From Geitlerinema sp. BBD 1991-9 (GTDB lineage: Bacteria; Cyanobacteriota; Cyanobacteriia; Cyanobacteriales; Geitlerinemataceae), in assembly GCA_001657325.1 (NCBI GenBank), contig LWRO01000030.1:1-64000 (forward strand): 64,000 bases of DNA, read 5' to 3'. The notes under the pieces were generated by a model. The model saw only the letters and a list, made by a program, of their open reading frames with translations. It made no database searches and was not told the origin of the DNA. The first letter of the stretch is position 1. The number at the start of each line of letters is the position of its first letter. This document shows positions 1-64,000 of this stretch, in pieces. The position numbers and the translations under genes were made by a program.

Positions 1-50
1 GGTCGAATTCGTTCGACACTTCCCGAGGCAATTCCCACTGAAGCTGGAAG

Positions 51-82
51 CCACTCATCAATCGCCTCGCGATGATGAGTGG
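51..82. repeat. Bulged hairpin, possible IS200/IS605 end
   Basis: The arms CCACTCATC (51-59) and GATGAGTGG (74-82) pair, and the inner ATCGC/GCGAT pairs continue the stem around a CTC loop. One A (position 60) is left unpaired. A 14-bp stem with a single bulged base is the kind of subterminal structure recognised by IS200/IS605 TnpA. It lies just past the point where the neighbouring Uma2-type gene loses its family resemblance. No transposase is visible because the window begins here, so the IS assignment is an inference. Confidence 0.4.
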
Positions 83-132
83 TAGTTCACGACTGTGGCA
101 GTGAGTCCGTTCAGGTGTGGCTTTCGGGAAGA

Positions 133-507
133 CTACGTCTCCCACTTTAGATGACCAGTGCCATCCCCTCTGTCGAAGGCTGCTGTACTCTCCGATAACA
201 CCTCAACAATTATTTTTGGATACTGTCTGAAATAAGTATTCGCTCGATCGAGCGAATCGCACATCTCCAATACATCTGAAGAATAATAGCAATTTCGAGA
301 ATCAATTTGCACTTTCATGTCACTAGGATAAAGGTAGCAAGAAGTTCCTCGTAAAAGAGGGCGTAGCAACGCTGTTAAATTCGCCACAATTGTTCCGTGA
401 GCATCACTCTCTCCCGCCATTAAATCAATTCTTCCGTTAATATATTCATGCTTTATAGAACTCAATTTTTTGAATCCCAAGTAATCTGCTGCTCTGAGAT
501 AAGACAA
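133..507 (-). pseudogene. Uma2-family (DUF820) nuclease-like gene, 3' truncated
   Basis: The product is 124 residues; Uma2 proteins are usually about 190. Family landmarks are present in order: KHEYINGRID near the N-terminus, the SDAHGTIVANL helix, the YYSSDVLE segment with a conserved Asp, then the core strand KIIVEVLSEST and AFDRGD. After AFDRGD the family continues with a conserved C-terminal half, but here the frame reads ten unrelated residues and stops. This looks like 3' disruption, possibly by the element whose hairpin lies at 51-82. Uma2 proteins are PD-(D/E)xK-fold proteins of uncertain role, numerous in cyanobacteria and often degraded. A functional product is unlikely. Confidence 0.7.
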
Positions 508-625
508 GAATTTAGATTATGTCATCGTGTCAACTCTAATTCAATACTATTTGATATTTGTTTCAACCTTGCGATCGATTTTTTTTAGACTCATGATAGT
601 GATAAAGTATTGGGAGGCAAAAATC

Positions 626-817
626 ATGTCTACCGAGCAAATTGGAAAAATTAACACCACATTAACAATTGTAAATCGGGCTGATCGATCTGCTGCCACA
701 CGGGGTTACATCTCCTCGGAGCAGGTTCAAACCCTAACCCTCAAAAACGTACTCATCGGTACGGGAGCGAAACCGATTCTTTCCAAAATACCGAGTTTCT
801 TAGAGCGATTATGTTAG
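626..817 (+). pseudogene. Clan AA aspartic protease-like fragment
   Basis: The ATG at 626 follows a good ribosome-binding site (GGGAGG at 612-617). The 63-residue product begins MSTEQIGKINTTLTIVNRAD and continues through EQVQTLTLKNVLIGTGAK. This resembles the N-terminal part of small cyanobacterial retropepsin-like proteins, in which the segment normally reads VLVDTGA with a catalytic Asp. Here the Asp position is Gly (LIGTGAK) and the sequence ends about 15 residues later, well short of the usual length of roughly 120. It is best read as a decayed remnant. An in-frame upstream start at 527 exists but adds an unconvincing hydrophobic stretch. Confidence 0.5.
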
Positions 818-852
818 CAATTTTAAGATATACCTGCACCGATTTGTCATTT

Positions 853-1554
853 CTAGGAAATCTCTGAGGCTGTATTCTGCTTTGCTATCGCTTTATATGC
901 CACTGCACAATATGAAACAAATGGCTCTCCTTCCTTTTCTGCAATATGTACGTCAGAAAAGCCAGCACTTGATAGTAAGCTCATAACGTCATCTTGCGAA
1001 TAAAGATTAAAAATATCTTGACTTAGATCTAGATTTTGCATTTGCTTTGCATCTCGAAATCCGATCGCTATTTTTCCCCCTATCTTCAAAACTCTAAACA
1101 TTTCATTGAAGTATCGATCTGGATTTTTCCAGAAATAAATGGTGTTTGAAGAACACAGATTATCAAACGATTCATTGTCAAATGGAAGAGAGCAACCTTC
1201 TCCTTGATGCAATTTTACCTTACCCTTTAAAATATGCTCTTTATTGACCTTACTGGCCTGTTTTAACATGGCTGTTGAAAAATCAATTCCTTCCACAACT
1301 CCTTCAGTCGCAATGTTCGCCATTTCATTGATTAACTTTCCAGATCCGAATCCAATTTCTAAAATTTTATCGGTTTTGTGAAGATCGAGAATCTCTTTGA
1401 TGAAAGAGTTCAGATCGGCATTAACATTATTAAATATTTCGGTCATTAGATAGTGGCCAATCATGCCGGATGGCTTTCTAGCCTGTAGAGATAAAATCCT
1501 CGATGGAATTAATTTAATGATAAGTGAGAACCACATTCTGTGAAACACGACCAT
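853..1554 (-). CDS. Class I SAM-dependent methyltransferase
   Basis: The product is 233 residues. Motif I, KILEIGFGSGKL, lies near residue 63 and marks the SAM-binding Rossmann fold. It is followed by the acidic motif VEGIDFS, a motif II-like stretch SFDNLCSSNTIYFW, and the post-motif MFRVLKIGGKIAIGF. The ARKPSG stretch just before the fold also occurs in small bacterial methyltransferases with an N-terminal hydrophobic segment, so the early start at 1554 (or the Met at 1536) is kept. The substrate cannot be told. The gene stands alone between decayed genes and mutS2 and has lower GC than its neighbours, which fits an accessory gene. Confidence 0.75.
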   Translation of the reverse strand: MVVFHRMWFSLIIKLIPSRILSLQARKPSGMIGHYLMTEIFNNVNADLNSFIKEILDLHKTDKILEIGFGSGKLINEMANIATEGVVEGIDFSTAMLKQASKVNKEHILKGKVKLHQGEGCSLPFDNESFDNLCSSNTIYFWKNPDRYFNEMFRVLKIGGKIAIGFRDAKQMQNLDLSQDIFNLYSQDDVMSLLSSAGFSDVHIAEKEGEPFVSYCAVAYKAIAKQNTASEIS

Positions 1555-1763
1555 AACTTAAACCCTGATTTTATTGGCAGTTTTTTAAAAGAGTGAGATT
1601 ATGGGAAATCTAGGCAGGGGAAATTCTATTCCTGCCAGACATTTTCTTGATGCCATTTGTGCCGATCGCTATAACTCTAACAGACCCCTTCGATCGATCT
1701 CAACTGAATTGAACGTTTTCATGCCAATTTTCAACAACCCTGCTATAGATCCCCTGCTTGAAT

Positions 1764-1790
1764 TAGGCAACCAGGGACGGTTGCCCCTAC
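1764..1790. repeat. Small interspersed palindrome (GGCAACC/GGTTGCC)
   Basis: Arms GGCAACC (1766-1772) and GGTTGCC (1779-1785) flank a 6-base loop and are followed by CCTAC. A related copy sits at 16355-16381. This type of short palindrome is common in cyanobacterial intergenic DNA. It lies in the gap between a methyltransferase and mutS2 and could act as a weak terminator. Confidence 0.5.
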
Positions 1791-1846
1791 GGACATCTAT
1801 TGCATGACCTTTGGAAAAGGCTATCAAATCCTCTATTTCAAATCCT

Positions 1847-4300
1847 CTATTTCAAATACGCCACTGTCACCCCCGCACCGCCGTCGCTTTGTGCGGCTAA
1901 CTCAAATCGATCGATATGGGGCGATCGACTCAAAAATTCATGCACCCCATCCCGCAATTTCCCCGTTCCCTTTCCGTGAATAATCCACAGCGCACCGCCA
2001 ATCGGAACCGCTTCCGCAATGGCATTTTCGAGGGTTTGTTCCGCTTCGTGAATGCGATTTCCTCGCAAATCTAACGTGTTCTTAGACGTTCTGACAATGG
2101 GAGCGGTTTTCTGCGTGACCGTGGGTGTTGCTTTAGGTTTCGGTTGCGGTAAATCGGGTTTTTCCCCAGATAGTGACTCCACATCCGCTAACGAAACCGT
2201 CATCTTCATCAAGCCAAACCGCACCACCAATTCCCCATCTTTGTCCGGTTCGTTGAGGACTTCCGCTGTTTGTCCCAATCGAGGAATGCGGACGCGATCG
2301 CCCGTTTTGGGACGAAAACCAGGTTTCGGCTTCGGCGTTTCCCGACGTGAGGGTAAGTTGCGTTCGGCGAGTCGATCGATCGCTGCTGTCGCCTTCTGTG
2401 CGTCTTGCGCCGTGGGCGTTCCCTGTTGCAACCGCCGAATGACTTTGGCGATTTCTCCCTTCGCCGCCTCGATCGATTCCCGAATCGCCCGTTCTTGTTC
2501 GAGTTTGAGCTGTTCCTCTCGTTGGCGCAACTGTTCGGCTTTCTCACTAATCTCTTGGTTCAACCGCTCTGCTTGCGCCACGATTCGACTAGCTTCGTCG
2601 GCTTGCGTTTCCTGTCGCCGACGTTGCGCTTCCAACTGGGCGATCGTTTCGTTCACATCAACACTCGTTCCCGAGGTGACAGACTGTTGCGCCGCATCCA
2701 CGACCGCCGATGCTAACCCCAAACGCCGCGCGATCGAAAGCGCGTTCGATCGACCGGGAATTCCCCACAGCAACCGATACGTCGGCGATAAACTCGCGTC
2801 GTCGAACTCCACCGAAGCGTTCTCAAATCGCTCGTCTTGATACTTCAGCGCCTTTAACTCGCCGAAGTGCGTCGTCGCCACGGTCAACTGCACTCGATCG
2901 CTCAAATACTGCAACAGCGATATCGCCAGCGCACTCCCTTCCGAGGGATCGGTTCCCGCCCCCACTTCATCCAACAGCACCAACGTCTGATTCTCCTCGC
3001 TCACCGCATCCAAAATGCGACTGATACGGCGAACGTGACCGGAAAATGTCGATAGGTTTTGCTCGATCGATTGTTCGTCGCCGATATCTGCCAAAACCTG
3101 CGAAAACCAAGGTAACTCCACCGGCTCTCTCGCCGGAACGAACATTCCCACCTTCGCCATCAACATCGCCAATCCCAGGGTTTTCAACGTCACCGTTTTT
3201 CCCCCAGTATTCGGCCCCGTAATCGTCACCACGCGAATCTGTGGCGACATCGTAACATCGATAGGAACCACCTCACGCCCGTCTTCGTGTTTGTGCTGCC
3301 ACACTAACAGCGGGTGACGTAACTGTCGCAGCGTCGTATTTTCTCCCGCTTCCGTAAATCGCGGTGGGTTTGCTTCCAACCACAAGCCGTATCGCGCCCG
3401 CGCCGTCGCCAAATCCAACGTCGTCACGATCGCCAACAACCGCTCTAAATCCGGCTTCACTTCAGCAACTCGTTCCGTCAACGCCCGCAAAACGGCTTCT
3501 TCCGCGGCTTGTTCTCGCCGTTGCAACGTTCGCAGTTGGTTGTTGTCGTTGACGATCGAATTCGGTTCGACGTAGAGCGTCATTCCTGTCGCCGAAGAAT
3601 CGTGGACGATGCCAGGGATTTTGTCTTTCTGAGGTGCTTTCACCGGAACGACGAATCGATCGCCGCGCGTTGTAATTAACGGTTCCTGCAACGCACTGGC
3701 TTGACGCTGCATGAGGCGGTTGAGCGTTCGATAAATTCGATCTCGAACCTGTTTGATTTGGTGGCGAATCGATTCCAACTCCGGACTGGCGCGATCGGCA
3801 ACTTTAGCGCGATCGTCGATGCAACGATGGATTTCCTGTTCGATTTCCGGGTACGTCCGCAGTTGCGACACCCAGTCTTTTAAAACGGGGACTTCTAATT
3901 CCGTATTGTCGATCGATCGTCGCAGTCGTCTCGCGCCGTAAAGCGTCGTCGCCACGTCTAATAGCGCGTCGCCCGGTAAAATACCACCAATTTCCGCTCG
4001 ATCGAGCAACGCACCAATATCCCGAATTCCCCCGAACGGTAGACCCCCTTCGAGTTGCATTTCCAACTGGTAGGCTTCTTTTGTTTGAGTCAACAGATGC
4101 CAACTTTCTGCTCGATTTTCGGGAATCCGTAACGATCGAGCCGCAATCGCACCTAACTTCGTCGCCGCAAAGGTCGAGAGATGTTGGCACAGGCGAGGCC
4201 ATTCTAGGAGGTTTAGGGTTTCTTCGAGAATCAAGGTAGGATCGTTAAATTCCGTTTGTAATCTACTTGTAATTTTAAGGTAATCCTGAAGTTCGAGCAA
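1847..4300 (-). CDS. mutS2: MutS2 family ATPase with C-terminal Smr domain
   Basis: The product is 817 residues, close to the usual MutS2 length. The N-terminal MutS-like helical core runs to about residue 300 and lacks the mismatch-recognition domain of MutS1. The ABC-type ATPase follows, with Walker A GPNTGGKT, the STFSGHVRRI signature region and Walker B LVLLDEVGAGTDPSEG. A charged coiled coil (about 530-630) leads to a KOW-like segment (GDRVRIPRLGQTAEV). The C-terminal Smr nuclease domain begins LDLRGNRIHEAE and contains HGKGTGKLRDGV. MutS2 proteins act in suppression of recombination and/or rescue of collided ribosomes; which applies here cannot be told. The gene is monocistronic. Confidence 0.95.
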   Translation of the reverse strand: MLELQDYLKITSRLQTEFNDPTLILEETLNLLEWPRLCQHLSTFAATKLGAIAARSLRIPENRAESWHLLTQTKEAYQLEMQLEGGLPFGGIRDIGALLDRAEIGGILPGDALLDVATTLYGARRLRRSIDNTELEVPVLKDWVSQLRTYPEIEQEIHRCIDDRAKVADRASPELESIRHQIKQVRDRIYRTLNRLMQRQASALQEPLITTRGDRFVVPVKAPQKDKIPGIVHDSSATGMTLYVEPNSIVNDNNQLRTLQRREQAAEEAVLRALTERVAEVKPDLERLLAIVTTLDLATARARYGLWLEANPPRFTEAGENTTLRQLRHPLLVWQHKHEDGREVVPIDVTMSPQIRVVTITGPNTGGKTVTLKTLGLAMLMAKVGMFVPAREPVELPWFSQVLADIGDEQSIEQNLSTFSGHVRRISRILDAVSEENQTLVLLDEVGAGTDPSEGSALAISLLQYLSDRVQLTVATTHFGELKALKYQDERFENASVEFDDASLSPTYRLLWGIPGRSNALSIARRLGLASAVVDAAQQSVTSGTSVDVNETIAQLEAQRRRQETQADEASRIVAQAERLNQEISEKAEQLRQREEQLKLEQERAIRESIEAAKGEIAKVIRRLQQGTPTAQDAQKATAAIDRLAERNLPSRRETPKPKPGFRPKTGDRVRIPRLGQTAEVLNEPDKDGELVVRFGLMKMTVSLADVESLSGEKPDLPQPKPKATPTVTQKTAPIVRTSKNTLDLRGNRIHEAEQTLENAIAEAVPIGGALWIIHGKGTGKLRDGVHEFLSRSPHIDRFELAAQSDGGAGVTVAYLK

Positions 4301-4468
4301 TTGGGATTTACGATTCTAAAGTGACAATCGACGATTGGCAATTGCAAACTTTCAAATTTATCTTGGAAATGAGAACAAAATTCAAAGCGGTGTTGAGGAC
4401 AACACCGCTACGAGTCATTCGTGTTTTTCCCCATCACCCCGTAAAACTCGGGTTTTGTGATAAAGCCG

Positions 4469-5140
4469 TTAATCGCGACGCATCAACAAGAGCTGTACCA
4501 GTTGCAGAACAGCATAAAGAGCCGTGGCGACATACGTCCAAGCCGCTGCTTGCAACACCGCTCGAGCACCTTTATTTTCCTCACCTTGAAGAATGCCCAA
4601 TTCGTCTACGATGTTCAACGCGCGACGCGACGCATCAAATTCCACGGGAAGCGTGACGATGTGGAACGCAATCACGCCTACGAAAAAAGCAATTCCGATG
4701 GTCGTCAATCCGGTGATATTCAAAAAGATTCCAGCAACCACCAGGATAGGGCCGAAGTTCGCGCCCAAGTTCGCCACAGGCACCAACGTCGCTCGCAGGT
4801 TCATGAACTGATAGCCCTGCTTGTCTTGCATGACGTGGCCGCATTCGTGAGCTGCAACCGCCGCCGCAGCAAGAGACGACGCCCCGAAAATGCCTGAGGA
4901 CAGGCGCACCGCTTTCGCCCTGGGATCGTAGTGATCGGTGAGTTCTCCCGCGACGGGTTCGACACGAACATCGTGAATTCCTTTCTTATTCAAGATAGCG
5001 CGAGCGACTTCTTCTCCTGTCATTCCCAAACTCGATTGAACTTGGGAATAGCGTTCGTAGGTACCTCGAATCTGTGCTTGCGCCCACATCATCAACAAGA
5101 TACCCGGAATTAAAACGATGACAGACCAGTGAAAGAACAT
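4469..5140 (-). CDS. Membrane zinc metallopeptidase, YugP-like
   Basis: The product is 223 residues. A zinc-binding HEXXH motif is seen as H98-E99-C100-G101-H102 (AAHECGHVMQ), followed by the membrane-rich stretch PILVVAGIFLNITGL and the LPVEFDASRRAL segment typical of the YugP/DUF zinc peptidase family. An N-terminal membrane helix (residues 3-20) anchors the protein. Substrates of this family are not known. The start is supported by GAGGAGA about nine bases upstream, and a TATAAT box lies further upstream. Its neighbour upstream is the fraCDE operon on the same strand, about 160 bp away, so it probably has its own promoter. Confidence 0.85.
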   Translation of the reverse strand: MFFHWSVIVLIPGILLMMWAQAQIRGTYERYSQVQSSLGMTGEEVARAILNKKGIHDVRVEPVAGELTDHYDPRAKAVRLSSGIFGASSLAAAAVAAHECGHVMQDKQGYQFMNLRATLVPVANLGANFGPILVVAGIFLNITGLTTIGIAFFVGVIAFHIVTLPVEFDASRRALNIVDELGILQGEENKGARAVLQAAAWTYVATALYAVLQLVQLLLMRRD

Positions 5141-5192
5141 ACGTCCGGTCTCCTCATTGAGAAAGTTTTTTTTCGTTTAATTACATCTTTCT

Positions 5193-5198
5193 ATTATA
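5193..5198 (-). promoter_or_regulatory. -10 box (TATAAT) of the zinc peptidase gene
   Basis: Reading the minus strand, a perfect TATAAT lies about 52 bases before the peptidase start codon in an AT-rich tract. No convincing -35 hexamer is seen at the standard distance. Confidence 0.45.
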
Positions 5199-5299
5199 AA
5201 CGAAAGAATCGATCGAGACCGCGTTACTAACGCTTGAAATATCCAGTTCGATCGCGTGCTTCTCAACATCGATCGAGAAGGGCAGTTAGCAAGACTGAT

Positions 5300-6118
5300 T
5301 TAAAACTGCCGTCGCCTAAAAATGGCAATAGCAATTGCCAAGAAAAACACTGTATAAGCTATGCCGTAAGCCACATCGAACCAAACAGTTATGCCATCCA
5401 GCATGATAGTCATGCCGTAAATCGCTTCGTTTTTAAAATCCAAACGGAGTAAGTCGGGAACAATCAAATATAATGCCGTAGCAATGGGTTGCAAACTTGC
5501 ATTTTCCGAGAGTTCTCCCAAGCGCAATAGATCCTGACTGAAACTACCCGTCAAATAAAAGCCCAATGTCAAAAATGCTGCAAGGACTGAATTCGTAAAT
5601 ACACCTAATAAAATGGCGATCGAAGTTAAGACTGCCAGTTTTAAACCCAGGAATCCAACAGCGATCGAGAAACTCGCCACGGGTATATCAATTTGGTTGA
5701 GCAGCGCCACGGGGAACGTCACTAAGGTCATCACTCCAATTGCAACCAGTAAGACCCCCCACAAGCCCAAAAATTTACCGACGATGAGTTCACCACGACT
5801 AATGGGTTTAGAAACTAATACCAACATCGTGCGTTTGTCGATTTCTTTATGAATCGAAGCTGGCCCCACAAACGCCACAATTAGCACGGATAGTAATTCC
5901 ATTGTCCCCAAACTTAAATCGAGGACAATTTTGGGATAAGCGCCCGCAGAAACTTCTGGAAGTAAGCGCGTTGCAAGAACGAGGACGAGAGCGTAGAATC
6001 CAATGACGTAGAGAATTCGATCTCGCACGACTTCTCGAAAAACATTGCGAGCTATCGTCCAGAGACGACTGAGACTGACAGAAGAAACAATAGCCTGAGA
6101 TCGTGGATTTGGCATCAT
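5300..6118 (-). CDS. fraE: FraE-like ABC-2 type membrane permease
   Basis: The product is 272 residues with about six membrane helices. The ABC-2 permease landmark PASIHKEIDKRTMLVLVSKPISRGE lies in the first cytoplasmic loop region (about residues 85-110), continuing with KFLGLWGVLLVAIGV. It overlaps the stop of the preceding gene by four bases (ATGA), so the two are translationally coupled. The order here (small membrane protein, about 330-residue membrane protein, ABC-2 permease) matches the cyanobacterial fraC-fraD-fraE operon needed for filament integrity and, in Anabaena, septal junctions and heterocyst function. The assignment rests on both sequence type and gene order. No cognate ABC ATPase lies nearby. 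Confidence 0.8.
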   Translation of the reverse strand: MMPNPRSQAIVSSVSLSRLWTIARNVFREVVRDRILYVIGFYALVLVLATRLLPEVSAGAYPKIVLDLSLGTMELLSVLIVAFVGPASIHKEIDKRTMLVLVSKPISRGELIVGKFLGLWGVLLVAIGVMTLVTFPVALLNQIDIPVASFSIAVGFLGLKLAVLTSIAILLGVFTNSVLAAFLTLGFYLTGSFSQDLLRLGELSENASLQPIATALYLIVPDLLRLDFKNEAIYGMTIMLDGITVWFDVAYGIAYTVFFLAIAIAIFRRRQF

Positions 6119-7101
6119 GGCGATTCGTTGGAGTCCTCCTGAATATCTTCGGTTTGCGTCGAAAAAATCACCTGATTGTCAGTATTGCACTCCATCGAAC
6201 CCCCTGTATCGCGATAATTGGCCGAAAACGCGGGTGAAGTGTCTTCTCGTCGAACGCGGCACGTCAACACCATCGAGCCTTGCATATCCTGAAACCAGCG
6301 ATTCCACCAGAAAAATGTGACGCTTAATTGGTATTCATCGTCGGTGTCTCCGTAAATATCTAAGGTGACTTGCAACGATCGATCTTCTCGATTTTCCGAC
6401 GAACCCGTAACCGTATCCTCCAACCATTTAGGATTTTTCTTAACCTCGAGTAAAAAACGTTCGATCTCAGACCAGGTTTTATTTCGCATTTGAGACTCCA
6501 AGACTGCTTTAATGGTACGTTCAATACGATAACCGCGCAGCTCGATGGGAGTTCCCAAACGCACGACGAAATCACTTTGCGTTAAGTCAGCAGACAGTAT
6601 CCCCGGATATTGAACGATCCAATCTTGAAGGAGAAATGTTAAGGAAATCCAACAAGTAACAACGAGTGCAAGTAACGTTTGAAGTAACAGTTTTGGGCGT
6701 TCGTCTACAGGAGGAACTCGCCAATTCTTACTTTTGCCAACGAACGATGGAATTGCGGCAATTGTGCTTGTTAAAAGCGGCCAAACCAAAAATGCAACGC
6801 GAGGTAAATTATTAAAATCGTTGCGAAAAAAGATCGAACACAATACAGCGGCAATAATTCCAGGGCCGATCGAAACTTTCCAGATTTTCCAAGGATCGAC
6901 CGTTTGCCACCACGTGACCGATAAGATAAATAAAACCCATCCCAAGCGCGTCCAATTAGAATTGGAAAATTGGGCGTTGGGATCGGAAAGAACGACGAGA
7001 AACGAAAGCAACCACGTTCCCATGCAAGCCAGCATTAAAGTTTGCCAAGACATGAGTTTCGGCGGTTGGAGCTGCGATCGAAGCCATTTCCAATTTTCCA
7101 T
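6115..7101 (-). CDS. fraD: FraD-like septal junction membrane protein
   Basis: The product is 328 residues (DUF5357-type). About five membrane helices occupy residues 18-160 (for example MLACMGTWLLSFLVVLSD and LLALVVTCWISLTFLLQDW). A soluble C-terminal part follows, consistent with the periplasmic domain described for FraD of Anabaena, where FraD is a component of septal junctions. It lies 32 bp after fraC and overlaps fraE by four bases. The soluble region has little repetitive sequence and ends in an acidic tail. Confidence comes mainly from the fraC-fraD-fraE order and size pattern. Confidence 0.75.
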   Translation of the reverse strand: MENWKWLRSQLQPPKLMSWQTLMLACMGTWLLSFLVVLSDPNAQFSNSNWTRLGWVLFILSVTWWQTVDPWKIWKVSIGPGIIAAVLCSIFFRNDFNNLPRVAFLVWPLLTSTIAAIPSFVGKSKNWRVPPVDERPKLLLQTLLALVVTCWISLTFLLQDWIVQYPGILSADLTQSDFVVRLGTPIELRGYRIERTIKAVLESQMRNKTWSEIERFLLEVKKNPKWLEDTVTGSSENREDRSLQVTLDIYGDTDDEYQLSVTFFWWNRWFQDMQGSMVLTCRVRREDTSPAFSANYRDTGGSMECNTDNQVIFSTQTEDIQEDSNESP

Positions 7102-7133
7102 GAGGATCGATCGAAAGGATGAGACGACGAGGT

Positions 7134-7658
7134 TTAAAAGACAAAGATCGTTAAGATTAGCAAAAATAAGATTGTCGTGTGGCTCATAGCATGACCGACT
7201 AAAATCGCTCGATCTTGAGCGCTTTTGATGTGATAGCGAACTAAACGCTCGGAATGAGCTTTGTCAACCTGTTCGTACCAACTTAAATTTTCGATCGGTA
7301 AAATCCATATTTTTTGAAAAATATACAAACTCAAGGATTTGACAAACCATCCAATAAAAAATATTCCGATCGCACCCACAACAATTGCAATCTCAATCGG
7401 TTCGCTGTCAACGGTAAATCGACCGGTGAAGATATAACTCACGAGCTGTTGCATGAGTTGGGTGTCTTGGAAAATCGAAACGATGTAAAAAAAGGCAATC
7501 CAGCCAAAGAAAGCACAGATGAGGTTGGCGATTGCCGCATAATAGGTACTCGTGCGCCGGGTTAGTCCGAGTCGCTGTTGGAGAACACCCGCTTCGATCG
7601 CCACCGATATGAACGTAAATAAAATTTGACAGGCAATCGCCCGTAACGGTAAAACCAT
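7134..7658 (-). CDS. fraC: FraC-like filament integrity protein
   Basis: The product is 174 residues with three predicted membrane helices (about 8-30, 45-65 and 80-120) plus a C-terminal hydrophobic helix (TTILFLLILTIFVF). The N-terminal pattern LPLRAIACQILFTFISVAIEA followed by LGLTRRTSTYYAAIANL fits FraC proteins of filamentous cyanobacteria. It is the first gene of the fraCDE unit. FraC helps localise septal proteins and prevents filament fragmentation. The presence of this operon is the strongest sign that the organism is filamentous; it does not by itself imply heterocysts. Confidence 0.8.
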   Translation of the reverse strand: MVLPLRAIACQILFTFISVAIEAGVLQQRLGLTRRTSTYYAAIANLICAFFGWIAFFYIVSIFQDTQLMQQLVSYIFTGRFTVDSEPIEIAIVVGAIGIFFIGWFVKSLSLYIFQKIWILPIENLSWYEQVDKAHSERLVRYHIKSAQDRAILVGHAMSHTTILFLLILTIFVF

Positions 7659-7909
7659 AGTGTATAGCGATGCTATTCGAGCTGTAAGCGGACTCTACAG
7701 ACTGAAAGCCCGTGCTACACGGTTTTCGGCAATGTGAGATCGAGTCGATCGATGAGACTAGCTATATTGCATTATTTTAGAATCGCCGTAGCCGGTCTAG
7801 CTCAAACAAGTCAGCTTATCGTAGCGGCCGGGTGTGTTACCGGTAAGATGATCGCTCGACACATTTCTCCTTCCCATTCACCCCAGACCCGCTACGACGA
7901 TCTGAGACT

Positions 7910-8596
7910 TTAAGACTTAACGGCTTCTACGAGTCGAGAGTAATAAAACCGCGTACTCGTCATGTCGCTGCGCTCGATCGAAAATCCGTTTTTCTTAAAG
8001 ATTTCGACGATCTCTTTTTCCCGATGTTGATAAGCGCGCGTCGTCTTACTCGGCCCGGGAAACAGTTCGCCGATTTTCTTGAGAATCGTCAACCAACAAG
8101 TTTTCGGGGCAAAACTCAAAATGACCCGCGATTGTGCCAAGGAACACAGATGAGAAATCATCTCGTCCATATCGTCATCTGGGTAGTGAATTAACACATC
8201 TAAACAGATAACCGTGTGATAGCTACCGTCGATCGTTTCGAGATCTCGAGTTTCCAACGTCAAACGACTGGTATCTTCGAGTTCCGAGGCAGCGCGCTCC
8301 TTCGCTTCCTCAACCATTTTCTCGGAAATGTCACTACCGTAAACGGTTGCACCGAGTTGGGCGAGGGGAACACTCAAACTTCCCACACCACACCCCGCAT
8401 CGCAGATCGTTAGATCGCTGAGGTTTCCATCTTCTTTCAACCAGCCTAACACCTTATCGATGGTTTGCTGGTGTCCTTGACGGATATCGAGTTGAACGTT
8501 GTTCACCTCGCCACTACCATAAATTCGCCGCCATCGATCGAATCCCGTCGAGTTGAAATATTCCTTAACAATTGTTTTGTCGTCCGTGACGTTCAT
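7910..8596 (-). CDS. chlM: Magnesium protoporphyrin IX methyltransferase
   Basis: The product is 228 residues, the usual length. It methylates Mg-protoporphyrin IX using SAM, a step of chlorophyll synthesis. The N-terminus [18 protein letters not shown] is diagnostic of ChlM/BchM. SAM motif I is seen as [20 protein letters not shown], then YGSDIS (acidic motif), then [15 protein letters not shown] and the C-terminal [14 protein letters not shown]. It is divergent from the type 2 IPP isomerase, with about 90 bp between the starts, so promoters for both must lie in that short gap. Confidence 0.95.
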
Positions 8597-8686
8597 AGCC
8601 TACCCGCACTCTCAAAATCGTTTTCAAGGGTTCAAAGTAATAAGGTATCCTACATCAGAAGTCTTTCGTTATCGATCGAGACTGAA

Positions 8687-9742
8687 ATGATGGTCAACGC
8701 TTCGGCGGATCTCGCAACGCAAACCCAAGCCCGCAAAGCCGATCACCTGCGGATTTGCCTGGAGGAAGACGTGCAGTTTCGCCAAACAACGAACGGTTTA
8801 GAACGCTATCGCTTCACGCACTGCTGCTTACCCGAACTCGATTTCGACGAGATCGACCTCCAAACACAATTTTTGGGCAAATCCCTCGGCGCACCGCTGC
8901 TCGTTTCTTCCATGACTGGCGGTACAGACATCGCAAAAACCATCAACACTCGTCTCGCCCACGTCGCACAACACTATCGCCTCGCTATGGGGGTCGGGTC
9001 TCAGCGTGTCGCAGTGGAAAATCCCGACGTAACGGATACCTTTGCCGTGCGTTCCGTCGCACCGGATATCCTACTGTTTGCCAACATCGGTGCGGTACAA
9101 CTGAACTATAACTACGGTCTCGATGAATGTCGGCGCGTGGTGGAATCGATCGAAGCCGATGCCCTCGTTTTACATCTCAATCCCCTCCAAGAATGCGTGC
9201 AAACACGCGGAGATAAAAACTTTCGGGGATTGCTTGACAAAATACAAGTTTTGTGTTCTAAGATTTCCGTTCCGGTTGTCGCCAAAGAAGTCGGCAACGG
9301 CATCTCCACGGAAATGGCGAAAAAGCTAATCGAAGCCGGCGTGAGTGCCATCGACGTAGCCGGTGCCGGAGGAACGTCTTGGGCGAAAGTCGAAGCCGAA
9401 CGGGCGAAGGACTTCAAACAGCGCCGTTTAGGAGCAACCTTTGCCGATTGGGGTATTCCCACCGCTGACTGCGTTTTGGGGGTGCGTTCCGTCAGTGCCG
9501 ACGTTCCCCTCATCGCCTCGGGGGGGTTGCGCGATGGCGTAGATGCGGCCAAAACCTTCGCGCTCGGGGCCGATCTCGCCGGTCTCGCGACTCCGTTCCT
9601 CAAAGCTGCTGCAGACTCCGTCGAAGCCCTCGACGAACTGGTACAAGTGCTGATCGCCGAAATGACTACCGTGTTGTTCTGTACTGGACAGGGATCGATC
9701 GAGGACTTCAAACGCGCAGACTGTTTGCACCCACTACAATGA
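8687..9742 (+). CDS. fni: Type 2 isopentenyl-diphosphate delta-isomerase (FMN)
   Basis: The product is about 351 residues from the tandem ATG at 8687. The open frame extends upstream to 8465, but that part overlaps chlM antisense and is not conserved. The enzyme interconverts IPP and DMAPP. It shows the TIM-barrel FMN family features: [14 protein letters not shown], the [11 protein letters not shown] loop, [39 protein letters not shown] and [15 protein letters not shown]. Cyanobacteria use this flavin-dependent type rather than the type 1 Idi. A second isoprenoid gene, ispH, lies 4 kb downstream on the other strand. A GC-rich inverted repeat follows the stop. Confidence 0.95.
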
Positions 9743-9763
9743 GATCGTCCTAAGATCGTTCGT

Positions 9764-9786
9764 CGGCCGCATCACGGCCGTCTTTA
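9764..9786 (+). terminator. Possible terminator after fni
   Basis: CGGCCG (9764-9769) and CGGCCG (9775-9780) form a GC stem around CATCA and are followed by TCTTTA. The T run is short. It lies between fni and sppA, separated from the sppA start by only about 35 bp. Confidence 0.4.
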
Positions 9787-9817
9787 CGCAGCCAACTGCT
9801 CGCCATCTCCCGGATTT

Positions 9818-11620
9818 ATGCGCGATTTTTTTAAAAACATTCTTGCCACAGTTGTTGGTTTAATCCTCTTTTCTGCGATCGGCTTGGGCGGGTTAATCTT
9901 CCTCGTTGTTAGTGCGACCTTGCGAGAAACCGCCCCCCAAGTGAAAGATGACTCCTTACTCGTTTTGGATCTCGCCGTCAGCATCGACGACACCGAGCCC
10001 ACTTCGACCACTGGCGAAGCGCTACAGCGGGCCCTCGAAGACGAAGACGCCCGAACCCTGACTTTGCGAGATGTCGTCAAAGCCATCGACCACGCCGCCA
10101 CCAACGATCGAATCGTCGGACTTTTCATTCAAGGCACGCCGGGAGAAATGACCAGCGGATATGCCAATTTGGTAGAAGTTCGCGCGGCGCTCCAGCGATT
10201 TCGAGATGCTGGTAAACCCATCATTGCCCACGATCGAGACTGGACGGAACGAGAATATTACCTCGCCTCAACCGCCAGCGAACTCTCGATCGATCCCCTG
10301 GGTTTAGTCGTTATCGACGGCTTGAGTGCCGAAAGTTCTTTCCTAGCTGGAGCGTTTGATAAATACGGCATCGGCGTACAAGTGGTGCGTGTCGGGAATT
10401 ACAAATCTGCTGTGGAACCCTTCACTCGTCAAAACTACAGCCAGGAAAACCGCGAGCAACTCCGAGGAATTCTGGCGGATTTGTGGAATCACTTCGCCAA
10501 CACCGTCGCTCCCGATCGAGATTTGACAGGCGATCGAGTGCGCGAGATCGCCAATACCCAAGGTCTGCTCTTAGCCAACGAAGCCGTAACGGCCCAACTG
10601 GTCGATCGAGTTGCCTACGACGACGAAATCGTGACGCGGTTGAAAGAAATCACCAACGTCACCGAGTCTGACGAATCGTTTCGGCGCATTAGCACGAGCC
10701 GTTACATCGACATCACCAATCCCGCCGAAAACGGCGATTTTGCCAACGTCGGTGAAAACGAAATCGCTGTGATTTACGCCGAAGGCCCCATCGTAGACGG
10801 CGAAGGGGGCCTTCGACAGATTGGTGGAGATCGATTTGCCCGACAACTTCGATCGTTACGCCTCGACGACGACGTGAAAGCCGTGGTGTTGCGCGTCAAC
10901 AGTCCCGGTGGCAGCGCGGTCGCCTCCGAAGTCATCAAGCGGGAAGTGGAACTGATTCGGGAAGTCAAACCCGTGGTCGTCTCGATGGGGAACGTCGCCG
11001 CATCGGGAGGCTATTGGATTTCTATGGCAGCGGACGAGATCGTCGCGCAACCGAATACAGTGACCGGATCGATCGGCGTGTTCGGCGTATTCTTCAACGT
11101 CCAAGAACTCGGTAACGAAAACGGCGTCACTTGGGACGTGGTCAAGACGAGTCCCTTTGCAGACTTCGACACCGCCGCCCGTCCGAAAACTCAGCAAGAA
11201 TTGGCGTTAGCACAAAAGTTCGTCAACACCATTTATCAGCGTTTTATTCAACAGGTTTCCAACTGGCGAGAGCTACCCCTGGAAAACGTCCAGCAAATTG
11301 CCCAAGGCCGGGTGTGGTCGGGGTTCGATGCGTCGCAAAACGGGTTAGTCGATCGATTGGGCGGTTTGGAAACGGCAATTGCAGCGGCCGCAGAACGGGC
11401 CGAATTGGGGGAAGATTGGACAGTTCGGGAATATCCCCGCGTCAAGAGTTTTGAGGAACAGCTAATCGAGGATTTGTTTGGCGTTCCCGACGAGACGGTG
11501 TTACCCGAACCTCTGGCAGGCCTGTGGGAGGAGATGCAATCGAGCCTCACCGACCTCTCGAGTTATAACGATCCTCGCGGGGCTTATACGCGATTGCCGT
11601 TTACACTCAACATCGATTGA
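9818..11620 (+). CDS. sppA: Signal peptide peptidase SppA, long form
   Basis: The product is 600 residues, the long (67-kDa, two tandem S49 domains) form. An N-terminal membrane anchor spans residues 8-33 (ILATVVGLILFSAIGLGG). The catalytic Lys is K196 in VGNYKSAVEPF, within the N-terminal domain, and the nucleophile is S396 in VAASGGYWISMAADEI, within the C-terminal domain; together they form the Ser-Lys dyad. The enzyme degrades cleaved signal peptides and, in cyanobacteria and chloroplasts, is linked to light acclimation and antenna turnover. The adenylate cyclase gene begins nine bases after the stop, so co-transcription is likely. Confidence 0.95.
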   Translation: MRDFFKNILATVVGLILFSAIGLGGLIFLVVSATLRETAPQVKDDSLLVLDLAVSIDDTEPTSTTGEALQRALEDEDARTLTLRDVVKAIDHAATNDRIVGLFIQGTPGEMTSGYANLVEVRAALQRFRDAGKPIIAHDRDWTEREYYLASTASELSIDPLGLVVIDGLSAESSFLAGAFDKYGIGVQVVRVGNYKSAVEPFTRQNYSQENREQLRGILADLWNHFANTVAPDRDLTGDRVREIANTQGLLLANEAVTAQLVDRVAYDDEIVTRLKEITNVTESDESFRRISTSRYIDITNPAENGDFANVGENEIAVIYAEGPIVDGEGGLRQIGGDRFARQLRSLRLDDDVKAVVLRVNSPGGSAVASEVIKREVELIREVKPVVVSMGNVAASGGYWISMAADEIVAQPNTVTGSIGVFGVFFNVQELGNENGVTWDVVKTSPFADFDTAARPKTQQELALAQKFVNTIYQRFIQQVSNWRELPLENVQQIAQGRVWSGFDASQNGLVDRLGGLETAIAAAAERAELGEDWTVREYPRVKSFEEQLIEDLFGVPDETVLPEPLAGLWEEMQSSLTDLSSYNDPRGAYTRLPFTLNID

Positions 11621-11629
11621 GCGGGCGAT

Positions 11630-13408
11630 ATGAGTCTCCGTCAAAAAACGCTGCTGCTCGTTGGGGTGCTTCTCGTCAGTTCGATCGTTGCATTATCAGC
11701 CAGCCTCGCGACGATTTTGCTCGGAAGCTTTGCACGGTTGGAACGGCAACACGCCGAGCGGAACGTCGAGCGGGCCCGGGCAGCGTTAGAAGCTGAAATC
11801 GAGGCGCTCGATCGAATGGCCCAAGATTGGGCGACCTGGGATGACACCTATGGTTATATCGAAACTCGCGATGAAGATTACCGGCGCAATAATCTCATCG
11901 AAAATACATTTGTCAACCTTCAACTCAACCTACTGTTGTTGTTGAAGGCTGACGGTGATGTGGTGTTCGAGCAGGGTTACGATTATTGGCGAGAACGTTC
12001 AGCCCCCGTTCCCGAAAACCTGTTGCGGAAACTGTTTCCTCAGCGCATTTTAGTCGATCGACTCGATCCGAAAACTCGCGTCAACGGCTTGTTATTGCTA
12101 GACGAGGGAATTCTCACGATCTCAACTCAACCCATCCTCACCAGCGAAGGTACCGGTCCGAGGCGAGGAACGCTCGTGATGGGGCGCTATTGGGACACGC
12201 AACGCACGAGTCAGTTGGCCCGGCGCACGCAACTCGATCTTTCCCTATACCGTCTCGATACGCCCGTCGAAACGATTCGTGAGGGAAACGATATCCCTGA
12301 AGATGTCCTACGGGTTCGATCGAAACTCGGGCCGGTGAAAGGTAGTGGGAACGGCGACGATCCGACCCCAGTTTTTATCGAAGCTCTCAATGAAGATTCG
12401 ATCGTCGGCTATACCCTCCTCAAAGATATTTTTGGAACGCCGATCGTTCTCTTGCGCGTCGAACTTCCCCGCGATATTTACCAACAGGGGCAAATCGCCC
12501 TTCGGTATTTAGTCGTTTCGCTGTTGCTGGTGGGTCTCTTACTGAGCGTTGCTGTCTTACTTCTCCTCGAAACAACAGTCTTACGTCGCCTGAGTCATCT
12601 CAGTTCCGACGTTCAACAAATCGGCAACCGCAGCGATTTATCGCTACGGGTACACGAAAGCGGTAACGACGAACTCAGTCGCCTCGGCCATACCGTCAAT
12701 GGAATGTTAGAGCGTTTAGAAATCGGAGCAAAAGCCTTAGCAGAAGAACAGGAACGGGCGGAAAATCTGCTTTTAAACATTTTGCCTGAAACCATTGCCG
12801 ATCGACTCAAACACGATCGAAGCGCGATCGCCGAAAACTTCGACGAAGTGACGATTTTATTCGCCGATATCGTCGGCTTTACGCAACTGTCCGCCCAGTT
12901 AACCCCCATTAAGTTAGTCGAGTTGCTCAATCGGATGTTTTCAACGTTCGATCGACTGGCCGAACAACTGAATTTAGAAAAAATTAAAACCATCGGTGAT
13001 GCTTACATGGTGGCGTCGGGGCTGCCATTACCTCGTCCCGATCACGCTGAAGCGATTGCGGAAATGGCCCTCGAGATGCAAGCAGCTGTTCGGCGATTTC
13101 ATGACGAAGGCGGCCATCCGTTTCAAATTCGTGTTGGTATGAATTCCGGCGTTGTGGTGGCAGGTGTGATCGGTCAGAAAAAGTTTATTTACGATCTTTG
13201 GGGAGACGCAGTCAATATAGCTAGTCGCATGGAATCGTCGGGAAAACCCGGGCAAATTCAAGTGACGCAAGCAACTTACGAAATACTCAAAGATAAATAC
13301 ATTTTAGAAGCGCGAGGAGCGATACAGGTTAAAGGAAAAGGAGAAATGCAGACCTATTGGCTGAAAGGGCGCAAGGGCGATCGATCCGAAATCCACTTCT
13401 CAAATTAG
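11630..13408 (+). CDS. CHASE4-HAMP adenylate cyclase (class III)
   Basis: The product is 592 residues. A membrane helix (5-30) is followed by an extracytoplasmic CHASE4 sensor (about 40-280, with MAQDWATWDDTYGYIE), a second membrane helix (about 288-312), HAMP (LLETTVLRRLSHLSSDV) and a short helical linker (LAEEQERAENLLLNILPE). The cyclase domain follows (about 395-590). FADIVGFTQLS and KIKTIGDAYM carry the metal Asp residues and the substrate Lys; YDLWGDAVNIASRME carries the Asp expected for ATP, not GTP, together with the transition-state Asn/Arg. It should make cAMP in response to a periplasmic cue. It is probably in an operon with sppA, an unusual pairing. A strong terminator follows. Confidence 0.92.
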   Translation: MSLRQKTLLLVGVLLVSSIVALSASLATILLGSFARLERQHAERNVERARAALEAEIEALDRMAQDWATWDDTYGYIETRDEDYRRNNLIENTFVNLQLNLLLLLKADGDVVFEQGYDYWRERSAPVPENLLRKLFPQRILVDRLDPKTRVNGLLLLDEGILTISTQPILTSEGTGPRRGTLVMGRYWDTQRTSQLARRTQLDLSLYRLDTPVETIREGNDIPEDVLRVRSKLGPVKGSGNGDDPTPVFIEALNEDSIVGYTLLKDIFGTPIVLLRVELPRDIYQQGQIALRYLVVSLLLVGLLLSVAVLLLLETTVLRRLSHLSSDVQQIGNRSDLSLRVHESGNDELSRLGHTVNGMLERLEIGAKALAEEQERAENLLLNILPETIADRLKHDRSAIAENFDEVTILFADIVGFTQLSAQLTPIKLVELLNRMFSTFDRLAEQLNLEKIKTIGDAYMVASGLPLPRPDHAEAIAEMALEMQAAVRRFHDEGGHPFQIRVGMNSGVVVAGVIGQKKFIYDLWGDAVNIASRMESSGKPGQIQVTQATYEILKDKYILEARGAIQVKGKGEMQTYWLKGRKGDRSEIHFSN

Positions 13409-13421
13409 CGAATCCAATTGC

Positions 13422-13460
13422 CCCCGTAGAGTCCTTGTATGCAAGGACTCTACGGGGTTT
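13422..13460 (+). terminator. Strong stem-loop after the cyclase gene
   Basis: A perfect 16-bp stem, CCCCGTAGAGTCCTTG with its complement at 13442-13457, closes a TATG loop and is followed by TTT. It starts 13 bases after the cyclase stop. The sequence resembles the short interspersed palindromes common in cyanobacteria, so it may be a repeat reused as a terminator. Confidence 0.7.
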
Positions 13461-13976
13461 CAGGCGAGCAGGCAAAAACACCCTTCCGGAATCGGATTGG
13501 GTACGATCTCTCTTCTGTCAGATCGGGGTGAGATCCTGTTAGAAAAAGATCTTGTAGCTCTTGAAGGACGTGAACTTGGGAGATTGTATTCACCAAAAGT
13601 CTACAAATTGTAGAATTCAAGTCGAAATATTTCCCAACCCCTTTTCTCGAGAAGCATTAAACAACTGCGATCGGGATTTTCACTCCGAAAATAACAAAAA
13701 AGGGATGATAGGTCGAGCTGGAGGAAATCCGATAAAATCTCGATCGTTAAAACCTAGAGCGCCAGTACAGAAGTCAGGAGACTTGATGTTGTAATGGGGT
13801 GGATGCGTTGGCGGGAATTTTACGAACTGGACTTTCACCAAATTCGATTGCCCGCGAACACACCCTACGCAACTTTTGTACCACTGCTCTAGAGGGTATC
13901 TGTAATAAAGAGTATTGAGTTGGATCGAAAAAAATTAACCCAACTCAAAATAGCTTTCGATCGAACAACACAAAAA
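13461..13976. other. Intergenic gap with one miniature element
   Basis: This gap of about 515 bases between the cyclase gene and ispH contains no convincing gene. Its main content is the inverted-repeat element at 13754-13892. A 77-codon open frame (13561-13794) has no start context and no recognisable sequence. Confidence 0.6.
13754..13892. mobile_element. Miniature inverted-repeat element, family B, copy 1
   Basis: A 139-bp element has imperfect 21-bp terminal inverted repeats. The left end begins CTAGAGCGCCAGTACAGAAG and the right end, read inward on the other strand, begins CTAGAGCAGTGGTACAAAAG. A second copy with the same ends but a shorter, different centre lies at 39851-39968. It has no coding capacity. 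No target-site duplication was clear by eye. Confidence 0.6.
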
Positions 13977-15182
13977 TCAAACTAATGCCACAGCCTTAAG
14001 CTGAAAAATCTTTTCGATCGTCTCTTCAACTGATTTGTCCGGTGTCGAAGCTCCCGATGTAACCCCAACGACTAGCTTTCCTTCCGGAATCCAGTTTTCT
14101 GTGACTTCGATATCTCGTTCGAGGGGTTTGTGTTCGATCCGATTTCCCGGTCCGATTCGATCGGCACTGTCAATGTGATACGAAGGAATCCCGTGTTCGA
14201 TGGCGATTTCCTGTAAGTGCGTGGTGTTCGACGAATTGAAGCCGCCAATAACGACCATTAAATCGATATCTTCTTCGACCAATTCCAGCATCGCATCTTG
14301 GCGTTCCTGAGTTGCATCGCAGATGGTGTTAAACGCCATAAAGCGATCGTTGAGTTCAGTCGGCCCGTACTTTTGCAACATCGTGCGTTCAAACAATTTC
14401 CCAATCTGTTCTGTTTCGCTTTTCAGCATTGTTGTTTGATTCGCAATACCCAAACGATCGAGATCGAAATCGGGATCGAAACCTTCCGAACAAGCATTCT
14501 GGAATTTTGCCAAAAATTCCGATCGATCGCCGCCGTTGAGGATGTAATCGGCAACATATTGGGCTTCCGTGAGGTTGAGAACGACCAAATACTTGCCGGC
14601 AAACGAAGTCGTAGCGAGGGTTTCTTCGTGTTTGTACTTTCCGTGAACGATCGAGGTGTAATCGCGTTTTTTATGTTTTTCGACGCTGTTCCAAACCTTC
14701 GAGACCCAAGGACAGGTCGTATCGACAATCGTACACCCTCGATCGTTCAGCAGTTGCATTTCCTGAACGGTTGCTCCGAAAGCTGGGAGAATCACCACAT
14801 CTCCAGATTGCACGCTCGAAAAATCTTTTTGTCCCTCGATCGTCTCGATAAACCCGACGTTCATCTCCCTTAGGCGTTGGTTAACCCCTGGATTGTGGAT
14901 AATTTCGTTCGTAATCCAGATGCGCTCGTTCGGGAACTGAGTACGGGTTTCATAGGCGATGGCTACCGCTCGTTCGACTCCCCAGCAAAACCCGAAGGCT
15001 TCCGCCAGACGAACCGTCACGTCACCGCGCCTGAGCGTGTTGTTATTGGCGCGAATTTCCCCGATGAGGTTGCTTTGGTACTCCGTTTTCAGCATCCCTT
15101 CCACTTCCTCTTCGCGACCGAAACCGCGACGGTGGTAGTTTTCGGATTGTTGTAGCGAGCGTTTGAAAGCTTTCGTGTCCAT
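13977..15182 (-). CDS. ispH: 4-hydroxy-3-methylbut-2-enyl diphosphate reductase
   Basis: The product is about 401 residues from the Met reading [20 protein letters not shown]. The frame opens further upstream to 15281, but that part overlaps the next gene and is not family-like. IspH makes IPP and DMAPP in the last step of the MEP pathway using a [4Fe-4S] cluster. The three cluster cysteines are seen in [21 protein letters not shown] and [14 protein letters not shown]. The N-terminal extension of about 80 residues and total length near 400 are normal for cyanobacterial and plant IspH. The SGNH hydrolase gene ends 35 bp upstream on the same strand. Confidence 0.96.
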
Positions 15183-15217
15183 AGTTGCTTGGCGCGAGTT
15201 TGGTGTCGTCAGTGTTG

Positions 15218-16063
15218 CTATTCTACCGAGTTCGACGGCTGAGAATGCTGAGCGTCGAAGACGATTAAGGCCGTGCGCCAAATCTCATAACCGCGTCGGT
15301 TCAGGTGGAGTCCATCTGTACTGAGATCGGTTCGCAGTTCGCTTCGATCGTTGCTAAATAGGGTATACAGGTCGAGATACGTTGCACCTTCCACCTCGGC
15401 GATCGCTTCGAGACGGGCGTTGAGGTTGCGAATGCGGGAGTTCGGAATGGCAAGTAACTTCTCGCGACCTTCCCAAGTGGCGTTTTCACCGCTATGGGGC
15501 AGAATCGACTGAACCACCACCTGCGCCTTTGGGTGAATCCAGAGAATATCTTTAATGATTTTGCGGTGGTTTTCCAAAATCGTTTCGTCGTCAACACCTC
15601 TTAAAAGGTCGTTGATGCCGATGGTTACGAAAATTTTTTCAGGCTTTGTCTCGTCGAGGAGAGGTAGGCGTTTGTAGAGTCCGCCAGAGCCTTCCCCGGA
15701 AATACTCTGATTGAGCCACGTTACGCCAGGAGGTAAAAGTTCGTTGGGAAACCACAAACTGATAGAATCCCCGGCGAGGACGTACAAGCGTTCGGGGGGT
15801 TCAGCGGCGACGGCGTCCGCTTCCTTTTCGAGGATGGCCACCCAATCTTCATAGGAAAGATGTTGTTTCTCTCCAATTTCCGGCGTGGGTGTTGGCTGAG
15901 GTACGGGCGTTTCGCGGACGGTGGAAACTGAGGCATCAGCTCGCACTGCTGGCGACCAATTTCCCTCTCGCCACAGAAGCACGCTGACCGTAGCCATTAA
16001 AACACCGTTGGTGGCCAGGGAGATCGCCGCCCAAGCGGGAAAGTGCGTCGAGGGTGTAGGCAC
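15218..16063 (-). CDS. Membrane-anchored SGNH/GDSL hydrolase
   Basis: The product is 281 residues. An N-terminal hydrophobic helix (about 10-30) acts as signal or anchor and is followed by a Pro/Thr-rich linker. The SGNH catalytic blocks are all visible: block [11 protein letters not shown] (Ser nucleophile), the Gly block in [11 protein letters not shown], block [12 protein letters not shown] (Asn) and block [12 protein letters not shown] (Asp-x-x-His). It should be a periplasmic esterase or lipase-like enzyme with an unknown substrate, such as acylated polysaccharide or lipid. It lies directly upstream of ispH on the same strand and could be co-transcribed with it, though no functional link is apparent. 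Confidence 0.85.
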
Positions 16064-16108
16064 TGGCTCTCATCGAAAATGCTATTTGCTTTCGATCGTA
16101 CACCTTTT

Positions 16109-16337
16109 ACAGTGAACAGTGAGCAATGAGCAGTGAACAGTGGGGAGTAAGCAGTGGGGAGTGAGCAGTGAACAGTGAGCAATGAGCAGTGAACAGTGGG
16201 GCAGTGAACAGTGGGGAGTAAGCAGTGGGGAGTGAGCAGTGAACAGTGAGCAATGAGCAGTGAACAGTGGGGAGTGAGCAGTGGGGAGTGAGCAATGAGC
16301 AGTGGGGAGTGAACAGTGGGGAGTAGGCAGTAAGCAG
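16109..16337. repeat. Tandem heptamer tract (AGTGAGC/AGTGAAC/AGTGGGG)
   Basis: About 229 bases are built almost wholly from degenerate 7-base units such as GCAGTGA, ACAGTGA and ACAGTGGGG, with larger blocks of about 60-90 bases repeated inside. It is a short tandemly repeated repetitive (STRR) tract of the kind known in filamentous cyanobacteria. Open frames across it are artefacts of the repeat. There are no spacers, so it is not a CRISPR array. Confidence 0.9.
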
Positions 16338-16354
16338 CGTCTTCCGGCTGAGAT

Positions 16355-16381
16355 TAGGCAACCCGAGACGGTTGTCCCTAC
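16355..16381. repeat. Second copy of the GGCAACC palindrome
   Basis: GGCAACC at 16357-16363 is followed by a degenerate inverted arm GGTTGTCC and CTAC. It matches the element at 1764-1790 in about 20 of 27 positions and sits between two oppositely oriented heptamer tracts. Confidence 0.45.
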
Positions 16382-16403
16382 AGACTTCTGTTGTATAACT
16401 CTT

Positions 16404-16437
16404 CACTGCTCACTGCTCACTGCTCACTGCTCACTGC
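16404..16437. repeat. Inverted heptamer tract (CACTGCT)n
   Basis: Nearly five units of CACTGCT are the reverse complement of the AGCAGTG units in the tract ending at 16337. The two tracts could pair as a large cruciform. Confidence 0.85.
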
Positions 16438-16478
16438 AAAAGAACCCCAGTATTCTCGAGATACCGGGGTTCTTTGGG
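16438..16478 (-). terminator. Terminator of the ammonium transporter gene
   Basis: On the minus strand AAAGAACCCCGGTATCTCG is followed by the complementary AATACTGGGGTTCTTTT. The stem of about 13 bp with flanking A and T runs can work in both directions. It begins about 25 bases after the amt stop codon. Confidence 0.75.
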
Positions 16479-16501
16479 TTTAGTTTGAGGACGTTAAAGT
16501 G

Positions 16502-18022
16502 TTACATCATGCTTCGATCGCCAGGCATACCGCTCGGCATCGAACTGGTAATTCCACTTGAGGACGTTTCTTTGAGAAATCCACTGTAGGCTTCCATGCC
16601 GTGTTCGCCGATATCCAAACCGTTGAACTCTTCTTCTTCGCCGACTCGGATACCACCCACGACGGCACTAATGGCATACCAGAAGATAAAGCTCATCAAG
16701 ACGGTGAAGCCACCAATAGTCAGAATACCGATGGCTTGGGCAATGATGTTGCCACCGCCGAAGATGCCGACAGCCAGGGTTCCCCAAGCACCGTTGACTA
16801 AGTGGACGGAAATCGCACCGACAGGGTCGTCGATTTTGACAACGCTATCGAAGAAGGACACAGAGTAAACGACGAGGATGCCACCAATCGCACCCGTTAA
16901 CGCAGCCCCCCAGTAGGGCATGGCATTACAGCCTGCGGTGATCGCAACCAAACCAGCCAGGATACCGTTGATGGTCATGGTCAGGTCGGGCTTGCCGTCT
17001 TTGAGCCAGGACGTAAAGGTTCCCGTCACACCACCAGCGGCAGCAGCCAGGTTCGTGGTCACGGCGATGTAAGCGATGTTGGACGTAGCTGCCAACTCAG
17101 AACCGGGATTAAATCCAAACCAGCCGATCCACAGGATCAAACATCCGAGTGTGGCGAGACTCAGGTTGTGACCGGGCATCGCACGAGGTTGTCCGTCTTC
17201 GTATTTGCCCAGACGGGGCCCGAGGATGGCAGCACCGACGAGAGCTGCCCAGCCTCCAACGGAGTGTACGACAGTCGATCCGGCAAAGTCAGCAAACGAC
17301 CAAGCTCCGTCCGGGCCGAAAGAAGACAGCATTCCACCCCCCCAAACCCAGTGACCGGAGATGGGATAGGAAATTCCAGTGAGGAGAAGGCTGAAAATAA
17401 TGAACGCATCGTATTTGATCCGTTCGGCAACTGCACCCGAAACGATGGTTGCAGCGGTAGCAGCGAAGGCGACTTGGAACAGGAACGAGACGGAAATGGG
17501 CAAGCCCGCTGGGAAGGGATCGAGTCCGTAGGTGGCCGGATCGCCGCTACTGAGGAACCAACCGCCTAAGCCGAGGAAGCCGTTACCGCCGGAACCGTAC
17601 ATCAAGGAGAAGCCGAATCCCCAATACGCAACCGTTGCTAGGGCAAAAACGATCAGGTTTTTCGAGAGAATGTTAACGGCGTTTTTATGACGACACAGTC
17701 CAGTTTCGAGCATCCCGAACCCGGCGTTCATAAAAATGACCAAGACAGAGGCGACGAGAATCCAAACGGTGTTGAGAACCCCTTGGACGTAAGCGGGATC
17801 GGTGATGTCTTCAGGAATTTCAATGGCTTGGGGGTCGGCGGCTGTTGCTGCCAAATCCCACACTGCCACGATGAGGGCAGCCAGGGGAATACAAGCGATC
17901 CAGTAAATTGGAATTCGCTTGAAGAGAGAAATGAGTCTGCCAAACAACGGAATACGGGCAAGACCGCGATTCGATCGCTGTTTGGATCGGTTGCGTTTTC
18001 TAAGCGTAAGCTGAGAGGTCAT
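16502..18022 (-). CDS. amtB: Ammonium transporter, AmtB/Amt1 family
   Basis: The product is 506 residues with an N-terminal basic extension and signal-like helix, then 11 membrane helices. Family landmarks include the first helix [25 protein letters not shown], the pore region [14 protein letters not shown], the pore His in [16 protein letters not shown], the GFNPGSEL loop and [15 protein letters not shown] carrying the second pore His. It should conduct ammonium across the plasma membrane. The cytoplasmic tail includes [12 protein letters not shown]. Upstream lies a long leader with a hairpin and an NtcA-like site, consistent with nitrogen control. The encoded order and length match cyanobacterial Amt1 proteins. 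Confidence 0.95.
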
Positions 18023-18075
18023 TGTTAGACTTTGGATGTTGGTATGCGAACACTCGATCGAACTCGATCGAGTCC

Positions 18076-18118
18076 CGAACGGTTCTTCCGGTAATCGGGT
18101 TAGAGCCGTTCGTTTTTT
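18076..18118 (+). terminator. Hairpin with T run in the amtB leader region
   Basis: CGAACGGTTCT (18076-18086) pairs with AGAGCCGTTCG (18102-18112) with one wobble and is followed by six T on the plus strand. No plus-strand gene ends here; the neighbour is amtB on the minus strand. It could end an antisense transcript, or form a stem in the 5' leader of amtB when read on the minus strand. Confidence 0.45.
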
Positions 18119-18257
18119 AACAACAACACCTCGGGGAACGCTTGGCGAACTCCCAGTCTGTCCAAAGCTGCCATGCCGTTGCGCCCCCAGAGGAACTGAT
18201 GGTTGAGAGACGCGGTTGAGTCACATTGATTCCACCAATTCTTATCGGGTTGATTCT

Positions 18258-18271
18258 GTATAGAAAATTAC
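18258..18271 (-). promoter_or_regulatory. NtcA-like site GTA-N8-TAC upstream of amtB
   Basis: The sequence GTATAGAAAATTAC matches the NtcA consensus GTA-N8-TAC. It lies about 236 bases before the amtB start. No clear TAN3T box was seen at the ideal 22-23 base distance, so the promoter itself is uncertain. Amt genes are commonly NtcA-activated in cyanobacteria. Confidence 0.45.
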
Positions 18272-18713
18272 AATTCGATCGAGTTCGGCTAGGAACACCC
18301 GGAAAATCCCCACAATTCAAACCTCTTTTTCCCAGTTTTGCGGGAATATCCAGAACGTCGATCTGGAGATCGATTCGGTTACGGGTAAGATGAGGCAAAG
18401 CCAACAAGACCGGGAGCGGTACGGAATTGACGCGACTCGTTTCAAGCGTCGAGAGCCGTTCGCGTTCTCTGCCAATTTGAAGAGCAAGTTTGAAAAGCAA
18501 ATTTGAAAATACGGTTGGTCACTCGATCGATCGTCTTAACGTCGTGTCGGACGTGCGACGTGGGTAATGTCTGTTGGCTGCTATGGCGTCAATCCAATGC
18601 CCACGTCACGCATCGAGAGATAGATTCGCCAGTCAATCTCTACGGGTCTGGCTTTTCTGCGTCATTCCCTCGTTGAATGGTTGAAGTTGAATGGTTGAAT
18701 AGATGGTCTGGCG

Positions 18714-19238
18714 TTACATTTGGGCGAGATAAGCCGTATGTCCGAGATCGGCGAGGCGAGTTTGCTTTTCTAAAACGGTTTCTGCTAGGTTCGATCGATA
18801 GGCTTGCACCTGTTGTAACAAGTTGGGATCGTGAGATCCGAGGATTTGGACGGCAAGAAGTCCGGCATTTTGGGCGTTGCCAATGGCGACGGTGGCAACA
18901 GGAATACCTCGGGGCATTTGAACGATCGAATACAAGGAGTCTAATCCCCCCAAATGTCGGGTGGCGACGGGAACGCCGATGACGGGTAATGGGGTCAGAG
19001 ATGCGACCATTCCCGGTAAGTGTGCTGCCCCACCCGCTCCGGCAATAATGACTTTAAGACCGCGTTCGTGGGCAGTTTTGGCGTAGTTCACCATGCGTTC
19101 GGGCGTGCGGTGGGCCGATACGATGGCAACTTCGTAGGGGACGTCGAACTGTTCGCAAATTTCGAGGGCGGCTTTCATCGTGGGTAAATCGGAATCGCTA
19201 CCCATGATGATGCCGATTTGGGGTTGTGGGTCGCTCAT
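18714..19238 (-). CDS. purE: N5-carboxyaminoimidazole ribonucleotide mutase
   Basis: The product is 174 residues, a normal PurE. It converts N5-CAIR to CAIR in purine synthesis. The P-loop-like [17 protein letters not shown], the substrate segment [10 protein letters not shown], the [11 protein letters not shown] loop and [22 protein letters not shown] are all present. Stand-alone PurE of this class works with PurK, which is not in the window. It is divergent from nagA, with a 166-bp gap. Confidence 0.95.
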
Positions 19239-19404
19239 GATTCGTGGTTGAATTTTGGGTGAATTGGCAAGTTAGATCCTAAAGCGTTGTCAGTCGATCT
19301 CCAATGTCGATACTTCAAACAAAATTTCACCCAAAACTCGAAGTCCTCGTTCTTCACCTCAGTTTGGGTGCGAGAGAAGGCGAGAAAACCCAAACCTCAT
19401 CGCA

Positions 19405-20556
19405 ATGGTTTTGAACATTATCAACGCTAAGGTTCCGGGGTGCGATGGCTTACAGTCGATCGAAATCCGGGGAGAGTGCATTGCTTCCGTTCGTCCTATG
19501 ACCGCATCCGACGAGATGAAGGAGGCGATCGACGTGGCCGGGAATTGGTTGTCTCTCGGTGGCGTGGACGTGCAGATTAATGGGGCGTTGGGGTTAGCGT
19601 TTCCAGAAATCACAGTGCAACACGGCAGTGTTTTGAAGAAAATCGGGCGTTTTTTGTGGGAAGCCGGGATCGACGGCTATTTACCGACGTTGGTGACGAC
19701 TTCTTTAGAGAATTTCAGTCGATCGATGTCGGTGTTGGCGGAGTTTATGGCATCTCAGCCACCATTAGGAGAATCGGCACAAGTTCTCGGTGTTCACTTG
19801 GAAGGGCCGTTTCTCAACTGGGAAAAGCGAGGAGCGCATCCAGAAGAATTTTTGTTACCGCTGACGGTGGAAAACGTAAGGCGGGTTTTGGGGGAATTTG
19901 GCGACATCGTGAACGTGATGACGCTGGCCCCCGAACTCGATGAGAGCGGAACGTCGATCGAGATGTTGCGAGATCTCGGGATCGTTGTCAGTTTGGGACA
20001 TTCCCTCGCCACAGAACAACAAGCCAATCAGGCCTTCGATCGAGGGGCAACGACGATCACGCACGCTTTTAACGCGATGCCGGGGCTACATCATCGCCAA
20101 CCGGGACTACTCGGTGCTGCCATTGTGCGCGAGGGGGTGCGCTGCGGGTTTATCGCCGACGGACAGCACGTCTCACCGACGATGTTGCGGGTGTTGCTCA
20201 ATGCCGCACAGTTCGATCGAGGAACGTTTCTCGTTAGCGATGCCTTAGCCCCGTTGGGATTGCCCGATGGTGTTTATCCGTGGGATACTCGGCAAATTGA
20301 GGTAATCGACGGCACAGCCAGACTTTCCGATGGGACACTTGCCGGAACCACTCGATCGCTCCTCGATGGCGTTTTAAACTTGGTCGAGTGGGGAATTTGC
20401 AATATCGAACAAGCCATTCGCTTAGCCACGGTTTCTCCGCGACAGTCGATCGATTTACCTTCAGATTTTGTCGGGCGTTCTGTGCGGCAGTTGCTGCGAT
20501 GGCAACAACAAGACGGTCGTTGGACGTGGCAGCGTTTACCACTGACGCTGAGATAA
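19405..20556 (+). CDS. nagA: N-acetylglucosamine-6-phosphate deacetylase
   Basis: The product is 383 residues, the usual length. It removes acetate from GlcNAc-6-phosphate in amino sugar recycling. Amidohydrolase features are seen in order: GGVDVQINGALG near residue 55 (NagA uses Q-x-N here instead of H-x-H), GVHLEGPFLN with the metal Glu, SLGHSLA with a metal His, THAFNAMPGLHHRQPG, and FLVSDALAPLG with the catalytic Asp. The gene starts divergently from purE; a convergent methyltransferase gene ends 8 bp downstream. Confidence 0.9.
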   Translation: MVLNIINAKVPGCDGLQSIEIRGECIASVRPMTASDEMKEAIDVAGNWLSLGGVDVQINGALGLAFPEITVQHGSVLKKIGRFLWEAGIDGYLPTLVTTSLENFSRSMSVLAEFMASQPPLGESAQVLGVHLEGPFLNWEKRGAHPEEFLLPLTVENVRRVLGEFGDIVNVMTLAPELDESGTSIEMLRDLGIVVSLGHSLATEQQANQAFDRGATTITHAFNAMPGLHHRQPGLLGAAIVREGVRCGFIADGQHVSPTMLRVLLNAAQFDRGTFLVSDALAPLGLPDGVYPWDTRQIEVIDGTARLSDGTLAGTTRSLLDGVLNLVEWGICNIEQAIRLATVSPRQSIDLPSDFVGRSVRQLLRWQQQDGRWTWQRLPLTLR

Positions 20557-20563
20557 GGTAACG

Positions 20564-21223
20564 CTATTCTTCTTCCGAACGATTGAACTCGGTTTCTTCA
20601 CTTTCCTCGATCGAGCGATCGGCTTCAATATTTTTTTTCTCTTCTGAATTCTCACAATTTTCGTCGTTTTCTAGTTGTAGATTTTCTTCTCCTTCATCTG
20701 TTTTCGTGGCGATAACATTCAAGCTAATTAGAGTGTCTAAAAGCCTCAGACTACTACAATCGTCAAACAAATTGAATTCCATCACTCGCTCGTATTCAAA
20801 AAATCCTACCTCTTCGAGATATAAAGCGAGGATATCGAAATCAAATCCAACCTTGTGAACGTCGAATTCATTGGTTTGACCACCAAACATCACACGCATC
20901 AAATGCAAGCGCTCGAACGGCAAAAGATTGGGATTGAGATACAGCCAGCAAACCGTCTGTAAATCGGGAACGCTAATCAATAGCTTGCCACCGGGCTTTA
21001 AAACCCGATGCCATTCCGTCAACGTATCGATGAGTTCGTTATTTAAACTGTGATAAAAATGTTCGAGGACGTGACTGGCATAAATTGCATCGATCGAATT
21101 ATCTTCAAACTGACTCAAATCCGCTGCATTACCAACAAAATCGACTTCAGGACGCGGTTCGATATCAAAAATCTTCCAGTCTGGGTGAGCTTTTTTTCCG
21201 CCGATATGGAGTTTGACAACCAT
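20564..21223 (-). CDS. SAM-dependent methyltransferase with acidic tail
   Basis: The Met at 21223 (MVVKLHIGGKKAHPDWKIFD) is the likely start; nine extra residues are possible. The fold begins LHIGGKKAHPDWKIFDIEPRP, a variant in which motif I is LHIGGK. Then come DFVGNAADLSQFEDNSIDAIYASHVLEHF and the post-motif RVLKPGGKLLISVPDL. This arrangement is common in sugar- or polysaccharide-associated methyltransferases of cyanobacteria. The last 45 or so residues are almost all Glu, Asp, Asn and Ser, a disordered acidic tail not expected for the family. The substrate is unknown. Confidence 0.75.
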   Translation of the reverse strand: MVVKLHIGGKKAHPDWKIFDIEPRPEVDFVGNAADLSQFEDNSIDAIYASHVLEHFYHSLNNELIDTLTEWHRVLKPGGKLLISVPDLQTVCWLYLNPNLLPFERLHLMRVMFGGQTNEFDVHKVGFDFDILALYLEEVGFFEYERVMEFNLFDDCSSLRLLDTLISLNVIATKTDEGEENLQLENDENCENSEEKKNIEADRSIEESEETEFNRSEEE

Positions 21224-21520
21224 GTTCGCTCTAGAATTTACAGTTTGCAATTCAAGAAATGTGAGTCTTTAATGTTTCGCTTCGTACAGCCCTGGGAAAT
21301 TCAAAACCGCTCACAGTGTAGACGTTCCCGAGTATCTCGCGAACATCCGAAAAACCAGCGAACCGATTGGACTGCCTTCAAATTGTCTTCTAAATCGTCT
21401 TCCCATCAAAACAACGAAACCCTATCGTATAGACGTAGCCCTGTAAGCTCCCCTTCTCTTGCTCCAACAGAATCGTAGCACCCCGAGATCGACCCAGCGT
21501 CCCATTGCCGATACACTAAA

Positions 21521-21552
21521 CAATAGGGACAAACCGCCGTTCGCCCCTATTG
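21521..21552. repeat. Degenerate palindrome CAATAGGG/CCCTATTG
   Basis: The outer arms CAATAGGG and CCCTATTG pair perfectly, and the inner parts (ACAAAC with GTTCGC) pair with two mismatches. The centre CGTTCGCCCC resembles the perfect palindrome at 42911-42938, so both may belong to one interspersed family. It sits upstream of aroK. Confidence 0.55.
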
Positions 21553-21583
21553 ATGACGACAACGACTCGATCGAACCAAGCGC

Positions 21584-22123
21584 GTGAACGATATTCTCCA
21601 AGGGATTAACGTCTATCTCGTCGGAATGATGGGATCGGGAAAAACCACAGTCGGACAAGAACTCGCCCGTCACCTCGGCTATCGTTTCTTCGACACCGAC
21701 ACACTGATCGAGCGCGTGGCAGAGAAAACCGTGAGCGAGATTTTTGCCACCGAGGGCGAAGTTAATTTCCGCCAACTCGAACACCAGGTTCTCTGCGAAC
21801 TCGCTGCCTACCAACATTCTGTTATCGCCACTGGGGGCGGAATCGTCATCCGAACCGAAAACTGGAGTTATTTACGGTGCGGACTGGTCGTTTGGCTCGA
21901 TGCCCCAGTTGAAACCCTGTTCGATCGACTGCGAGGCGACAGCACCCGACCCTTACTAGACGATCGAGATCCCTTGGCCAAACTCGAAGCCATTTTAGCG
22001 GCACGTCGATCGAAATACGAGCAGGCCGATTTACACGTCCTTTTCCAAGACGGCGAATCCCCCGCACAGATCGCCCAACGCATTTTCAACGACATCCCCA
22101 CTGTCTTAAAATCACGAGTTTAA
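21584..22123 (+). CDS. aroK: Shikimate kinase
   Basis: The product is 179 residues with a GTG start. It phosphorylates shikimate in aromatic amino acid synthesis. Walker A GMMGSGKTTVG is at residues 14-24; the shikimate-binding DTDTLIERV, the NFRQLEHQVL Arg, IATGGGIVIR and the lid LRGDSTRPLLDD are all present. A gene for a methyltransferase-like protein begins 7 bp downstream and argB follows, so this is likely a three-gene operon. Confidence 0.94.
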   Translation: MNDILQGINVYLVGMMGSGKTTVGQELARHLGYRFFDTDTLIERVAEKTVSEIFATEGEVNFRQLEHQVLCELAAYQHSVIATGGGIVIRTENWSYLRCGLVVWLDAPVETLFDRLRGDSTRPLLDDRDPLAKLEAILAARRSKYEQADLHVLFQDGESPAQIAQRIFNDIPTVLKSRV

Positions 22124-22130
22124 CTATCTA

Positions 22131-22853
22131 ATGGGTCTTACACTGAAACAAGTCGTTCCTTGGGGTCGATCGCTCAATGACTACATTCGGATGTTTAACC
22201 TCACCGAAGAAGACCTCAACGGATCGATTCTCGACTGTGGCGGCGGGCCGTCCAGTTTCAACGCCGAAGCGACCCAAGCAGGAACTCGGGTCGTATCCTG
22301 CGATCCCCTCTACCAATTTTCCGTCGAGGAAATTAACGGACGAATTCTCGATACCTATCCCCTCATTCTCGAAGCCCTCGATGCAAATTTAGGCAAGTTC
22401 GTTTGGCGAGACATCACCACCCCCGAACACTTGGGACAGTTGCGTTTAGCCAACATGAAACAATTTCTCGCCGACTTTCCAACTGGGAAAGAACAGGGAC
22501 GCTATCTCGTCGAATCCTTACCCGCCTTACCGTTTCGAGATCGAACCTTCGACCTCGCCTTGTGCGCTCACCTGCTGTTTTCCTACTCCGAACAGTTCGA
22601 CCTCGACTTTCACATCAACGCCATCCGAGAAATGTGTCGCGTCGCCAAACAAGCTCGCGTCTTCCCCCTCCTCACGAACTTTGCTGGAGACATTTCACCA
22701 CACCTCCACGCCACGATCGAGCGCTTGGGAGAATTAGGCTACGGCGTTTGTATCGAGGACGTGAAATACGAATTTCAAAAAGGGGGAAATCAGATGTTGT
22801 GCGTGTTCCCTCCTGACAGTGAGATCGAAGAAGATTCCGGTATACTCGGTTGA
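22131..22853 (+). CDS. Methyltransferase-like protein between aroK and argB
   Basis: The product is 240 residues. The segment [19 protein letters not shown] is a SAM-binding motif I with the acidic end VVSCDPLY, and [23 protein letters not shown] and [14 protein letters not shown] fill the later Rossmann positions. The catalytic substrate cannot be guessed. It starts 7 bp after aroK and ends 22 bp before argB, so the three are likely translated from one message. I recall similar stand-alone proteins in cyanobacteria but no defined role. Confidence 0.7.
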
Positions 22854-22875
22854 ATGTCGATCGCGATGCCGTTGG

Positions 22876-23784
22876 ATGGAACACGAATATTTACAACAAG
22901 AAGCTGCAACACGAGTTCGCGTTCTCAGCGAAGCCCTTCCCTATATCCAAGAGTTCGCCGGACGAACGATCGTGGTGAAGTACGGTGGTGCTGCCATGAA
23001 AGACAGCAACCTCAAGGACAAAGTCGTGCGGGATATTGTCTTCCTCTCCTGCGTCGGTTTGCGTCCCGTCGTCGTTCACGGTGGCGGCCCCGAAATCAAT
23101 ACATGGTTGGGAAAACTGGGTATTTCTCCCCAATTTAAAGACGGACTGCGCGTCACCGATGCTCCGACAATGGATGTCGTGGAAATGGTGCTTGTCGGAC
23201 GGGTGAACAAAGAACTCGTCGCCCTCATCAACGCAGCCGGTGGTTCGGCGGTGGGGTTGTGTGGAAAAGACGGAAACCTCATCCAAGCTCGTCCCCAAGG
23301 ACAAGAAGGAATCGGCTTTGTCGGCGAAGTAGCCTCGGTGAATCCCGCTCTCATCGAATCCCTGGTAGAAAGCGGTTACGTTCCCGTCGTGTCGAGTGTC
23401 GCCGCCGATGAAACCGGACAAGCTTATAACATCAACGCTGACACCGTCGCGGGGGAAATTGCTGCCTCTCTCAACGCCGCCAAGTTGATTTTACTTACCG
23501 ATACGGCGGGAATTCTCGAGAATTATAAAGATACGTCAACGCTAATTCATAAATTAGACATTCAGCAAGCGCGACAACTGATCGAAGATGGCATCGTCGC
23601 AGGTGGAATGATTCCCAAAGTGAATTGTTGCGTTCGATCGCTCGCCCAAGGCGTTCGCGCTGCCCACATTATCGACGGACGTATTCCTCATGCACTCCTG
23701 TTAGAAATCTTTACTGATGCCGGAATCGGTTCGATGTTAGTGGCCTCGGAATACCACTCGGAATACAACAACCTATCGCTCTAA
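22876..23784 (+). CDS. argB: Acetylglutamate kinase (arginine pathway)
   Basis: The product is about 302 residues from the Met at 22876 ([20 protein letters not shown]). The open frame extends upstream into the previous gene but is not conserved there. It phosphorylates N-acetylglutamate, the controlled step of arginine synthesis. [15 protein letters not shown], the [12 protein letters not shown] loop and LLTDTAGIL are all family features. The N-terminal helix before the kinase fold is the one found in arginine-inhibited, hexameric enzymes that bind PII (GlnB) in cyanobacteria. A 14-bp stem-loop follows about 90 bases after the stop. Confidence 0.96.
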
Positions 23785-23873
23785 TCAATAGTTGGAGCAA
23801 AGTCCGTTAACAACAGTTGAGGAAGAAAGCCGATCCTAAATCGGATATGCTGACTCTTCTTGACTCGAAAAGC

Positions 23874-23919
23874 CGAATTTCCCTTATTGTATTGTGAGTT
23901 TTAGGATAAGGGAAATTCG
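23874..23919. repeat. 14-bp perfect inverted repeat after argB
   Basis: CGAATTTCCCTTAT (23874-23887) and ATAAGGGAAATTCG (23906-23919) flank an 18-base loop. There is no T run, so it is more likely a small palindromic repeat than a classical terminator. A shorter pair, CCGAT/ATCGG, lies just before it. Confidence 0.55.
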
Positions 23920-23949
23920 CGAACAGCTTCCTGCGATCGCCCATTGCCT

Positions 23950-24050
23950 GGGTGCATCTCAATTTCGTAGAATGACCCCTCCGCCTTCGGCACCTCCCCT
24001 GAGCCAGGGGAGGATGGGTGGGGTTCCGATAACAAAAGTGAGATACACCC
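23950..24050. mobile_element. Miniature inverted-repeat element, family A, copy 1
   Basis: A 101-bp non-coding element begins GGGTGCATCTCAATTTCG and ends AAAAGTGAGATACACCC, giving terminal inverted repeats of about 16 bp. Its body contains a GC-rich hairpin (CTCCCCTGAGCCAGGGGAG). A nearly identical copy in inverse orientation is at 32519-32612. It has no open frame and looks like a non-autonomous DNA element. Confidence 0.7.
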
Positions 24051-24134
24051 CATCGCCTCACCATCAACCCGAAAAAACTTAGTGGCAGCATTCGGTGGGT
24101 CTGACTCGTGACGATATTATTTCAATACATTATT

Positions 24135-25682
24135 TCAATTCTGTAGATCGGGTGACTCATCGTTCAAATTATAGAGACACCCTAATGCATCAGGCTGCTG
24201 ATAAACATCAAGTTGACGACCCATCTGCTTTAATTCCATCAAGAGTACATTTTGTATGATTAGCGACCGTGCTGAGAGTAAAAACCAAACGCGCTCCTTC
24301 TCTTGAAGCTGTGAAACCTCATTTTGGAAAGTTTCACTGACTAGAGAGGAAAGCTTAGCAGCATTTTTTTGATTGGGTAAGTTGTATTGACTGAAAATGT
24401 AATCTTCAGGATGGAAAGGATCGATCGAATTATAGTAAGTGAATTGAGCGTGGGCAGAGGGAAATACAAATAGTCGATCGCCAGGATGCCATTTTTCCCG
24501 AACGTACTGAATTACAGGTCTGACATGATGGAAGAGAAATAGCTGTGGATTGAGAACTTGCTGGCTAGAACGAACCATCGGTGGAATGACTAGCGTACAG
24601 AGAACAATGACACCTAAAATTTTTATGAATTGATAGTTCTGGTTAAGACCAACGATAAGAAATACAATCCCTTCAGCGACGATCGCGATCGCAAAAGGGG
24701 TTAAAAAATGTACGAGACGTTCTCGGAATGGGTATTGGTAACAATACCCTGCCAATAAGGCGATCGTTAAAGGCATATTCAACAGAATTAAACTTGACTT
24801 ATCTCGATAGTACAAACTTATACATCCACAGCAAAACGCAAAAATTGCAATTCCATCGCTCCAACCTAGAAATCCTAATGGTCGGTAGAAAAAACGACCA
24901 AAGGCATCAAATAGCCAAACAAAATCTAGAAAAGAGTCTGGGTATCGAGTTGCCCAACTTTCAACTAATCCAGGATTGTCTAATGTTTTCTTGATAACTA
25001 AAAAATAGAGGCTCATGAAGCCGATCGACCAAAAGCAATACACGATCGATCGATTGAAAAACACAGACTTAAGTTTTCGTGGTGGAGTATTAAACCACCC
25101 CCAAAGCTCAACCCCTGTCAGCACGAAAACGCTCGGGTACGATAGCCAAATTGCAATCACTCCTAGCACACCCAAAATTATATTTTTTCTGACATTCAAA
25201 TATTGTTTGCAAAGTGGGGCGAGAATTAGAAAAAGCAACAAAGCAACTGTAAGGTCTACACCATAAGGCTTCACTTCTCCAGTGTAGTAGACCGTATATT
25301 TAAGTGAGGGAAACAGGGCAATCGCTAAGGGTACAGTAATGCCGTACACGAACCGACGAGCAAATGTGTAAAAGAGAAAGATAGAAATAATACCAGCAAG
25401 TAACGGAAAAAGTCGCAGCGATAATTCGTTGATGCCGAATATTTGAATAAAAAGCTTTTCTATCCAAAGAAATAGAGGAGGGGCTGATTGATTGTTATCG
25501 AGTGTACCGAGTAACTCCAGATAAGAGCGATTCAAAATATTTAACGCCAAGCCGGCCTCGTCATGCCATAACGAGCGCTTACTGAAATACTGGGCTAATC
25601 GAACAATAATACCAAATGCAACTAGGGAAAAAGATAGATAGCGTAGGCGATTGCCAGATGTCCCTATATTCCGAGTTTCCAC
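24135..25682 (-). CDS. GT39-like membrane glycosyltransferase
   Basis: The product is 515 residues with about 10-12 membrane helices and a C-terminal soluble part. The first large loop carries SLWHDEAGLALNILNRSY, with the acidic motif typical of the PMT/ArnT (GT-C) superfamily, and QSAPPLFLWIEKLF follows. These enzymes transfer sugars from polyprenyl-phosphate donors on the outer face of the membrane. Donor and acceptor are unknown. GC is clearly lower than in neighbouring genes, which hints at horizontal acquisition. It sits beside two other envelope genes on the same strand, separated by about 420 bp without a gene. Confidence 0.8.
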   Translation of the reverse strand: METRNIGTSGNRLRYLSFSLVAFGIIVRLAQYFSKRSLWHDEAGLALNILNRSYLELLGTLDNNQSAPPLFLWIEKLFIQIFGINELSLRLFPLLAGIISIFLFYTFARRFVYGITVPLAIALFPSLKYTVYYTGEVKPYGVDLTVALLLFLILAPLCKQYLNVRKNIILGVLGVIAIWLSYPSVFVLTGVELWGWFNTPPRKLKSVFFNRSIVYCFWSIGFMSLYFLVIKKTLDNPGLVESWATRYPDSFLDFVWLFDAFGRFFYRPLGFLGWSDGIAIFAFCCGCISLYYRDKSSLILLNMPLTIALLAGYCYQYPFRERLVHFLTPFAIAIVAEGIVFLIVGLNQNYQFIKILGVIVLCTLVIPPMVRSSQQVLNPQLFLFHHVRPVIQYVREKWHPGDRLFVFPSAHAQFTYYNSIDPFHPEDYIFSQYNLPNQKNAAKLSSLVSETFQNEVSQLQEKERVWFLLSARSLIIQNVLLMELKQMGRQLDVYQQPDALGCLYNLNDESPDLQN

Positions 25683-26100
25683 AGTACCTCAAGCTTCTTA
25701 ACTCAATTGACTGAAACGAATGAGATTCAAGCCTTATGCGGAATCTAGAGATCGAAGTTTATTTGTCGCAGACTAGAGGAAGTCTTCGATAAGTCAAAAA
25801 AAGCGAAGCTTTCAACGATGCTGACTGTAACTCGATTGGGTATCGCCCTTATCGGGCAACTTTCTCAAAGATGTGGTATGCCGATAGTATCCTGAAAAAG
25901 GAGACTTGAAAATACGTTATGGCTCTGCTGACAGAATGCTTGTTGAGGGTAAGACACTATTAACCCTGACAGGGCAACGATTAGCACGAATCCGATGGTC
26001 TATCCTGCTTTACCCCAACGGTTGTGTTTTCTTTAAAGATGAGTTTCTGGGCCGTTCTTTAAGGGGGTGATAACAGCAGATTTCGTAAGTGTTGGCAAAA
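25683..26100. other. Intergenic region without a recognised gene
   Basis: About 420 bases hold several short direct and inverted words (for example GGGCAAC) but no frame or structured element that I can name. It may contain decayed DNA. Confidence 0.4.
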
Positions 26101-27570
26101 TCATGTTTTCCAAAACCATCGCAACTGCGTCATCCCACTCGCCACCAATGCCACAATTAACGTATAGATTGCAGCCCGAAGAACACCTCGCATCGGTGAC
26201 ATTGTCAAATCATCGATCGTTTCTCGCCATCCCGTCAGTGTCAGAATCGGTAGCAGTAAATTGGCGTATCCCACGTAACCCACCAACGGATTTCGTCCCG
26301 TCGCCACGAACAACTGTAGCGCCCACTTTTGACGAAATGCTTCAGACACGACGAACAACGCCGCCAACAACAGCGCCGACATTCCCACCGTCGCGAATAA
26401 ATAACTCAACGTTGCCGGATCTTTTTTTATTCCCCCCTCATAGGGTTCAAAGGCTAAACCCAACGCCAGCCAGTACACGCCCCAACAAACACACGTTGCT
26501 AACAAGCGTTCTGTTGCATCGCTGGGAAAGCGCACTAACCGCCACAGGAGAACGCTGAGGACGATCGAAGCGAGAGTCGTTTGCCAAACCCATCGTTGCT
26601 GCAATCCAACTAAAACCATCAGGTTCACCGCCGCTCCCAACAGCACGATCGATCCGTATTGCCACCGCTTCCACTGGATTTTGAATTCTGATTCGGACGT
26701 TGTCTGCAAACGTTCGGCGGGATCGTCGGCGGGAGGAACGGGTTGTGACGATTTCATCCACCGCAAAATTCCATCACCGATAATCGTTCCTGGGATCGCA
26801 ATGAATAGATATTTCCAATAGGCGAAGTTCAGCAAGCTGGGAATGGGGGAAATCGAAAATACCTGTTGCACCCACCCCGGTTCGGTCTGGGAAAATTGCA
26901 GCGCCAATACCCACGCCATCGTACCCAACCGCCAAGGAACGCTACGTCGCGTCAACCACCACACCAATGCCCCCACAATCGCAACGTTCGCCAAGACGAC
27001 TAAAATAATGTCGTTTCGATCGAATGAAAATCCACTGCCATCGGGATACTGCAACCGCGACAGCAACCCGATCCCCATCAACCAACCCGCCAAGTTGATG
27101 CCGTTTTGAACGATTCTCGGCACCCATTTCGGAAACTGTCCGAATGCTAAGCCTAAAATGAGAAATCCCAACAGTGCCAACCACCAGCGCAAATCGCCCA
27201 ATTCGGGATTTAAAACGTTCGGGCGCAGGTGTTGTAAAAACACTGAAAATGCTAATAACGACACGCCTCGCCAGAGAATAGACGGGACAATTCGCCACCA
27301 TCGCCATCCGTTTTCAGCTCGTCGCGATTGGGCGAGGGGAATTGCCGCCCCCATGGAAAACAGGAAAATTGGAAATACCCAATCGACCCAGGTTATACCG
27401 GAAATGTCAGGATTGAAAACGTGTTCGGGCGGTGGAACTTGGGCGTGATACATCCATGTTGGCAACGCACCACCGAAGGGAATAATCCCCGAAAATACCA
27501 TTGCGAGAACGGCAAGCCCCCGCAACGCATCGAGTGCATCAGCCCGTTTGGGTAATGGGGAGGAAGTCAT
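26101..27570 (-). CDS. DUF5009/HGSNAT-like membrane acyltransferase
   Basis: The product is about 489 residues from the Met reading MTSSPLPKRADALDALRGLA; an extra 17 residues upstream are possible. The first helix motif RADALDALRGLAVLAMVFSG and the following loop TWVDWVFPIFLFSMGAAIPLA are typical of the DUF5009/heparan-glucosaminide N-acetyltransferase-like family (YeiB relatives). About 11-12 membrane helices are visible. Such proteins probably acylate sugars using cytoplasmic acetyl-CoA, but activity is unproven in bacteria. It lies just upstream of a DUF5009-independent, Trp-rich C-terminus ending TQLRWFWKT. The polysaccharide deacetylase gene precedes it on the same strand, which supports an envelope sugar role. 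Confidence 0.8.
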   Translation of the reverse strand: MTSSPLPKRADALDALRGLAVLAMVFSGIIPFGGALPTWMYHAQVPPPEHVFNPDISGITWVDWVFPIFLFSMGAAIPLAQSRRAENGWRWWRIVPSILWRGVSLLAFSVFLQHLRPNVLNPELGDLRWWLALLGFLILGLAFGQFPKWVPRIVQNGINLAGWLMGIGLLSRLQYPDGSGFSFDRNDIILVVLANVAIVGALVWWLTRRSVPWRLGTMAWVLALQFSQTEPGWVQQVFSISPIPSLLNFAYWKYLFIAIPGTIIGDGILRWMKSSQPVPPADDPAERLQTTSESEFKIQWKRWQYGSIVLLGAAVNLMVLVGLQQRWVWQTTLASIVLSVLLWRLVRFPSDATERLLATCVCWGVYWLALGLAFEPYEGGIKKDPATLSYLFATVGMSALLLAALFVVSEAFRQKWALQLFVATGRNPLVGYVGYANLLLPILTLTGWRETIDDLTMSPMRGVLRAAIYTLIVALVASGMTQLRWFWKT

Positions 27571-27648
27571 TGAGGTCGTCGATCGTTCATTAAATGAATT
27601 GTAAATCCCTAAATTTTTCAATGCCTCAATTGTAAATTTGTAAATTTT

Positions 27649-28548
27649 TTAAAGCCATCCTCCTGATGCCATTTTTAAAAGTTGTTTGACCGTGTGACTT
27701 CGACTAACCGTCATTCTGGGAATAAAATAGCGATTGCGAAACCAGTCTAATCGAAAAGTTTTGCCGTTGTAGAGATAGCCCGATCGATAATATTTTTTGA
27801 CTTCTTTTAACACAAATTTATTGACTTTGCCAAACGGATATGATATGTGATTGGCAACTTGACCTTTTGGATCTAAACCTTTCGTACACTCACGAAGCAA
27901 TTGTTGCGATCCGAGGAGTTCTTTCGTTAAACCTTCTGCATCGAGTTGAGTTAAATCTTCGTGGTTGGAGGTGTGCGATTGAATATCGTAATAACCTTTT
28001 TCCAAACCGATGCGAAAATCTTCGCAACTGGCGTGATCGAGATACGTTCCAGGAATTCCCATAAAAGCAGGGTTAACAAACCAAACAATTTTAATGGGTG
28101 TATCGTAAGTTCGATCGAGCTTTTCTAAAATCGGTAAAATGTTATCGTTTGCACTTTGATAACCATCGTCGATCGCGATCGCGACTTTTTTTCGCTTTCG
28201 TTGTTCGGGAGAAAGCGATTTAGGGGTATCGCTGAGAAAGTAATCGTAGAGATCCTGACTGGTGAGAAACCAGTAATTTTTCCGAACGAGTTGAGTCAAA
28301 AAGATCTCAAAGTCGGCTTTGGTATAATCACTGCTAAATTCTGGTCGGTTGGGAGGCTGTTCCTTGGGATTATTCAAATCGACGATATCGTGAAATCCGA
28401 AAATCGGAATTTCCTCAAATAGCAATTCCGTTGAAATGCGAAATAGACCGATCCCGATCCAAAATGCCAAACAAAAGATCGCCAATTTTTTCAGGATTTT
28501 GGCATATCTTACCTTGAATTTATCCCAAGTCGTAACTAAAACTTTCAT
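27649..28548 (-). CDS. Membrane-anchored polysaccharide deacetylase (CE4)
   Basis: The product is 299 residues. One N-terminal membrane helix (about 21-40) anchors it with the enzyme outside. The NodB-fold motifs are present: motif 1 as AIAIDDGYQSA with D127-D128, motif 2 as HTSNH with metal ligands H192 and H196, and motif 3 as ISYPFGK. It should remove acetyl groups from an extracellular or wall polysaccharide. The downstream neighbour is an acyltransferase-like membrane protein on the same strand, so the two may adjust acylation of one envelope polymer. Lower GC than the surrounding core genes is seen. Confidence 0.85.
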   Translation of the reverse strand: MKVLVTTWDKFKVRYAKILKKLAIFCLAFWIGIGLFRISTELLFEEIPIFGFHDIVDLNNPKEQPPNRPEFSSDYTKADFEIFLTQLVRKNYWFLTSQDLYDYFLSDTPKSLSPEQRKRKKVAIAIDDGYQSANDNILPILEKLDRTYDTPIKIVWFVNPAFMGIPGTYLDHASCEDFRIGLEKGYYDIQSHTSNHEDLTQLDAEGLTKELLGSQQLLRECTKGLDPKGQVANHISYPFGKVNKFVLKEVKKYYRSGYLYNGKTFRLDWFRNRYFIPRMTVSRSHTVKQLLKMASGGWL

Positions 28549-28692
28549 GAGAAAACTTCTTGCGATATAACACGAGCGATCGACACACTCATCTCGAACC
28601 TCACCTCAAACGTTCGATCGCTTGGGATACTGTGTTGCTAGGTGAATCACAATTCACACGCCATGTGCTTTTGTACGATATCAGGTACGATA

Positions 28693-29772
28693 TCAGGGTT
28701 CTTCCTCCACCACCAATTCTCCCTTCGTTAAAATTTTGTACATATCTAGAACGGTAAGCGCTTTGTCCTTATAGAGTGCTGTTCCCCGTAGATATTCGTC
28801 GTGAATCGAACGAACGGCTGTCGGAATGGCCGAGATCGCAGTCGGACTAACTTGAACGACATCGAACACCTCATCGACTGTAATACCGGCAACGATGTCC
28901 TCGACCTGTACGATGAGAACTTGGGCGCTGTTACGGGTTGGGATGGGCAATTCGAGCAGTTCGTCGATGGCTACGAGGGTGAGAATTTCCCCCCGTAAAT
29001 TCATATTGCCAACAATTCTCGGAGGGCAACAGGGAATCGGTGTAACGTCGCGAATTTCGGCAAATTCGCGCACCGTTTTCAGGTCGATCCCGAAATACTC
29101 TCCTTGAAATCCAACAACAGCCAAGGATACGAGATTTTGGGAGTTTTGGGTGTCGTCTGGAATTCTAAGTTGTGCTGCCCGCTGGCGAAATACTTCTCGT
29201 TCTTCTGGGGTTGCGTTGGGGCAAAAGACGGGCAGTTCGCGAACGTCAGAGTCTGCATCACCGTCAAGTTCTGGCGCTTCGCGGTAGTCGCCCATACTAT
29301 CGCGAAGATCTGGGCTGATGCTATCGAGTGCATTGAGATCGGGGAATTCCCGAACTAAAGCTTCGCAGTCGAGGAGGGCAATGAGTCCACTTTGAACTTG
29401 TGCGACCCCTTGAATGAAACGGTGTTTGTGGGGGTTATCGTAGCTGTAGGACAGATTCTCCGTTCGATCGTCAGCCAAAATCGAGGTGACTTCGCACACT
29501 CGATCGACGATGATGCCAAGACAAACACTTTCCCACACAATAACGATCAGGCTGTGGTTGAGGTGGTACTCTCTCGCTCGATAGCTCAGACGAAGATTGA
29601 GATCCATCACGGGGACAATTTCACCCCGCAGGTTAAAAATGCCGACGATATAACGAGGTGCTTCGGCAATGGGTGTAATTTCTGGGAGAAAAAACACTTC
29701 TCGGACGACACGTGCATCGAGTCCGTATTGACTATCGTTTAGCTCGAATAAAAGATAAGGATAGGTTTCCAT
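28693..29772 (-). CDS. CheW-type scaffold with two CheW domains
   Basis: The product is 359 residues holding two CheW domains in tandem. Domain 1 (about 1-150) has YGLDARVVREVFFLPEITPI, FNLRGEIVPVMDL and IVDRVCEVTSI. Domain 2 (about 205-350) has FGIDLKTVREFAEIRDVTPIP, MNLRGEILTLVAI and TVDEVFDVVQV. CheW couples receptors to the kinase CheA. A double CheW could bridge two partners. It starts about 40 bp after cheR, so the two form an operon that belongs with the cheA-cheB genes 3-8 kb upstream on the same strand. Confidence 0.92.
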   Translation of the reverse strand: METYPYLLFELNDSQYGLDARVVREVFFLPEITPIAEAPRYIVGIFNLRGEIVPVMDLNLRLSYRAREYHLNHSLIVIVWESVCLGIIVDRVCEVTSILADDRTENLSYSYDNPHKHRFIQGVAQVQSGLIALLDCEALVREFPDLNALDSISPDLRDSMGDYREAPELDGDADSDVRELPVFCPNATPEEREVFRQRAAQLRIPDDTQNSQNLVSLAVVGFQGEYFGIDLKTVREFAEIRDVTPIPCCPPRIVGNMNLRGEILTLVAIDELLELPIPTRNSAQVLIVQVEDIVAGITVDEVFDVVQVSPTAISAIPTAVRSIHDEYLRGTALYKDKALTVLDMYKILTKGELVVEEEP

Positions 29773-29814
29773 GGCATTCTCAATAATGCTGACCGCTTTG
29801 TATCGTGCTATAGA

Positions 29815-31476
29815 TTATCCCGCTATAGATGACTGTTGAACTTGCTCTAACAATCCACCGGCGGTGAGTTGTCCGTCGAGATCGACAAAGCTTGTGGCAG
29901 GAAGCGTTTTCAGAATTTCGATCGCGGTGTTTTGCATTTTACGGGCGCGATGGAGATCGCCTTCAGCGTAATAAATCTGAGCGAGTTCTAGATACGCAAG
30001 AGGGGCGTGGGGATCGATGTAGACAATTTTTTTAAGGAAGTTTTTAGCTCGACTGGGATTGCCTTGTAATTCGCTGATGGTAGCGAGGAGGTAGTACGGT
30101 ACAACGGCGAGGGATTCGATTTCGAGCGCTTGCATACAGTAATAGGTCGCTTTTCGATAGTCGCCCAGATTGGCGTAAGCGCGAGCGATGAGGGTATGAG
30201 CGTCGAGGTGGCGGATTTGTTGGGAAAGCACGCACTCCGCGTGTTGAATGGCTTCGGGGTAGTTCTTTTGTTGAAAGTCGTGGAGGGCATCGTTCCAACT
30301 TCGATCGAAATCTCGATCGAGGGAAGCGTTGGCTGACTCAGTTGCGTTGAAAAGCGTTCGTCCCCCGTTGGAGGGTGAAGCGTCGCTTCTACAGCTACTT
30401 TGGGGTGATGGTTGTTTGAGTTGGGAAGACGACTGTATCGTTCGGCTCGGGTTGGCGAGGGGAAGTGCTGACGATCGATCGAAGGTATCGATCCGAGAGG
30501 AGGAAAGGGTCGGGTCTGTCGAGTCTCCGCTAGAGGTTCGCTCGAAGATAAAGGCTCGATCGCTTGTGGGTGAGACGCTGTCGAGTTCGGGAAGATCGCA
30601 GCGTTGGTAAACGACGGATTGAGGGAACAGTTGGACGTGAAACGGTTGGATCGATCGTCCTTGCAGTTCTGCATGGGCCGCGATGAGATATCCCCCTTGG
30701 GCAAGGGTTTGGTAAAACTTTTGTAGGACGAGATCGATCGATCTTCGATCGAAATAGATAAAAACGTTCCGACACAGGATCAGATCGATCTCGTGTAAGT
30801 CGATTTCGGGATTGGGAAAGTCGTGACCGACGAGGTTGAGGGGCTGGAACTGCACCATCTCCTGCACTCGTGCATCGATGTGGTAACGATCTCCGTCACG
30901 ACGAAAATACTGCTGTTGCAGATGGGGTTCGACTTGGCGGAACGACCAAGTATTGTAATGTCCCCGTTTCGCTCGATCGAGAACTTCGTGGTTGATATCA
31001 GTCCCGACGATCGAGAGATCCCAGTCCTGTAAGTCGGGGAGCAGTTCCCGCAGCAAGATGGCGATCGAGTAAGGTTCTTCTCCAGACGCACAGGCAGCAC
31101 TCCAAACTTTGAAGCGGGGTTTGGGGCAGTTCGCCCGGGCCGCGAGGTTGCGATTTTTGACGATCAGTTCGGGTAAAATGCGACTCCGGAGAAGCTCGAA
31201 TTGACCTCGATCTCGAAAGAAATAACTTTCGGTGACGACTAGGCGTTGAATGAGTTTTTGCCATTCTTGATGGCTGCGTGCCTTCTGTTGGGACGACGCA
31301 CCGTTGAAGGAGGCACTCAGTAGTTGGTAGTAATCTTCTAGTGACGAGATTCCGATGGATTCCATCCTCGCCTGAATTTTGGCGAGTAGTCCACGCTCGT
31401 CTTGGGGGCGAACGTACAATCCTGTTTGCTGAACGATCGATTTGACAAATCGTTGCAGGAGGGCAGAGTCACACAT
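29815..31476 (-). CDS. cheR: CheR methyltransferase with C-terminal TPR domain
   Basis: The product is 553 residues. The N-terminal CheR part (1-280) has LVVTESYFFRD, the SAM motif FKVWSAACASGEEPYSIA, GTDINHEVLDRAKRGHY and DLILCRNVFIYFD. A low-complexity linker rich in Ser, Pro and Arg (about 300-390) leads to TPR repeats (about 395-530), including EAIQHAECVLSQQIRHLDAH and ATYYCMQALEIESLAVVPYY. CheR methylates receptor glutamates; TPR-fused forms occur in chemosensory systems that control functions other than flagellar swimming. No receptor gene is in the window. It precedes the double-CheW gene. Confidence 0.93.
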   Translation of the reverse strand: MCDSALLQRFVKSIVQQTGLYVRPQDERGLLAKIQARMESIGISSLEDYYQLLSASFNGASSQQKARSHQEWQKLIQRLVVTESYFFRDRGQFELLRSRILPELIVKNRNLAARANCPKPRFKVWSAACASGEEPYSIAILLRELLPDLQDWDLSIVGTDINHEVLDRAKRGHYNTWSFRQVEPHLQQQYFRRDGDRYHIDARVQEMVQFQPLNLVGHDFPNPEIDLHEIDLILCRNVFIYFDRRSIDLVLQKFYQTLAQGGYLIAAHAELQGRSIQPFHVQLFPQSVVYQRCDLPELDSVSPTSDRAFIFERTSSGDSTDPTLSSSRIDTFDRSSALPLANPSRTIQSSSQLKQPSPQSSCRSDASPSNGGRTLFNATESANASLDRDFDRSWNDALHDFQQKNYPEAIQHAECVLSQQIRHLDAHTLIARAYANLGDYRKATYYCMQALEIESLAVVPYYLLATISELQGNPSRAKNFLKKIVYIDPHAPLAYLELAQIYYAEGDLHRARKMQNTAIEILKTLPATSFVDLDGQLTAGGLLEQVQQSSIAG

Positions 31477-31695
31477 TATGACAGCATTACAGTTAAGCGG
31501 CGAGTCGTGAGAGCGAGTCGTGAATTGCGAGCGGAAAGCGCCTCGGCGATGCCAGATCGGCCGGCAATTCTAGCCTAACTCAGATTTTCTGTCCGTTTTA
31601 ACCTTGGGGTGGGGAGCCATTCATCCGCGATTTGAGAAAGGGGAAAACGAATCGACGTTATGATAAGAGCAGTTAGTTAAGTTCTGTTAAGAAAA

Positions 31696-32337
31696 TTGAC
31701 TGCGACGTTCAAGCATTCCGACCGTGCAACGACTCCCCGCGATTGGCACGCACTCGATCCGATTTGGGAAGGTGGCGAGGACGCCGTGCGCGATGGTTTG
31801 CCCCACCATCAACTCGCACCCGCTTGGCAAATTTTGCTGTTGGGAGATGGATCGCCTACGCGGCATCTCAAATTGTTAACCGGTGAACCGACGGAAGTTG
31901 ACGTTATCGATATGTCGTCGATCGAGATGGATGCGGACGGCGCACCAGCCTTAATTCAAGCCTTGCCCGGTCCGCGATTGCGGCGACAAGTCTGGTTGCG
32001 AACGGCTTCGGGTCAGCGATTAGCCTACGCGGTTTCCTGGTGGGAAGCCAGCCATATCGACAACTATTTACAAAATCGATCGTTGCCAATTTGGGAAAAT
32101 CTATCGCGCATTCATGCCGAACTCTATCGGGACGTTCGCGGTCTCTGTTACGGCACTTGTCCGGCGTTGGAAACTGCATTTGAGGAAACGGGGCCGTTTT
32201 GGGGACGGCATTATTTGTTTTGGCATCACGGTCAACCGCTAACCTTGATTTATGAGGTTTTTTCGCCGTATTTACAGAAGTACCTCGGATCGATACGCGC
32301 TCGCCCCAATCTCGATTTTTTATCTCGTTCTTCTTAG
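31696..32337 (+). CDS. Chorismate lyase, cyanobacterial type
   Basis: The product is 213 residues from a TTG start. It belongs to the chorismate lyase family found in cyanobacteria (DUF98/UbiC-like), which releases 4-hydroxybenzoate from chorismate for plastoquinone synthesis. Recognisable parts are WHALDPIWEG, APAWQILLLGDGSPTRHLKLLTGEP, LRRQVWLRTASGQRLAYAVSWW and the Glu in LTLIYEVFSPYL. It is oriented opposite to the che genes on both sides and is followed directly by two abutting miniature elements, so its position inside the che cluster looks secondary. Confidence 0.8.
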   Translation: MTATFKHSDRATTPRDWHALDPIWEGGEDAVRDGLPHHQLAPAWQILLLGDGSPTRHLKLLTGEPTEVDVIDMSSIEMDADGAPALIQALPGPRLRRQVWLRTASGQRLAYAVSWWEASHIDNYLQNRSLPIWENLSRIHAELYRDVRGLCYGTCPALETAFEETGPFWGRHYLFWHHGQPLTLIYEVFSPYLQKYLGSIRARPNLDFLSRSS

Positions 32338-32364
32338 GTTTCAAACTTTTTTGCTTATCAAATC

Positions 32365-32518
32365 GGGTGCATCTCAATTCTGTAACCCTCACCCTAAATC
32401 CCTCTCCCAAGATTGGGAGAGGGACTTGAAAATAGCTCCCCTTCTCCCAATCTTGGGAGAAGGGGTTGGGGGATGAGGGCATCGGAAATCGGATAGATTG
32501 TGAAAGTGAGATACACCC
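32365..32518. mobile_element. Miniature inverted-repeat element, family A, copy 2
   Basis: A 154-bp element begins GGGTGCATCTCAATTCTG and ends GTGAAAGTGAGATACACCC. The ends match copy 1, but the centre differs: it has a pair of inverted words, CCCAAGATTGGGAG and CTCCCAATCTTGGGAG, and is longer. Its right end abuts copy 3. Confidence 0.7.
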
Positions 32519-32612
32519 TCTCACTTTTGCGATCGAAACCCCACCCATCCTCCTCTGACTAAGGGGAGGTGCCGAAGGCGGAGGGGTCATTCTACGAAAT
32601 TGAGATGCACCC
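32519..32612. mobile_element. Miniature inverted-repeat element, family A, copy 3
   Basis: Reading the minus strand from 32612, it is nearly identical to copy 1 (23950-24050), starting GGGTGCATCTCAATTTCG. It ends after AAAAGTGAGA, so the outer seven or so bases of its other terminus are missing, exactly where copy 2 ends. This suggests insertion of one copy into, or recombination at, the end of the other. Confidence 0.7.
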
Positions 32613-32647
32613 GCCAAATCCTTCTTGTTTTGCCAATCTAATTCAAT

Positions 32648-33217
32648 CTAAAACGTCGAGCCTGGCTGTTTTAAAAATTCAATTTCCGCCGGAGTGCTTT
32701 GTCTATGTAAAATGGAATTGCGATGGGGAAAACGTCCAAAACGTTCGATAATATCCCGGTGTTGGTAGGCGTATTGAATGGTTTCGGAGCTATGTAAATC
32801 ATTTTTGAGGGTTTCAAATAAACGCACGCATTGTTTTTGTCGATCGAGGTTTTCGCTATGCTCGAACGGTAAATACAAAAACCAACGTTGGACGGGTAAA
32901 ACGGCTCGATCGAACCCTCGATCGATTGCCATTTCTGCCACGTATAACGCCTTATCGTCCGTGGCAAATGCTTGAGGCGTACCGCGAAACAGGTTGCGGG
33001 AAAATTGGTCGAGGACGATCGTTAACGCCAGACAACTCAGGGGTTCGGCTTGCCAGTCGTCGAGATCGCCCGCTGCCGCCTGTCGGTGGACGTCCAGAAA
33101 GTTCGATCGAATTCGATCGTCAAAGTCCGGATCTTTAACAAACCAAACCGATCGAGGCGTTCCGTAAGCTCGATCGTCAGATTTGCCAAACCAGAAATCC
33201 AATACGTCTGTCCACAT
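32648..33217 (-). CDS. DUF924 family protein
   Basis: The product is 189 residues, the usual length for this family of TPR-like helical proteins of unknown function. It begins DVLDFWFGKSDDRAYG, then WFVKDPDFDDRIRSNF, LDQFSRNLFRGTPQAFATDDKAL and YLPFEHSENLDRQ, all strongly conserved in DUF924. No catalytic role is established. It lies between cheB and the miniature elements on the che strand; no link to chemotaxis is known. Confidence 0.85.
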   Translation of the reverse strand: MWTDVLDFWFGKSDDRAYGTPRSVWFVKDPDFDDRIRSNFLDVHRQAAAGDLDDWQAEPLSCLALTIVLDQFSRNLFRGTPQAFATDDKALYVAEMAIDRGFDRAVLPVQRWFLYLPFEHSENLDRQKQCVRLFETLKNDLHSSETIQYAYQHRDIIERFGRFPHRNSILHRQSTPAEIEFLKQPGSTF

Positions 33218-33255
33218 CGTTCAGCGTTTCCTTGAAAGGTCGAAAGAGCGAGAAT

Positions 33256-33312
33256 CAGTCACCCGTCACCAGTTATCAGTCACCAGTTATCAGTCACCAG
33301 TTACCAGTGACA
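33256..33312. repeat. Short tandem heptamer tract (CAGTCACCAGTTAT)n
   Basis: About 57 bases of degenerate CAGTCAC/CAGTTAT units lie between the DUF924 gene and cheB. They resemble the TGACTGG-type units at 38618-38648 and 43009-43047 in inverse orientation. Confidence 0.8.
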
Positions 33313-33343
33313 ACAGTTTTCATCGGATGGTTTTCAGGTCAGG

Positions 33344-34435
33344 TTAACCCAGAGCTACCCGTTTGAGGATAGTCGGTGCAATTTGGCTCAGCGGTAGAAC
33401 CTGTTGCACGGCATTCAGTGCAATTGCCTCCTTCGGCATCCCAAACACGACACTGCTGGCTTCGTCCTGGGCGATCGTCAGTCCCCCAGCTCGATCGATC
33501 TCTAACAATCCCGACGCACCGTCTTTCCCCATACCCGTCAGCAATACCCCTAAAGTCTGACGACCGTAGTGTCGCGCAACCGATTCAAACGTCATCGTAA
33601 CCGCCGGACGATGTCCGGCTAGAGGGGGCGCGTCAGAATAGCAGAAACATCGAGATCGATCGACAATTAAATGTCTGTCTTCCGGTGGAAAGTACGCCGT
33701 TCCCGGTTTGGCTCGCTGTCCCGCTTCGGCGATGCTGACTGAAATTTGACACTCAGCATCAAGCCACTTCACCAATCCCTCTAAAAACCCGCGACTGATA
33801 TGTTGGACGCAAACGATCGGGACGGGTAAAGTTTTCGGCATGGCAGACAAGATCGTCAGGAGCGCTTGCGGGCCGCCTGTCGATGCACCGATCGCGACGA
33901 TTTGATACGACAACCGCCGAACGCTCAGCGGTGGCTTGGGAACTCGGACTCGCTCTCGTTCGTGGGTGAAATATTGTTGGGGTGCTGTCTTCACCATCAA
34001 CGAAGCAGAAGAGGAACGTCGGTGGGTAAACACGGAAACACCCGATAACACGCGAATTTTCGAGATCAATTCTTGTTTCAGGGCCTCCCAATTCCCTGAC
34101 GTACTGGCAATTGGCTTGGGCAAGACATCCACAGCACCAGCATTTAAAACGCGAAAGACGTTTTGAGTGTCTTCAGCTTGCACGGAAGCACTCAACACCA
34201 AAATCGGATGAGGCCTTGTCGCCATAATTTCTTCGGTCAGTTCCAACCCTCCCATTTCTGGCATATGAAGGTCGGTACAAATGACATCAGGGCGCACCTG
34301 AGTCAGCAGGTGTAAGGCTTCTTTCCCCGTTTTCGCCATCCCCACCAGCTCGATGTCCGGGCAGTTGACAAGGATACGTTTGAGAATCGCTTGGGCAACG
34401 GGGGAATCTTCTACAACGAGTACGCGAATCGACAT
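33344..34435 (-). CDS. cheB: Chemotaxis methylesterase/deamidase CheB
   Basis: The product is about 363 residues from the Met reading MSIRVLVVEDSP; an upstream in-frame Met at 34498 is less likely. The receiver domain (1-120) has the phosphorylated Asp at D55 (CTDLHMPE). A linker of about 50 residues follows. The esterase domain has the catalytic Ser in AIGASTGGPQ, His in CVQHISRGF and Asp in LLTGMGKDGA. CheB removes methyl groups from receptors, opposing CheR. It follows cheA by about 65 bp on the same strand. Confidence 0.95.
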   Translation of the reverse strand: MSIRVLVVEDSPVAQAILKRILVNCPDIELVGMAKTGKEALHLLTQVRPDVICTDLHMPEMGGLELTEEIMATRPHPILVLSASVQAEDTQNVFRVLNAGAVDVLPKPIASTSGNWEALKQELISKIRVLSGVSVFTHRRSSSASLMVKTAPQQYFTHERERVRVPKPPLSVRRLSYQIVAIGASTGGPQALLTILSAMPKTLPVPIVCVQHISRGFLEGLVKWLDAECQISVSIAEAGQRAKPGTAYFPPEDRHLIVDRSRCFCYSDAPPLAGHRPAVTMTFESVARHYGRQTLGVLLTGMGKDGASGLLEIDRAGGLTIAQDEASSVVFGMPKEAIALNAVQQVLPLSQIAPTILKRVALG

Positions 34436-34499
34436 TTTCGATCGGGTTGGGGCAGGGTTTCTCCACCCACAACTTGAAGGAGTCCCATATTCCATCATC

Positions 34500-37400
34500 T
34501 CAAATCAAGCGCCGCAGCGTTTCAACCAGTAGTGCTTGATTGAAACTGCTTTTCGTGATGTAGGCATTCGCCCCGGCTTCTGCCCCTTGGCGGCGGTCTT
34601 CGTCGGTGGCGAGGGAGGTGACTAAAATGATGGGAAGTTCGCTGTACTGCGGTTGAGATCGAATTCTCGCCGTCAGTTCTAACCCATCGAGGTTGGGCAT
34701 TTGAATATCAGAGACGACGGCATCGCAATGGGACGATCGAAGTTTGTTGTAGCCGTCTAACCCGTCCACTGCCGCGATCACTTCGTAACCCGCCGCCTCT
34801 AAAATCCGTTTTTCTTGGGTTCGAGTGGTGATGGAATCTTCGACTAACAAAATTGTTTGCTTGGAAACGTTTTCTGATAGATGACTCTCCCCTCGAACCG
34901 CCGTAATGTTGGATGAAACGTCGGTAGTGAAGGACGACTGGCGGCGATGCTCGGGAACGGATTTCACTAAATCAGCGGGATTGAGTACGATACAGACTTC
35001 CCCAGTGCCTAAAATCGTTGCACCCGATACGTTGCGTACTCGCGCGAGCAGTTTGCTTTGGGGTTTGAGGATGGTGTCTTGTTCGTCGAGGAGTCGATCG
35101 ACGATCAATCCCAAGCGATCTTCGCCCATTTTGACGATGATGCACGACTGTTGACCTTCATCGGAACGGCTGTTGTCGAGCGAGGGCAATTCGAGTAAAT
35201 CCACCAATTTCACGATCGAAACGGGTTGGTCGTCGAATAGGATCGTGTCTCGTCCTTCGATCGAGAAAATTTCAGCTCGATCGACGATACAGGCAGTTTG
35301 CACGCACTCCACCGGTAAAGCGTAAGGCCGTCCGTTGAGGACGAAGAGCAACACGTGGGCGGTCGCCAGTGTCGTTCCGAGGTGCAGTTGAATCGTACAG
35401 CCTCGATTCGGTTCGGATTCGATTTGAATTGAGCCTTTGAGTCGTTCGACATTGGCGCGAACGACATCTAAACCGACCCCCCGTCCGGAGACTTCGGTCA
35501 CGAACGATCGGGTGGAAAATCCCGGCATGAAAATTAACGACTGAATTTGCGCCGTCGTCATGGCTTCGAGTTCTTCGGGCCGACACAATCCATGGGTCAG
35601 GGCTGTTTTTTTGATTTTTTCGAGATTGAGTCCCCGTCCGTCGTCGGACACTTCGATCGCGATGTGGCTGGCGTTTTGATACCCACGTAGGGTCACGATG
35701 GCGGTGTCCGGCTTTCCCAACTGACGGCGCTCTTCGGGAGATTCGATTCCGTGGTCGATGGCATTGCGGATAATGTGGGTTAGGGGATCTTTCATGTCTT
35801 CGAGGATGCGCTTGTCGGCACGGGTTTCTCCCCCCAGCATGACGAGCTTGACATTTTTGTTTTGGGAGCGCGCGAGGTCTCGAACTAAACGCGGATACAG
35901 ATTGAAAATTGTAGACAAGGGCAGTAGTCGCGAACGGCGGACTTCGTCTTCAATTTCGTCGGCGATATTGTCGAGCCGCGCGGTGTCTTCGGCAACGGTA
36001 TCGCGAAGGCTGTTGAGGAGCGTTCCCAATCGATCGAGCCGTTCTTCGCTTTGTTGGTGAAAGGCTTGGAGCTGTTGAACGGCATTTTTGCGAAAGCCGC
36101 TACCGTTGGACTGCAATTCTTCCCACAGAAAACGGTTCGCCGTATGAGCCTCGCGACTCCATTCTTCCCAAAAGTTGACAATATTTTCAATTTCTGACAA
36201 GCGATGGGCGATCCGAATTTTGGTAACGGTCAGTTCTCCAGCCTGGGTCATCAGCGCATCGAGGTTGCGAGTTGCCACGCGAATGGTATCGATGCGATAG
36301 CTCCCATCGTCAGGGGCTTGAGTGGTCGACGTTAGGGGAGCGGCGGCGGGTTTGGCCTTGGGCGTGCGCTCGGATTTTCCCTGTAATCGTCTCAGAACGA
36401 CATCGACCTCGAGACCACCGGCTCTTCCGGTGACGGCTTCGTTAACCAGTGCGCGGATGGCATCGAGTCCTGCGTACAATCGATCGAGTAAAGACCGAGC
36501 CTCGTTCCCGCTCTGCGAAGCGTCTCCATCTCCTTGAGTTCCCTCATCGAGATCGGCGTTCAGTTGCATTTTCCCTTCTTTGACGGAAACGAGCTGTTGT
36601 TCCCATTCGTGGGCGACTTGAGCGATAACGCCAACACCGAGCATTCCTGCATCACCTTTAATACTGTGAATTTCCCGCAAACATCGATCGAGCTGAGCAG
36701 TATCGTCGGGATGTTGTTCGAGGTGGAGCAGTCCTTCGTCGAGTTTTTGCAGGTGGTCTTCGCTGGCAATTTGGAAGGTGTGACGCAGTTCGTCGTCGTC
36801 GATATATAGACTGCTTGCCGCTAGGCTTTCGACAGCAGCAGATTGGGGCGCTGGAGGCGTTGGTTGGGGGATTGGTTGAGGTGCTGGCTTGGACGTTGGG
36901 GTCACGGCTTCGTCAACCCGCTGGCGGAGGGTATCGAGTTCCCGAAACAATCGATCGCACAAGTCTGAAGAAATGTCTCGCTCTCTGGCTTGGACGGATA
37001 CCACTTGCTGCTCCCAATCATGGGCCAAACTCGCCACAACCTCGACCCCCAACATTCCTGCATCACCTTTGAGACTGTGGATTTCTCGGAGAATTGCATC
37101 GATCGGCGTGCGGTCTTCGGGATGTTGTTCGAGGCGTAGCAGACCGTCGTACAGTTTTTGGAAGTGGTCTTCGCTGGAACGATGAAAGGTTTCGCGGAGT
37201 TCCTCGTCTTCGATGTAGGATACTGCGGCGGCACTCGGCTCGTGAATTGGTATCGGTGTTGCAGGCTGTTCGTGACTCGATGTGTCGAGCGTGGGGGCAG
37301 TAGTTTCTGGGGATGCCCCCGTTACGATTTCTGTGACTTGTTGGCGAATCACGTCGAGACTGCCATAGAGTCGATCGAATAATTCGGATGTTAGGGAAAT

Positions 37401-38132
37401 ATCACCTTGCTGGATGGAACGAAGCTGTTGTTCCCATTCGTCGGATAATCGCTCGACTCGATCGAAACCAAACATCCTCGCATCGCATTTGAGACCGTGA
37501 ATTTCTCGTAAAATTTCCTCGAACTTGGCAACCTCCTCGGAATGTCGTTCTAAATACGATAGGCCGTCGTCGATTTTTTGAAGCCGATCTTCGCTCGCTG
37601 CTTGGAAGATTTGCAGGAGTTCCCCATCTGAGGCCTCGTCAACCTCTGAACGACTGTTAGTCGCAGGAAGTGTCGGGATATCGGCTGTCTCCCGCGAGTC
37701 CTCGATCTCGGCATTTTTTTCAGCACCAGCCTCGGTGGACGGTGGCCCGGCTGACTCTCCTCCCATGAGTAGCGCGAGAACGTAGAAGGTTTGAACGCCC
37801 GATGGTTCGCCTGTAACGGCTTCGTGGATGAGTTTTTGAAGGGCATTCAGTCCCTGCTGAAGTCGATCGAGCAAGGATCTAGAGCATTCGGCCTTACCCT
37901 GTTGAATCTGAACGATAAGATGTTCCCATTGGTGGGTGAGTGTGGCGATATCTTTGAGTCCCAGCATTCCCGCATTACCTTTGAGGGAATGAGCGCTTCG
38001 CACGAGATCCTCGAGGTAGCTGGTATCTTCTGGGTTTTGTTGAAGGCGGGACAATCCTTCTTCGAGAGATTTCAACTCTTCTGTACTTGCTTCTTGAAAA
38101 ATTTCGCGCAGTTCTTCGTCTTCAATTGCCAT
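34500..38132 (-). CDS. cheA: Hybrid CheA kinase with four HPt domains and a receiver
   Basis: The product is about 1210 residues from MAIEDEELREIF; an upstream Met at 38216 adds 28 unlikely residues. Four HPt domains lie in a row with candidate phospho-His H48 (HSLKGNAGMLG), H212 (HGLKCDARMFG, the most divergent), H352 (HSLKGDAGMLG) and H489 (HSIKGDAGMLG). Then come the dimerisation helices, the ATPase (HIIRNAIDHGIES; VSDDGRGLN; GRGVGLDVVRANVE), a CheW-like regulatory domain and a C-terminal receiver with Asp in VSDIQMPNLDG. This architecture resembles PilL/PixL-type kinases that control type IV pilus motility. The HPt repeats show internal duplication. Confidence 0.95.
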   Translation of the reverse strand: MAIEDEELREIFQEASTEELKSLEEGLSRLQQNPEDTSYLEDLVRSAHSLKGNAGMLGLKDIATLTHQWEHLIVQIQQGKAECSRSLLDRLQQGLNALQKLIHEAVTGEPSGVQTFYVLALLMGGESAGPPSTEAGAEKNAEIEDSRETADIPTLPATNSRSEVDEASDGELLQIFQAASEDRLQKIDDGLSYLERHSEEVAKFEEILREIHGLKCDARMFGFDRVERLSDEWEQQLRSIQQGDISLTSELFDRLYGSLDVIRQQVTEIVTGASPETTAPTLDTSSHEQPATPIPIHEPSAAAVSYIEDEELRETFHRSSEDHFQKLYDGLLRLEQHPEDRTPIDAILREIHSLKGDAGMLGVEVVASLAHDWEQQVVSVQARERDISSDLCDRLFRELDTLRQRVDEAVTPTSKPAPQPIPQPTPPAPQSAAVESLAASSLYIDDDELRHTFQIASEDHLQKLDEGLLHLEQHPDDTAQLDRCLREIHSIKGDAGMLGVGVIAQVAHEWEQQLVSVKEGKMQLNADLDEGTQGDGDASQSGNEARSLLDRLYAGLDAIRALVNEAVTGRAGGLEVDVVLRRLQGKSERTPKAKPAAAPLTSTTQAPDDGSYRIDTIRVATRNLDALMTQAGELTVTKIRIAHRLSEIENIVNFWEEWSREAHTANRFLWEELQSNGSGFRKNAVQQLQAFHQQSEERLDRLGTLLNSLRDTVAEDTARLDNIADEIEDEVRRSRLLPLSTIFNLYPRLVRDLARSQNKNVKLVMLGGETRADKRILEDMKDPLTHIIRNAIDHGIESPEERRQLGKPDTAIVTLRGYQNASHIAIEVSDDGRGLNLEKIKKTALTHGLCRPEELEAMTTAQIQSLIFMPGFSTRSFVTEVSGRGVGLDVVRANVERLKGSIQIESEPNRGCTIQLHLGTTLATAHVLLFVLNGRPYALPVECVQTACIVDRAEIFSIEGRDTILFDDQPVSIVKLVDLLELPSLDNSRSDEGQQSCIIVKMGEDRLGLIVDRLLDEQDTILKPQSKLLARVRNVSGATILGTGEVCIVLNPADLVKSVPEHRRQSSFTTDVSSNITAVRGESHLSENVSKQTILLVEDSITTRTQEKRILEAAGYEVIAAVDGLDGYNKLRSSHCDAVVSDIQMPNLDGLELTARIRSQPQYSELPIILVTSLATDEDRRQGAEAGANAYITKSSFNQALLVETLRRLI

Positions 38133-38435
38133 GGTGATGAGACTCCCTTGCCAATGCCAAGCCGCTATTTGGGTTGCAGTTTGCCCCTTGCTATTTTTAT
38201 ATCTTGGCATTGTCACCCGGCCAACGGCAAAGTTTTTCAGACAACTGGTTTTAACTTTGTCCGATCGGTTATCTGTTTAGACTCAGAGCTCCTTCAAGAT
38301 CGATCGAGCGCTTTCAACCCTTTCACGTTTCTCGAAAATCGATCGTTACACGTCTCACTCCGGCCAAAGATTTTTCGATCTCGTAAATCTTTCTCGTAAA
38401 TCTTTTAAGTCACACAGATTTCGCCCATTTAAAAA

Positions 38436-38458
38436 GACGCGATTTCTCGCGCCTTTGC
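38436..38458 (-). terminator. Terminator after the coiled-coil gene A
   Basis: On the minus strand GGCGCGA, loop GAAA, TCGCGTC is followed by five T. The stem is 7 bp with one wobble. It lies about 195 bases after the stop of the coiled-coil gene at 38650 and before cheA. Confidence 0.55.
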
Positions 38459-38567
38459 AAAAAAAACTAAACGGTCAAAAAACTCTTTCGATCGTTCCTC
38501 AATACAATGTCTCGAACAAACACCAGGATCTCAACTCAAAACACCCCTCAACAACAATCAACTAAAC

Positions 38568-38597
38568 GGGTGCATTTCAATTTCGTAGAATGACCCC
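38568..38597. repeat. Solo end of a family A miniature element
   Basis: Thirty bases beginning GGGTGCATTTCAATTTCG match the left end of copies 1 and 3 up to GAATGACCCC, then the similarity stops. It is a remnant or an isolated end. Confidence 0.6.
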
Positions 38598-38617
38598 AAC
38601 TAAGCGATGTTTGTACG

Positions 38618-38648
38618 GGTGACTGATGACTGGTGACTGGTGACTGAA
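38618..38648. repeat. Short tandem tract (TGACTGG)n
   Basis: About four units of TGACTGG/TGACTGA just after the coiled-coil gene A (downstream on its strand). The same unit recurs at 43009-43047. Confidence 0.75.
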
Positions 38649-38649
38649 A

Positions 38650-39723
38650 TCACTTTCCTCGCGGTTGGTTTTTCGCTTGTTCGAGTGCGATGTCTTTCAC
38701 GGCTTGCAAGGATTTTTCGTTCGCCGCCCCTTCGATCGCTTTCACCGCTAGTTCTTGGACTTGCATCAGTGTCGCATCGAGCTGTTGGGTGAGATTAGCA
38801 ATACGGAATTCTCGATCTCGAATCGCAGCTTCTAAACCCTGAACCTGTAACTCATAGCGTTGCTTCTCTCCGTCAACTTCTTTCTGGCGTAAATTGGCGT
38901 TGTTTTTCGCTTGTGCGGTGGCAATATGACGCCCGACTTCTTTCCCCCGCTTGACTTGTGCTTCTTTTTCTGCGGGAAACGCTTCGACTTTGGCTTTCAC
39001 CTCTTCAAACTCTTTTTCTCGCTCGGAAATCGACTTTTCTCGCTCTTCCCAGGCTTTCTCTTGCTGCTGGCGGTTTTCTTCCAAGTCGCGATATAGTTGA
39101 CTCTGTTGCTGTTGGTATTCTTCCGCTTCAGTATTCCGTTGAAGCTCTCGATCGTAGCAATATTCTCGCTCGTCACGCTGGCGTAGCTTTTGATAGTCGA
39201 GATTCCGTTCTTCGATCGAGCGTTTGCGAGTTTCCCGCTCTTTCTCCCAAGCCTGTTGAATCGCTGAAAATTCCTGCTCTAAGGTTTCCCGTTGTCCCTC
39301 GAATTCTTCGGAAAATGTCTTGGAACTGTCTTCATATTCACGAACCAGTCGATCGAGTGTGTCGTCTTCGATCTCGGATAGCTCGTGAAGTTGCTGCAAT
39401 CGATCGACTTCTTCTGCAACCTGACTCCCAACTTCTCCCAACTTCGAGGCTTCTCGAGTGAGTTTTTCCGAGAGTTGACTCACCGAACCGCCAAATCCCA
39501 ACTTCAGTTGCATCAACAGTTCGATCGTGTCTTGGATTTGCTGTCGATCGAGTTTTTCTTGCGTTAACGGAGATCCTTGGATTTCTGGCGTGGCTGTTTT
39601 GCCATTACCTGAAGATGAAGGCTGTTTTGCCTGACGTTCCAGCATCTTTTTCTCCTTCAGAGCTTCTTGGTACGCTTCCCAAATTTCAGATTTTGTGCTG
39701 CGAGCGTTGACTTTCTTGACCAC
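38650..39723 (-). CDS. Coiled-coil protein A (paralogue of the next gene)
   Basis: The product is 357 residues and almost entirely charged, heptad-like coiled coil. A short polar N-terminal part (VKKVNARSTKSEIWEAYQEAL) and a Ser/Gly-rich linker lead to a continuous helix from about residue 60 to 340. Distinctive parts are YCYDRELQRNTEAEEYQQQQ and a C-terminal LTQQLDATLMQVQELAVKA. The second half aligns by eye with the neighbouring 324-residue protein. No enzyme domain, membrane helix or signal peptide is seen. It may form filaments or scaffolds. I do not recognise a named family. Confidence 0.8.
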   Translation of the reverse strand: MVKKVNARSTKSEIWEAYQEALKEKKMLERQAKQPSSSGNGKTATPEIQGSPLTQEKLDRQQIQDTIELLMQLKLGFGGSVSQLSEKLTREASKLGEVGSQVAEEVDRLQQLHELSEIEDDTLDRLVREYEDSSKTFSEEFEGQRETLEQEFSAIQQAWEKERETRKRSIEERNLDYQKLRQRDEREYCYDRELQRNTEAEEYQQQQSQLYRDLEENRQQQEKAWEEREKSISEREKEFEEVKAKVEAFPAEKEAQVKRGKEVGRHIATAQAKNNANLRQKEVDGEKQRYELQVQGLEAAIRDREFRIANLTQQLDATLMQVQELAVKAIEGAANEKSLQAVKDIALEQAKNQPRGK

Positions 39724-39850
39724 GATCGTTCACCTCAAGATTTTTGTTGACTTTGTCTGTGACTTTTTACCCCAGGCAGTACAGAATTGAGTCTGTTATT
39801 TTTTGAAAAACGACGATCGATTTCAAATACAAACATTCTGCCTGTAAGAC

Positions 39851-39968
39851 CTAGAGCGCCAGTACAGAAGTAATGGTCGGGTGTGTTACGCGGACGAAAA
39901 ATGGGTGGGAAATCCCGTTCATGAGCTTTTCGCGTAACGCACCAAGCACTTTTGTACCGCTGCTCTAG
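39851..39968. mobile_element. Miniature inverted-repeat element, family B, copy 2
   Basis: A 118-bp element with the same ends as the copy at 13754-13892: left end CTAGAGCGCCAGTACAGAAG, right inward end CTAGAGCAGCGGTACAAAAG. Its centre has its own inverted words, GTGTTACGCG and CGCGTAACGCAC. It fills most of the gap between the two paralogous coiled-coil genes. Confidence 0.65.
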
Positions 39969-39973
39969 AACAC

Positions 39974-40948
39974 CTAATTTCGATTGCTAAATGCTTGTAC
40001 GGACAATTCTCGAGACTGTTGAGATGCCGTTTGCAACTGTGTAGAAAGCTCGACAATTCGCTCGTCTTGACGTTGAATGGTCGCCTCTAATGTTGCAATT
40101 TTGACTTCATACCCTTGCTTCGCGCCTTCCCATTCTTTCTCGAGCAAGTTTGCCTGAACGGTTGCGTCTCGATTCACATCGCGAATGGCATCTTCTTTCG
40201 CTTTCTCAAAGGCTTGCTTTAACTGTGCCTCGAAGGTATCTGCCTGCTGTTTGTTCTCGTCAAAGGTTTCGCGATTTGCAGTCAAGAAAGCTTCCCGTTC
40301 TGTCCAATCTTTCTCTTTTTCACGAGTTTGCTGCGCCAGGTTCGTCTCTAACTCCCGTTGTTGCCGTTCGTATTCGTCCGCGTCGATTTTGTGTTGTTGC
40401 TGCAATTCGTATTGATAGTCAGCCTCTTCCTGTTGACGCTGTTTCTGCAACATTGCTTCTGATTCCGCCACCTGCGTCTCGAATTCTTGTTGTTCTTTTT
40501 CCCAGGTTTTGCGGGTTTGAGTGCTTTCTTTTTCCAAGGTTTCCCGCTGACGCGATACTTCGTCTTCCAACGCACGCAGTCGCTCTTGATGTTCGCGTCG
40601 CAGTAGATGTAACGCATCGGCAACAATCCCGACTTTTCGCAACTGTTCCAAATTTTCGGTTTCGACTTCGATCGCTTTTCGCAGCTCTTCTAATTTCCCC
40701 GCTTCGGCTTCGAGGCGCTCGGATAGCGTCGTTACGGTGGTGTCGAACTCTAACTGCAAATCCGCAAAGCCGCGAACGATGCTGTCAGGGGTATAGGTTG
40801 ACGCAACGTCGAGAAGTTGTTTGTTTTCCTGTTTCTCGGCTTCTTCTTCTTTGGTGGCAACGCGGTACTCTTGGCGCTTGCACTCGGTGAGAATTTTTTG
40901 GAACTGCTGTAGTAGCAGTGTTTTGTTGTCGAAGGATACTTGAGTCAC
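39974..40948 (-). CDS. Coiled-coil protein B (paralogue of the previous gene)
   Basis: The product is 324 residues, again a long charged coiled coil from about residue 55 to 310. It shares with protein A the YxYEL-type motif (DYQYELQQQHKIDADEYERQQ), a WxEREaFL-like stretch and the C-terminal pattern VELSTQLQTASQQSRELSVQAF. The N-terminus differs. Its start lies about 250 bases from the divergent XRE gene, and two matching 18-bp operators lie near the XRE promoter in that gap. The two coiled-coil genes probably arose by tandem duplication and may form a heteromeric fibre or scaffold. Function unknown. Confidence 0.8.
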   Translation of the reverse strand: MTQVSFDNKTLLLQQFQKILTECKRQEYRVATKEEEAEKQENKQLLDVASTYTPDSIVRGFADLQLEFDTTVTTLSERLEAEAGKLEELRKAIEVETENLEQLRKVGIVADALHLLRREHQERLRALEDEVSRQRETLEKESTQTRKTWEKEQQEFETQVAESEAMLQKQRQQEEADYQYELQQQHKIDADEYERQQRELETNLAQQTREKEKDWTEREAFLTANRETFDENKQQADTFEAQLKQAFEKAKEDAIRDVNRDATVQANLLEKEWEGAKQGYEVKIATLEATIQRQDERIVELSTQLQTASQQSRELSVQAFSNRN

Positions 40949-41078
40949 GATTTGAAATCTCCGTTTCGCAAAAGGCTATCTACACAGATCGAACGGACGA
41001 GCAATAGTGGGGGAAAGTCAGGCCAGATAAGCCTTGGGAGTCTCTGACCCGACCGATCTGCTGCATCGTTCTCGCTAA

Positions 41079-41096
41079 GTTGATTAAAAAATCAAC
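41079..41096. promoter_or_regulatory. Operator O1 in the XRE/coiled-coil promoter region
   Basis: The sequence GTTGATTAAAAAATCAAC is an inverted repeat with 7-bp arms. On the minus strand it reads GTTGATTTTTTAATCAAC and matches O2 at 15 of 18 positions. It is placed for binding by a dimeric HTH repressor. Confidence 0.6.
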
Positions 41097-41115
41097 CAAC
41101 TTCAGTGTAGCGCTC

Positions 41116-41133
41116 GTTGATTTTTTTGTCAAG
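41116..41133. promoter_or_regulatory. Operator O2 overlapping the XRE gene -35 box
   Basis: GTTGATTTTTTTGTCAAG matches O1 at 15 of 18 positions, in the opposite orientation, 37 bp away start to start. Its TTGATT is also the likely -35 hexamer, so binding would block transcription. Confidence 0.6.
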
Positions 41134-41146
41134 CATTCGCTAAAAT
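41117..41146 (+). promoter_or_regulatory. Promoter of the XRE regulator gene
   Basis: -35 TTGATT (41117-41122), an 18-base spacer, and -10 TAAAAT (41141-41146). The first in-frame ATG (41145) overlaps the -10 box and so cannot be the start, which favours the GTG at 41202. Confidence 0.55.
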
Positions 41147-41201
41147 GCTGGTGGGATCGGGCTTTTACCCGATTTATAGGTGTTTATCCAGGAAAAAGAC
41201 T

Positions 41202-41549
41202 GTGGAAGAAACCTTCGGACAAGTCATCCGCCGCACTCGTGTGGATTTAGGATTGTCACAACGAGAGTTAGCGAAGATGCTACGCGTCGATTTTACGTAT
41301 CTATCGAAGTTAGAGAACGATCGAGCGAGCTATGCTGCCAAAGAAGATGTCATTCGATCGATCGCCCAACACCTAGACTTAGATGAGGAAGAGTTAGTCT
41401 TTTTGGCAGGGCGAACGCCACAGCGATACGAGGAATTTCTCAAAAAGCACTATCGAGAAATGCCCAAACTGTTTCAGCGTATGGTGGAAAATCCCGCCTT
41501 TGCCGAACAGATTTTTCGCGCCAGTTTGGGAAGTGAAGAGGTAAGGTGA
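41202..41549 (+). CDS. XRE-family HTH transcriptional regulator
   Basis: The product is 115 residues from GTG at 41202, which follows AGGAAAAAG; an ATG at 41145 lies inside the -10 box. The HTH covers about residues 5-60: FGQVIRRTRVDLGLSQRELAKMLRVD, then TYLSKLENDRA (recognition helix region). The C-terminal 50 residues (YEEFLKKHYREMPKLFQRMVENPAFAEQIF) are helical and may dimerise or sense a partner. It is likely an autoregulator acting on O1 and O2, and by position could also control the divergent coiled-coil genes. A TauE/SafE exporter gene starts 38 bp downstream. Confidence 0.85.
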   Translation: MEETFGQVIRRTRVDLGLSQRELAKMLRVDFTYLSKLENDRASYAAKEDVIRSIAQHLDLDEEELVFLAGRTPQRYEEFLKKHYREMPKLFQRMVENPAFAEQIFRASLGSEEVR

Positions 41550-41587
41550 TGAGGAGGTAGAAAAATCGTAAATCGTCAATTGTTTGA

Positions 41588-42385
41588 ATGGTGTTTTCGT
41601 TACTGCTTGTCGGAGTTATCACCGGAACACTGTCCGGGGTACTGGGTATCGGTGGCGGTTTGCTAATGGTACCCGTCTTGATGCTGTCGGGAGTGGGAAT
41701 TCTGAATGCAACTGCGACAAGTTTAGTGGGCGTTACACTGAGTGCTATCTCAGGAAGTTGGCGAAATTGGCGTGTTGGCGATCTCAACCTGACGACTTCT
41801 TTCGCATTGGCTTTAGGAGGAATTCCACTGGCACAAGTGGGGGCTTGGTTGGGAGATCGACTTCCCGCTGCCATATTGGCGTTTTGCTTTGCTGGATTGC
41901 AACTCCTGGCGATCTATTTAATGGGATTGCGTCGCAAGCTCGCGGTACGTTCGCCTACTCAAATACAGCCAGTCCCTATCGAAACGTCCCCGCAATTTAA
42001 AATGTTCGGAATTGGGAGCGTTGCGGGGTTACTCTCAGGATTGTTCGGTGTCGGGGGGGGTTTAGTCATGGTGCCTTTACAAATGCTGCTGTTGGAAATG
42101 CCCATTAAGTTAGCTGTGAGAACGAGTTTAGGGGCGATCGTATTTATTGCAATCTCAGCTTTGGCACGTCATGGGATTCAAGGAAATGTCTTGTGGTTAC
42201 AAGGCACGTTACTGGGCATGGGTTGCACGATCGGCGCACAGTTTGGCACTCGCGTGTTACCCAAAATCCCAGAAAAACAGGTCAATTTACTGTTTCGATT
42301 ACTTTTAATTGCTATGGTCGGTTATACGATCTGGCAAGGCGTTGGGGAGATGACGATTTTGAGAGATACTGAAACTGTGAGATAA
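41588..42385 (+). CDS. TauE/SafE family membrane exporter
   Basis: The product is 265 residues with eight membrane helices in two related halves. Each half begins with the family signature: GTLSGVLGIGGGLLMVPVL in helix 1 and GLLSGLFGVGGGLVMVPLQ in the second half. Relatives move sulfite, sulfoacetate or other organosulfur anions outward; the substrate here is unknown. It is 38 bp after the XRE gene and 57 bp before msrA on the same strand, so the three may be co-transcribed in a sulfur or oxidation stress context. Confidence 0.9.
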   Translation: MVFSLLLVGVITGTLSGVLGIGGGLLMVPVLMLSGVGILNATATSLVGVTLSAISGSWRNWRVGDLNLTTSFALALGGIPLAQVGAWLGDRLPAAILAFCFAGLQLLAIYLMGLRRKLAVRSPTQIQPVPIETSPQFKMFGIGSVAGLLSGLFGVGGGLVMVPLQMLLLEMPIKLAVRTSLGAIVFIAISALARHGIQGNVLWLQGTLLGMGCTIGAQFGTRVLPKIPEKQVNLLFRLLLIAMVGYTIWQGVGEMTILRDTETVR

Positions 42386-42442
42386 ACAATTTTCGATTCA
42401 AATTCCCCGCAAAACTCATTCATAACGGATGACTGGAGACGA

Positions 42443-42910
42443 ATGACTGAGACAGCAACCTTTGGAGCTGGGTGTTTTTGGGGTGTTGAAGCAGCTTTTC
42501 GCCGAGTGAAAGGTGTTGTTTCAACTTCGGTGGGATATATGGGTGGGCATTTCCCAAATCCCTGTTATCTCGATGTGTGCGCGCGCATCACGGGACACGC
42601 TGAGGTGACTCAAGTCGAGTACAATGGTGAAATCGTATCTTACGAACAACTGTTAGATATATTTTGGAACATCCACGATCCGACCTCTTTAAATCGACAA
42701 GGTGCCGATCGAGGAGAGCAGTATCGATCGATTATTTTTTACCACACCCCCAAACAAGAAAAACTCGCCAGACAATCGAAATTGAAATTGCAACAATCGG
42801 GCAAATACGAGAAAAATATTGTCACGTTTATCGAACCCGCTTCAGAATATTACCTAGCCGAAGAAGAACACCAGCAGTATTTTGAAAAAAAGCGTTCTAC
42901 ATCAATCTAA
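42443..42910 (+). CDS. msrA: Peptide methionine-(S)-sulfoxide reductase
   Basis: The product is 155 residues, a single-domain MsrA. The nucleophile Cys is in GAGCFWGVEAAF at about residue 11. GYMGGHFPNPCYLDVCARITGHAEVTQVEY and DIFWNIHDPTSLNRQGADRGEQYRSIIF are strongly conserved. The C-terminus is short (HQQYFEKKRSTSI), ending where resolving cysteines lie in some longer forms. It repairs oxidised methionine. A perfect palindrome directly follows the stop. Confidence 0.93.
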   Translation: MTETATFGAGCFWGVEAAFRRVKGVVSTSVGYMGGHFPNPCYLDVCARITGHAEVTQVEYNGEIVSYEQLLDIFWNIHDPTSLNRQGADRGEQYRSIIFYHTPKQEKLARQSKLKLQQSGKYEKNIVTFIEPASEYYLAEEEHQQYFEKKRSTSI

Positions 42911-42938
42911 GTAGGGGCGAACGGCCGTTCGCCCCTAC
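42911..42938 (+). repeat. Perfect 28-bp palindrome after msrA
   Basis: GTAGGGGCGAACGG is followed immediately by its exact complement CCGTTCGCCCCTAC with no loop. It starts right at the msrA stop codon and may act as a terminator hairpin, although the centre must open. A related, degenerate copy is at 21521-21552. Confidence 0.75.
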
Positions 42939-43008
42939 ACCAAGGGTTTTGCAACGTCATCAACTCTACTTATCCCCCTAACTCCAACAAACCCCTAATT
43001 TTCTCAAA

Positions 43009-43047
43009 TGGTGACTGTTAACTGGTGACTGATGACTGGTGACTGAT
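43009..43047. repeat. Short tandem tract (TGACTGG)n, second site
   Basis: About five degenerate units of TGACTGG, TGACTGT and TGACTGA lie just before the end of the small coiled-coil gene. Same unit as at 38618-38648. Confidence 0.75.
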
Positions 43048-43049
43048 TC

Positions 43050-43583
43050 CTACCGAACAGTTTTTACAAATTCGATCGCAGCTTCCAAACGACTCGAACA
43101 CAATTGCGCGAACGCATCAAACCACATTCGATCGCTGTCTAACGAATCGAGCTTATCCAACTGTTTTAAAAACGCCTTTGCCCGTTCTTCCAATTGATGG
43201 CGCTCTCGAATTTCTTGCTGTTCCCGCTCCTGCTGCAACCGCTGTTTTTCTTGCTCTTCGCGACGCAATCGATCTCGTTCTTGGCGTTTGCGATTTTCTT
43301 CTTCCCGTAAAACGTCTTCCGGAGAACGATACGCACTGGATTTGGACTTGAAGTTAGGAAGGGAAGCAGGAGTCGAACGGGGTTTTGGAGGGGTTTGAAT
43401 CGAATCGATCGCGGATTGGTAACATCCCGAAGTCAGCGGTTGTGATGTAGAAGAATTAGGAACCAAACGACTGAGATGCACCATGATTCGGGCATCTTCT
43501 TCTCGGTCTTTCGCCGCTTGCAGATAGGGGTTTTCGCGTGTTGAGTTTTCCCGTTGTAGCTTTAAGTAGGGGTTGTCAGACAT
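43050..43583 (-). CDS. Small coiled-coil protein next to a VWA gene
   Basis: The product is 177 residues. A short repeated motif (NPYLKLQRENSTRENPYLQAAKDR) opens the protein, then comes a low-complexity Ser/Thr/Pro stretch. A strongly charged helix covers about residues 88-145 (EEENRKRQERDRLRREEQEK and onward). The last 30 residues (KLDSLDSDRMWFDAFAQLC) look like a small folded end. It starts 33 bp after the VWA gene stop, so the two are likely an operon. No family recognised. Confidence 0.65.
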   Translation of the reverse strand: MSDNPYLKLQRENSTRENPYLQAAKDREEDARIMVHLSRLVPNSSTSQPLTSGCYQSAIDSIQTPPKPRSTPASLPNFKSKSSAYRSPEDVLREEENRKRQERDRLRREEQEKQRLQQEREQQEIRERHQLEERAKAFLKQLDKLDSLDSDRMWFDAFAQLCSSRLEAAIEFVKTVR

Positions 43584-43616
43584 AAATCGATCGATCGTTT
43601 ATCTCAGTCAATCACA

Positions 43617-44243
43617 TCAGTCAATCACAGCGGCGGCGAGTAAACGTTCGAGTGAACCGAAGTTTTCAACGACAGTATCCATCGTTTGCGTGTCTACAAT
43701 GTCAACTTCGCCGAGGTTGTCATCGAGATGTTGGAGAAAGCGCGTTGCCCCTTTATCGTAACCAACTTGCCAGAATCCTACAGCGATCTGTTCGCCCGAA
43801 CCGCTGGCTTGGGCGGCATTGCGTAAGGCGGTTTCGACAACTTTAGGGTCTGTTGCTTCGCCGTCAGTCAAAACGAGATAGGTAATCGGACGGGCTTGTG
43901 GACTACTGAAGTATTGTTTGAAAACGAGATCGAGGGCGCGTCCTAAGTAAGTACTTCCTGCTGTAGGACGTTCGGGATAGTACTGGGAGAATGCTTCTGG
44001 GGTGACGTTTTCGTAGAGGCGAGGTTCTCCGCCGAAAAAGACGAGATCGATGCTGGTGTCTGGGTCGTATTCAGTGGCCTTGGCGACGATGAAGCTAATG
44101 ACTTCTTGGGTGTAGTTCCAGCGACTCGTTGCCCCCGGACAGTCTGGAACGTTCATAGACAGGCTTTCATCGATCATAAGGCAATAGTCTCGCCCCGAAC
44201 AAATTTTTTGAAAGTCTTCAGGAGACAAGGGAGGAAAAGACAT
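43617..44243 (-). CDS. VWA-domain protein
   Basis: The product is 208 residues and is almost wholly a von Willebrand factor A domain. The MIDAS motif is intact: D25-E-S27-L-S29 in YCLMIDESLSMN; the later Thr is in AGSTYLGRAL and the Asp in YLVLTDGEATDP. It has no signal peptide or membrane helix, so it is cytoplasmic. Cytoplasmic VWA proteins often work with MoxR ATPases or Ter-type stress systems, but no such partner is seen here; the partner may instead be the coiled-coil gene 33 bp downstream. Biological role unknown. Confidence 0.85.
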   Translation of the reverse strand: MSFPPLSPEDFQKICSGRDYCLMIDESLSMNVPDCPGATSRWNYTQEVISFIVAKATEYDPDTSIDLVFFGGEPRLYENVTPEAFSQYYPERPTAGSTYLGRALDLVFKQYFSSPQARPITYLVLTDGEATDPKVVETALRNAAQASGSGEQIAVGFWQVGYDKGATRFLQHLDDNLGEVDIVDTQTMDTVVENFGSLERLLAAAVID

Positions 44244-44426
44244 TATACCAATCTCCTTTTTTTTGCGATCTTCTTGAGATTTAAAAGTACGTTTTTTGAA
44301 TCAATATAATATATTGTAAGTAAATTCGATCGATTTTCAATCTTCTTGAAATATATTTTAACTTTTATTGTTTTCTAACGACAAGCATCTTGTAATTTTT
44401 TAAAGTCAATCTAGCCTCAAAAATAA

Positions 44427-44452
44427 TAGAGACGTGATGAGGCACGTCTCTA
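44427..44452. repeat. Interspersed palindrome (TAGAGACGTG)
   Basis: TAGAGACGTG (44427-44436) and its complement at 44443-44452 flank ATGAGG. It lies in the 260-bp AT-rich gap between the VWA gene and the end of gnd and could be a terminator for gnd (minus strand). Confidence 0.6.
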
Positions 44453-44503
44453 CATCGGCTGAGTAGACTCGAAAATCAACTCGATCGAGATATCGAAATA
44501 GTG

Positions 44504-45919
44504 CTAAAACCACTCGGCATGGAAAAATTCACCCCGTGCTTTATCCGTGCGTTCGTAGGTATGAGCGCCAAAATAATCCCGCTGTGCTTGCGTGAGGTTT
44601 TGAGGCAATCGATCGCGGCGGTAGCTGTCGAAATAATCCAATGACGCGCTAAACGCCGGAACGGGAATTCCCAACTGATTCGCCGTCATTAAAACGTCTC
44701 GCCAAGCGGCTTGTCGATCGAGGATCGTTTGTTTGAATTCCGGAGCGAGGAGCAAATTCGCCAAATTAGAATTTTCATCAAAAGCGTGCTTGATTTTATT
44801 CAAAAATCCCGCTTTGATGATGCAACCGCCTTTCCAAATTCGCGCGATTTCGCCCAAATTGAGATGGTATTCAAACTCTTGAGATGCCGTACCTAACAAG
44901 GCCATCCCTTGAGCGTAAGAGCACATCTTCGAGCAGTACAGTGCATCGCGAACTTTGTTGATAAATTCTTCCGAATTGCCCGCGAATTTTGCGGTCGGCC
45001 CCGATAATTCCTTCGAGGCTGCCACTCGTTCCTCCTTATATGCCGACATAATTCGAGCGTTCACCGCTGCCCCGATTGTCGGAATGGGAACGCCGAGTTC
45101 GAAGGAACTCACTACTGTCCAACGTCCCGTTCCTTTTTGTCCCGCCGCATCCATAATTTTATCGACGAGGAAGCCATCTCCCATATCGTCTTTTTTCTTG
45201 AAAATGTTGGCGGTGATTTCAATCAAAAACGAGTTGAGTTCGTCCGTTTCGTTCCACTGCGCGAAGACTTCGTGAAGTCGATCGTTTGACAAACCGAGAA
45301 CGTTTTTCAAAAGATCGTAAGCTTCGGCAATGAGTTGCATATCGCCGTACTCGATGCCGTTGTGAACCATTTTGACGTAATGTCCCGCACCTTTGGGTCC
45401 GATATAGGTGACACAGGGTCCGTCGTCCACTTGAGCGGCAATTTTCGTGACGATGGGTTCGATCGCTTCGTAAGCCTCTTTCGTTCCACCTGGCATCAGA
45501 CTCGGGCCGTTGAGCGCGCCTTCTTCTCCGCCGCTCACCCCCATTCCGATGAAGCGCAATCCCGAAGCTTCTAGGGCAGCAACGCGGCGATCGGTGTCCT
45601 CGTACAGTGAGTTGCCACCGTCGATAATCATATCGCCCGGTTCGAGAAGGGGTTTGAGTTGGTCGATCACCGCATCGACCGGTTTACCTGCCTTGACCAT
45701 CAGGAGCATTTTGCGGGGACGCTCCAGGGAACTGACGAACTCTTTTAAGCTGTAGGTGGGTGTAACGTTCTTCCCTGGGGCGCGATGTTCCATAAACGCC
45801 TGGGTTTTCTCGCTCGTGCGATTGTAGACAGCGACGGAAAAGCCGTTACGCTCGACGTTGAGCGCGAGGTTTTCACCCATCACAGCCAGACCGATAAGCC
45901 CAAAATTCTGTAAAGCCAT
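44504..45919 (-). CDS. gnd: 6-phosphogluconate dehydrogenase, decarboxylating
   Basis: The product is 471 residues, the normal length. It oxidises 6-phosphogluconate to ribulose-5-phosphate with NADP in the oxidative pentose phosphate pathway. The N-terminal Rossmann fold has [22 protein letters not shown], then the substrate-binding [31 protein letters not shown] with the catalytic Lys, and the C-terminal FHAEWF end. The all-helical C-terminal domain is intact. Monocistronic by spacing. Confidence 0.97.
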
Positions 45920-46115
45920 ACTGTATCGCGTGAACTCGACTGGTTGAGGGAGATTTTGATTCTTTTTCAGGGTAGCCCGATCCTCTAGGGAAGATTGGGA
46001 AGAAGATGTTAAGACTCGGCGGCGACGATCGATCTCTCAATCTCCCAAACCCTCAGAGAAAGGACACCCCATCGGTAAAATAGTGCAGTAGAGAGATTGA
46101 GGGATCGCAGACGTA

Positions 46116-47285
46116 ATGCTTGCCTATATTCTTGCTGTTACGGTCGGTTTGGGAAGTTTTGTGCTGTTCGTGGCGGCGTTCTTTTTTCCAGAAGTCTATC
46201 GGAAGGGAGATTTTGTCTGGAGTGGCGTAGGCTTTTTCTATGCGCTGGTGTTGTGGTTTTGTGCGGGACAGTTCACGGGGGCGGTGTTACTCGGTCAAAC
46301 CGCCAGCGTCGCCTTGATTGGCTGGTTGGGATGGCAAACGCTCCAGTTGCGCCGGGAAGTGACCCCCCAAGAACAGCAAACGCCGACGGATTCGATCTCC
46401 TCGAAAATTCCGGGTGTTTTTCAAGCGCCAACCCCAGACGCTGCTGCATCGGTTGGAACTGAGGCGGAACCTCCAGAAGAAACTGAACCCTCTGAAGCCG
46501 TCGCAGAAACTCCCGAACCCGTTGAGACTGACTTAGAAACAGCGGTCACGCCGGAAACATCTGAGGAAATCTCTGAGGAAGCAGAGGAAGCATTAGAAGA
46601 AACTGTTGAATCTGAGTCAGTTGAAGCTGAAGCGGCGGCGGAAACTGAAGAAACCGTTGAACCCGAAGAGACAGCAGAACCTGAAGCTTTAGACGAGGAA
46701 GCTTCCGAGGAAACCGAGACGAAAGAAGAAATTGCTCCTCAGGTGCGCGAGGTGGCGACACCGAAATCGGGATTCTTCGATCGAGTCAGTCGCTTGCTTC
46801 GCCGTCCCTCGCCAACTCCTTCTCCAGAACCTTCTTCGATGCCAATCTCAGAACCCACCTCAGAAACCACCTCAGAAGATGTGGCTGAGGATGTGTTTGA
46901 CGAGGACGAGTTTGATGAGGAGGTCAAATTGGAAGCGGAAGGAACAGATACAGCAACTTCGGATGCAGACATAGCAATCGAGGAAGAGTCTACGAACGAC
47001 TCGACAGAGAAGCCAACGATCGAGGACGTCGAAGTATCGATCGAAACATCAGAAGCGGCTTCGGAACCCGAAGAGATCGAGAACGAAGAGATATCGATCG
47101 AGACACCAGAAAGCGCTACCGAAGAAGTTGCGACTGAGGAAGACGAAACTGAAGCTGAGCCGATTTCCTCTGAAAAGCCAGAAATTCCCATTGCCGAGGA
47201 AGTTGACCCGAGTGCTGACGCGACTGAGGACGATGGCGAAACGGGGACAAACGAGACTCAGTCAGAAAGTCGGAATAAAGACTAG
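46116..47285 (+). CDS. Ycf66 family protein with long acidic tail
   Basis: The product is 389 residues. The first 90 or so residues form the Ycf66 membrane part, with three membrane helices (AYILAVTVGLGSFVLFVAAF; SGVGFFYALVLWFCAG; ASVALIGWLGWQTLQLRR). The rest, nearly 300 residues, is very rich in Glu, Thr, Ser and Pro, made of short degenerate repeats such as EETVE, EEAE and TPE, with one basic island (FFDRVSRLLRRPSPTPSP). Ycf66 is found in cyanobacteria and some plastids; its function is not known. The long disordered tail is unusual in length. Confidence 0.85.
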   Translation: MLAYILAVTVGLGSFVLFVAAFFFPEVYRKGDFVWSGVGFFYALVLWFCAGQFTGAVLLGQTASVALIGWLGWQTLQLRREVTPQEQQTPTDSISSKIPGVFQAPTPDAAASVGTEAEPPEETEPSEAVAETPEPVETDLETAVTPETSEEISEEAEEALEETVESESVEAEAAAETEETVEPEETAEPEALDEEASEETETKEEIAPQVREVATPKSGFFDRVSRLLRRPSPTPSPEPSSMPISEPTSETTSEDVAEDVFDEDEFDEEVKLEAEGTDTATSDADIAIEEESTNDSTEKPTIEDVEVSIETSEAASEPEEIENEEISIETPESATEEVATEEDETEAEPISSEKPEIPIAEEVDPSADATEDDGETGTNETQSESRNKD

Positions 47286-47496
47286 CTTACGGTTAGAAAA
47301 GTTCCGAAAAGTTGTGTTACCGAGCAAAATCGATACAAAACTTCAAAAACGCGATCGAAATCACAAAATTGGAGTGACTCATCCCCGTACAATGCCCCTT
47401 AAATCTCACGATCGCCCTTGGGATCGCGTCACGCCGAAAACACTCGGTAACGCCGATAATCAAGAATGAGAAATCAGTTCTGTAGGATAGATAACG

Positions 47497-47718
47497 TTGA
47501 AACAACATCCGATTTCAATTCGCCAGTTAGTGGAAGAAATCCTCGAAACCGGCTATCTTTCGATCGAAGTTGAGGAACAATTGCGCCAGCGCCTGACGCA
47601 GAAATACGATCTCGACGACTTCAATGCATTTTTGCAGCTCCAACAGGCGGCGATGCAGGGAAAAATCCGTCAGGAGTCGCGGGAGTTGTTGAAGCGTCAG
47701 TCGTCGTCACCTTGTTGA
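47497..47718 (+). CDS. Small conserved cyanobacterial protein
   Basis: The product is 73 residues from a TTG start. It looks like a compact helical protein (ISIRQLVEEILETGYLSIEVEEQLRQRL, then YDLDDFNAFLQLQQAAMQGKI). I recall similar small proteins in cyanobacterial genomes but no role. Its last 22 bases overlap the end of a convergent small gene on the minus strand. Confidence 0.65.
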   Translation: MKQHPISIRQLVEEILETGYLSIEVEEQLRQRLTQKYDLDDFNAFLQLQQAAMQGKIRQESRELLKRQSSSPC

Positions 47719-47954
47719 GTGGCGTTCGTTCCAGACTCTCGATCTCGTTCTAAGGGTTTTGCTGTCAGGGTGCGAACCCGAGGGAGGACTCGCCGCCAGT
47801 CAGCGGCTAGGGATTTTGCGGTGTCGTCGTCGTGAAAGTCCAGATAGACAATGGTTTTACGGATGAGATACTCAAACTCGTTCGGTGTCATCATGCGCGT
47901 GTCGTCACTCACTGGGTCAGTTAACGTCTTCACCGCCTCTTCTCCTCGCTTCAC
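47697..47954 (-). CDS. Hypothetical protein downstream of folB
   Basis: The product is 85 residues, charged, without recognised domain (EFEYLIRKTIVYLDFHDDDTAKS). Its ATG overlaps the folB stop by four bases (ATGA), which supports translation coupled to folB. The 3' end overlaps a convergent small gene by 22 bases. Not recognised. Confidence 0.5.
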   Translation of the reverse strand: MKRGEEAVKTLTDPVSDDTRMMTPNEFEYLIRKTIVYLDFHDDDTAKSLAADWRRVLPRVRTLTAKPLERDRESGTNATQQGDDD

Positions 47955-48307
47955 TGAGGTCGGGTGATATCTACCGTTATTTTCCCTCCGAAATCGGGAA
48001 TCGGTGCAGCGGGTTTCGTTAGTCGAACGCGGACTTTTTCGACTCGATCGAGGTCGAGAAGTGCGTCGGCGATAACTTGCGCCAAGCGTTCGACTAAGGC
48101 AATTTTTTGCGTACTAATAATGTGTTTGACGGCGGCGATGGCGGCGCGATAGTCGAGGGTGTCTTCGATTCGATCGCTTTGACCGGCGGCGGCTAAGTCT
48201 ACCCACAGGGTTAAATCGACTTCAAACCACTGGCCGAGGACTTGTTCTTCGGGTAGAAATCCCGTGTAGCCGTAGCAACGCAAGTTGGAAATTTGAATGG
48301 AATCCAT
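47951..48307 (-). CDS. folB: Dihydroneopterin aldolase
   Basis: The product is 118 residues from the Met reading MDSIQISNLRCYGYTGFLPEE; a longer version from 48364 adds 19 unconserved residues. It cleaves dihydroneopterin in folate synthesis. The family segments GYTGFLPEEQVLGQWFEVDL, LDYRAAIAAVKHII, LVERLAQVIADALL and KPAAPIPDFGGKITVDI are intact. The following small gene overlaps by four bases. Confidence 0.92.
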   Translation of the reverse strand: MDSIQISNLRCYGYTGFLPEEQVLGQWFEVDLTLWVDLAAAGQSDRIEDTLDYRAAIAAVKHIISTQKIALVERLAQVIADALLDLDRVEKVRVRLTKPAAPIPDFGGKITVDITRPQ

Positions 48308-48512
48308 TGGATCGGGGGTTCTGGGAAAATTCAGGTTGGGTTGGGATTTGTCGAGACACACCATGATATAGCAATCTGGCTTGAGTTGGGCGTTCTGCGA
48401 TGAGGCGATACAACTCGTTGAGACTTGCTATGCTGTTGATGTGTTATTTCCTATTCTCTATAGCTTTTTATAGAAACTTTTGTAATTCGCCTTTCTTGAA
48501 TTAGAGATCGAC

Positions 48513-48518
48513 TATAAT
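48513..48518 (+). promoter_or_regulatory. -10 box (TATAAT) of the WD40 gene
   Basis: A TATAAT box lies 28 bases before the ATG at 48546. The -35 region is weak. It sits in a locally AT-rich tract that also has the inverted words CTATA and TATAG. Confidence 0.4.
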
Positions 48519-48545
48519 TTAAGAAAACAAAATTTTTTAAAGCTA

Positions 48546-50405
48546 ATGGAATGGCAAGATTTTCTGAAACATGAGGCAGCAAATGCAAGGCTCTCACCCA
48601 AAGAAGTCGAGACCTTGCTGGTCGTATTTCCTAAACCTGGAACTGTTCTTTATCAAGATAGGAAAATCGATCGATCTCAAGCCAAGAATTTAAGCCTAAA
48701 TAAATCTACAACAAACAACATCCAACTCAAAGCAATCTACCAAAAATTTAACATTGAAGGAAAAGAAGGCAACGAGCTAGAGCAGCTTGGAAAACAACTC
48801 AACCAAAAGTTCGATCTTCAGCTATATTTACAGCGTCCGGCTAAACTCGTTCGTGAGAAACGGTTTGAGGAGTACGGCGCGCTGTTGTCTGACTACGACT
48901 TTATTGCAGCGAAGGTGCAGCATCCCGAATTTGGCGTATACGCGCTGATTGCAGATTACAACGGGTTGAAGGATGCAGAAATATCGGCAAATCTCGAGCC
49001 AGAAACAGTGCGAGTGCTGCAACTGATTCAAGGCGCGCTGCGACTGTCGGCACACATTCTGATACAGGAGATAACACAACTTGCCGGACAACTGTGGGGT
49101 CGATTGTTGTTGTACGACTTGCCAGCAATTCAAGGCTTACTGGCCAAAGCGAAACAGCGTCAAGTCAAATCCTGGGTACGTCCGAGAACCACCAGCTTAG
49201 ATCCTGCGGGTGGCGTGTTACGACAAACATTAAGCGGTCATAGCAATTCAATCACGTCTATAGCCGTGACGAAAAATAATTCGATAGGGTTGTTGGGGTC
49301 GTGTGACGGAACGGTAAAGGTCTGGGATTTGCAAACGGGTACTGAATGCTTCAGTCTTGAGGGTCATTGCTGTGCCGTTACATCCGTAGCCGTGACGAAA
49401 GATGGCTCGAGGGTCTTGTCGGGATCGTTTGACAAGACGGTAAAAGTCTGGGATTTGCAAACAGGTGCTGAGTGCTTTTGCCTTGAGGGCCACCATCAGG
49501 CCGTCACGTCAGTGGCGGTGGCAGAGGACAACGTGACGGTACTGTCAGGATCGCGTGACGGAACCGTGAAAGTGTGGGATTTGCGAACAGGTCTCGAACG
49601 TTTCACTGTCTACGGTCATAGCAAATGGGTTTATTTAATAGCGGTTTTAGAAGGTGGTTCCATGGCGCTTTCAGGATCGTCAGATGGAACGATAAAAGTT
49701 TGGGACTTGCAAACGGGTGCTGAACGCTTCAGTCTTAATATTCGTGGTTCGGCAGCAGTGACGGAAGATGGATCGATCCTATTGTCAGGATCGTATGACA
49801 AGACGATAAAAGTCTGGGACTTACAAACGGGTACTGAACGCTTCAGTCTTCCAGGTAACAGCAGTCCAGTTAAGGTCGTGGTGTTAACCAAAGATGGATC
49901 GATTGGGTTGTCAGGATCGTCAGATGGAACGATAAAGGTCTGGGACTTGCAAACGGGTATTGAACGTTGCACCCTCAGAGGTCAAAGCTCCTGGACTGTA
50001 ACGAGGTCTTCAGAATCTCAAGTCTTGGGCCTCTATGGTCGCTATCCTGAAGTCATGTCAGTGGCATTGACGGAAGATGGCTCGACGGTACTGTCGGGTC
50101 TAGATGACGGAAGAGTGAAAGTGTGGGACTTGCAAACCGGTACTGCACGTTTCTGTTTTAAAGGTCATCGTGACCGTGTCAATTCAGTGACAGTCACGAA
50201 AGACGGCTCAATCGTGCTGTCAGGGTCGCATGACGGCATGATGAAGGTGTGGGAATTACAAACGGGAAAAGAGATTGGGAGTTTTACAGTCGATCCTGGC
50301 ATGGGTAGCTGTGCCATATCTCCAGACGGCCAAACTATTGTTGCTGGAGATGTCGGCGGACACGTTCAATTTCTACAGCTGGAAAGTCCAGAGAGAGATT
50401 TATGA
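48546..50405 (+). CDS. HTH-linker-WD40 repeat protein lacking an NTPase
   Basis: The product is 619 residues. Residues 1-75 (MEWQDFLKHEAANARLSPKE onward) resemble the small HTH-like domain found at the start of many cyanobacterial STAND NTPases. Residues 130-222 (LIADYNGLKDAEISANLEPE to RPRTTSLDPAGG) match the linker that in those proteins lies between the NTPase and the WD40 propeller. Residues 224-619 form about eight to nine WD40 blades, most ending KVWDLQTG. The P-loop NTPase expected between the two parts is absent. WD40 propellers bind proteins; the partner is unknown. Blades are near-identical at the DNA level, so recent duplication is likely. Confidence 0.8.
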   Translation: MEWQDFLKHEAANARLSPKEVETLLVVFPKPGTVLYQDRKIDRSQAKNLSLNKSTTNNIQLKAIYQKFNIEGKEGNELEQLGKQLNQKFDLQLYLQRPAKLVREKRFEEYGALLSDYDFIAAKVQHPEFGVYALIADYNGLKDAEISANLEPETVRVLQLIQGALRLSAHILIQEITQLAGQLWGRLLLYDLPAIQGLLAKAKQRQVKSWVRPRTTSLDPAGGVLRQTLSGHSNSITSIAVTKNNSIGLLGSCDGTVKVWDLQTGTECFSLEGHCCAVTSVAVTKDGSRVLSGSFDKTVKVWDLQTGAECFCLEGHHQAVTSVAVAEDNVTVLSGSRDGTVKVWDLRTGLERFTVYGHSKWVYLIAVLEGGSMALSGSSDGTIKVWDLQTGAERFSLNIRGSAAVTEDGSILLSGSYDKTIKVWDLQTGTERFSLPGNSSPVKVVVLTKDGSIGLSGSSDGTIKVWDLQTGIERCTLRGQSSWTVTRSSESQVLGLYGRYPEVMSVALTEDGSTVLSGLDDGRVKVWDLQTGTARFCFKGHRDRVNSVTVTKDGSIVLSGSHDGMMKVWELQTGKEIGSFTVDPGMGSCAISPDGQTIVAGDVGGHVQFLQLESPERDL

Positions 50406-50541
50406 AGATGATGCAGCACCCTCTGGAAAGACTCAGTAATTCCGTCCTAACTGTATGTCAGCCCATCCCTCAAAGCTCTCGCCACTTCTTGCCAACCCAA
50501 ATCGAAATTTAGGAGAGCTTTGCCAACCTTGAAACGATCGA

Positions 50542-50566
50542 GAGGCGAACATCGATCGTTCGCCTC
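50542..50566. terminator. Stem-loop between the WD40 gene and ilvD
   Basis: GAGGCGAAC (50542-50550) and GTTCGCCTC (50558-50566) flank a 7-base loop. It lies between the ends of two convergent genes and could serve both, but there is no T run. Confidence 0.45.
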
Positions 50567-50624
50567 GATGAAGAGATGAGGAGGTTGGAAGTCTAAACGA
50601 TTTCCCACTCCCATCTCGCGAATC

Positions 50625-52307
50625 CTACAGATTCATATCCGTCACTGCACCAACACTACTCGAAGACACCAACTTCGCATATTTCGCCAAAATGCCGCGA
50701 CGATAGCGGGGTTCGGGAGCCTGCCAGTTCGCCCGACGCTTCGCTAACTCCTCATCGGACACGTTCAACTGTAAAAGCCGTTGGTGCGCGTCGATGGTGA
50801 TGGAGTCGCCTTCTTCCACTAAAGCGATGGTTCCGCCCACTGCCGCTTCCGGTGCCACGTGACCGACAACTAAGCCATATGTACCACCCGAGAAGCGTCC
50901 GTCCGTCAGCAAGCCCACCGAATCGCCCAATCCCGCACCAATGAGCGCCGAAGTGGGGGCGAGCATTTCCCGCATTCCCGGGCCGCCTTTCGGGCCTTCG
51001 TAACGGATGACGAGGATATCTCCCGCTTTAATTTCGCCAGCGAGGATCGTTTTGAGACATTCTTCCTCAGACTCGAAGACTCGCGCCGGGCCAGTGATTT
51101 GGGGATTTTTCACGCCGCTGATTTTCGCCACTGCGCCCTCGGTGGCCAAGTTGCCTTTGAGGATAGCGAGGTGACCTTGTTGGTAAACGGGATTGTCCCA
51201 AGGATGGATGACATCTTGGTCGGGGCTGGGTTCCGAGGGAATGTCGGCCAGTTGTTCGGCGACGGTTTTGCCCGTCACGGTCATGGCATCGCCGTGAATC
51301 AACCCTCGATCGAGCAGCATCTTCATCACCAGCGGTACGCCTCCCGCTTGGTGGAAGTCCACCGTCAAATAACGACCGCTCGGTTTGAGGTCGCACAACA
51401 CGGGAACTTTCTGGCGGATGGTCTCGAAATCGTCGATGGTCAGTTCGACACCGATGGCGTTGGCGATCGCCAACAAGTGCAGGACGGAATTCGTGGAACC
51501 GCCTACAGCCATCACCACGGCGATCGCGTTTTCAAAGGCTTTGCGCGTCAAGATTTGCGAGGGCAGAATTTGCTGGCGAATCGCTTCGACGAGGACTTTA
51601 CCCGCTTCTTCCGTGCTGTCTGCCTTCTCCACATCTTCGGCGGCCATGGTGGACGAATACATCAAACTCAGCCCCATTGCTTCGATGGCCGAGGACATCG
51701 TGTTCGCGGTGTACATCCCGCCGCAAGACCCCGCACCGGGGCAAGCGTGACGTTCGATTTCTTTGAGTTCCGACTCGTCGATTTTGCCCGCGCTGTGTTC
51801 GCCCACCGCTTCAAAGGCGCTGACAATGTTGAGATCGCGGCCGTCGTAATGTCCCGGTTTGATCGTGCCACCGTAAACGAAAACGGCAGGAATATTCAAG
51901 CGTGCGATCGCGATCGTTGCACCGGGCATATTTTTGTCGCAACCTCCAAGAGCGATGACACCATCGAGACTCTGGCCGTTGCAAACGGTTTCGATCGAAT
52001 CAGCAATGACTTCCCGAGATACGAGAGAATATTTCATCCCCTCGGTTCCCATGGAAATCCCATCGCTGATGGTGATCGTGCCAAATTCCTGCGGCATTCC
52101 ACCCGCCGCGAGAATTCCAGCTTCAGCCCGTTTCGCCAAATCGTCTAAACCCATGTTGCAGGGAGTAATCGTGCTAAAACCGTTGGCAACACCAACGATC
52201 GGTTTTGAAAAATCTTCGTCGCCAAAGCCCACTGCCCTGAGCATGGCTCGGTTGGGCGTTCGGGCATCTCCCTGGGTAACGACTCGACTGCGAAAATTAT
52301 CCGGCAT
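50625..52307 (-). CDS. ilvD: Dihydroxy-acid dehydratase
   Basis: The product is 560 residues from [26 protein letters not shown] about 12 bases upstream supports this start over the Met at 52364. It makes the 2-oxo acids of valine and isoleucine synthesis and needs an Fe-S cluster. The cluster cysteines are seen in [20 protein letters not shown] and [38 protein letters not shown] is the conserved C-terminal signature. Length is normal for the short (about 560) IlvD form of cyanobacteria. Confidence 0.97.
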
Positions 52308-52563
52308 TTTCTTTGTTCTCCCTGAACGTAAGAAGTAGAATAGGCGATCGCTGTGTTTCCTCAAACCGGCGGACGAGATACCGCTTATTTTCGATTGTGT
52401 CAGAATATTCGACCTTTAGCAGCAACAATAACAATAGTCGATCGAACTCAGGGAGAATCACGATTTCTCGATGTGTGCGGCCTCGTCGTTCAACTCGAAA
52501 AACTAATCACAAAGGGGGAAACCTGTCAACGTCATCGATGCGAAAATTAGGGGGCAAACCAGC

Positions 52564-53412
52564 ATGAACACAAGGGAACTTTTACAGCGATACGCAGCCG
52601 GAGAACGAGATTTTCGCGAGATCGACATCGCTCATAGCGTTCTAGCCGGAGCGAACTTACAGGGGGCGAGTCTGCGGGAATCTAACTTGGCTTATGTGAA
52701 CTTTCAAGATGCGAACTTGCGAGGGGTAAACCTGCGCGAGTGTCAGTTGCAAGGAACGGATTTTAAAGGGGCAAACCTACAAAATGCCAATTTAATTTCT
52801 TGTAAGTTGTTCGATGCGAATTTGTCAGACGTGCAATTGGTCGAAGCAAATTTGCGCGGTGCAAAATTGCAAGGAATTTCCTTGGCTCGATCGAATTTAA
52901 CAGAAGCAATTTTAAACGAAGCGGACTTGAGTGACGTGAATCTCAATGAAGCTGTATTGCGGGAAGCAAATCTGAGTCGTGCGAATTTGAGTAACGCCTC
53001 GTTAGTTGGAGCGGTCTTAGAAGGGGCAAATCTCACGATTGCCGTTCTCACGGGGGCGAATTTTGAAGATGCGAATTTAATGAAAGCAATTTTAAACGGA
53101 GCTAATTTAACCCAAGCGAAGATGATTCGGGCCGATTTGAGTTTTGCCAAACTCGAAGGCGCTAACATGGCCGGTATCGATTTTACGAACGCCCAGTTAC
53201 GAGCCGCAAACCTGAGTTGGGCCACGCTCCGAGGTGCGAACCTAACAAATGCGAGTCTCTATCGTACAAAACTCAACTGGTCGAATTTAACGGGGGCCGT
53301 TCTCACGGAAGCGATTTTGATGAGTGCCAAAATTTATAAAACGAATTTCCGCGATGCCGTTCTCGATCGTGCGATTATGCCGGATGGAACCACACATGAG
53401 AACGAACGTTAG
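52564..53412 (+). CDS. Pentapeptide repeat protein
   Basis: The product is 282 residues. Nearly the whole sequence from residue 27 is built of A(N/D)LXX pentapeptides, for example ANLQGASLRESNLAYVNFQD, about 48 in a row. It should form one right-handed quadrilateral beta-helix of about 12 coils. There is no signal peptide or catalytic domain. Pentapeptide proteins are very abundant in cyanobacteria; some mimic DNA or regulate manganese import, but most are unassigned. The N-terminal cap (MNTRELLQRYAAGERDFREIDIAHS) is a common one. Confidence 0.9.
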   Translation: MNTRELLQRYAAGERDFREIDIAHSVLAGANLQGASLRESNLAYVNFQDANLRGVNLRECQLQGTDFKGANLQNANLISCKLFDANLSDVQLVEANLRGAKLQGISLARSNLTEAILNEADLSDVNLNEAVLREANLSRANLSNASLVGAVLEGANLTIAVLTGANFEDANLMKAILNGANLTQAKMIRADLSFAKLEGANMAGIDFTNAQLRAANLSWATLRGANLTNASLYRTKLNWSNLTGAVLTEAILMSAKIYKTNFRDAVLDRAIMPDGTTHENER

Positions 53413-53822
53413 GCAAGAGTTGCCGACAGTAGCCCCAAGGCAAACAAGGTAGCAGTAGCGAAACTGCCAATAATAAACGCAGTCGATCGAAGCAGGGGAA
53501 GATCGAGGATATAAAACGCTGAATACAGCCATCGCGCGACCATGAAAACGACAGCCGCACTCGAGGCCCAGGGGGAACTCACCCCCGTGACGTAAGCCAC
53601 TAATCCCGCAGCGAGGAACGTTACAAAGGTTTCAAAGGCGTTTTGGTGCGCCCACATCGCTCGCTGAGCGTAGGGAGGAAGCTTGTCGAACATGGCACGG
53701 GGCGCGGAAAGATCGTACCCGACGCGAAACCGAGCGTAGGCGACGAAAAGATAGGGAAAATAGATGGAAACAGCTGCAACGGCAATCGCGTACAGCAACA
53801 GCGTCGAATCAGACCACGCCAT
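53409..53822 (-). CDS. MAPEG family membrane protein
   Basis: The product is 137 residues with four membrane helices, a standard MAPEG fold. Conserved parts are RAMWAHQNAFETFVTFLAAGL in helix 2 and VARWLYSAFYILDLPLLRS in helix 3, with the Arg/Asn pattern typical of the family (glutathione-linked eicosanoid or detoxification enzymes). Its stop overlaps the end of the convergent pentapeptide gene by four bases. Substrate in cyanobacteria is unknown. Confidence 0.88.
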   Translation of the reverse strand: MAWSDSTLLLYAIAVAAVSIYFPYLFVAYARFRVGYDLSAPRAMFDKLPPYAQRAMWAHQNAFETFVTFLAAGLVAYVTGVSSPWASSAAVVFMVARWLYSAFYILDLPLLRSTAFIIGSFATATLFALGLLSATLA

Positions 53823-53852
53823 GATAGTTCGTACAGTTGAGAGAACGAAGGA

Positions 53853-54359
53853 TCAGTCGAAATAGAACAGCGTGACGATCTTACGCTGGTCTTCGGCATC
53901 TCGACAGGTTTGGAGTAGTGTATGGCTGTCGTGGAAGGCAAAGCAAATTAATTGCTGACAGCGAGATACGATCTCGAGGTTGCACAAGGCACTCGCTTCA
54001 GCCAAAGGAAGATGGTCGTTTTCAGAATGTTCGACGAGGTGCATGACCTTCTCGAGTTGCTTGCGAGATTCGCTTCCCTGGCGCTCTAAACTTTGGGGCA
54101 AAATCACCGTCAGTTGGTTGGGGTCAGCACGCATCGCACCGCGGATGGCGGCTGAGTTGGTTCCAGTTGCACCCGAGGTGATTAGCCGATTGCCCCCGAG
54201 GACGAGGGCGTAGCTCATCACCTCGATGAGGTGCTGGTGTGTGATGGGAACGTGACGAGATCCCAAGATGGCAATTCGCTTAGAGCCAGACTGCTGGATC
54301 GCAGCTAACTCTTGCAGGAAAACATCGACTTTATCGGAGGTCTCTGTAACTTGACTCAA
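53853..54359 (-). CDS. DprA-like Rossmann protein, cyanobacterial type
   Basis: The product is 168 residues. It has a DprA/LOG-like Rossmann core: KRIAILGSRHVPITHQHLIE at residues 27-46, then LVLGGNRLITSGATGTNSAAIRG (the GxxTG-type nucleotide loop) and LTVILPQSL. Short proteins of this kind are often named DNA recombination-mediator protein A in cyanobacteria and plants. Unlike true DprA it lacks extra SAM and winged-helix domains. Binding of nucleotide or cytokinin-like nucleosides is possible; function unproven. The MAPEG gene follows on the same strand, 30 bp away. Confidence 0.75.
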   Translation of the reverse strand: MSQVTETSDKVDVFLQELAAIQQSGSKRIAILGSRHVPITHQHLIEVMSYALVLGGNRLITSGATGTNSAAIRGAMRADPNQLTVILPQSLERQGSESRKQLEKVMHLVEHSENDHLPLAEASALCNLEIVSRCQQLICFAFHDSHTLLQTCRDAEDQRKIVTLFYFD

Positions 54360-54410
54360 AGACTGTACGGTCGGAACTGAACGACCCAGCTATTGTAACA
54401 GATACCCTTT

Positions 54411-54450
54411 TACAGTGAGCAGCGAGCAGTGAGCAGTGAGTAGTGAGTGG
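54411..54450. repeat. Short tandem tract (AGTGAGC)n
   Basis: About five units of AGTGAGC/AGCGAGC/AGTGAGT, the same unit as the large tract at 16109-16337. Confidence 0.75.
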
Positions 54451-54482
54451 TTGGCGGTTGGTACCTCATTTCCTCGCTCTCC

Positions 54483-55559
54483 TCAACTGAGATCGAGGAG
54501 AGCGAGGAGTCGATCGATCTCGATGTGTTCGCTGGCGGTTTGGTAAATGTAATCTAGTTTGAGCTGTTCGCGCACAGGGGTGCGGCCGAACATTCGATCG
54601 AGGATTTCAACGGTTGTCAGGGTATCGCGTTCGACAGAAATCACGGGGATTTCGACTTCTTCGGCACGGTTTAAAACGAGATGGGGAGGCGTTAATCGGT
54701 GTCCGGTCAAAATCAAACAGTGAGCGGACGTTTCTAAGGCGGCGAGTTGGATGTCGGCGCGATCGCCGCCAGTGACAATGGCACTGTTATGGCTTTGCTG
54801 GAAGTACTTCACGGCTGAGTTGACACTCATCGCCCCGATCTGGATATTTTCGACCATTAAATCGAGGCGGTCTTTTCCGCACAAAACCTCCGCATCGAGT
54901 TGCGCGACGACATCGGCAACACTCACACCACGTAACAGAGCGCTGTGGGGAATCGCGCCGATGACGGGAAGATCGCGAGCCTCTAAAAACGGTCGCACCT
55001 GTACGTTGACGGTATCGAGTTCGTCGTTGGGGATGTCGTTGAGGATAATACCAACGAGTCGATCGCCCAAACGGTGTTTCGCTGCTAAAATTTTCTCGAT
55101 AACAGCAGGAGAGCTGTAGCGTAAAACCAATACGACGGCAGCGTTAACCGTGTCCGCTAATTGAGGTAAGGACAGGTCGAACAAACTGCCTTCATCGAGG
55201 CTGCTGACACCTTCCCAAAGGACGAAATCGACATCAGGCACAGACAACTGTGTCACCGCTGCACGGTAATCGTTGGTGTCTTCTCCTTGTAGGCGCTTGC
55301 GGATCGTTTCGTCGTTAGTCGTTAAGATGGGTTCTTGCACGCAGTCGAGACTCAAGTGGAGTTCTCGTGTAAGAAACTGCACTTCGTTTTGGGGAGGACT
55401 GCCAAGCCAAGGATCGCTCGTTCCAGACGACAAAGGCTGTCCGCAGGCAATTTTGAAGCCTTTGTTTTGCAGGTGACGGGCAAGTCCTAACAGACTCGAC
55501 GTTTTACCGCTGTGGGGTTCCGTTGACCCGACGATCAGGTACTTGGCGGATGTAGACAC
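54483..55559 (-). CDS. BioD-like/phosphotransacetylase-type N-terminal protein
   Basis: The product is about 358 residues from GTG at 55559, which has AAAGAGGAG eight bases upstream. The N-terminal P-loop YLIVGSTEPHSGKTSSLLGLA and VDFVLWEGVSSL resemble the dethiobiotin synthetase-like domain that also begins long phosphate acetyltransferases. A central DRTGG-type domain follows (about 205-310: DVVAQLDAEVLCGKDRLDLMVENIQIGAM). There is no Pta catalytic domain. In cyanobacteria such stand-alone proteins are conserved, but their activity is unknown; a nucleotide-binding regulator of acyl or acetyl metabolism is conceivable. Confidence 0.75.
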   Translation of the reverse strand: MSTSAKYLIVGSTEPHSGKTSSLLGLARHLQNKGFKIACGQPLSSGTSDPWLGSPPQNEVQFLTRELHLSLDCVQEPILTTNDETIRKRLQGEDTNDYRAAVTQLSVPDVDFVLWEGVSSLDEGSLFDLSLPQLADTVNAAVVLVLRYSSPAVIEKILAAKHRLGDRLVGIILNDIPNDELDTVNVQVRPFLEARDLPVIGAIPHSALLRGVSVADVVAQLDAEVLCGKDRLDLMVENIQIGAMSVNSAVKYFQQSHNSAIVTGGDRADIQLAALETSAHCLILTGHRLTPPHLVLNRAEEVEIPVISVERDTLTTVEILDRMFGRTPVREQLKLDYIYQTASEHIEIDRLLALLDLS

Positions 55560-55589
55560 GCTTGACACTCCTCTTTTTCTGTTTCGCAA

Positions 55590-55973
55590 AACCTTTGTTT
55601 CAGATTAGCAGTCCCGCTTCAAGCGTTAACCGGCAAAACGCCCCCGTCTGTCGTGTTGGTGTTTCGGATGCCGTTTTAAAAACCATTGGACGAACGGGGG
55701 CGATGCGACTGACTCGATCGAGATGCTTTAACGGGCAATCGAAAATAGCACGAGATTGATAAGCCTGTATCATACACTTTGTATTTCTCGAAGACAACTT
55801 CAATTCACCAAACAACAAATCGACTGTCATGTTTCGATTGCTAAAACTGTAGAAAAACGGTTTTAGAACGACTCCAGCTCAATGAATTTAAATTTGTCAA
55901 GAATCGATCGATTTTATCTTTGGACTTGTCGATCGACAGCTCGTCCCCTCATCCCCTCAGTGCCAGACAAGCG
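55590..55973. other. Intergenic gap with a long-range GC inverted repeat
   Basis: CGCCCCCGT (55639-55647) and ACGGGGGCG (55694-55702) could pair around a 46-base loop. Otherwise no gene or promoter was recognised in this gap of about 384 bases. Confidence 0.4.
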
Positions 55974-56354
55974 TCACTCATCTACATCGAGCAGTTTGCG
56001 ATAAAAGCCTTTTGGAAAGTCGATAAATCGGTGTTTTTTATAGAGAAATAGCAGATCGATTAAATAGTTGACAAATTCGCAGTTTTCGATTGTGGTTTCG
56101 TAACTTAAATCGGCGTTTCCGTCGAATTGTAGGCGGCAGCGCGTTCGATCGGCAGGAAGACTCGATACGCTCCAGGTGGCAACAAACGGAATATTTTTTC
56201 CGCCTTCGACCTGCCGCTCGCCTTCGAGGTTGCCACGTTCGTACAAACCAATCGCAAGGGGTAAGGCACTCCGTTGGTTGTTGGTTTTGTAGTAGGGTAA
56301 GTAAACCATGACTTTCCCTTTAGGAGCGGGTTGCAAGCTTTCTAATGCGGACAT
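55974..56354 (-). CDS. ebsA: Probable EbsA, type IV pilus-associated protein
   Basis: The product is 126 residues. It matches my memory of the small cyanobacterial protein EbsA (essential for biofilm self-suppression), in the segments MSALESLQPAPKGKVMVYLP, LAIGLYERGNLEGERQVEGG, IPFVATWSVSSLPADRTRCR and QFDGNADLSYETTIENCEFV. EbsA forms a complex with the type IV pilus assembly ATPases PilB/PilC and is needed for piliation in Synechococcus elongatus. Other pilus genes are not nearby, although a pilus-type chemosensory cluster is 18-27 kb upstream. The name rests on recall of the family only. Confidence 0.6.
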   Translation of the reverse strand: MSALESLQPAPKGKVMVYLPYYKTNNQRSALPLAIGLYERGNLEGERQVEGGKNIPFVATWSVSSLPADRTRCRLQFDGNADLSYETTIENCEFVNYLIDLLFLYKKHRFIDFPKGFYRKLLDVDE

Positions 56355-56613
56355 GATGACGACTGTTCTCTACAGTGGCGTGCTTGAGTGAAGGGCGATC
56401 TCTGACCTCCAATGTCGGGCGAATTGTCAACTCGGATGCCCTTGGATATCCAGAAGTTTGACGATCGACCCTCACCACCCGGGGTGAAAACGGAGGTCGA
56501 GAACATACCATAATACTAATCGCTCCTTTATACTTTACTCGGTTATTTCAGCTACTGGCGATCGATTCTACATCCGTCCGAGTGAGAGAATGCAGCTCGC
56601 ACAAACTTAAACT

Positions 56614-58062
56614 ATGCCTGCAAATTTTCAGTCTGATACGGCTACGCAACCCACGCAAGATCGAAAGACATCTCGAACGTGGGAACCGCTTCACACACTG
56701 CTTTTTGAATGCAATGGGGAGGGCTTAGAAGGTGACGAAATGCCGCTGTCGTATCGCGGCTACACGGGGCGGCGACGTAAAGCCGCTCTCGTGTTAACGC
56801 TCGTTTGGGGTGGAACGATTGCGCTGCACCTGCTCTCCTGGGGAACGTGGTTGGTTCTGGGACTGGCGGGACTGTTTGGATTACATGCAATTCGACTCAT
56901 TTTGCGCAAACCCCATTCCCATTCTCCCGCTTCGCGGGAAGATCGATCGGAATTGCCTTACGTGTCGTTTCTCGTGGCGGCGAAAAACGAGGAGGCCGTG
57001 ATCGAGTCTCTCGTTGAAATGCTCTGCACGATCGACTACCCCGAAGACCGTTACGAGGTGTGGACGATCGACGACAACAGCAGCGACAGCACGCCGGAAC
57101 TGCTCGATCGATTGGCCGTGCAGTACGATCGACTGCGGGTTTTACATCGAGACGAAACGGCGAGTGGGGGAAAATCTGGGGCGCTCAACGAAGCTTTGAA
57201 GCTCGCTGAGGGCGACATCGTAGCCGTATTCGATGCTGACGCGCAAGTCAGTCCGGATTTGCTCTGGCAGGTTTTACCGCTGTTCGATCGGGCCGATGTC
57301 GGTGCGGTTCAGGTTCGCAAGGCGATCGCGAACGCAACGGAAAATTTTTGGACGCAGGGTCAAGCGGTGGAAATGATCCTGGATGCTTACGTCCAGGAAC
57401 AGCGAGTCGCCGTGGGGGGAATTGGGGAACTGCGCGGTAACGGCCAACTCATTCGCCGAACTGCCCTCGAACGCTGTGGTTATTTCAACGAAGAAACGAT
57501 CACGGACGATTTGGATATCACACTACGGCTACATCTCGATCGATGGGATATCGAATGCGTGACGATGCCCACAGTGCGCGAAGAAGGCGTAACGCAACCT
57601 GTAGCGTTGTGGCATCAACGATCGAGATGGGCTGAAGGAGGCTACCAACGCTATCTCGACTACTGGCGACTGTTGTTCGGGGGGCGGCTGAGCCTCTCGA
57701 AACGTCTGGATTTGTTGGTGTTTTTGTTCGTGCAATATCTGCTTCCGACAGCGGCGGTTCCCGATTTAATCGTGTCGATCGTACGCCTTCGCCTGCCGAT
57801 TCTCAGTCCTTTAACAACCCTGACGATCGGCGCGTCGATGGTTTGGATGTTTTTGGGGTTGCGGCGCGTCCATCGACTGGCCGGGAAACATCAACCCCTC
57901 TGGCTCATTCTCTTGCAATCGATTCGCGGGACGTTCTATATGATGCACTGGCTCGTGGTCATGGCGAGTACGACAGCCCGTCTGGCCGTTCGCCCCAAAC
58001 GTTTGAAGTGGGTTAAAACGCTGCATCGAGGGGCAACGCCTGAACGTCGAGTGGCCCTTTAG
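56614..58062 (+). CDS. mgdA: Monoglucosyldiacylglycerol synthase, GT2 family
   Basis: The product is 482 residues. An N-terminal polar part and YRGYTGRRRKAALVLTLVWGGTIALHLLS lead to a first membrane helix pair. The GT2 domain has YVSFLVAAKNEEAVIESLVE, WTIDDNSSDST and AVFDADAQVSPD (DxD), then GELRGNGQLIRRTALERCG, TDDLDITLRLHL and QRSRWAEGGYQR, a QxxRW-like motif. Several C-terminal membrane helices follow. The overall pattern fits Sll1377 of Synechocystis, the enzyme making beta-monoglucosyldiacylglycerol, precursor of galactolipids. A cellulose-synthase-like GT2 is the alternative. Confidence 0.78.
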   Translation: MPANFQSDTATQPTQDRKTSRTWEPLHTLLFECNGEGLEGDEMPLSYRGYTGRRRKAALVLTLVWGGTIALHLLSWGTWLVLGLAGLFGLHAIRLILRKPHSHSPASREDRSELPYVSFLVAAKNEEAVIESLVEMLCTIDYPEDRYEVWTIDDNSSDSTPELLDRLAVQYDRLRVLHRDETASGGKSGALNEALKLAEGDIVAVFDADAQVSPDLLWQVLPLFDRADVGAVQVRKAIANATENFWTQGQAVEMILDAYVQEQRVAVGGIGELRGNGQLIRRTALERCGYFNEETITDDLDITLRLHLDRWDIECVTMPTVREEGVTQPVALWHQRSRWAEGGYQRYLDYWRLLFGGRLSLSKRLDLLVFLFVQYLLPTAAVPDLIVSIVRLRLPILSPLTTLTIGASMVWMFLGLRRVHRLAGKHQPLWLILLQSIRGTFYMMHWLVVMASTTARLAVRPKRLKWVKTLHRGATPERRVAL

Positions 58063-58071
58063 AAGAGCGGT

Positions 58072-59901
58072 TTAAAATCTCGGTAGCCGATCGATCGATC
58101 GATCCCCTGGCCGGCCATACCACTCGAAAGGATCGAGGGTTTCCCAACCTCGTTCTCGGGTGATTTGGCGCTGCAATTCGTCGTTTTCAGAGTCGGCTGC
58201 CTGTTCTTGTGCTTCGAGTTCCTCTAAGTGCGCTTCCATTAACTTCTCAACACGCGCTTGAACCTGAGCGTATTCTTCTACGCCTTCGTAAGCGTAGCGG
58301 TTGTAACCGTTTTCAACAATTAGCTCTTCTAAATATCGAATTCGATCGTCCGTGGCAGGGTGCGTAGATACCCAACTGGGAATTGAAGGCGATTCGTCTC
58401 GATCGTGCAATTCCACCATGACGTTCCACAATCCATCAGCGGCATATCCCGCCGAAACGAGAACTCGCGTTCCCAAAATATCCGCCTGGCGCTCCTGATC
58501 TCGACTGTAATCGAAAAACATTAAATCGCTCAGCAAGCCTCCCGCATAGGGAACCAAACCGACGACGTTACTAAACATCGTTGCATCGACAATGCGCTGA
58601 AATCCGTGGGACAATACCGCATGAGACAGTTCGTGCGCCAACAGGCCCGCCAGTTCGGCTTCCGACTCCATCGCCAAAATCGCGCCTGCGTGAACGAACA
58701 CTTTCCCACCGGGCAGCGCAAACGCATTAATACTGTCGTCGAGAATGACGTAAAATTCGTAATCCATTTCTCGCCCCGTCAAACTGGCCAGACGCTGTCC
58801 GATGTCGTTGACGTAGTCTGTCACCATCGTGTCTTCGACGAGGGGAAGCTGTTCGCGAGCTGCATCGACAAATTTTTCACCGACGCGATCTTCACCTTCT
58901 AGTAAGAGGAGAGCGAGTTGCAGTGTGGGAAGTGCGGCGAGGGGCGATCCGGTGACGAAAACGCCCACCGCTCCTGTAAAGACTGAGGCAATAGCACTTT
59001 CGCGCAAATCAGCCCGTAAATCTCGCTGAAATTCTTCAAACATTTCGTCGGCGAACCCGCGAAATCGTTCGGCGTTGGGATGTTCGGGAAGGAGAATTGC
59101 AAACTGACGTGCCGCGATCGAGGCTTCGAGCCATTTCTCTTCGTCGGCGAGGTGGTAGATATAGGATTCCACGAGCGCGGGTTCTGTGGGATACAACGAT
59201 GCGGCTCGTTCGAGAATCTCAAGAGCTTCCTCGTGACGGTCTCGATCTCGTAGAACCCCTGCCAAACGTAGATATCCGGGGATAAATTCGGGATGTTCTT
59301 CGATGAGGAGTTCGAGAGGAACGAAAATGCGCGTTTCTAAGCCTTGTTCTAAGCCGGCAGTGGATTCGCGCCAGTATACTGCACCTGCGGGCGAAAGGGA
59401 CTCGGGATCGGAAAACGGCGCGGGGCGGACGCTAAAGGCTGCTAAATCCTCGGCAAAGGGCGGTTTCACTTCTCGGTAAAGGGCTTCTGCTTCGGCATAA
59501 CGTCCTGCAAGATAGAGTCGATCGGCTTCGATGAGGGTTTGGAATCGATCGAGATCGGGGGCGAAACGGGCGAGAGGATCGTCTTCTTCCCCATTTTCGG
59601 GATCGATCGGGGTCGATTTGGGGATTTCAGGAGCAATATCCGTCTCAGTCTCTCTATCTGACTCTATGTTGGTATCAGGGGAACCTGAAGCAGGCGAAGG
59701 CAGGTTTTCCACCTCTGAAGCGTCGGGGTGTACCTCAGTTTCTGCCGCTTCAACCTTCAGCTTGTTCGGGGCGGGCGCCAATTCGGTCTGCTGAGAGGCA
59801 GCTTGCGAGCGACCCGTCAGGAACAGCACAGAAAGAATACTGCATAAGGCCGCGACCGACAGTTTTGCGAGCCGTTTCATCGCCTTGACCATGAGGGGCA
59901 T
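58072..59901 (-). CDS. Secreted M48-type metalloprotease with TPR-like region
   Basis: The product is 609 residues. A signal peptide (KRLAKLSVAALCSILSVLFLTGRSQAAS) is followed by an acidic low-complexity linker to about residue 105, then TPR-like helices (about 115-300, e.g. LAGRYAEAEALYREVK and HEEALEILERAASLYPTEP). The M48 peptidase domain runs from about residue 350 with zinc motif H423-E424-L-S-H427 (LLAHELSHAVLSHG) and the third ligand Glu near residue 470 (DQERQADILG). Bacterial relatives such as BepA/YfgC act in outer-membrane protein quality control, with the TPR after rather than before the protease; here the order is reversed. Confidence 0.9.
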   Translation of the reverse strand: MPLMVKAMKRLAKLSVAALCSILSVLFLTGRSQAASQQTELAPAPNKLKVEAAETEVHPDASEVENLPSPASGSPDTNIESDRETETDIAPEIPKSTPIDPENGEEDDPLARFAPDLDRFQTLIEADRLYLAGRYAEAEALYREVKPPFAEDLAAFSVRPAPFSDPESLSPAGAVYWRESTAGLEQGLETRIFVPLELLIEEHPEFIPGYLRLAGVLRDRDRHEEALEILERAASLYPTEPALVESYIYHLADEEKWLEASIAARQFAILLPEHPNAERFRGFADEMFEEFQRDLRADLRESAIASVFTGAVGVFVTGSPLAALPTLQLALLLLEGEDRVGEKFVDAAREQLPLVEDTMVTDYVNDIGQRLASLTGREMDYEFYVILDDSINAFALPGGKVFVHAGAILAMESEAELAGLLAHELSHAVLSHGFQRIVDATMFSNVVGLVPYAGGLLSDLMFFDYSRDQERQADILGTRVLVSAGYAADGLWNVMVELHDRDESPSIPSWVSTHPATDDRIRYLEELIVENGYNRYAYEGVEEYAQVQARVEKLMEAHLEELEAQEQAADSENDELQRQITRERGWETLDPFEWYGRPGDRSIDRLPRF

Positions 59902-60044
59902 TGCTGCCTTTAATTTAGCCTTTCATGACGGTACCGTCCATGACAGTACCCTGCCAATTAAAAACTCGTCGGTCAAGCTGCCCTAGTCCTCCACAGCGAG
60001 ATCGAGCGGTTTGGCAACCTCTTGTTAGAGAAAATTTAAAAAAA

Positions 60045-60059
60045 GTAACGTTTGGTTAC
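60045..60059. promoter_or_regulatory. Inverted repeat GTAAC-N5-GTTAC upstream of hemH
   Basis: The pair GTAAC/GTTAC lies about 117 bases before the hemH start. It has nine bases between GTA and TAC, one more than an NtcA site, so NtcA binding is unlikely. It may be an operator for another regulator. Confidence 0.3.
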
Positions 60060-60175
60060 ATTAATGGCAAAATTTGTTGAAACCATTGAGGTTGAACGGT
60101 TTAAAGGGTTGTCGATCGCCTCTGAAACTGTTAATCTTAGTAAAGAATATAAAAAAATGAGAAACAATAGCTGCT

Positions 60176-61345
60176 ATGGGTCGCGTTGGCGTTTTGCTCC
60201 TCAACTTAGGAGGTCCGGACAAGCTTGAAGACGTTCGGCCGTTCTTATACAACCTGTTCTCCGATCCGGAAATCATCCGCCTGCCGTTTCCGTGGTTACA
60301 AAAACCGCTAGCGTGGCTCATTTCGAGTTTGCGGGCTGAGACATCTCAGAATAACTACCGGGAAATTGGGGGCGGGTCTCCGCTGCGCCAGATCACGGAG
60401 GAGCAGGCAATCGCCCTTGAAAACTGCCTCCGAGAGCAGGGATGTGACACTCGCGTTTACATTGGAATGCGCTACTGGCATCCCTTCACCGAAGAAGCGA
60501 TCGAGTGCATCCAGCGAGATCGCCTCGATAAGTTGGTGATTTTGCCGCTATATCCCCAATTTTCCATCAGCACGAGCGGATCGAGCTTCCGCTTACTCGA
60601 GCGTATTTGGGACGAAGATCCGAGCCTACAGCAGATCGATTATACCGTTGTTTCTTCTTGGTACGATCGACCGGGTTACTTGCGAGCGATGGCCGATTCG
60701 ATCGCGCAGGAACTCGATCGACTTCCCAACCCCGATCGCGCCCACATTTTCTTTAGCGCCCACGGCGTTCCCCAAAGCTACGTTGACGAAGCGGGAGATC
60801 CCTATCAAGAGGAAATCGAAGCTTGCACGAAAGCCATTATTCAAACGCTCGATCGACCCAACGATTACACCCTCGCTTATCAAAGTCGCGTCGGCCCGGT
60901 CGAGTGGCTGCAACCCTATACCGAAGATGCAATCGTCGAACTCGCTGAGAAGGGGGTCGATACCCTCGTCGTCGTTCCCATCAGCTTCGTATCCGAGCAT
61001 ATCGAGACGCTTCAAGAAATCGATATGGAGTACCGAGAAGTCGCCGAAGAAGCGGGGATTCACAATTTCCACCGCGTTCCGGCGCTCAACACGCATCCGG
61101 TATTCATTGAAGATCTCGCCGATCTCACGCTCGAATCCCTCAACTCACCCAGTGTCAAATTCGATAGCATCATCCACCCACCGAAGAAAACCAAATTTTA
61201 TCCCCCCGAGCGTTGGGAATGGGGACTCACCCTTTCTGCTGAAATGTGGAACGGCCGCCTTGCCATGTTAGGGTTCTTGGCATTAATGGCCGAACTCCTC
61301 ACGGGATACGGGCCCTTGCACATGGTTGGTATCTTGTCAAACTAA
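60176..61345 (+). CDS. hemH: Ferrochelatase with C-terminal CAB domain
   Basis: The product is 389 residues. It inserts iron into protoporphyrin IX. The chelatase core (1-320) has [22 protein letters not shown], the [15 protein letters not shown] segment, [15 protein letters not shown], the active-site His in [10 protein letters not shown] and the Glu in [14 protein letters not shown]. After a Pro-rich linker the C-terminal helix [20 protein letters not shown] has the ExxNxRxAM pattern of chlorophyll a/b-binding proteins. This CAB extension is typical of cyanobacterial and plastid type ferrochelatase and links the enzyme to chlorophyll supply. Monocistronic. Confidence 0.96.
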
Positions 61346-61496
61346 TTGTAAGTTGACATTCGATCGACACAGAAAACGACGAGCGGCAGGATTAGTTTTC
61401 CCCCCGTCAAAATCTGAAAAGCTCGAGCAGCCCGAACAAACAAAAAACGTCGTGTAAGCTCCAAAAGAAGCACGCGAGCGGGATATCCGGGCGATA

Positions 61497-61618
61497 GGGT
61501 TCATCTCAGTTCTGCAATAAGCATAAATACTTAAAAGATTGAATCTCCTTCTAGCAGCGATTGAGAAAGGTCTTGACAAATTGTTGAACTTGTGAGTTCG
61601 CAAAATTGAGATGCACCC
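61497..61618. mobile_element. Miniature inverted-repeat element, family A, copy 4
   Basis: A 122-bp element begins GGGTTCATCTCAGTTCTGCA and ends TTCGCAAAATTGAGATGCACCC on the same strand, so the outer 20 or so bases pair with a few mismatches. The centre is unrelated to the other copies. Sharing only the ends is the pattern expected for a non-autonomous family mobilised through its termini. Confidence 0.65.
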
Positions 61619-61687
61619 GGGCAACAAGGTTTTGACTCAGACGAAAAGCGACAACGAAACCCATCACTCATTTCAATTTTAAAGACC

Positions 61688-61735
61688 GATTTTCAACAAA
61701 AGGCGCAGGGATTCTCGCCCTTTTTGTTGAAAATC
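61688..61735. repeat. Long near-perfect palindrome
   Basis: GATTTTCAACAAAAGG (from 61688) pairs with CCTTTTTGTTGAAAATC (to 61735); the stem of about 18 bp has one or two bulged bases and a loop of about 10. A T-rich arm makes it a possible bidirectional terminator, but it is 340 bases beyond hemH. It could also be the end of a decayed element. Confidence 0.6.
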
Positions 61736-62218
61736 TCTGAGTCGTCCTGAATTCATCAGAAATCCGACAGAACGTGTAGCCAATAGACCCCCCAGAACGG
61801 GCCGTTGAGCCACAGCAAACATTGCCGAACAGCGCACTCAAAATACGAGCGAGATACAACTGAGATATAGAGTTGAGATATACAGTAAAGCCCAGATCGC
61901 ACAGAGCCAAAAGTCCACAGAAAAGCTCAAACAATACCTGTGACGCCATCGACACCACATTCTCAGCGTCACTAATGCGATCGATGAAAGCGATTTATCG
62001 TCGTTGCTACACCATCGCACTCTTTCCTCAATATACAAGCCTTGACGACCGGTTTTACTCGATCGAGCTCGAGTTGACACAGCGCTTGAAGTGTAAGCGA
62101 ATTCTGAAAATTAGAAGGTCATCTCCCTTCGATCGACCCGCTCGCTGTATTGGCTCGGACTCACTCTAAAAGAGCCATGTAAAATTGTAGGACTAGCCCC
62201 TCGTTTGATGTGTGACAG

Positions 62219-64000
62219 ATGAAAAGTGCCTTCCTCGATCGACTCCACAGTCCGAACCGTCCCGTTCTCGTGTTCGACGGTGCGATGGGAACCAACCTGC
62301 AAGTCCAAAACCTCACCGCTGAAGACTTCGGCGGACCCGAATACGAAGGCTGTAACGAATATCTCGTCCACACGAAACCCGAAGCTGTCGCCACCGTCCA
62401 TCGCGCCTTCCTCGAAGCAGGAGCCGATGTCATCGAAACGGACACCTTTGGCGGAACCTCGATCGTCCTCGCCGAATACGATCTCGCCGATAAAGCTTAC
62501 GAGCTTAATAAAGCCGCCGCCAAACTCGCTAAACGACTCACCGACGAATACACGACACCCGAAAAACCCCGCTTCGTCGCCGGTTCGATGGGCCCGGGAA
62601 CTAAACTCCCCACCCTCGGACACATCGATTTCGACACCCTTCGCACCGCCTACATCACCCAAGCTGAAGCGCTTTACGACGGTGGCGTAGACCTATTTCT
62701 CGTCGAAACTTGCCAAGACGTTCTCCAAATCAAAGCTGCACTCAACGCCATCGAAGACGTATTTACCCAAAAAGGCGAACGCCGTCCCATCATGGTATCC
62801 GTCACGATGGAGCAGTTCGGAACCATGCTCGTCGGCTCCGAAATCGGCGCAGCTTTAGCCATCCTCGAACCCTACAACATCGACATCCTGGGTCTCAACT
62901 GCGCCACCGGCCCCGACTTGATGAAAGACCACATTCGCTATTTATCCGAAAACTCTCCTTTCATCGTCTCCTGCATTCCCAACGCCGGACTTCCCGAAAA
63001 CGTCGGTGGACAGGCGCACTACAAACTCACGCCGCTCGAACTCCGCATGTCCTTAATGCACTTCATCGAGGACTTAGGCGTACAAGTTATCGGTGGATGC
63101 TGCGGAACCCGTCCCGAACACATCGCCGCCTTAGCAGATATCGCCAAAACCTTAACCCCCAAGGAACGAACCGCCCACTACGAAGCGTCAGCGGCTTCGA
63201 TTTACAGCACGCAAACTTACGAACAAGATAACTCCTTCCTAATTGTTGGCGAACGCCTGAACGCCAGCGGGTCGAAAAAAGCGCGAACTCTCCTCAATAA
63301 AGAAGATTGGGACGGTCTGATCGCATTGGCGAGAGCGCAGGAAAAAGAAGGCGCTCACATCCTCGATGTCAATGTCGATTACGTGGGACGAGACGGCGTT
63401 CGCGATATGCACGAACTGGCTTCGCGCCTGGTGAACAACGTCAAACTTCCACTCATGCTCGACTCGACTGAGTGGGAAAAAATGGAAGCCGGGTTGAAAG
63501 TGGCGGGTGGAAAATGTCTGCTCAACTCTACCAACTACGAAGACGGCGAACCGCGATTTTATAAAGTGTTGGAACTAGCGAAACAGTACGGTGCAGGCGT
63601 GGTCGTCGGAACGATCGATGAAGACGGAATGGCGCGAACGGCTGACAAAAAATTCGAGATCGCCAAACGAGCTTATTACGCCGCGATCGAGTACGGAATT
63701 CCCGCACGAGAAATCTTTTTCGACCCCCTCGCGCTTCCTATTTCAACGGGGATTGAAGAAGATCGCGAAAACGGAAAAGCCACGATCGAATCCATTCGCC
63801 GCATCCGTGAAGAGCTCCCCGAATGTCACATTACCCTCGGGGTGTCCAACATTTCGTTTGGCTTGAACGCCGCCGCGCGACAAGTCCTCAACTCAGTGTT
63901 CCTCCACGAAGCCATGGCGGTTGGCTTAGATTCGGCGATCGTCAGCGCCAGCAAGATTTTACCGTTGGCAAAAATCGATCCCGAACACCAAGAAATCTGT
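62219..64000 (+). CDS. metH: Cobalamin-dependent methionine synthase, 5' part
   Basis: The open frame starts at ATG 62219 ([20 protein letters not shown]) and is still open at the window edge, so 594 residues of an expected 1180 or so are seen. It methylates homocysteine using methyl-tetrahydrofolate via cobalamin. The homocysteine domain (1-310) has DGAMGTNLQ, the metal Cys in [10 protein letters not shown] and the Cys pair in [12 protein letters not shown]. The folate domain starts at [15 protein letters not shown] (about residue 340), then [28 protein letters not shown] and [10 protein letters not shown]. The cobalamin and activation domains lie beyond the edge. Confidence 0.95.

Follow-up and report, generated by a model that had tools for sequence, protein, structure and literature searches.

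An autoregulated repressor of the XRE family probably controls a ZicK/ZacK-type filament gene pair in Geitlerinema sp. BBD 1991-9. Within the window, i.e. the whole analysed stretch of 64,000 nt (contig LWRO01000030.1), the region 38650-41549 contains two coiled-coil genes, CC1 and CC2, which are transcribed divergently from an XRE regulator gene. The first-pass annotation could name no system arranged in this way; for the pair, such a system exists in ZicK/ZacK, and while the pair itself is already known, its regulation by XRE looks new. A literature search requiring all terms returned no paper on such a locus.

Both coiled-coil frames are open as initially described, CC2 (357 aa, 38650-39723) and CC1 (324 aa, 39974-40948) adjoining each other on the reverse strand, with XRE divergent. 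Their paralogy is clear, but it is not restricted to the second halves of the proteins as first proposed, since the alignment spans about 80% of CC1 (BLASTP: 34% identity over 258 aa, 120 bits). The best score was 27.7 bits in 300 composition shuffles of the matched CC2 segment (any match in 140), and 23.1 bits in 300 heptad-preserving shuffles (any match in 135). Single-chain structure prediction of CC1 gave one long helix at 54-321 (mean pLDDT 79.8, pTM 0.33). The gap between the two genes includes a MITE-like repeat (39847-39970) that has 42 genomic matches in this organism, of which 40 reach 79 bases or more. The repeat has a strong predicted hairpin fold, although an inverted-repeat search of the gap returned none, and no RNA families were found in 38000-42000. 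As a separate observation, Nostoc CC2 matched gp268 of Bacillus phage G weakly (24.6%, E 2e-8), and CC1 and CC2 both match phrog_29668; coiled coils can give misleading matches.

ZicK and ZacK, which we take to be Alr4504 and Alr4505 of Anabaena sp. PCC 7120, were reportedly described by Springstein et al. (FEBS J 2021, doi 10.1111/febs.15630) as an intermediate-filament-like heteropolymer of that strain, and are said to have a part, with MreB and SepJ, in multicellular trichome shape. The ZicK/ZacK study is cited in the available excerpts of PMC7766704, PMC10653889 and PMC8262864, the first of which refers to interdependent heteropolymers and the last to the SepJ link. In our phylogeny, CC1 and CC2 formed separate clades of 28 rows each (support 100/100), and the Nostoc proteins were placed within the matching clade. 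The window CC1 was 47% identical to Nostoc CC1 over 323 aa, and the window CC2 48% identical to Nostoc CC2 over 359 aa, versus 34% to the paralogue in both cases; this comparison was made with Nostoc copies of the pair. Divergent from the pair in Nostoc spongiaeforme are genes for a regulator of OmpR type, a histidine kinase and PhoU, an order matching the all4503/sphR, all4502/sphS, all4501/phoU arrangement given in the accessible text of PMC7564538. On the basis of identity, phylogeny and Nostoc gene order, CC1-CC2 is orthologous to the alr4504-alr4505 pair, CC1 corresponding to alr4504 and CC2 to alr4505. The two systems share adjacent paralogous coiled-coil genes on one strand, in identical order and in separate clades, whereas the position divergent from the pair is occupied by sphR-sphS-phoU in Nostoc and here by the XRE gene and twin sites. 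The comparison with ZicK/ZacK supports the two-component filament suggested earlier, in which CC1 and CC2 would co-assemble, in this organism as well, into an intermediate-filament-like heteropolymer. The crescentin/FilP-like proteins, Fm7001 and All4981 resemble CC1 and CC2 in the long coiled-coil rod and short head, as far as described in the part of PMC7002697 available, and differ in that the genes here form a paralogue pair, neither product of which matched a Pfam family.

Two candidate operators with the core TTGA-N8-TCAA are located 37 bp apart between CC1 and XRE, the CC1-proximal site 1 (41080-41095) and the XRE-proximal site 2 (41117-41132). The first-pass annotation had drawn them as two matching 18-bp operators, GTTGATTAAAAAATCAAC (41079-41096) and GTTGATTTTTTTGTCAAG (41116-41133), which agree at 15 of 18 positions with one inverted, but at only 11 of 18 head to tail. 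All three window matches of the pattern TTGATTWWWWWRTCAA were within sites 1 and 2 (shuffle mean 0.00); the bare core occurred six times against 2.07 expected, four of these away from the two sites. In the genome of the organism, a pattern search for further regulon members matched four places besides sites 1 and 2 (control reading: 1), none in a promoter context recognisable by eye. Site 1 lies a short way past the predicted -10 box of CC1, on its downstream side. Site 2 holds the predicted -35 box of XRE, as had been claimed, but covers that of CC1 too, the promoters being TTGACA-17-TACACT for CC1 (41104-41132, reverse strand) and TTGATT-18-TAAAAT for XRE (41117-41146, forward strand). Both promoters were recovered by an independent scan, and their predicted -10 boxes are the best of four spacers.

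According to the mechanism proposed here, XRE would bind these palindromes as a dedicated repressor of the pair rather than an activator, silencing the filament genes along with the gene that encodes it until a signal frees it. At site 2 it would mask both -35 boxes of the back-to-back promoters, and at site 1 it would overlie the start of the CC1 transcript.

The regulator is 115 aa long if translated from GTG 41202 (41202-41549, forward strand), and carries an HTH_3-class DNA-binding domain (HTH_19 1.3e-10, HTH_3 3.8e-10, also HTH_31); no NCBIfam model reached its cut-off. The start adopted in the first-pass annotation, 41145, falls within the predicted -10 box (41141-41146), and GTG 41202 is likelier, though not proven. 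In four of the six XRE frames examined (L037, L097, L101, L114), the residue matching GTG 41202 is where the longest open frame starts; against it, the frames of L025 and L067 could begin earlier, and the match to the nearest relative extends back to residue 9 of the 41145-start frame. The XRE alignment rows were trimmed at the GTG 41202 residue and are uninformative on this point. In a PDB profile search, the top matches were 8bny, annotated as “Immunity repressor protein” (E 6.3e-7), and 9sf2, followed lower down by Stl, C.BclI and SinR, the listed matches spanning at most profile positions 1-89 of 108. XRE resembles autoregulated repressors (immunity repressors, SinR, Stl, restriction control proteins) in its HTH_3-type domain and in the multiple palindromic sites across back-to-back promoters, and differs from them as a 115-aa protein with a filament pair as its target.

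The sites recur in other cyanobacteria. Altogether 42 cores were present in 21 of 23 gaps between adjacent XRE and CC1 genes (shuffle mean 0.315, max 3), these gaps being related by descent, not independent, with nine from one family (f1); the two gaps lacking an exact core were those of L032 and L050. In “far” loci, where other genes intervene between XRE and CC1, three or four cores adjoin XRE on its upstream side in 30/30, compared to two sites in the window. Of 16 XRE loci sampled away from the pair, nine had at least one upstream core and seven no exact core. With these exceptions, the predicted palindromes over XRE's own promoter are conserved, which supports the self-regulation proposed earlier.

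Moreover, the sites tend to be found where XRE is present. No core was found upstream of CC1 in nine relatives having the pair without a close XRE, nor within 500 bp upstream of CC1 in the 14 sphR-sphS-phoU loci of a wider count, in which the loci are likewise related by descent and from which 11 were dropped, ten because their contig was already represented by a counted locus and one (L135, with the sphR arrangement) needlessly. When cores occurred at CC1 with no XRE nearby, the genomes of four of the five named loci had a close XRE elsewhere, versus one of 18 without cores (Fisher p 0.0027; “close” cut of 130 bits, chosen after the table had been inspected), a contrast favoured by the choice of loci, since the sample took in all five core loci and 19 of 32 other named XRE-less loci, minus L100, and the 13 left out include six of seven cut contigs whose genomes may well hold XRE.

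The first-pass annotation had held that wide occurrence of the coiled-coil genes without the regulator would speak against its reading, and this was found in part, as 100 of 248 pair-bearing genomes had no XRE at E≤1e-31, a cut set afterwards on genome lists transcribed by hand. All 43 pair-bearing genomes of family f33 were among those without a close XRE. Judged from this distribution, XRE would exert lineage-specific control over the pair and is not a part of the filament machine.

The sites of XRE also face other genes than the pair. Up to three uncharacterised genes separate XRE from CC1 in the “far” loci, i.e. homologues of a small “WTDTHYKL” gene (WTD, 30/30), of a 120-aa protein (30/30) and of a 233-aa protein (27/30), and where the sampled piece carries XRE but not the pair (L181, L182, L183, L184), XRE is divergent from WTD. 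The 42 loci counted as having neither neighbour include seven cut contigs (L024, L066, L074, L077, L079, L083, L121) which are probably “far” loci without cores at CC1, because a 233-aa or 120-aa gene lies upstream of CC1. The 233-aa protein had relatives in seven IMG/VR contigs, a structure prediction with mean pLDDT of 34.9, and no matches at E≤1 in a PDB profile search. In Anabaena, alr4505 was up 20-fold and alr4504 4.35-fold under BMAA, according to the available excerpt of PMC8147232. The WTD, 120-aa and 233-aa genes beside XRE, the IMG/VR relatives and the BMAA response would suit an alternative, which we regard as unlikely, that XRE is mainly a repressor of the WTD/233-aa/120-aa set, the pair having been captured downstream and later moved beside XRE, and that the whole is a stress or DNA-linked module unconnected to cell shape. 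However, a relative of the 233-aa protein was not found in this genome, so the nearest divergent target of XRE here is the coiled-coil pair. Several genomes with XRE away from the pair retain sites at CC1, others not (no core is present at CC1 in G033, G044 and G050, each of which carries a close XRE at another place), and viral contigs yielded no CC1, XRE or WTD.

It is quite improbable that the pair is, instead of a filament, a motility or chemotaxis scaffold acting with the downstream CheA-CheB. Downstream of CC2, cheA and cheB do lie on its strand both in the window and in the family f1 relatives L023, L049, L051, L055-L058 and L061, but L044, also of f1, lacks cheA next to the pair, a near-full-length cheA match was not seen in the loci of other families examined, and the CC1-CC2 pair is far more widespread than the cheA-cheB linkage. 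Least probable of all is that the palindromes merely overlap the -35 elements of two strong promoters and are not XRE operators, as although site 2 provides both predicted -35 boxes, most loci repeat the N8 spacing and both arms two to four times, some of these copies, site 1 among them, do not serve as a -35 box in either promoter predicted for the window, and the core is missing within 500 bp of CC1 at the 14 sphR-sphS-phoU loci and tends to go with XRE.

Three further readings were rejected. A type II toxin-antitoxin system with an MqsA- or HipB-like antitoxin has no partner toxin here, XRE being next to a TauE permease gene on its own strand and divergent from the pair, and XRE matched MqsA and HipB-type models below cut-offs only. 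For a known anti-phage defence system, there was no effector among the locus proteins tested; PADLOC returned no match for CC1, CC2 or the proteins at 43050-43583 and 43617-44243, and HTH models for XRE (HTH_VI 6e-12, capH 3e-7, control proteins). As to viral or plasmid origin, neither CC1 nor XRE matched phages or viral contigs, and plasmid matches were few, one cyanobacterial 1.2-Mb plasmid for CC1 and three cyanobacterial plasmids (35-45%) for XRE.

To our knowledge, the control of bacterial intermediate-filament-like genes has been little described, and the locus offers a repressor candidate with precisely predicted sites for filament genes. XRE-bearing lineages and Nostoc, with the same filament genes beside phosphate regulators, form a natural comparison, and for three uncharacterised genes the locus supplies both a partner and a candidate regulator. 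Hyella, Hydrococcus and Prochloron also carry the pair (or, where the contig is cut, CC1), and we know of no Anabaena-type trichomes in them; hence the role of CC1 and CC2 may be wider than trichome shape, and the published role may be inapplicable to the pair in the window. Tentatively, one repressor regulon could couple the two-component filament to the three uncharacterised proteins, one of which has relatives in cyanobacterial viral contigs. In that case, ZicK/ZacK-type filaments would represent a stress-inducible structure that is ancestral for the order and occurs in non-filamentous lineages, and their part in trichome shape, like the position next to sphR, would have arisen later as a specialisation within the Nostoc line. 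The findings suggest that the ZicK/ZacK pair predates the heterocyst-forming cyanobacteria.

The two coiled-coil genes CC1 (39974–40948, minus strand, 324 aa) and CC2 (38650–39723, minus strand, 357 aa), the divergent HTH_3-type regulator gene XRE (ending at 41549, plus strand) and two intergenic sites (site 1, CC1-proximal, 41080–41095; site 2, XRE-proximal, 41117–41132) were confirmed where the first-pass annotation had placed them. As compared by BLASTP, CC1 and CC2 are true paralogues (34% identity over 258 aa, 120 bits), and shuffling of the matched CC2 segment gave 27.7 bits at most. GTG 41202 is the probable start of XRE, giving 115 aa, since the previously assigned ATG 41145 falls on a predicted −10 box and the longest open frame starts at the residue matching GTG 41202 in four of six XRE frames of relatives; against this, an earlier start is possible in two loci (L025 and L067), and the similarity of the nearest relative extends further upstream.

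Matches to the Nostoc CC1 query were obtained in 248 of 388 genomes of the same order, mostly two per genome. Of 122 locus rows (duplicates kept), 112 had both genes, with CC2 after CC1 on the same strand, 8 had CC1 only and 2 CC2 only. In a tree of 28 CC1 and 28 CC2 proteins the two formed separate clades (100/100 support each), and the duplication is therefore probably older than the sampled diversity. The window proteins were 47% (CC1) and 48% (CC2) identical to their respective Nostoc counterparts, against 34% for the paralogue. Genes for an OmpR-type response regulator, a histidine kinase and PhoU run divergently from the pair in Nostoc spongiaeforme; the PCC 7120 numbers, as found in an excerpt of PMC7564538, are all4503 for sphR, all4502 for sphS and all4501 for phoU. 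With this gene order and numbering, the next two genes on the opposite strand should be alr4504 and alr4505. These we take to be ZicK and ZacK, reportedly described by Springstein et al. (FEBS J 2021). According to a passage of a review (PMC7766704), heteropolymer formation by ZicK and ZacK was observed to be strictly interdependent, and passages of two mBio papers cite them as heteropolymer-forming and as SepJ interactors. The predicted CC1 model was a single long helix (residues 54–321) behind a short head (mean pLDDT 79.8, pTM 0.33). The first-pass annotation knew of no named system; by sequence comparison and Nostoc gene order, the filament pair is an already known one, of the ZicK/ZacK type.

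Between CC1 and CC2, a 124-base hairpin-forming repeat was located (39847–39970; −48.1 kcal/mol, z −5.1), with 42 genome matches including itself, 40 of them of at least 79 bases at 83–100% identity. It is a MITE-like element, which probably accounts for the wide CC1–CC2 gap in the window. CC2 is followed on its own strand by cheA (four Hpt domains, CheW, receiver) and cheB (33344–38216). This order was shared by 8 retrieved loci of the window's family but not by the loci retrieved from other families. A TauE/SafE permease gene (41588–42385) lies closely after XRE on the same strand, likewise in several relatives of family f1, and is possibly part of the XRE transcript. An Slr1339-family salt-stress gene and a TerF-like vWA gene are nearby (43050–44243, minus strand).

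XRE and CC1 were direct divergent neighbours in 23 distinct loci, family f1 contributing 9 of these. Their gaps held the core TTGA-N8-TCAA 42 times, in 21 of the 23, whereas 200 dinucleotide shuffles averaged 0.315 and never exceeded 3; only the gaps of L032 and L050 lacked the exact core. Four gaps had one core, 13 had two and four had three, the first two being spaced by 34–41 bp and the third lying 23–24 bp beyond. The 15 of 18 matching positions first noted between two 18-bp sites hold only with one site inverted, and head to tail the agreement drops to 11 of 18. The proposal that an operator covers the −35 box of XRE agrees with the predicted promoters, in which site 2 carries the −35 of XRE (TTGATT-18-TAAAAT) and that of CC1 also (TTGACA-17-TACACT). 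Toward CC1, a TAnnnT hexamer was found, as a raw tally, 17 or 18 bp from at least one site in all 21 core-bearing gaps, and the hexamer toward XRE was more variable. From the sequence, one palindrome is thus predicted to supply the −35 elements of both genes.

Another 30 loci had XRE still divergent but 1.1–4.5 kb from CC1; in all of them XRE was preceded by three or four cores, and the 500 bp next to CC1 had none. On the CC1 strand in between were a small gene with WTDTHYKL (30/30), a 233-aa gene (27/30), which is split in L070, and one of 120 aa (30/30; about 60 bp from CC1 in L067); full frames were taken from six of these loci, L025 having an additional transposase-like frame. The set is conserved and divergent from XRE in L067 (7408–8922), L101, L114 and L183, and its three genes yielded neither a Pfam family passing the cut-off nor any match in NCBIfam or PHROG. 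Seven IMG/VR viral contigs (L197–L203) contained relatives of the 233-aa protein (61–83%), in L203 near a gene resembling DnaB helicase by eye. With sphR-sphS-phoU upstream of the pair (14 loci), no core was found within 500 bp of CC1. Neither neighbour was on the piece in 42 loci; 9 had cores upstream of CC1, and 7 of the 42 are cut contigs, probably of the distant arrangement.

Pair-bearing genomes without the regulator, which the first-pass annotation would have counted against its reading if widespread, numbered 100 of 388 (XRE matched at E≤1e-31); 148 carried both, 27 had XRE only and 113 neither. XRE thus does not accompany the pair in every genome and also occurs without it, and at this threshold it was found in none of 43 pair-bearing genomes of family f33. 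One XRE-CC1-CC2 locus (L132), on a contig labelled Candidatus Gracilibacteria, grouped with Hydrococcus in the tree, the label probably being a binning error.

Four relatives having cores at CC1 and XRE at another place (G017, G032, G046, G058) carry a close XRE. Among named loci lacking a nearby XRE, those with cores at CC1 came from genomes with a close XRE elsewhere in 4 of 5 cases versus 1 of 18 searched without cores (Fisher p 0.0027), although the loci were hand-picked and the cut for "close" was set after viewing the table, choices that favour the contrast. Counter-cases were G033, G044 and G050, with a close XRE elsewhere but no core at CC1; none of nine relatives having the pair without a close XRE had a core there. 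An exact core was within 400 bp upstream of XRE in 9 of 16 XRE loci away from the pair and absent in 7, some of the 16 being a more distant class adjoining a PD-(D/E)XK nuclease gene. Such nuclease-linked copies, about 47–55% identical to the window XRE (66% in L180), were observed in L186 (6289–8188), L180, L187, L189, L190 and L209–L212; L186 and L180 also have a gene of MMADHC-matching kind, and some loci carry TTGA/TCAA repeats whose spacer is 9 bases long.

A narrow search of open-licence literature found no description of XRE, the palindromic sites or the attached three genes; to that extent these and the XRE control are new here, the filament pair itself being known. In the most likely mechanism, XRE would bind its own palindromes and thereby block both back-to-back promoters, keeping itself and the filament pair low until a signal relieves the block, after which CC1 and CC2 would together form a heteropolymer of the intermediate-filament-like kind. 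Comparison supports this circuit and the assignment of the pair; XRE binding, repression and CC1–CC2 assembly in this organism we infer. A hint at the inducing conditions is given by Anabaena under BMAA, where excerpts of PMC8147232 have the alr4505 protein up 20-fold and that of alr4504 4.35-fold, both marked as under NtcA control, but by Nostoc gene order it is sphR and not XRE that stands beside alr4504/alr4505.
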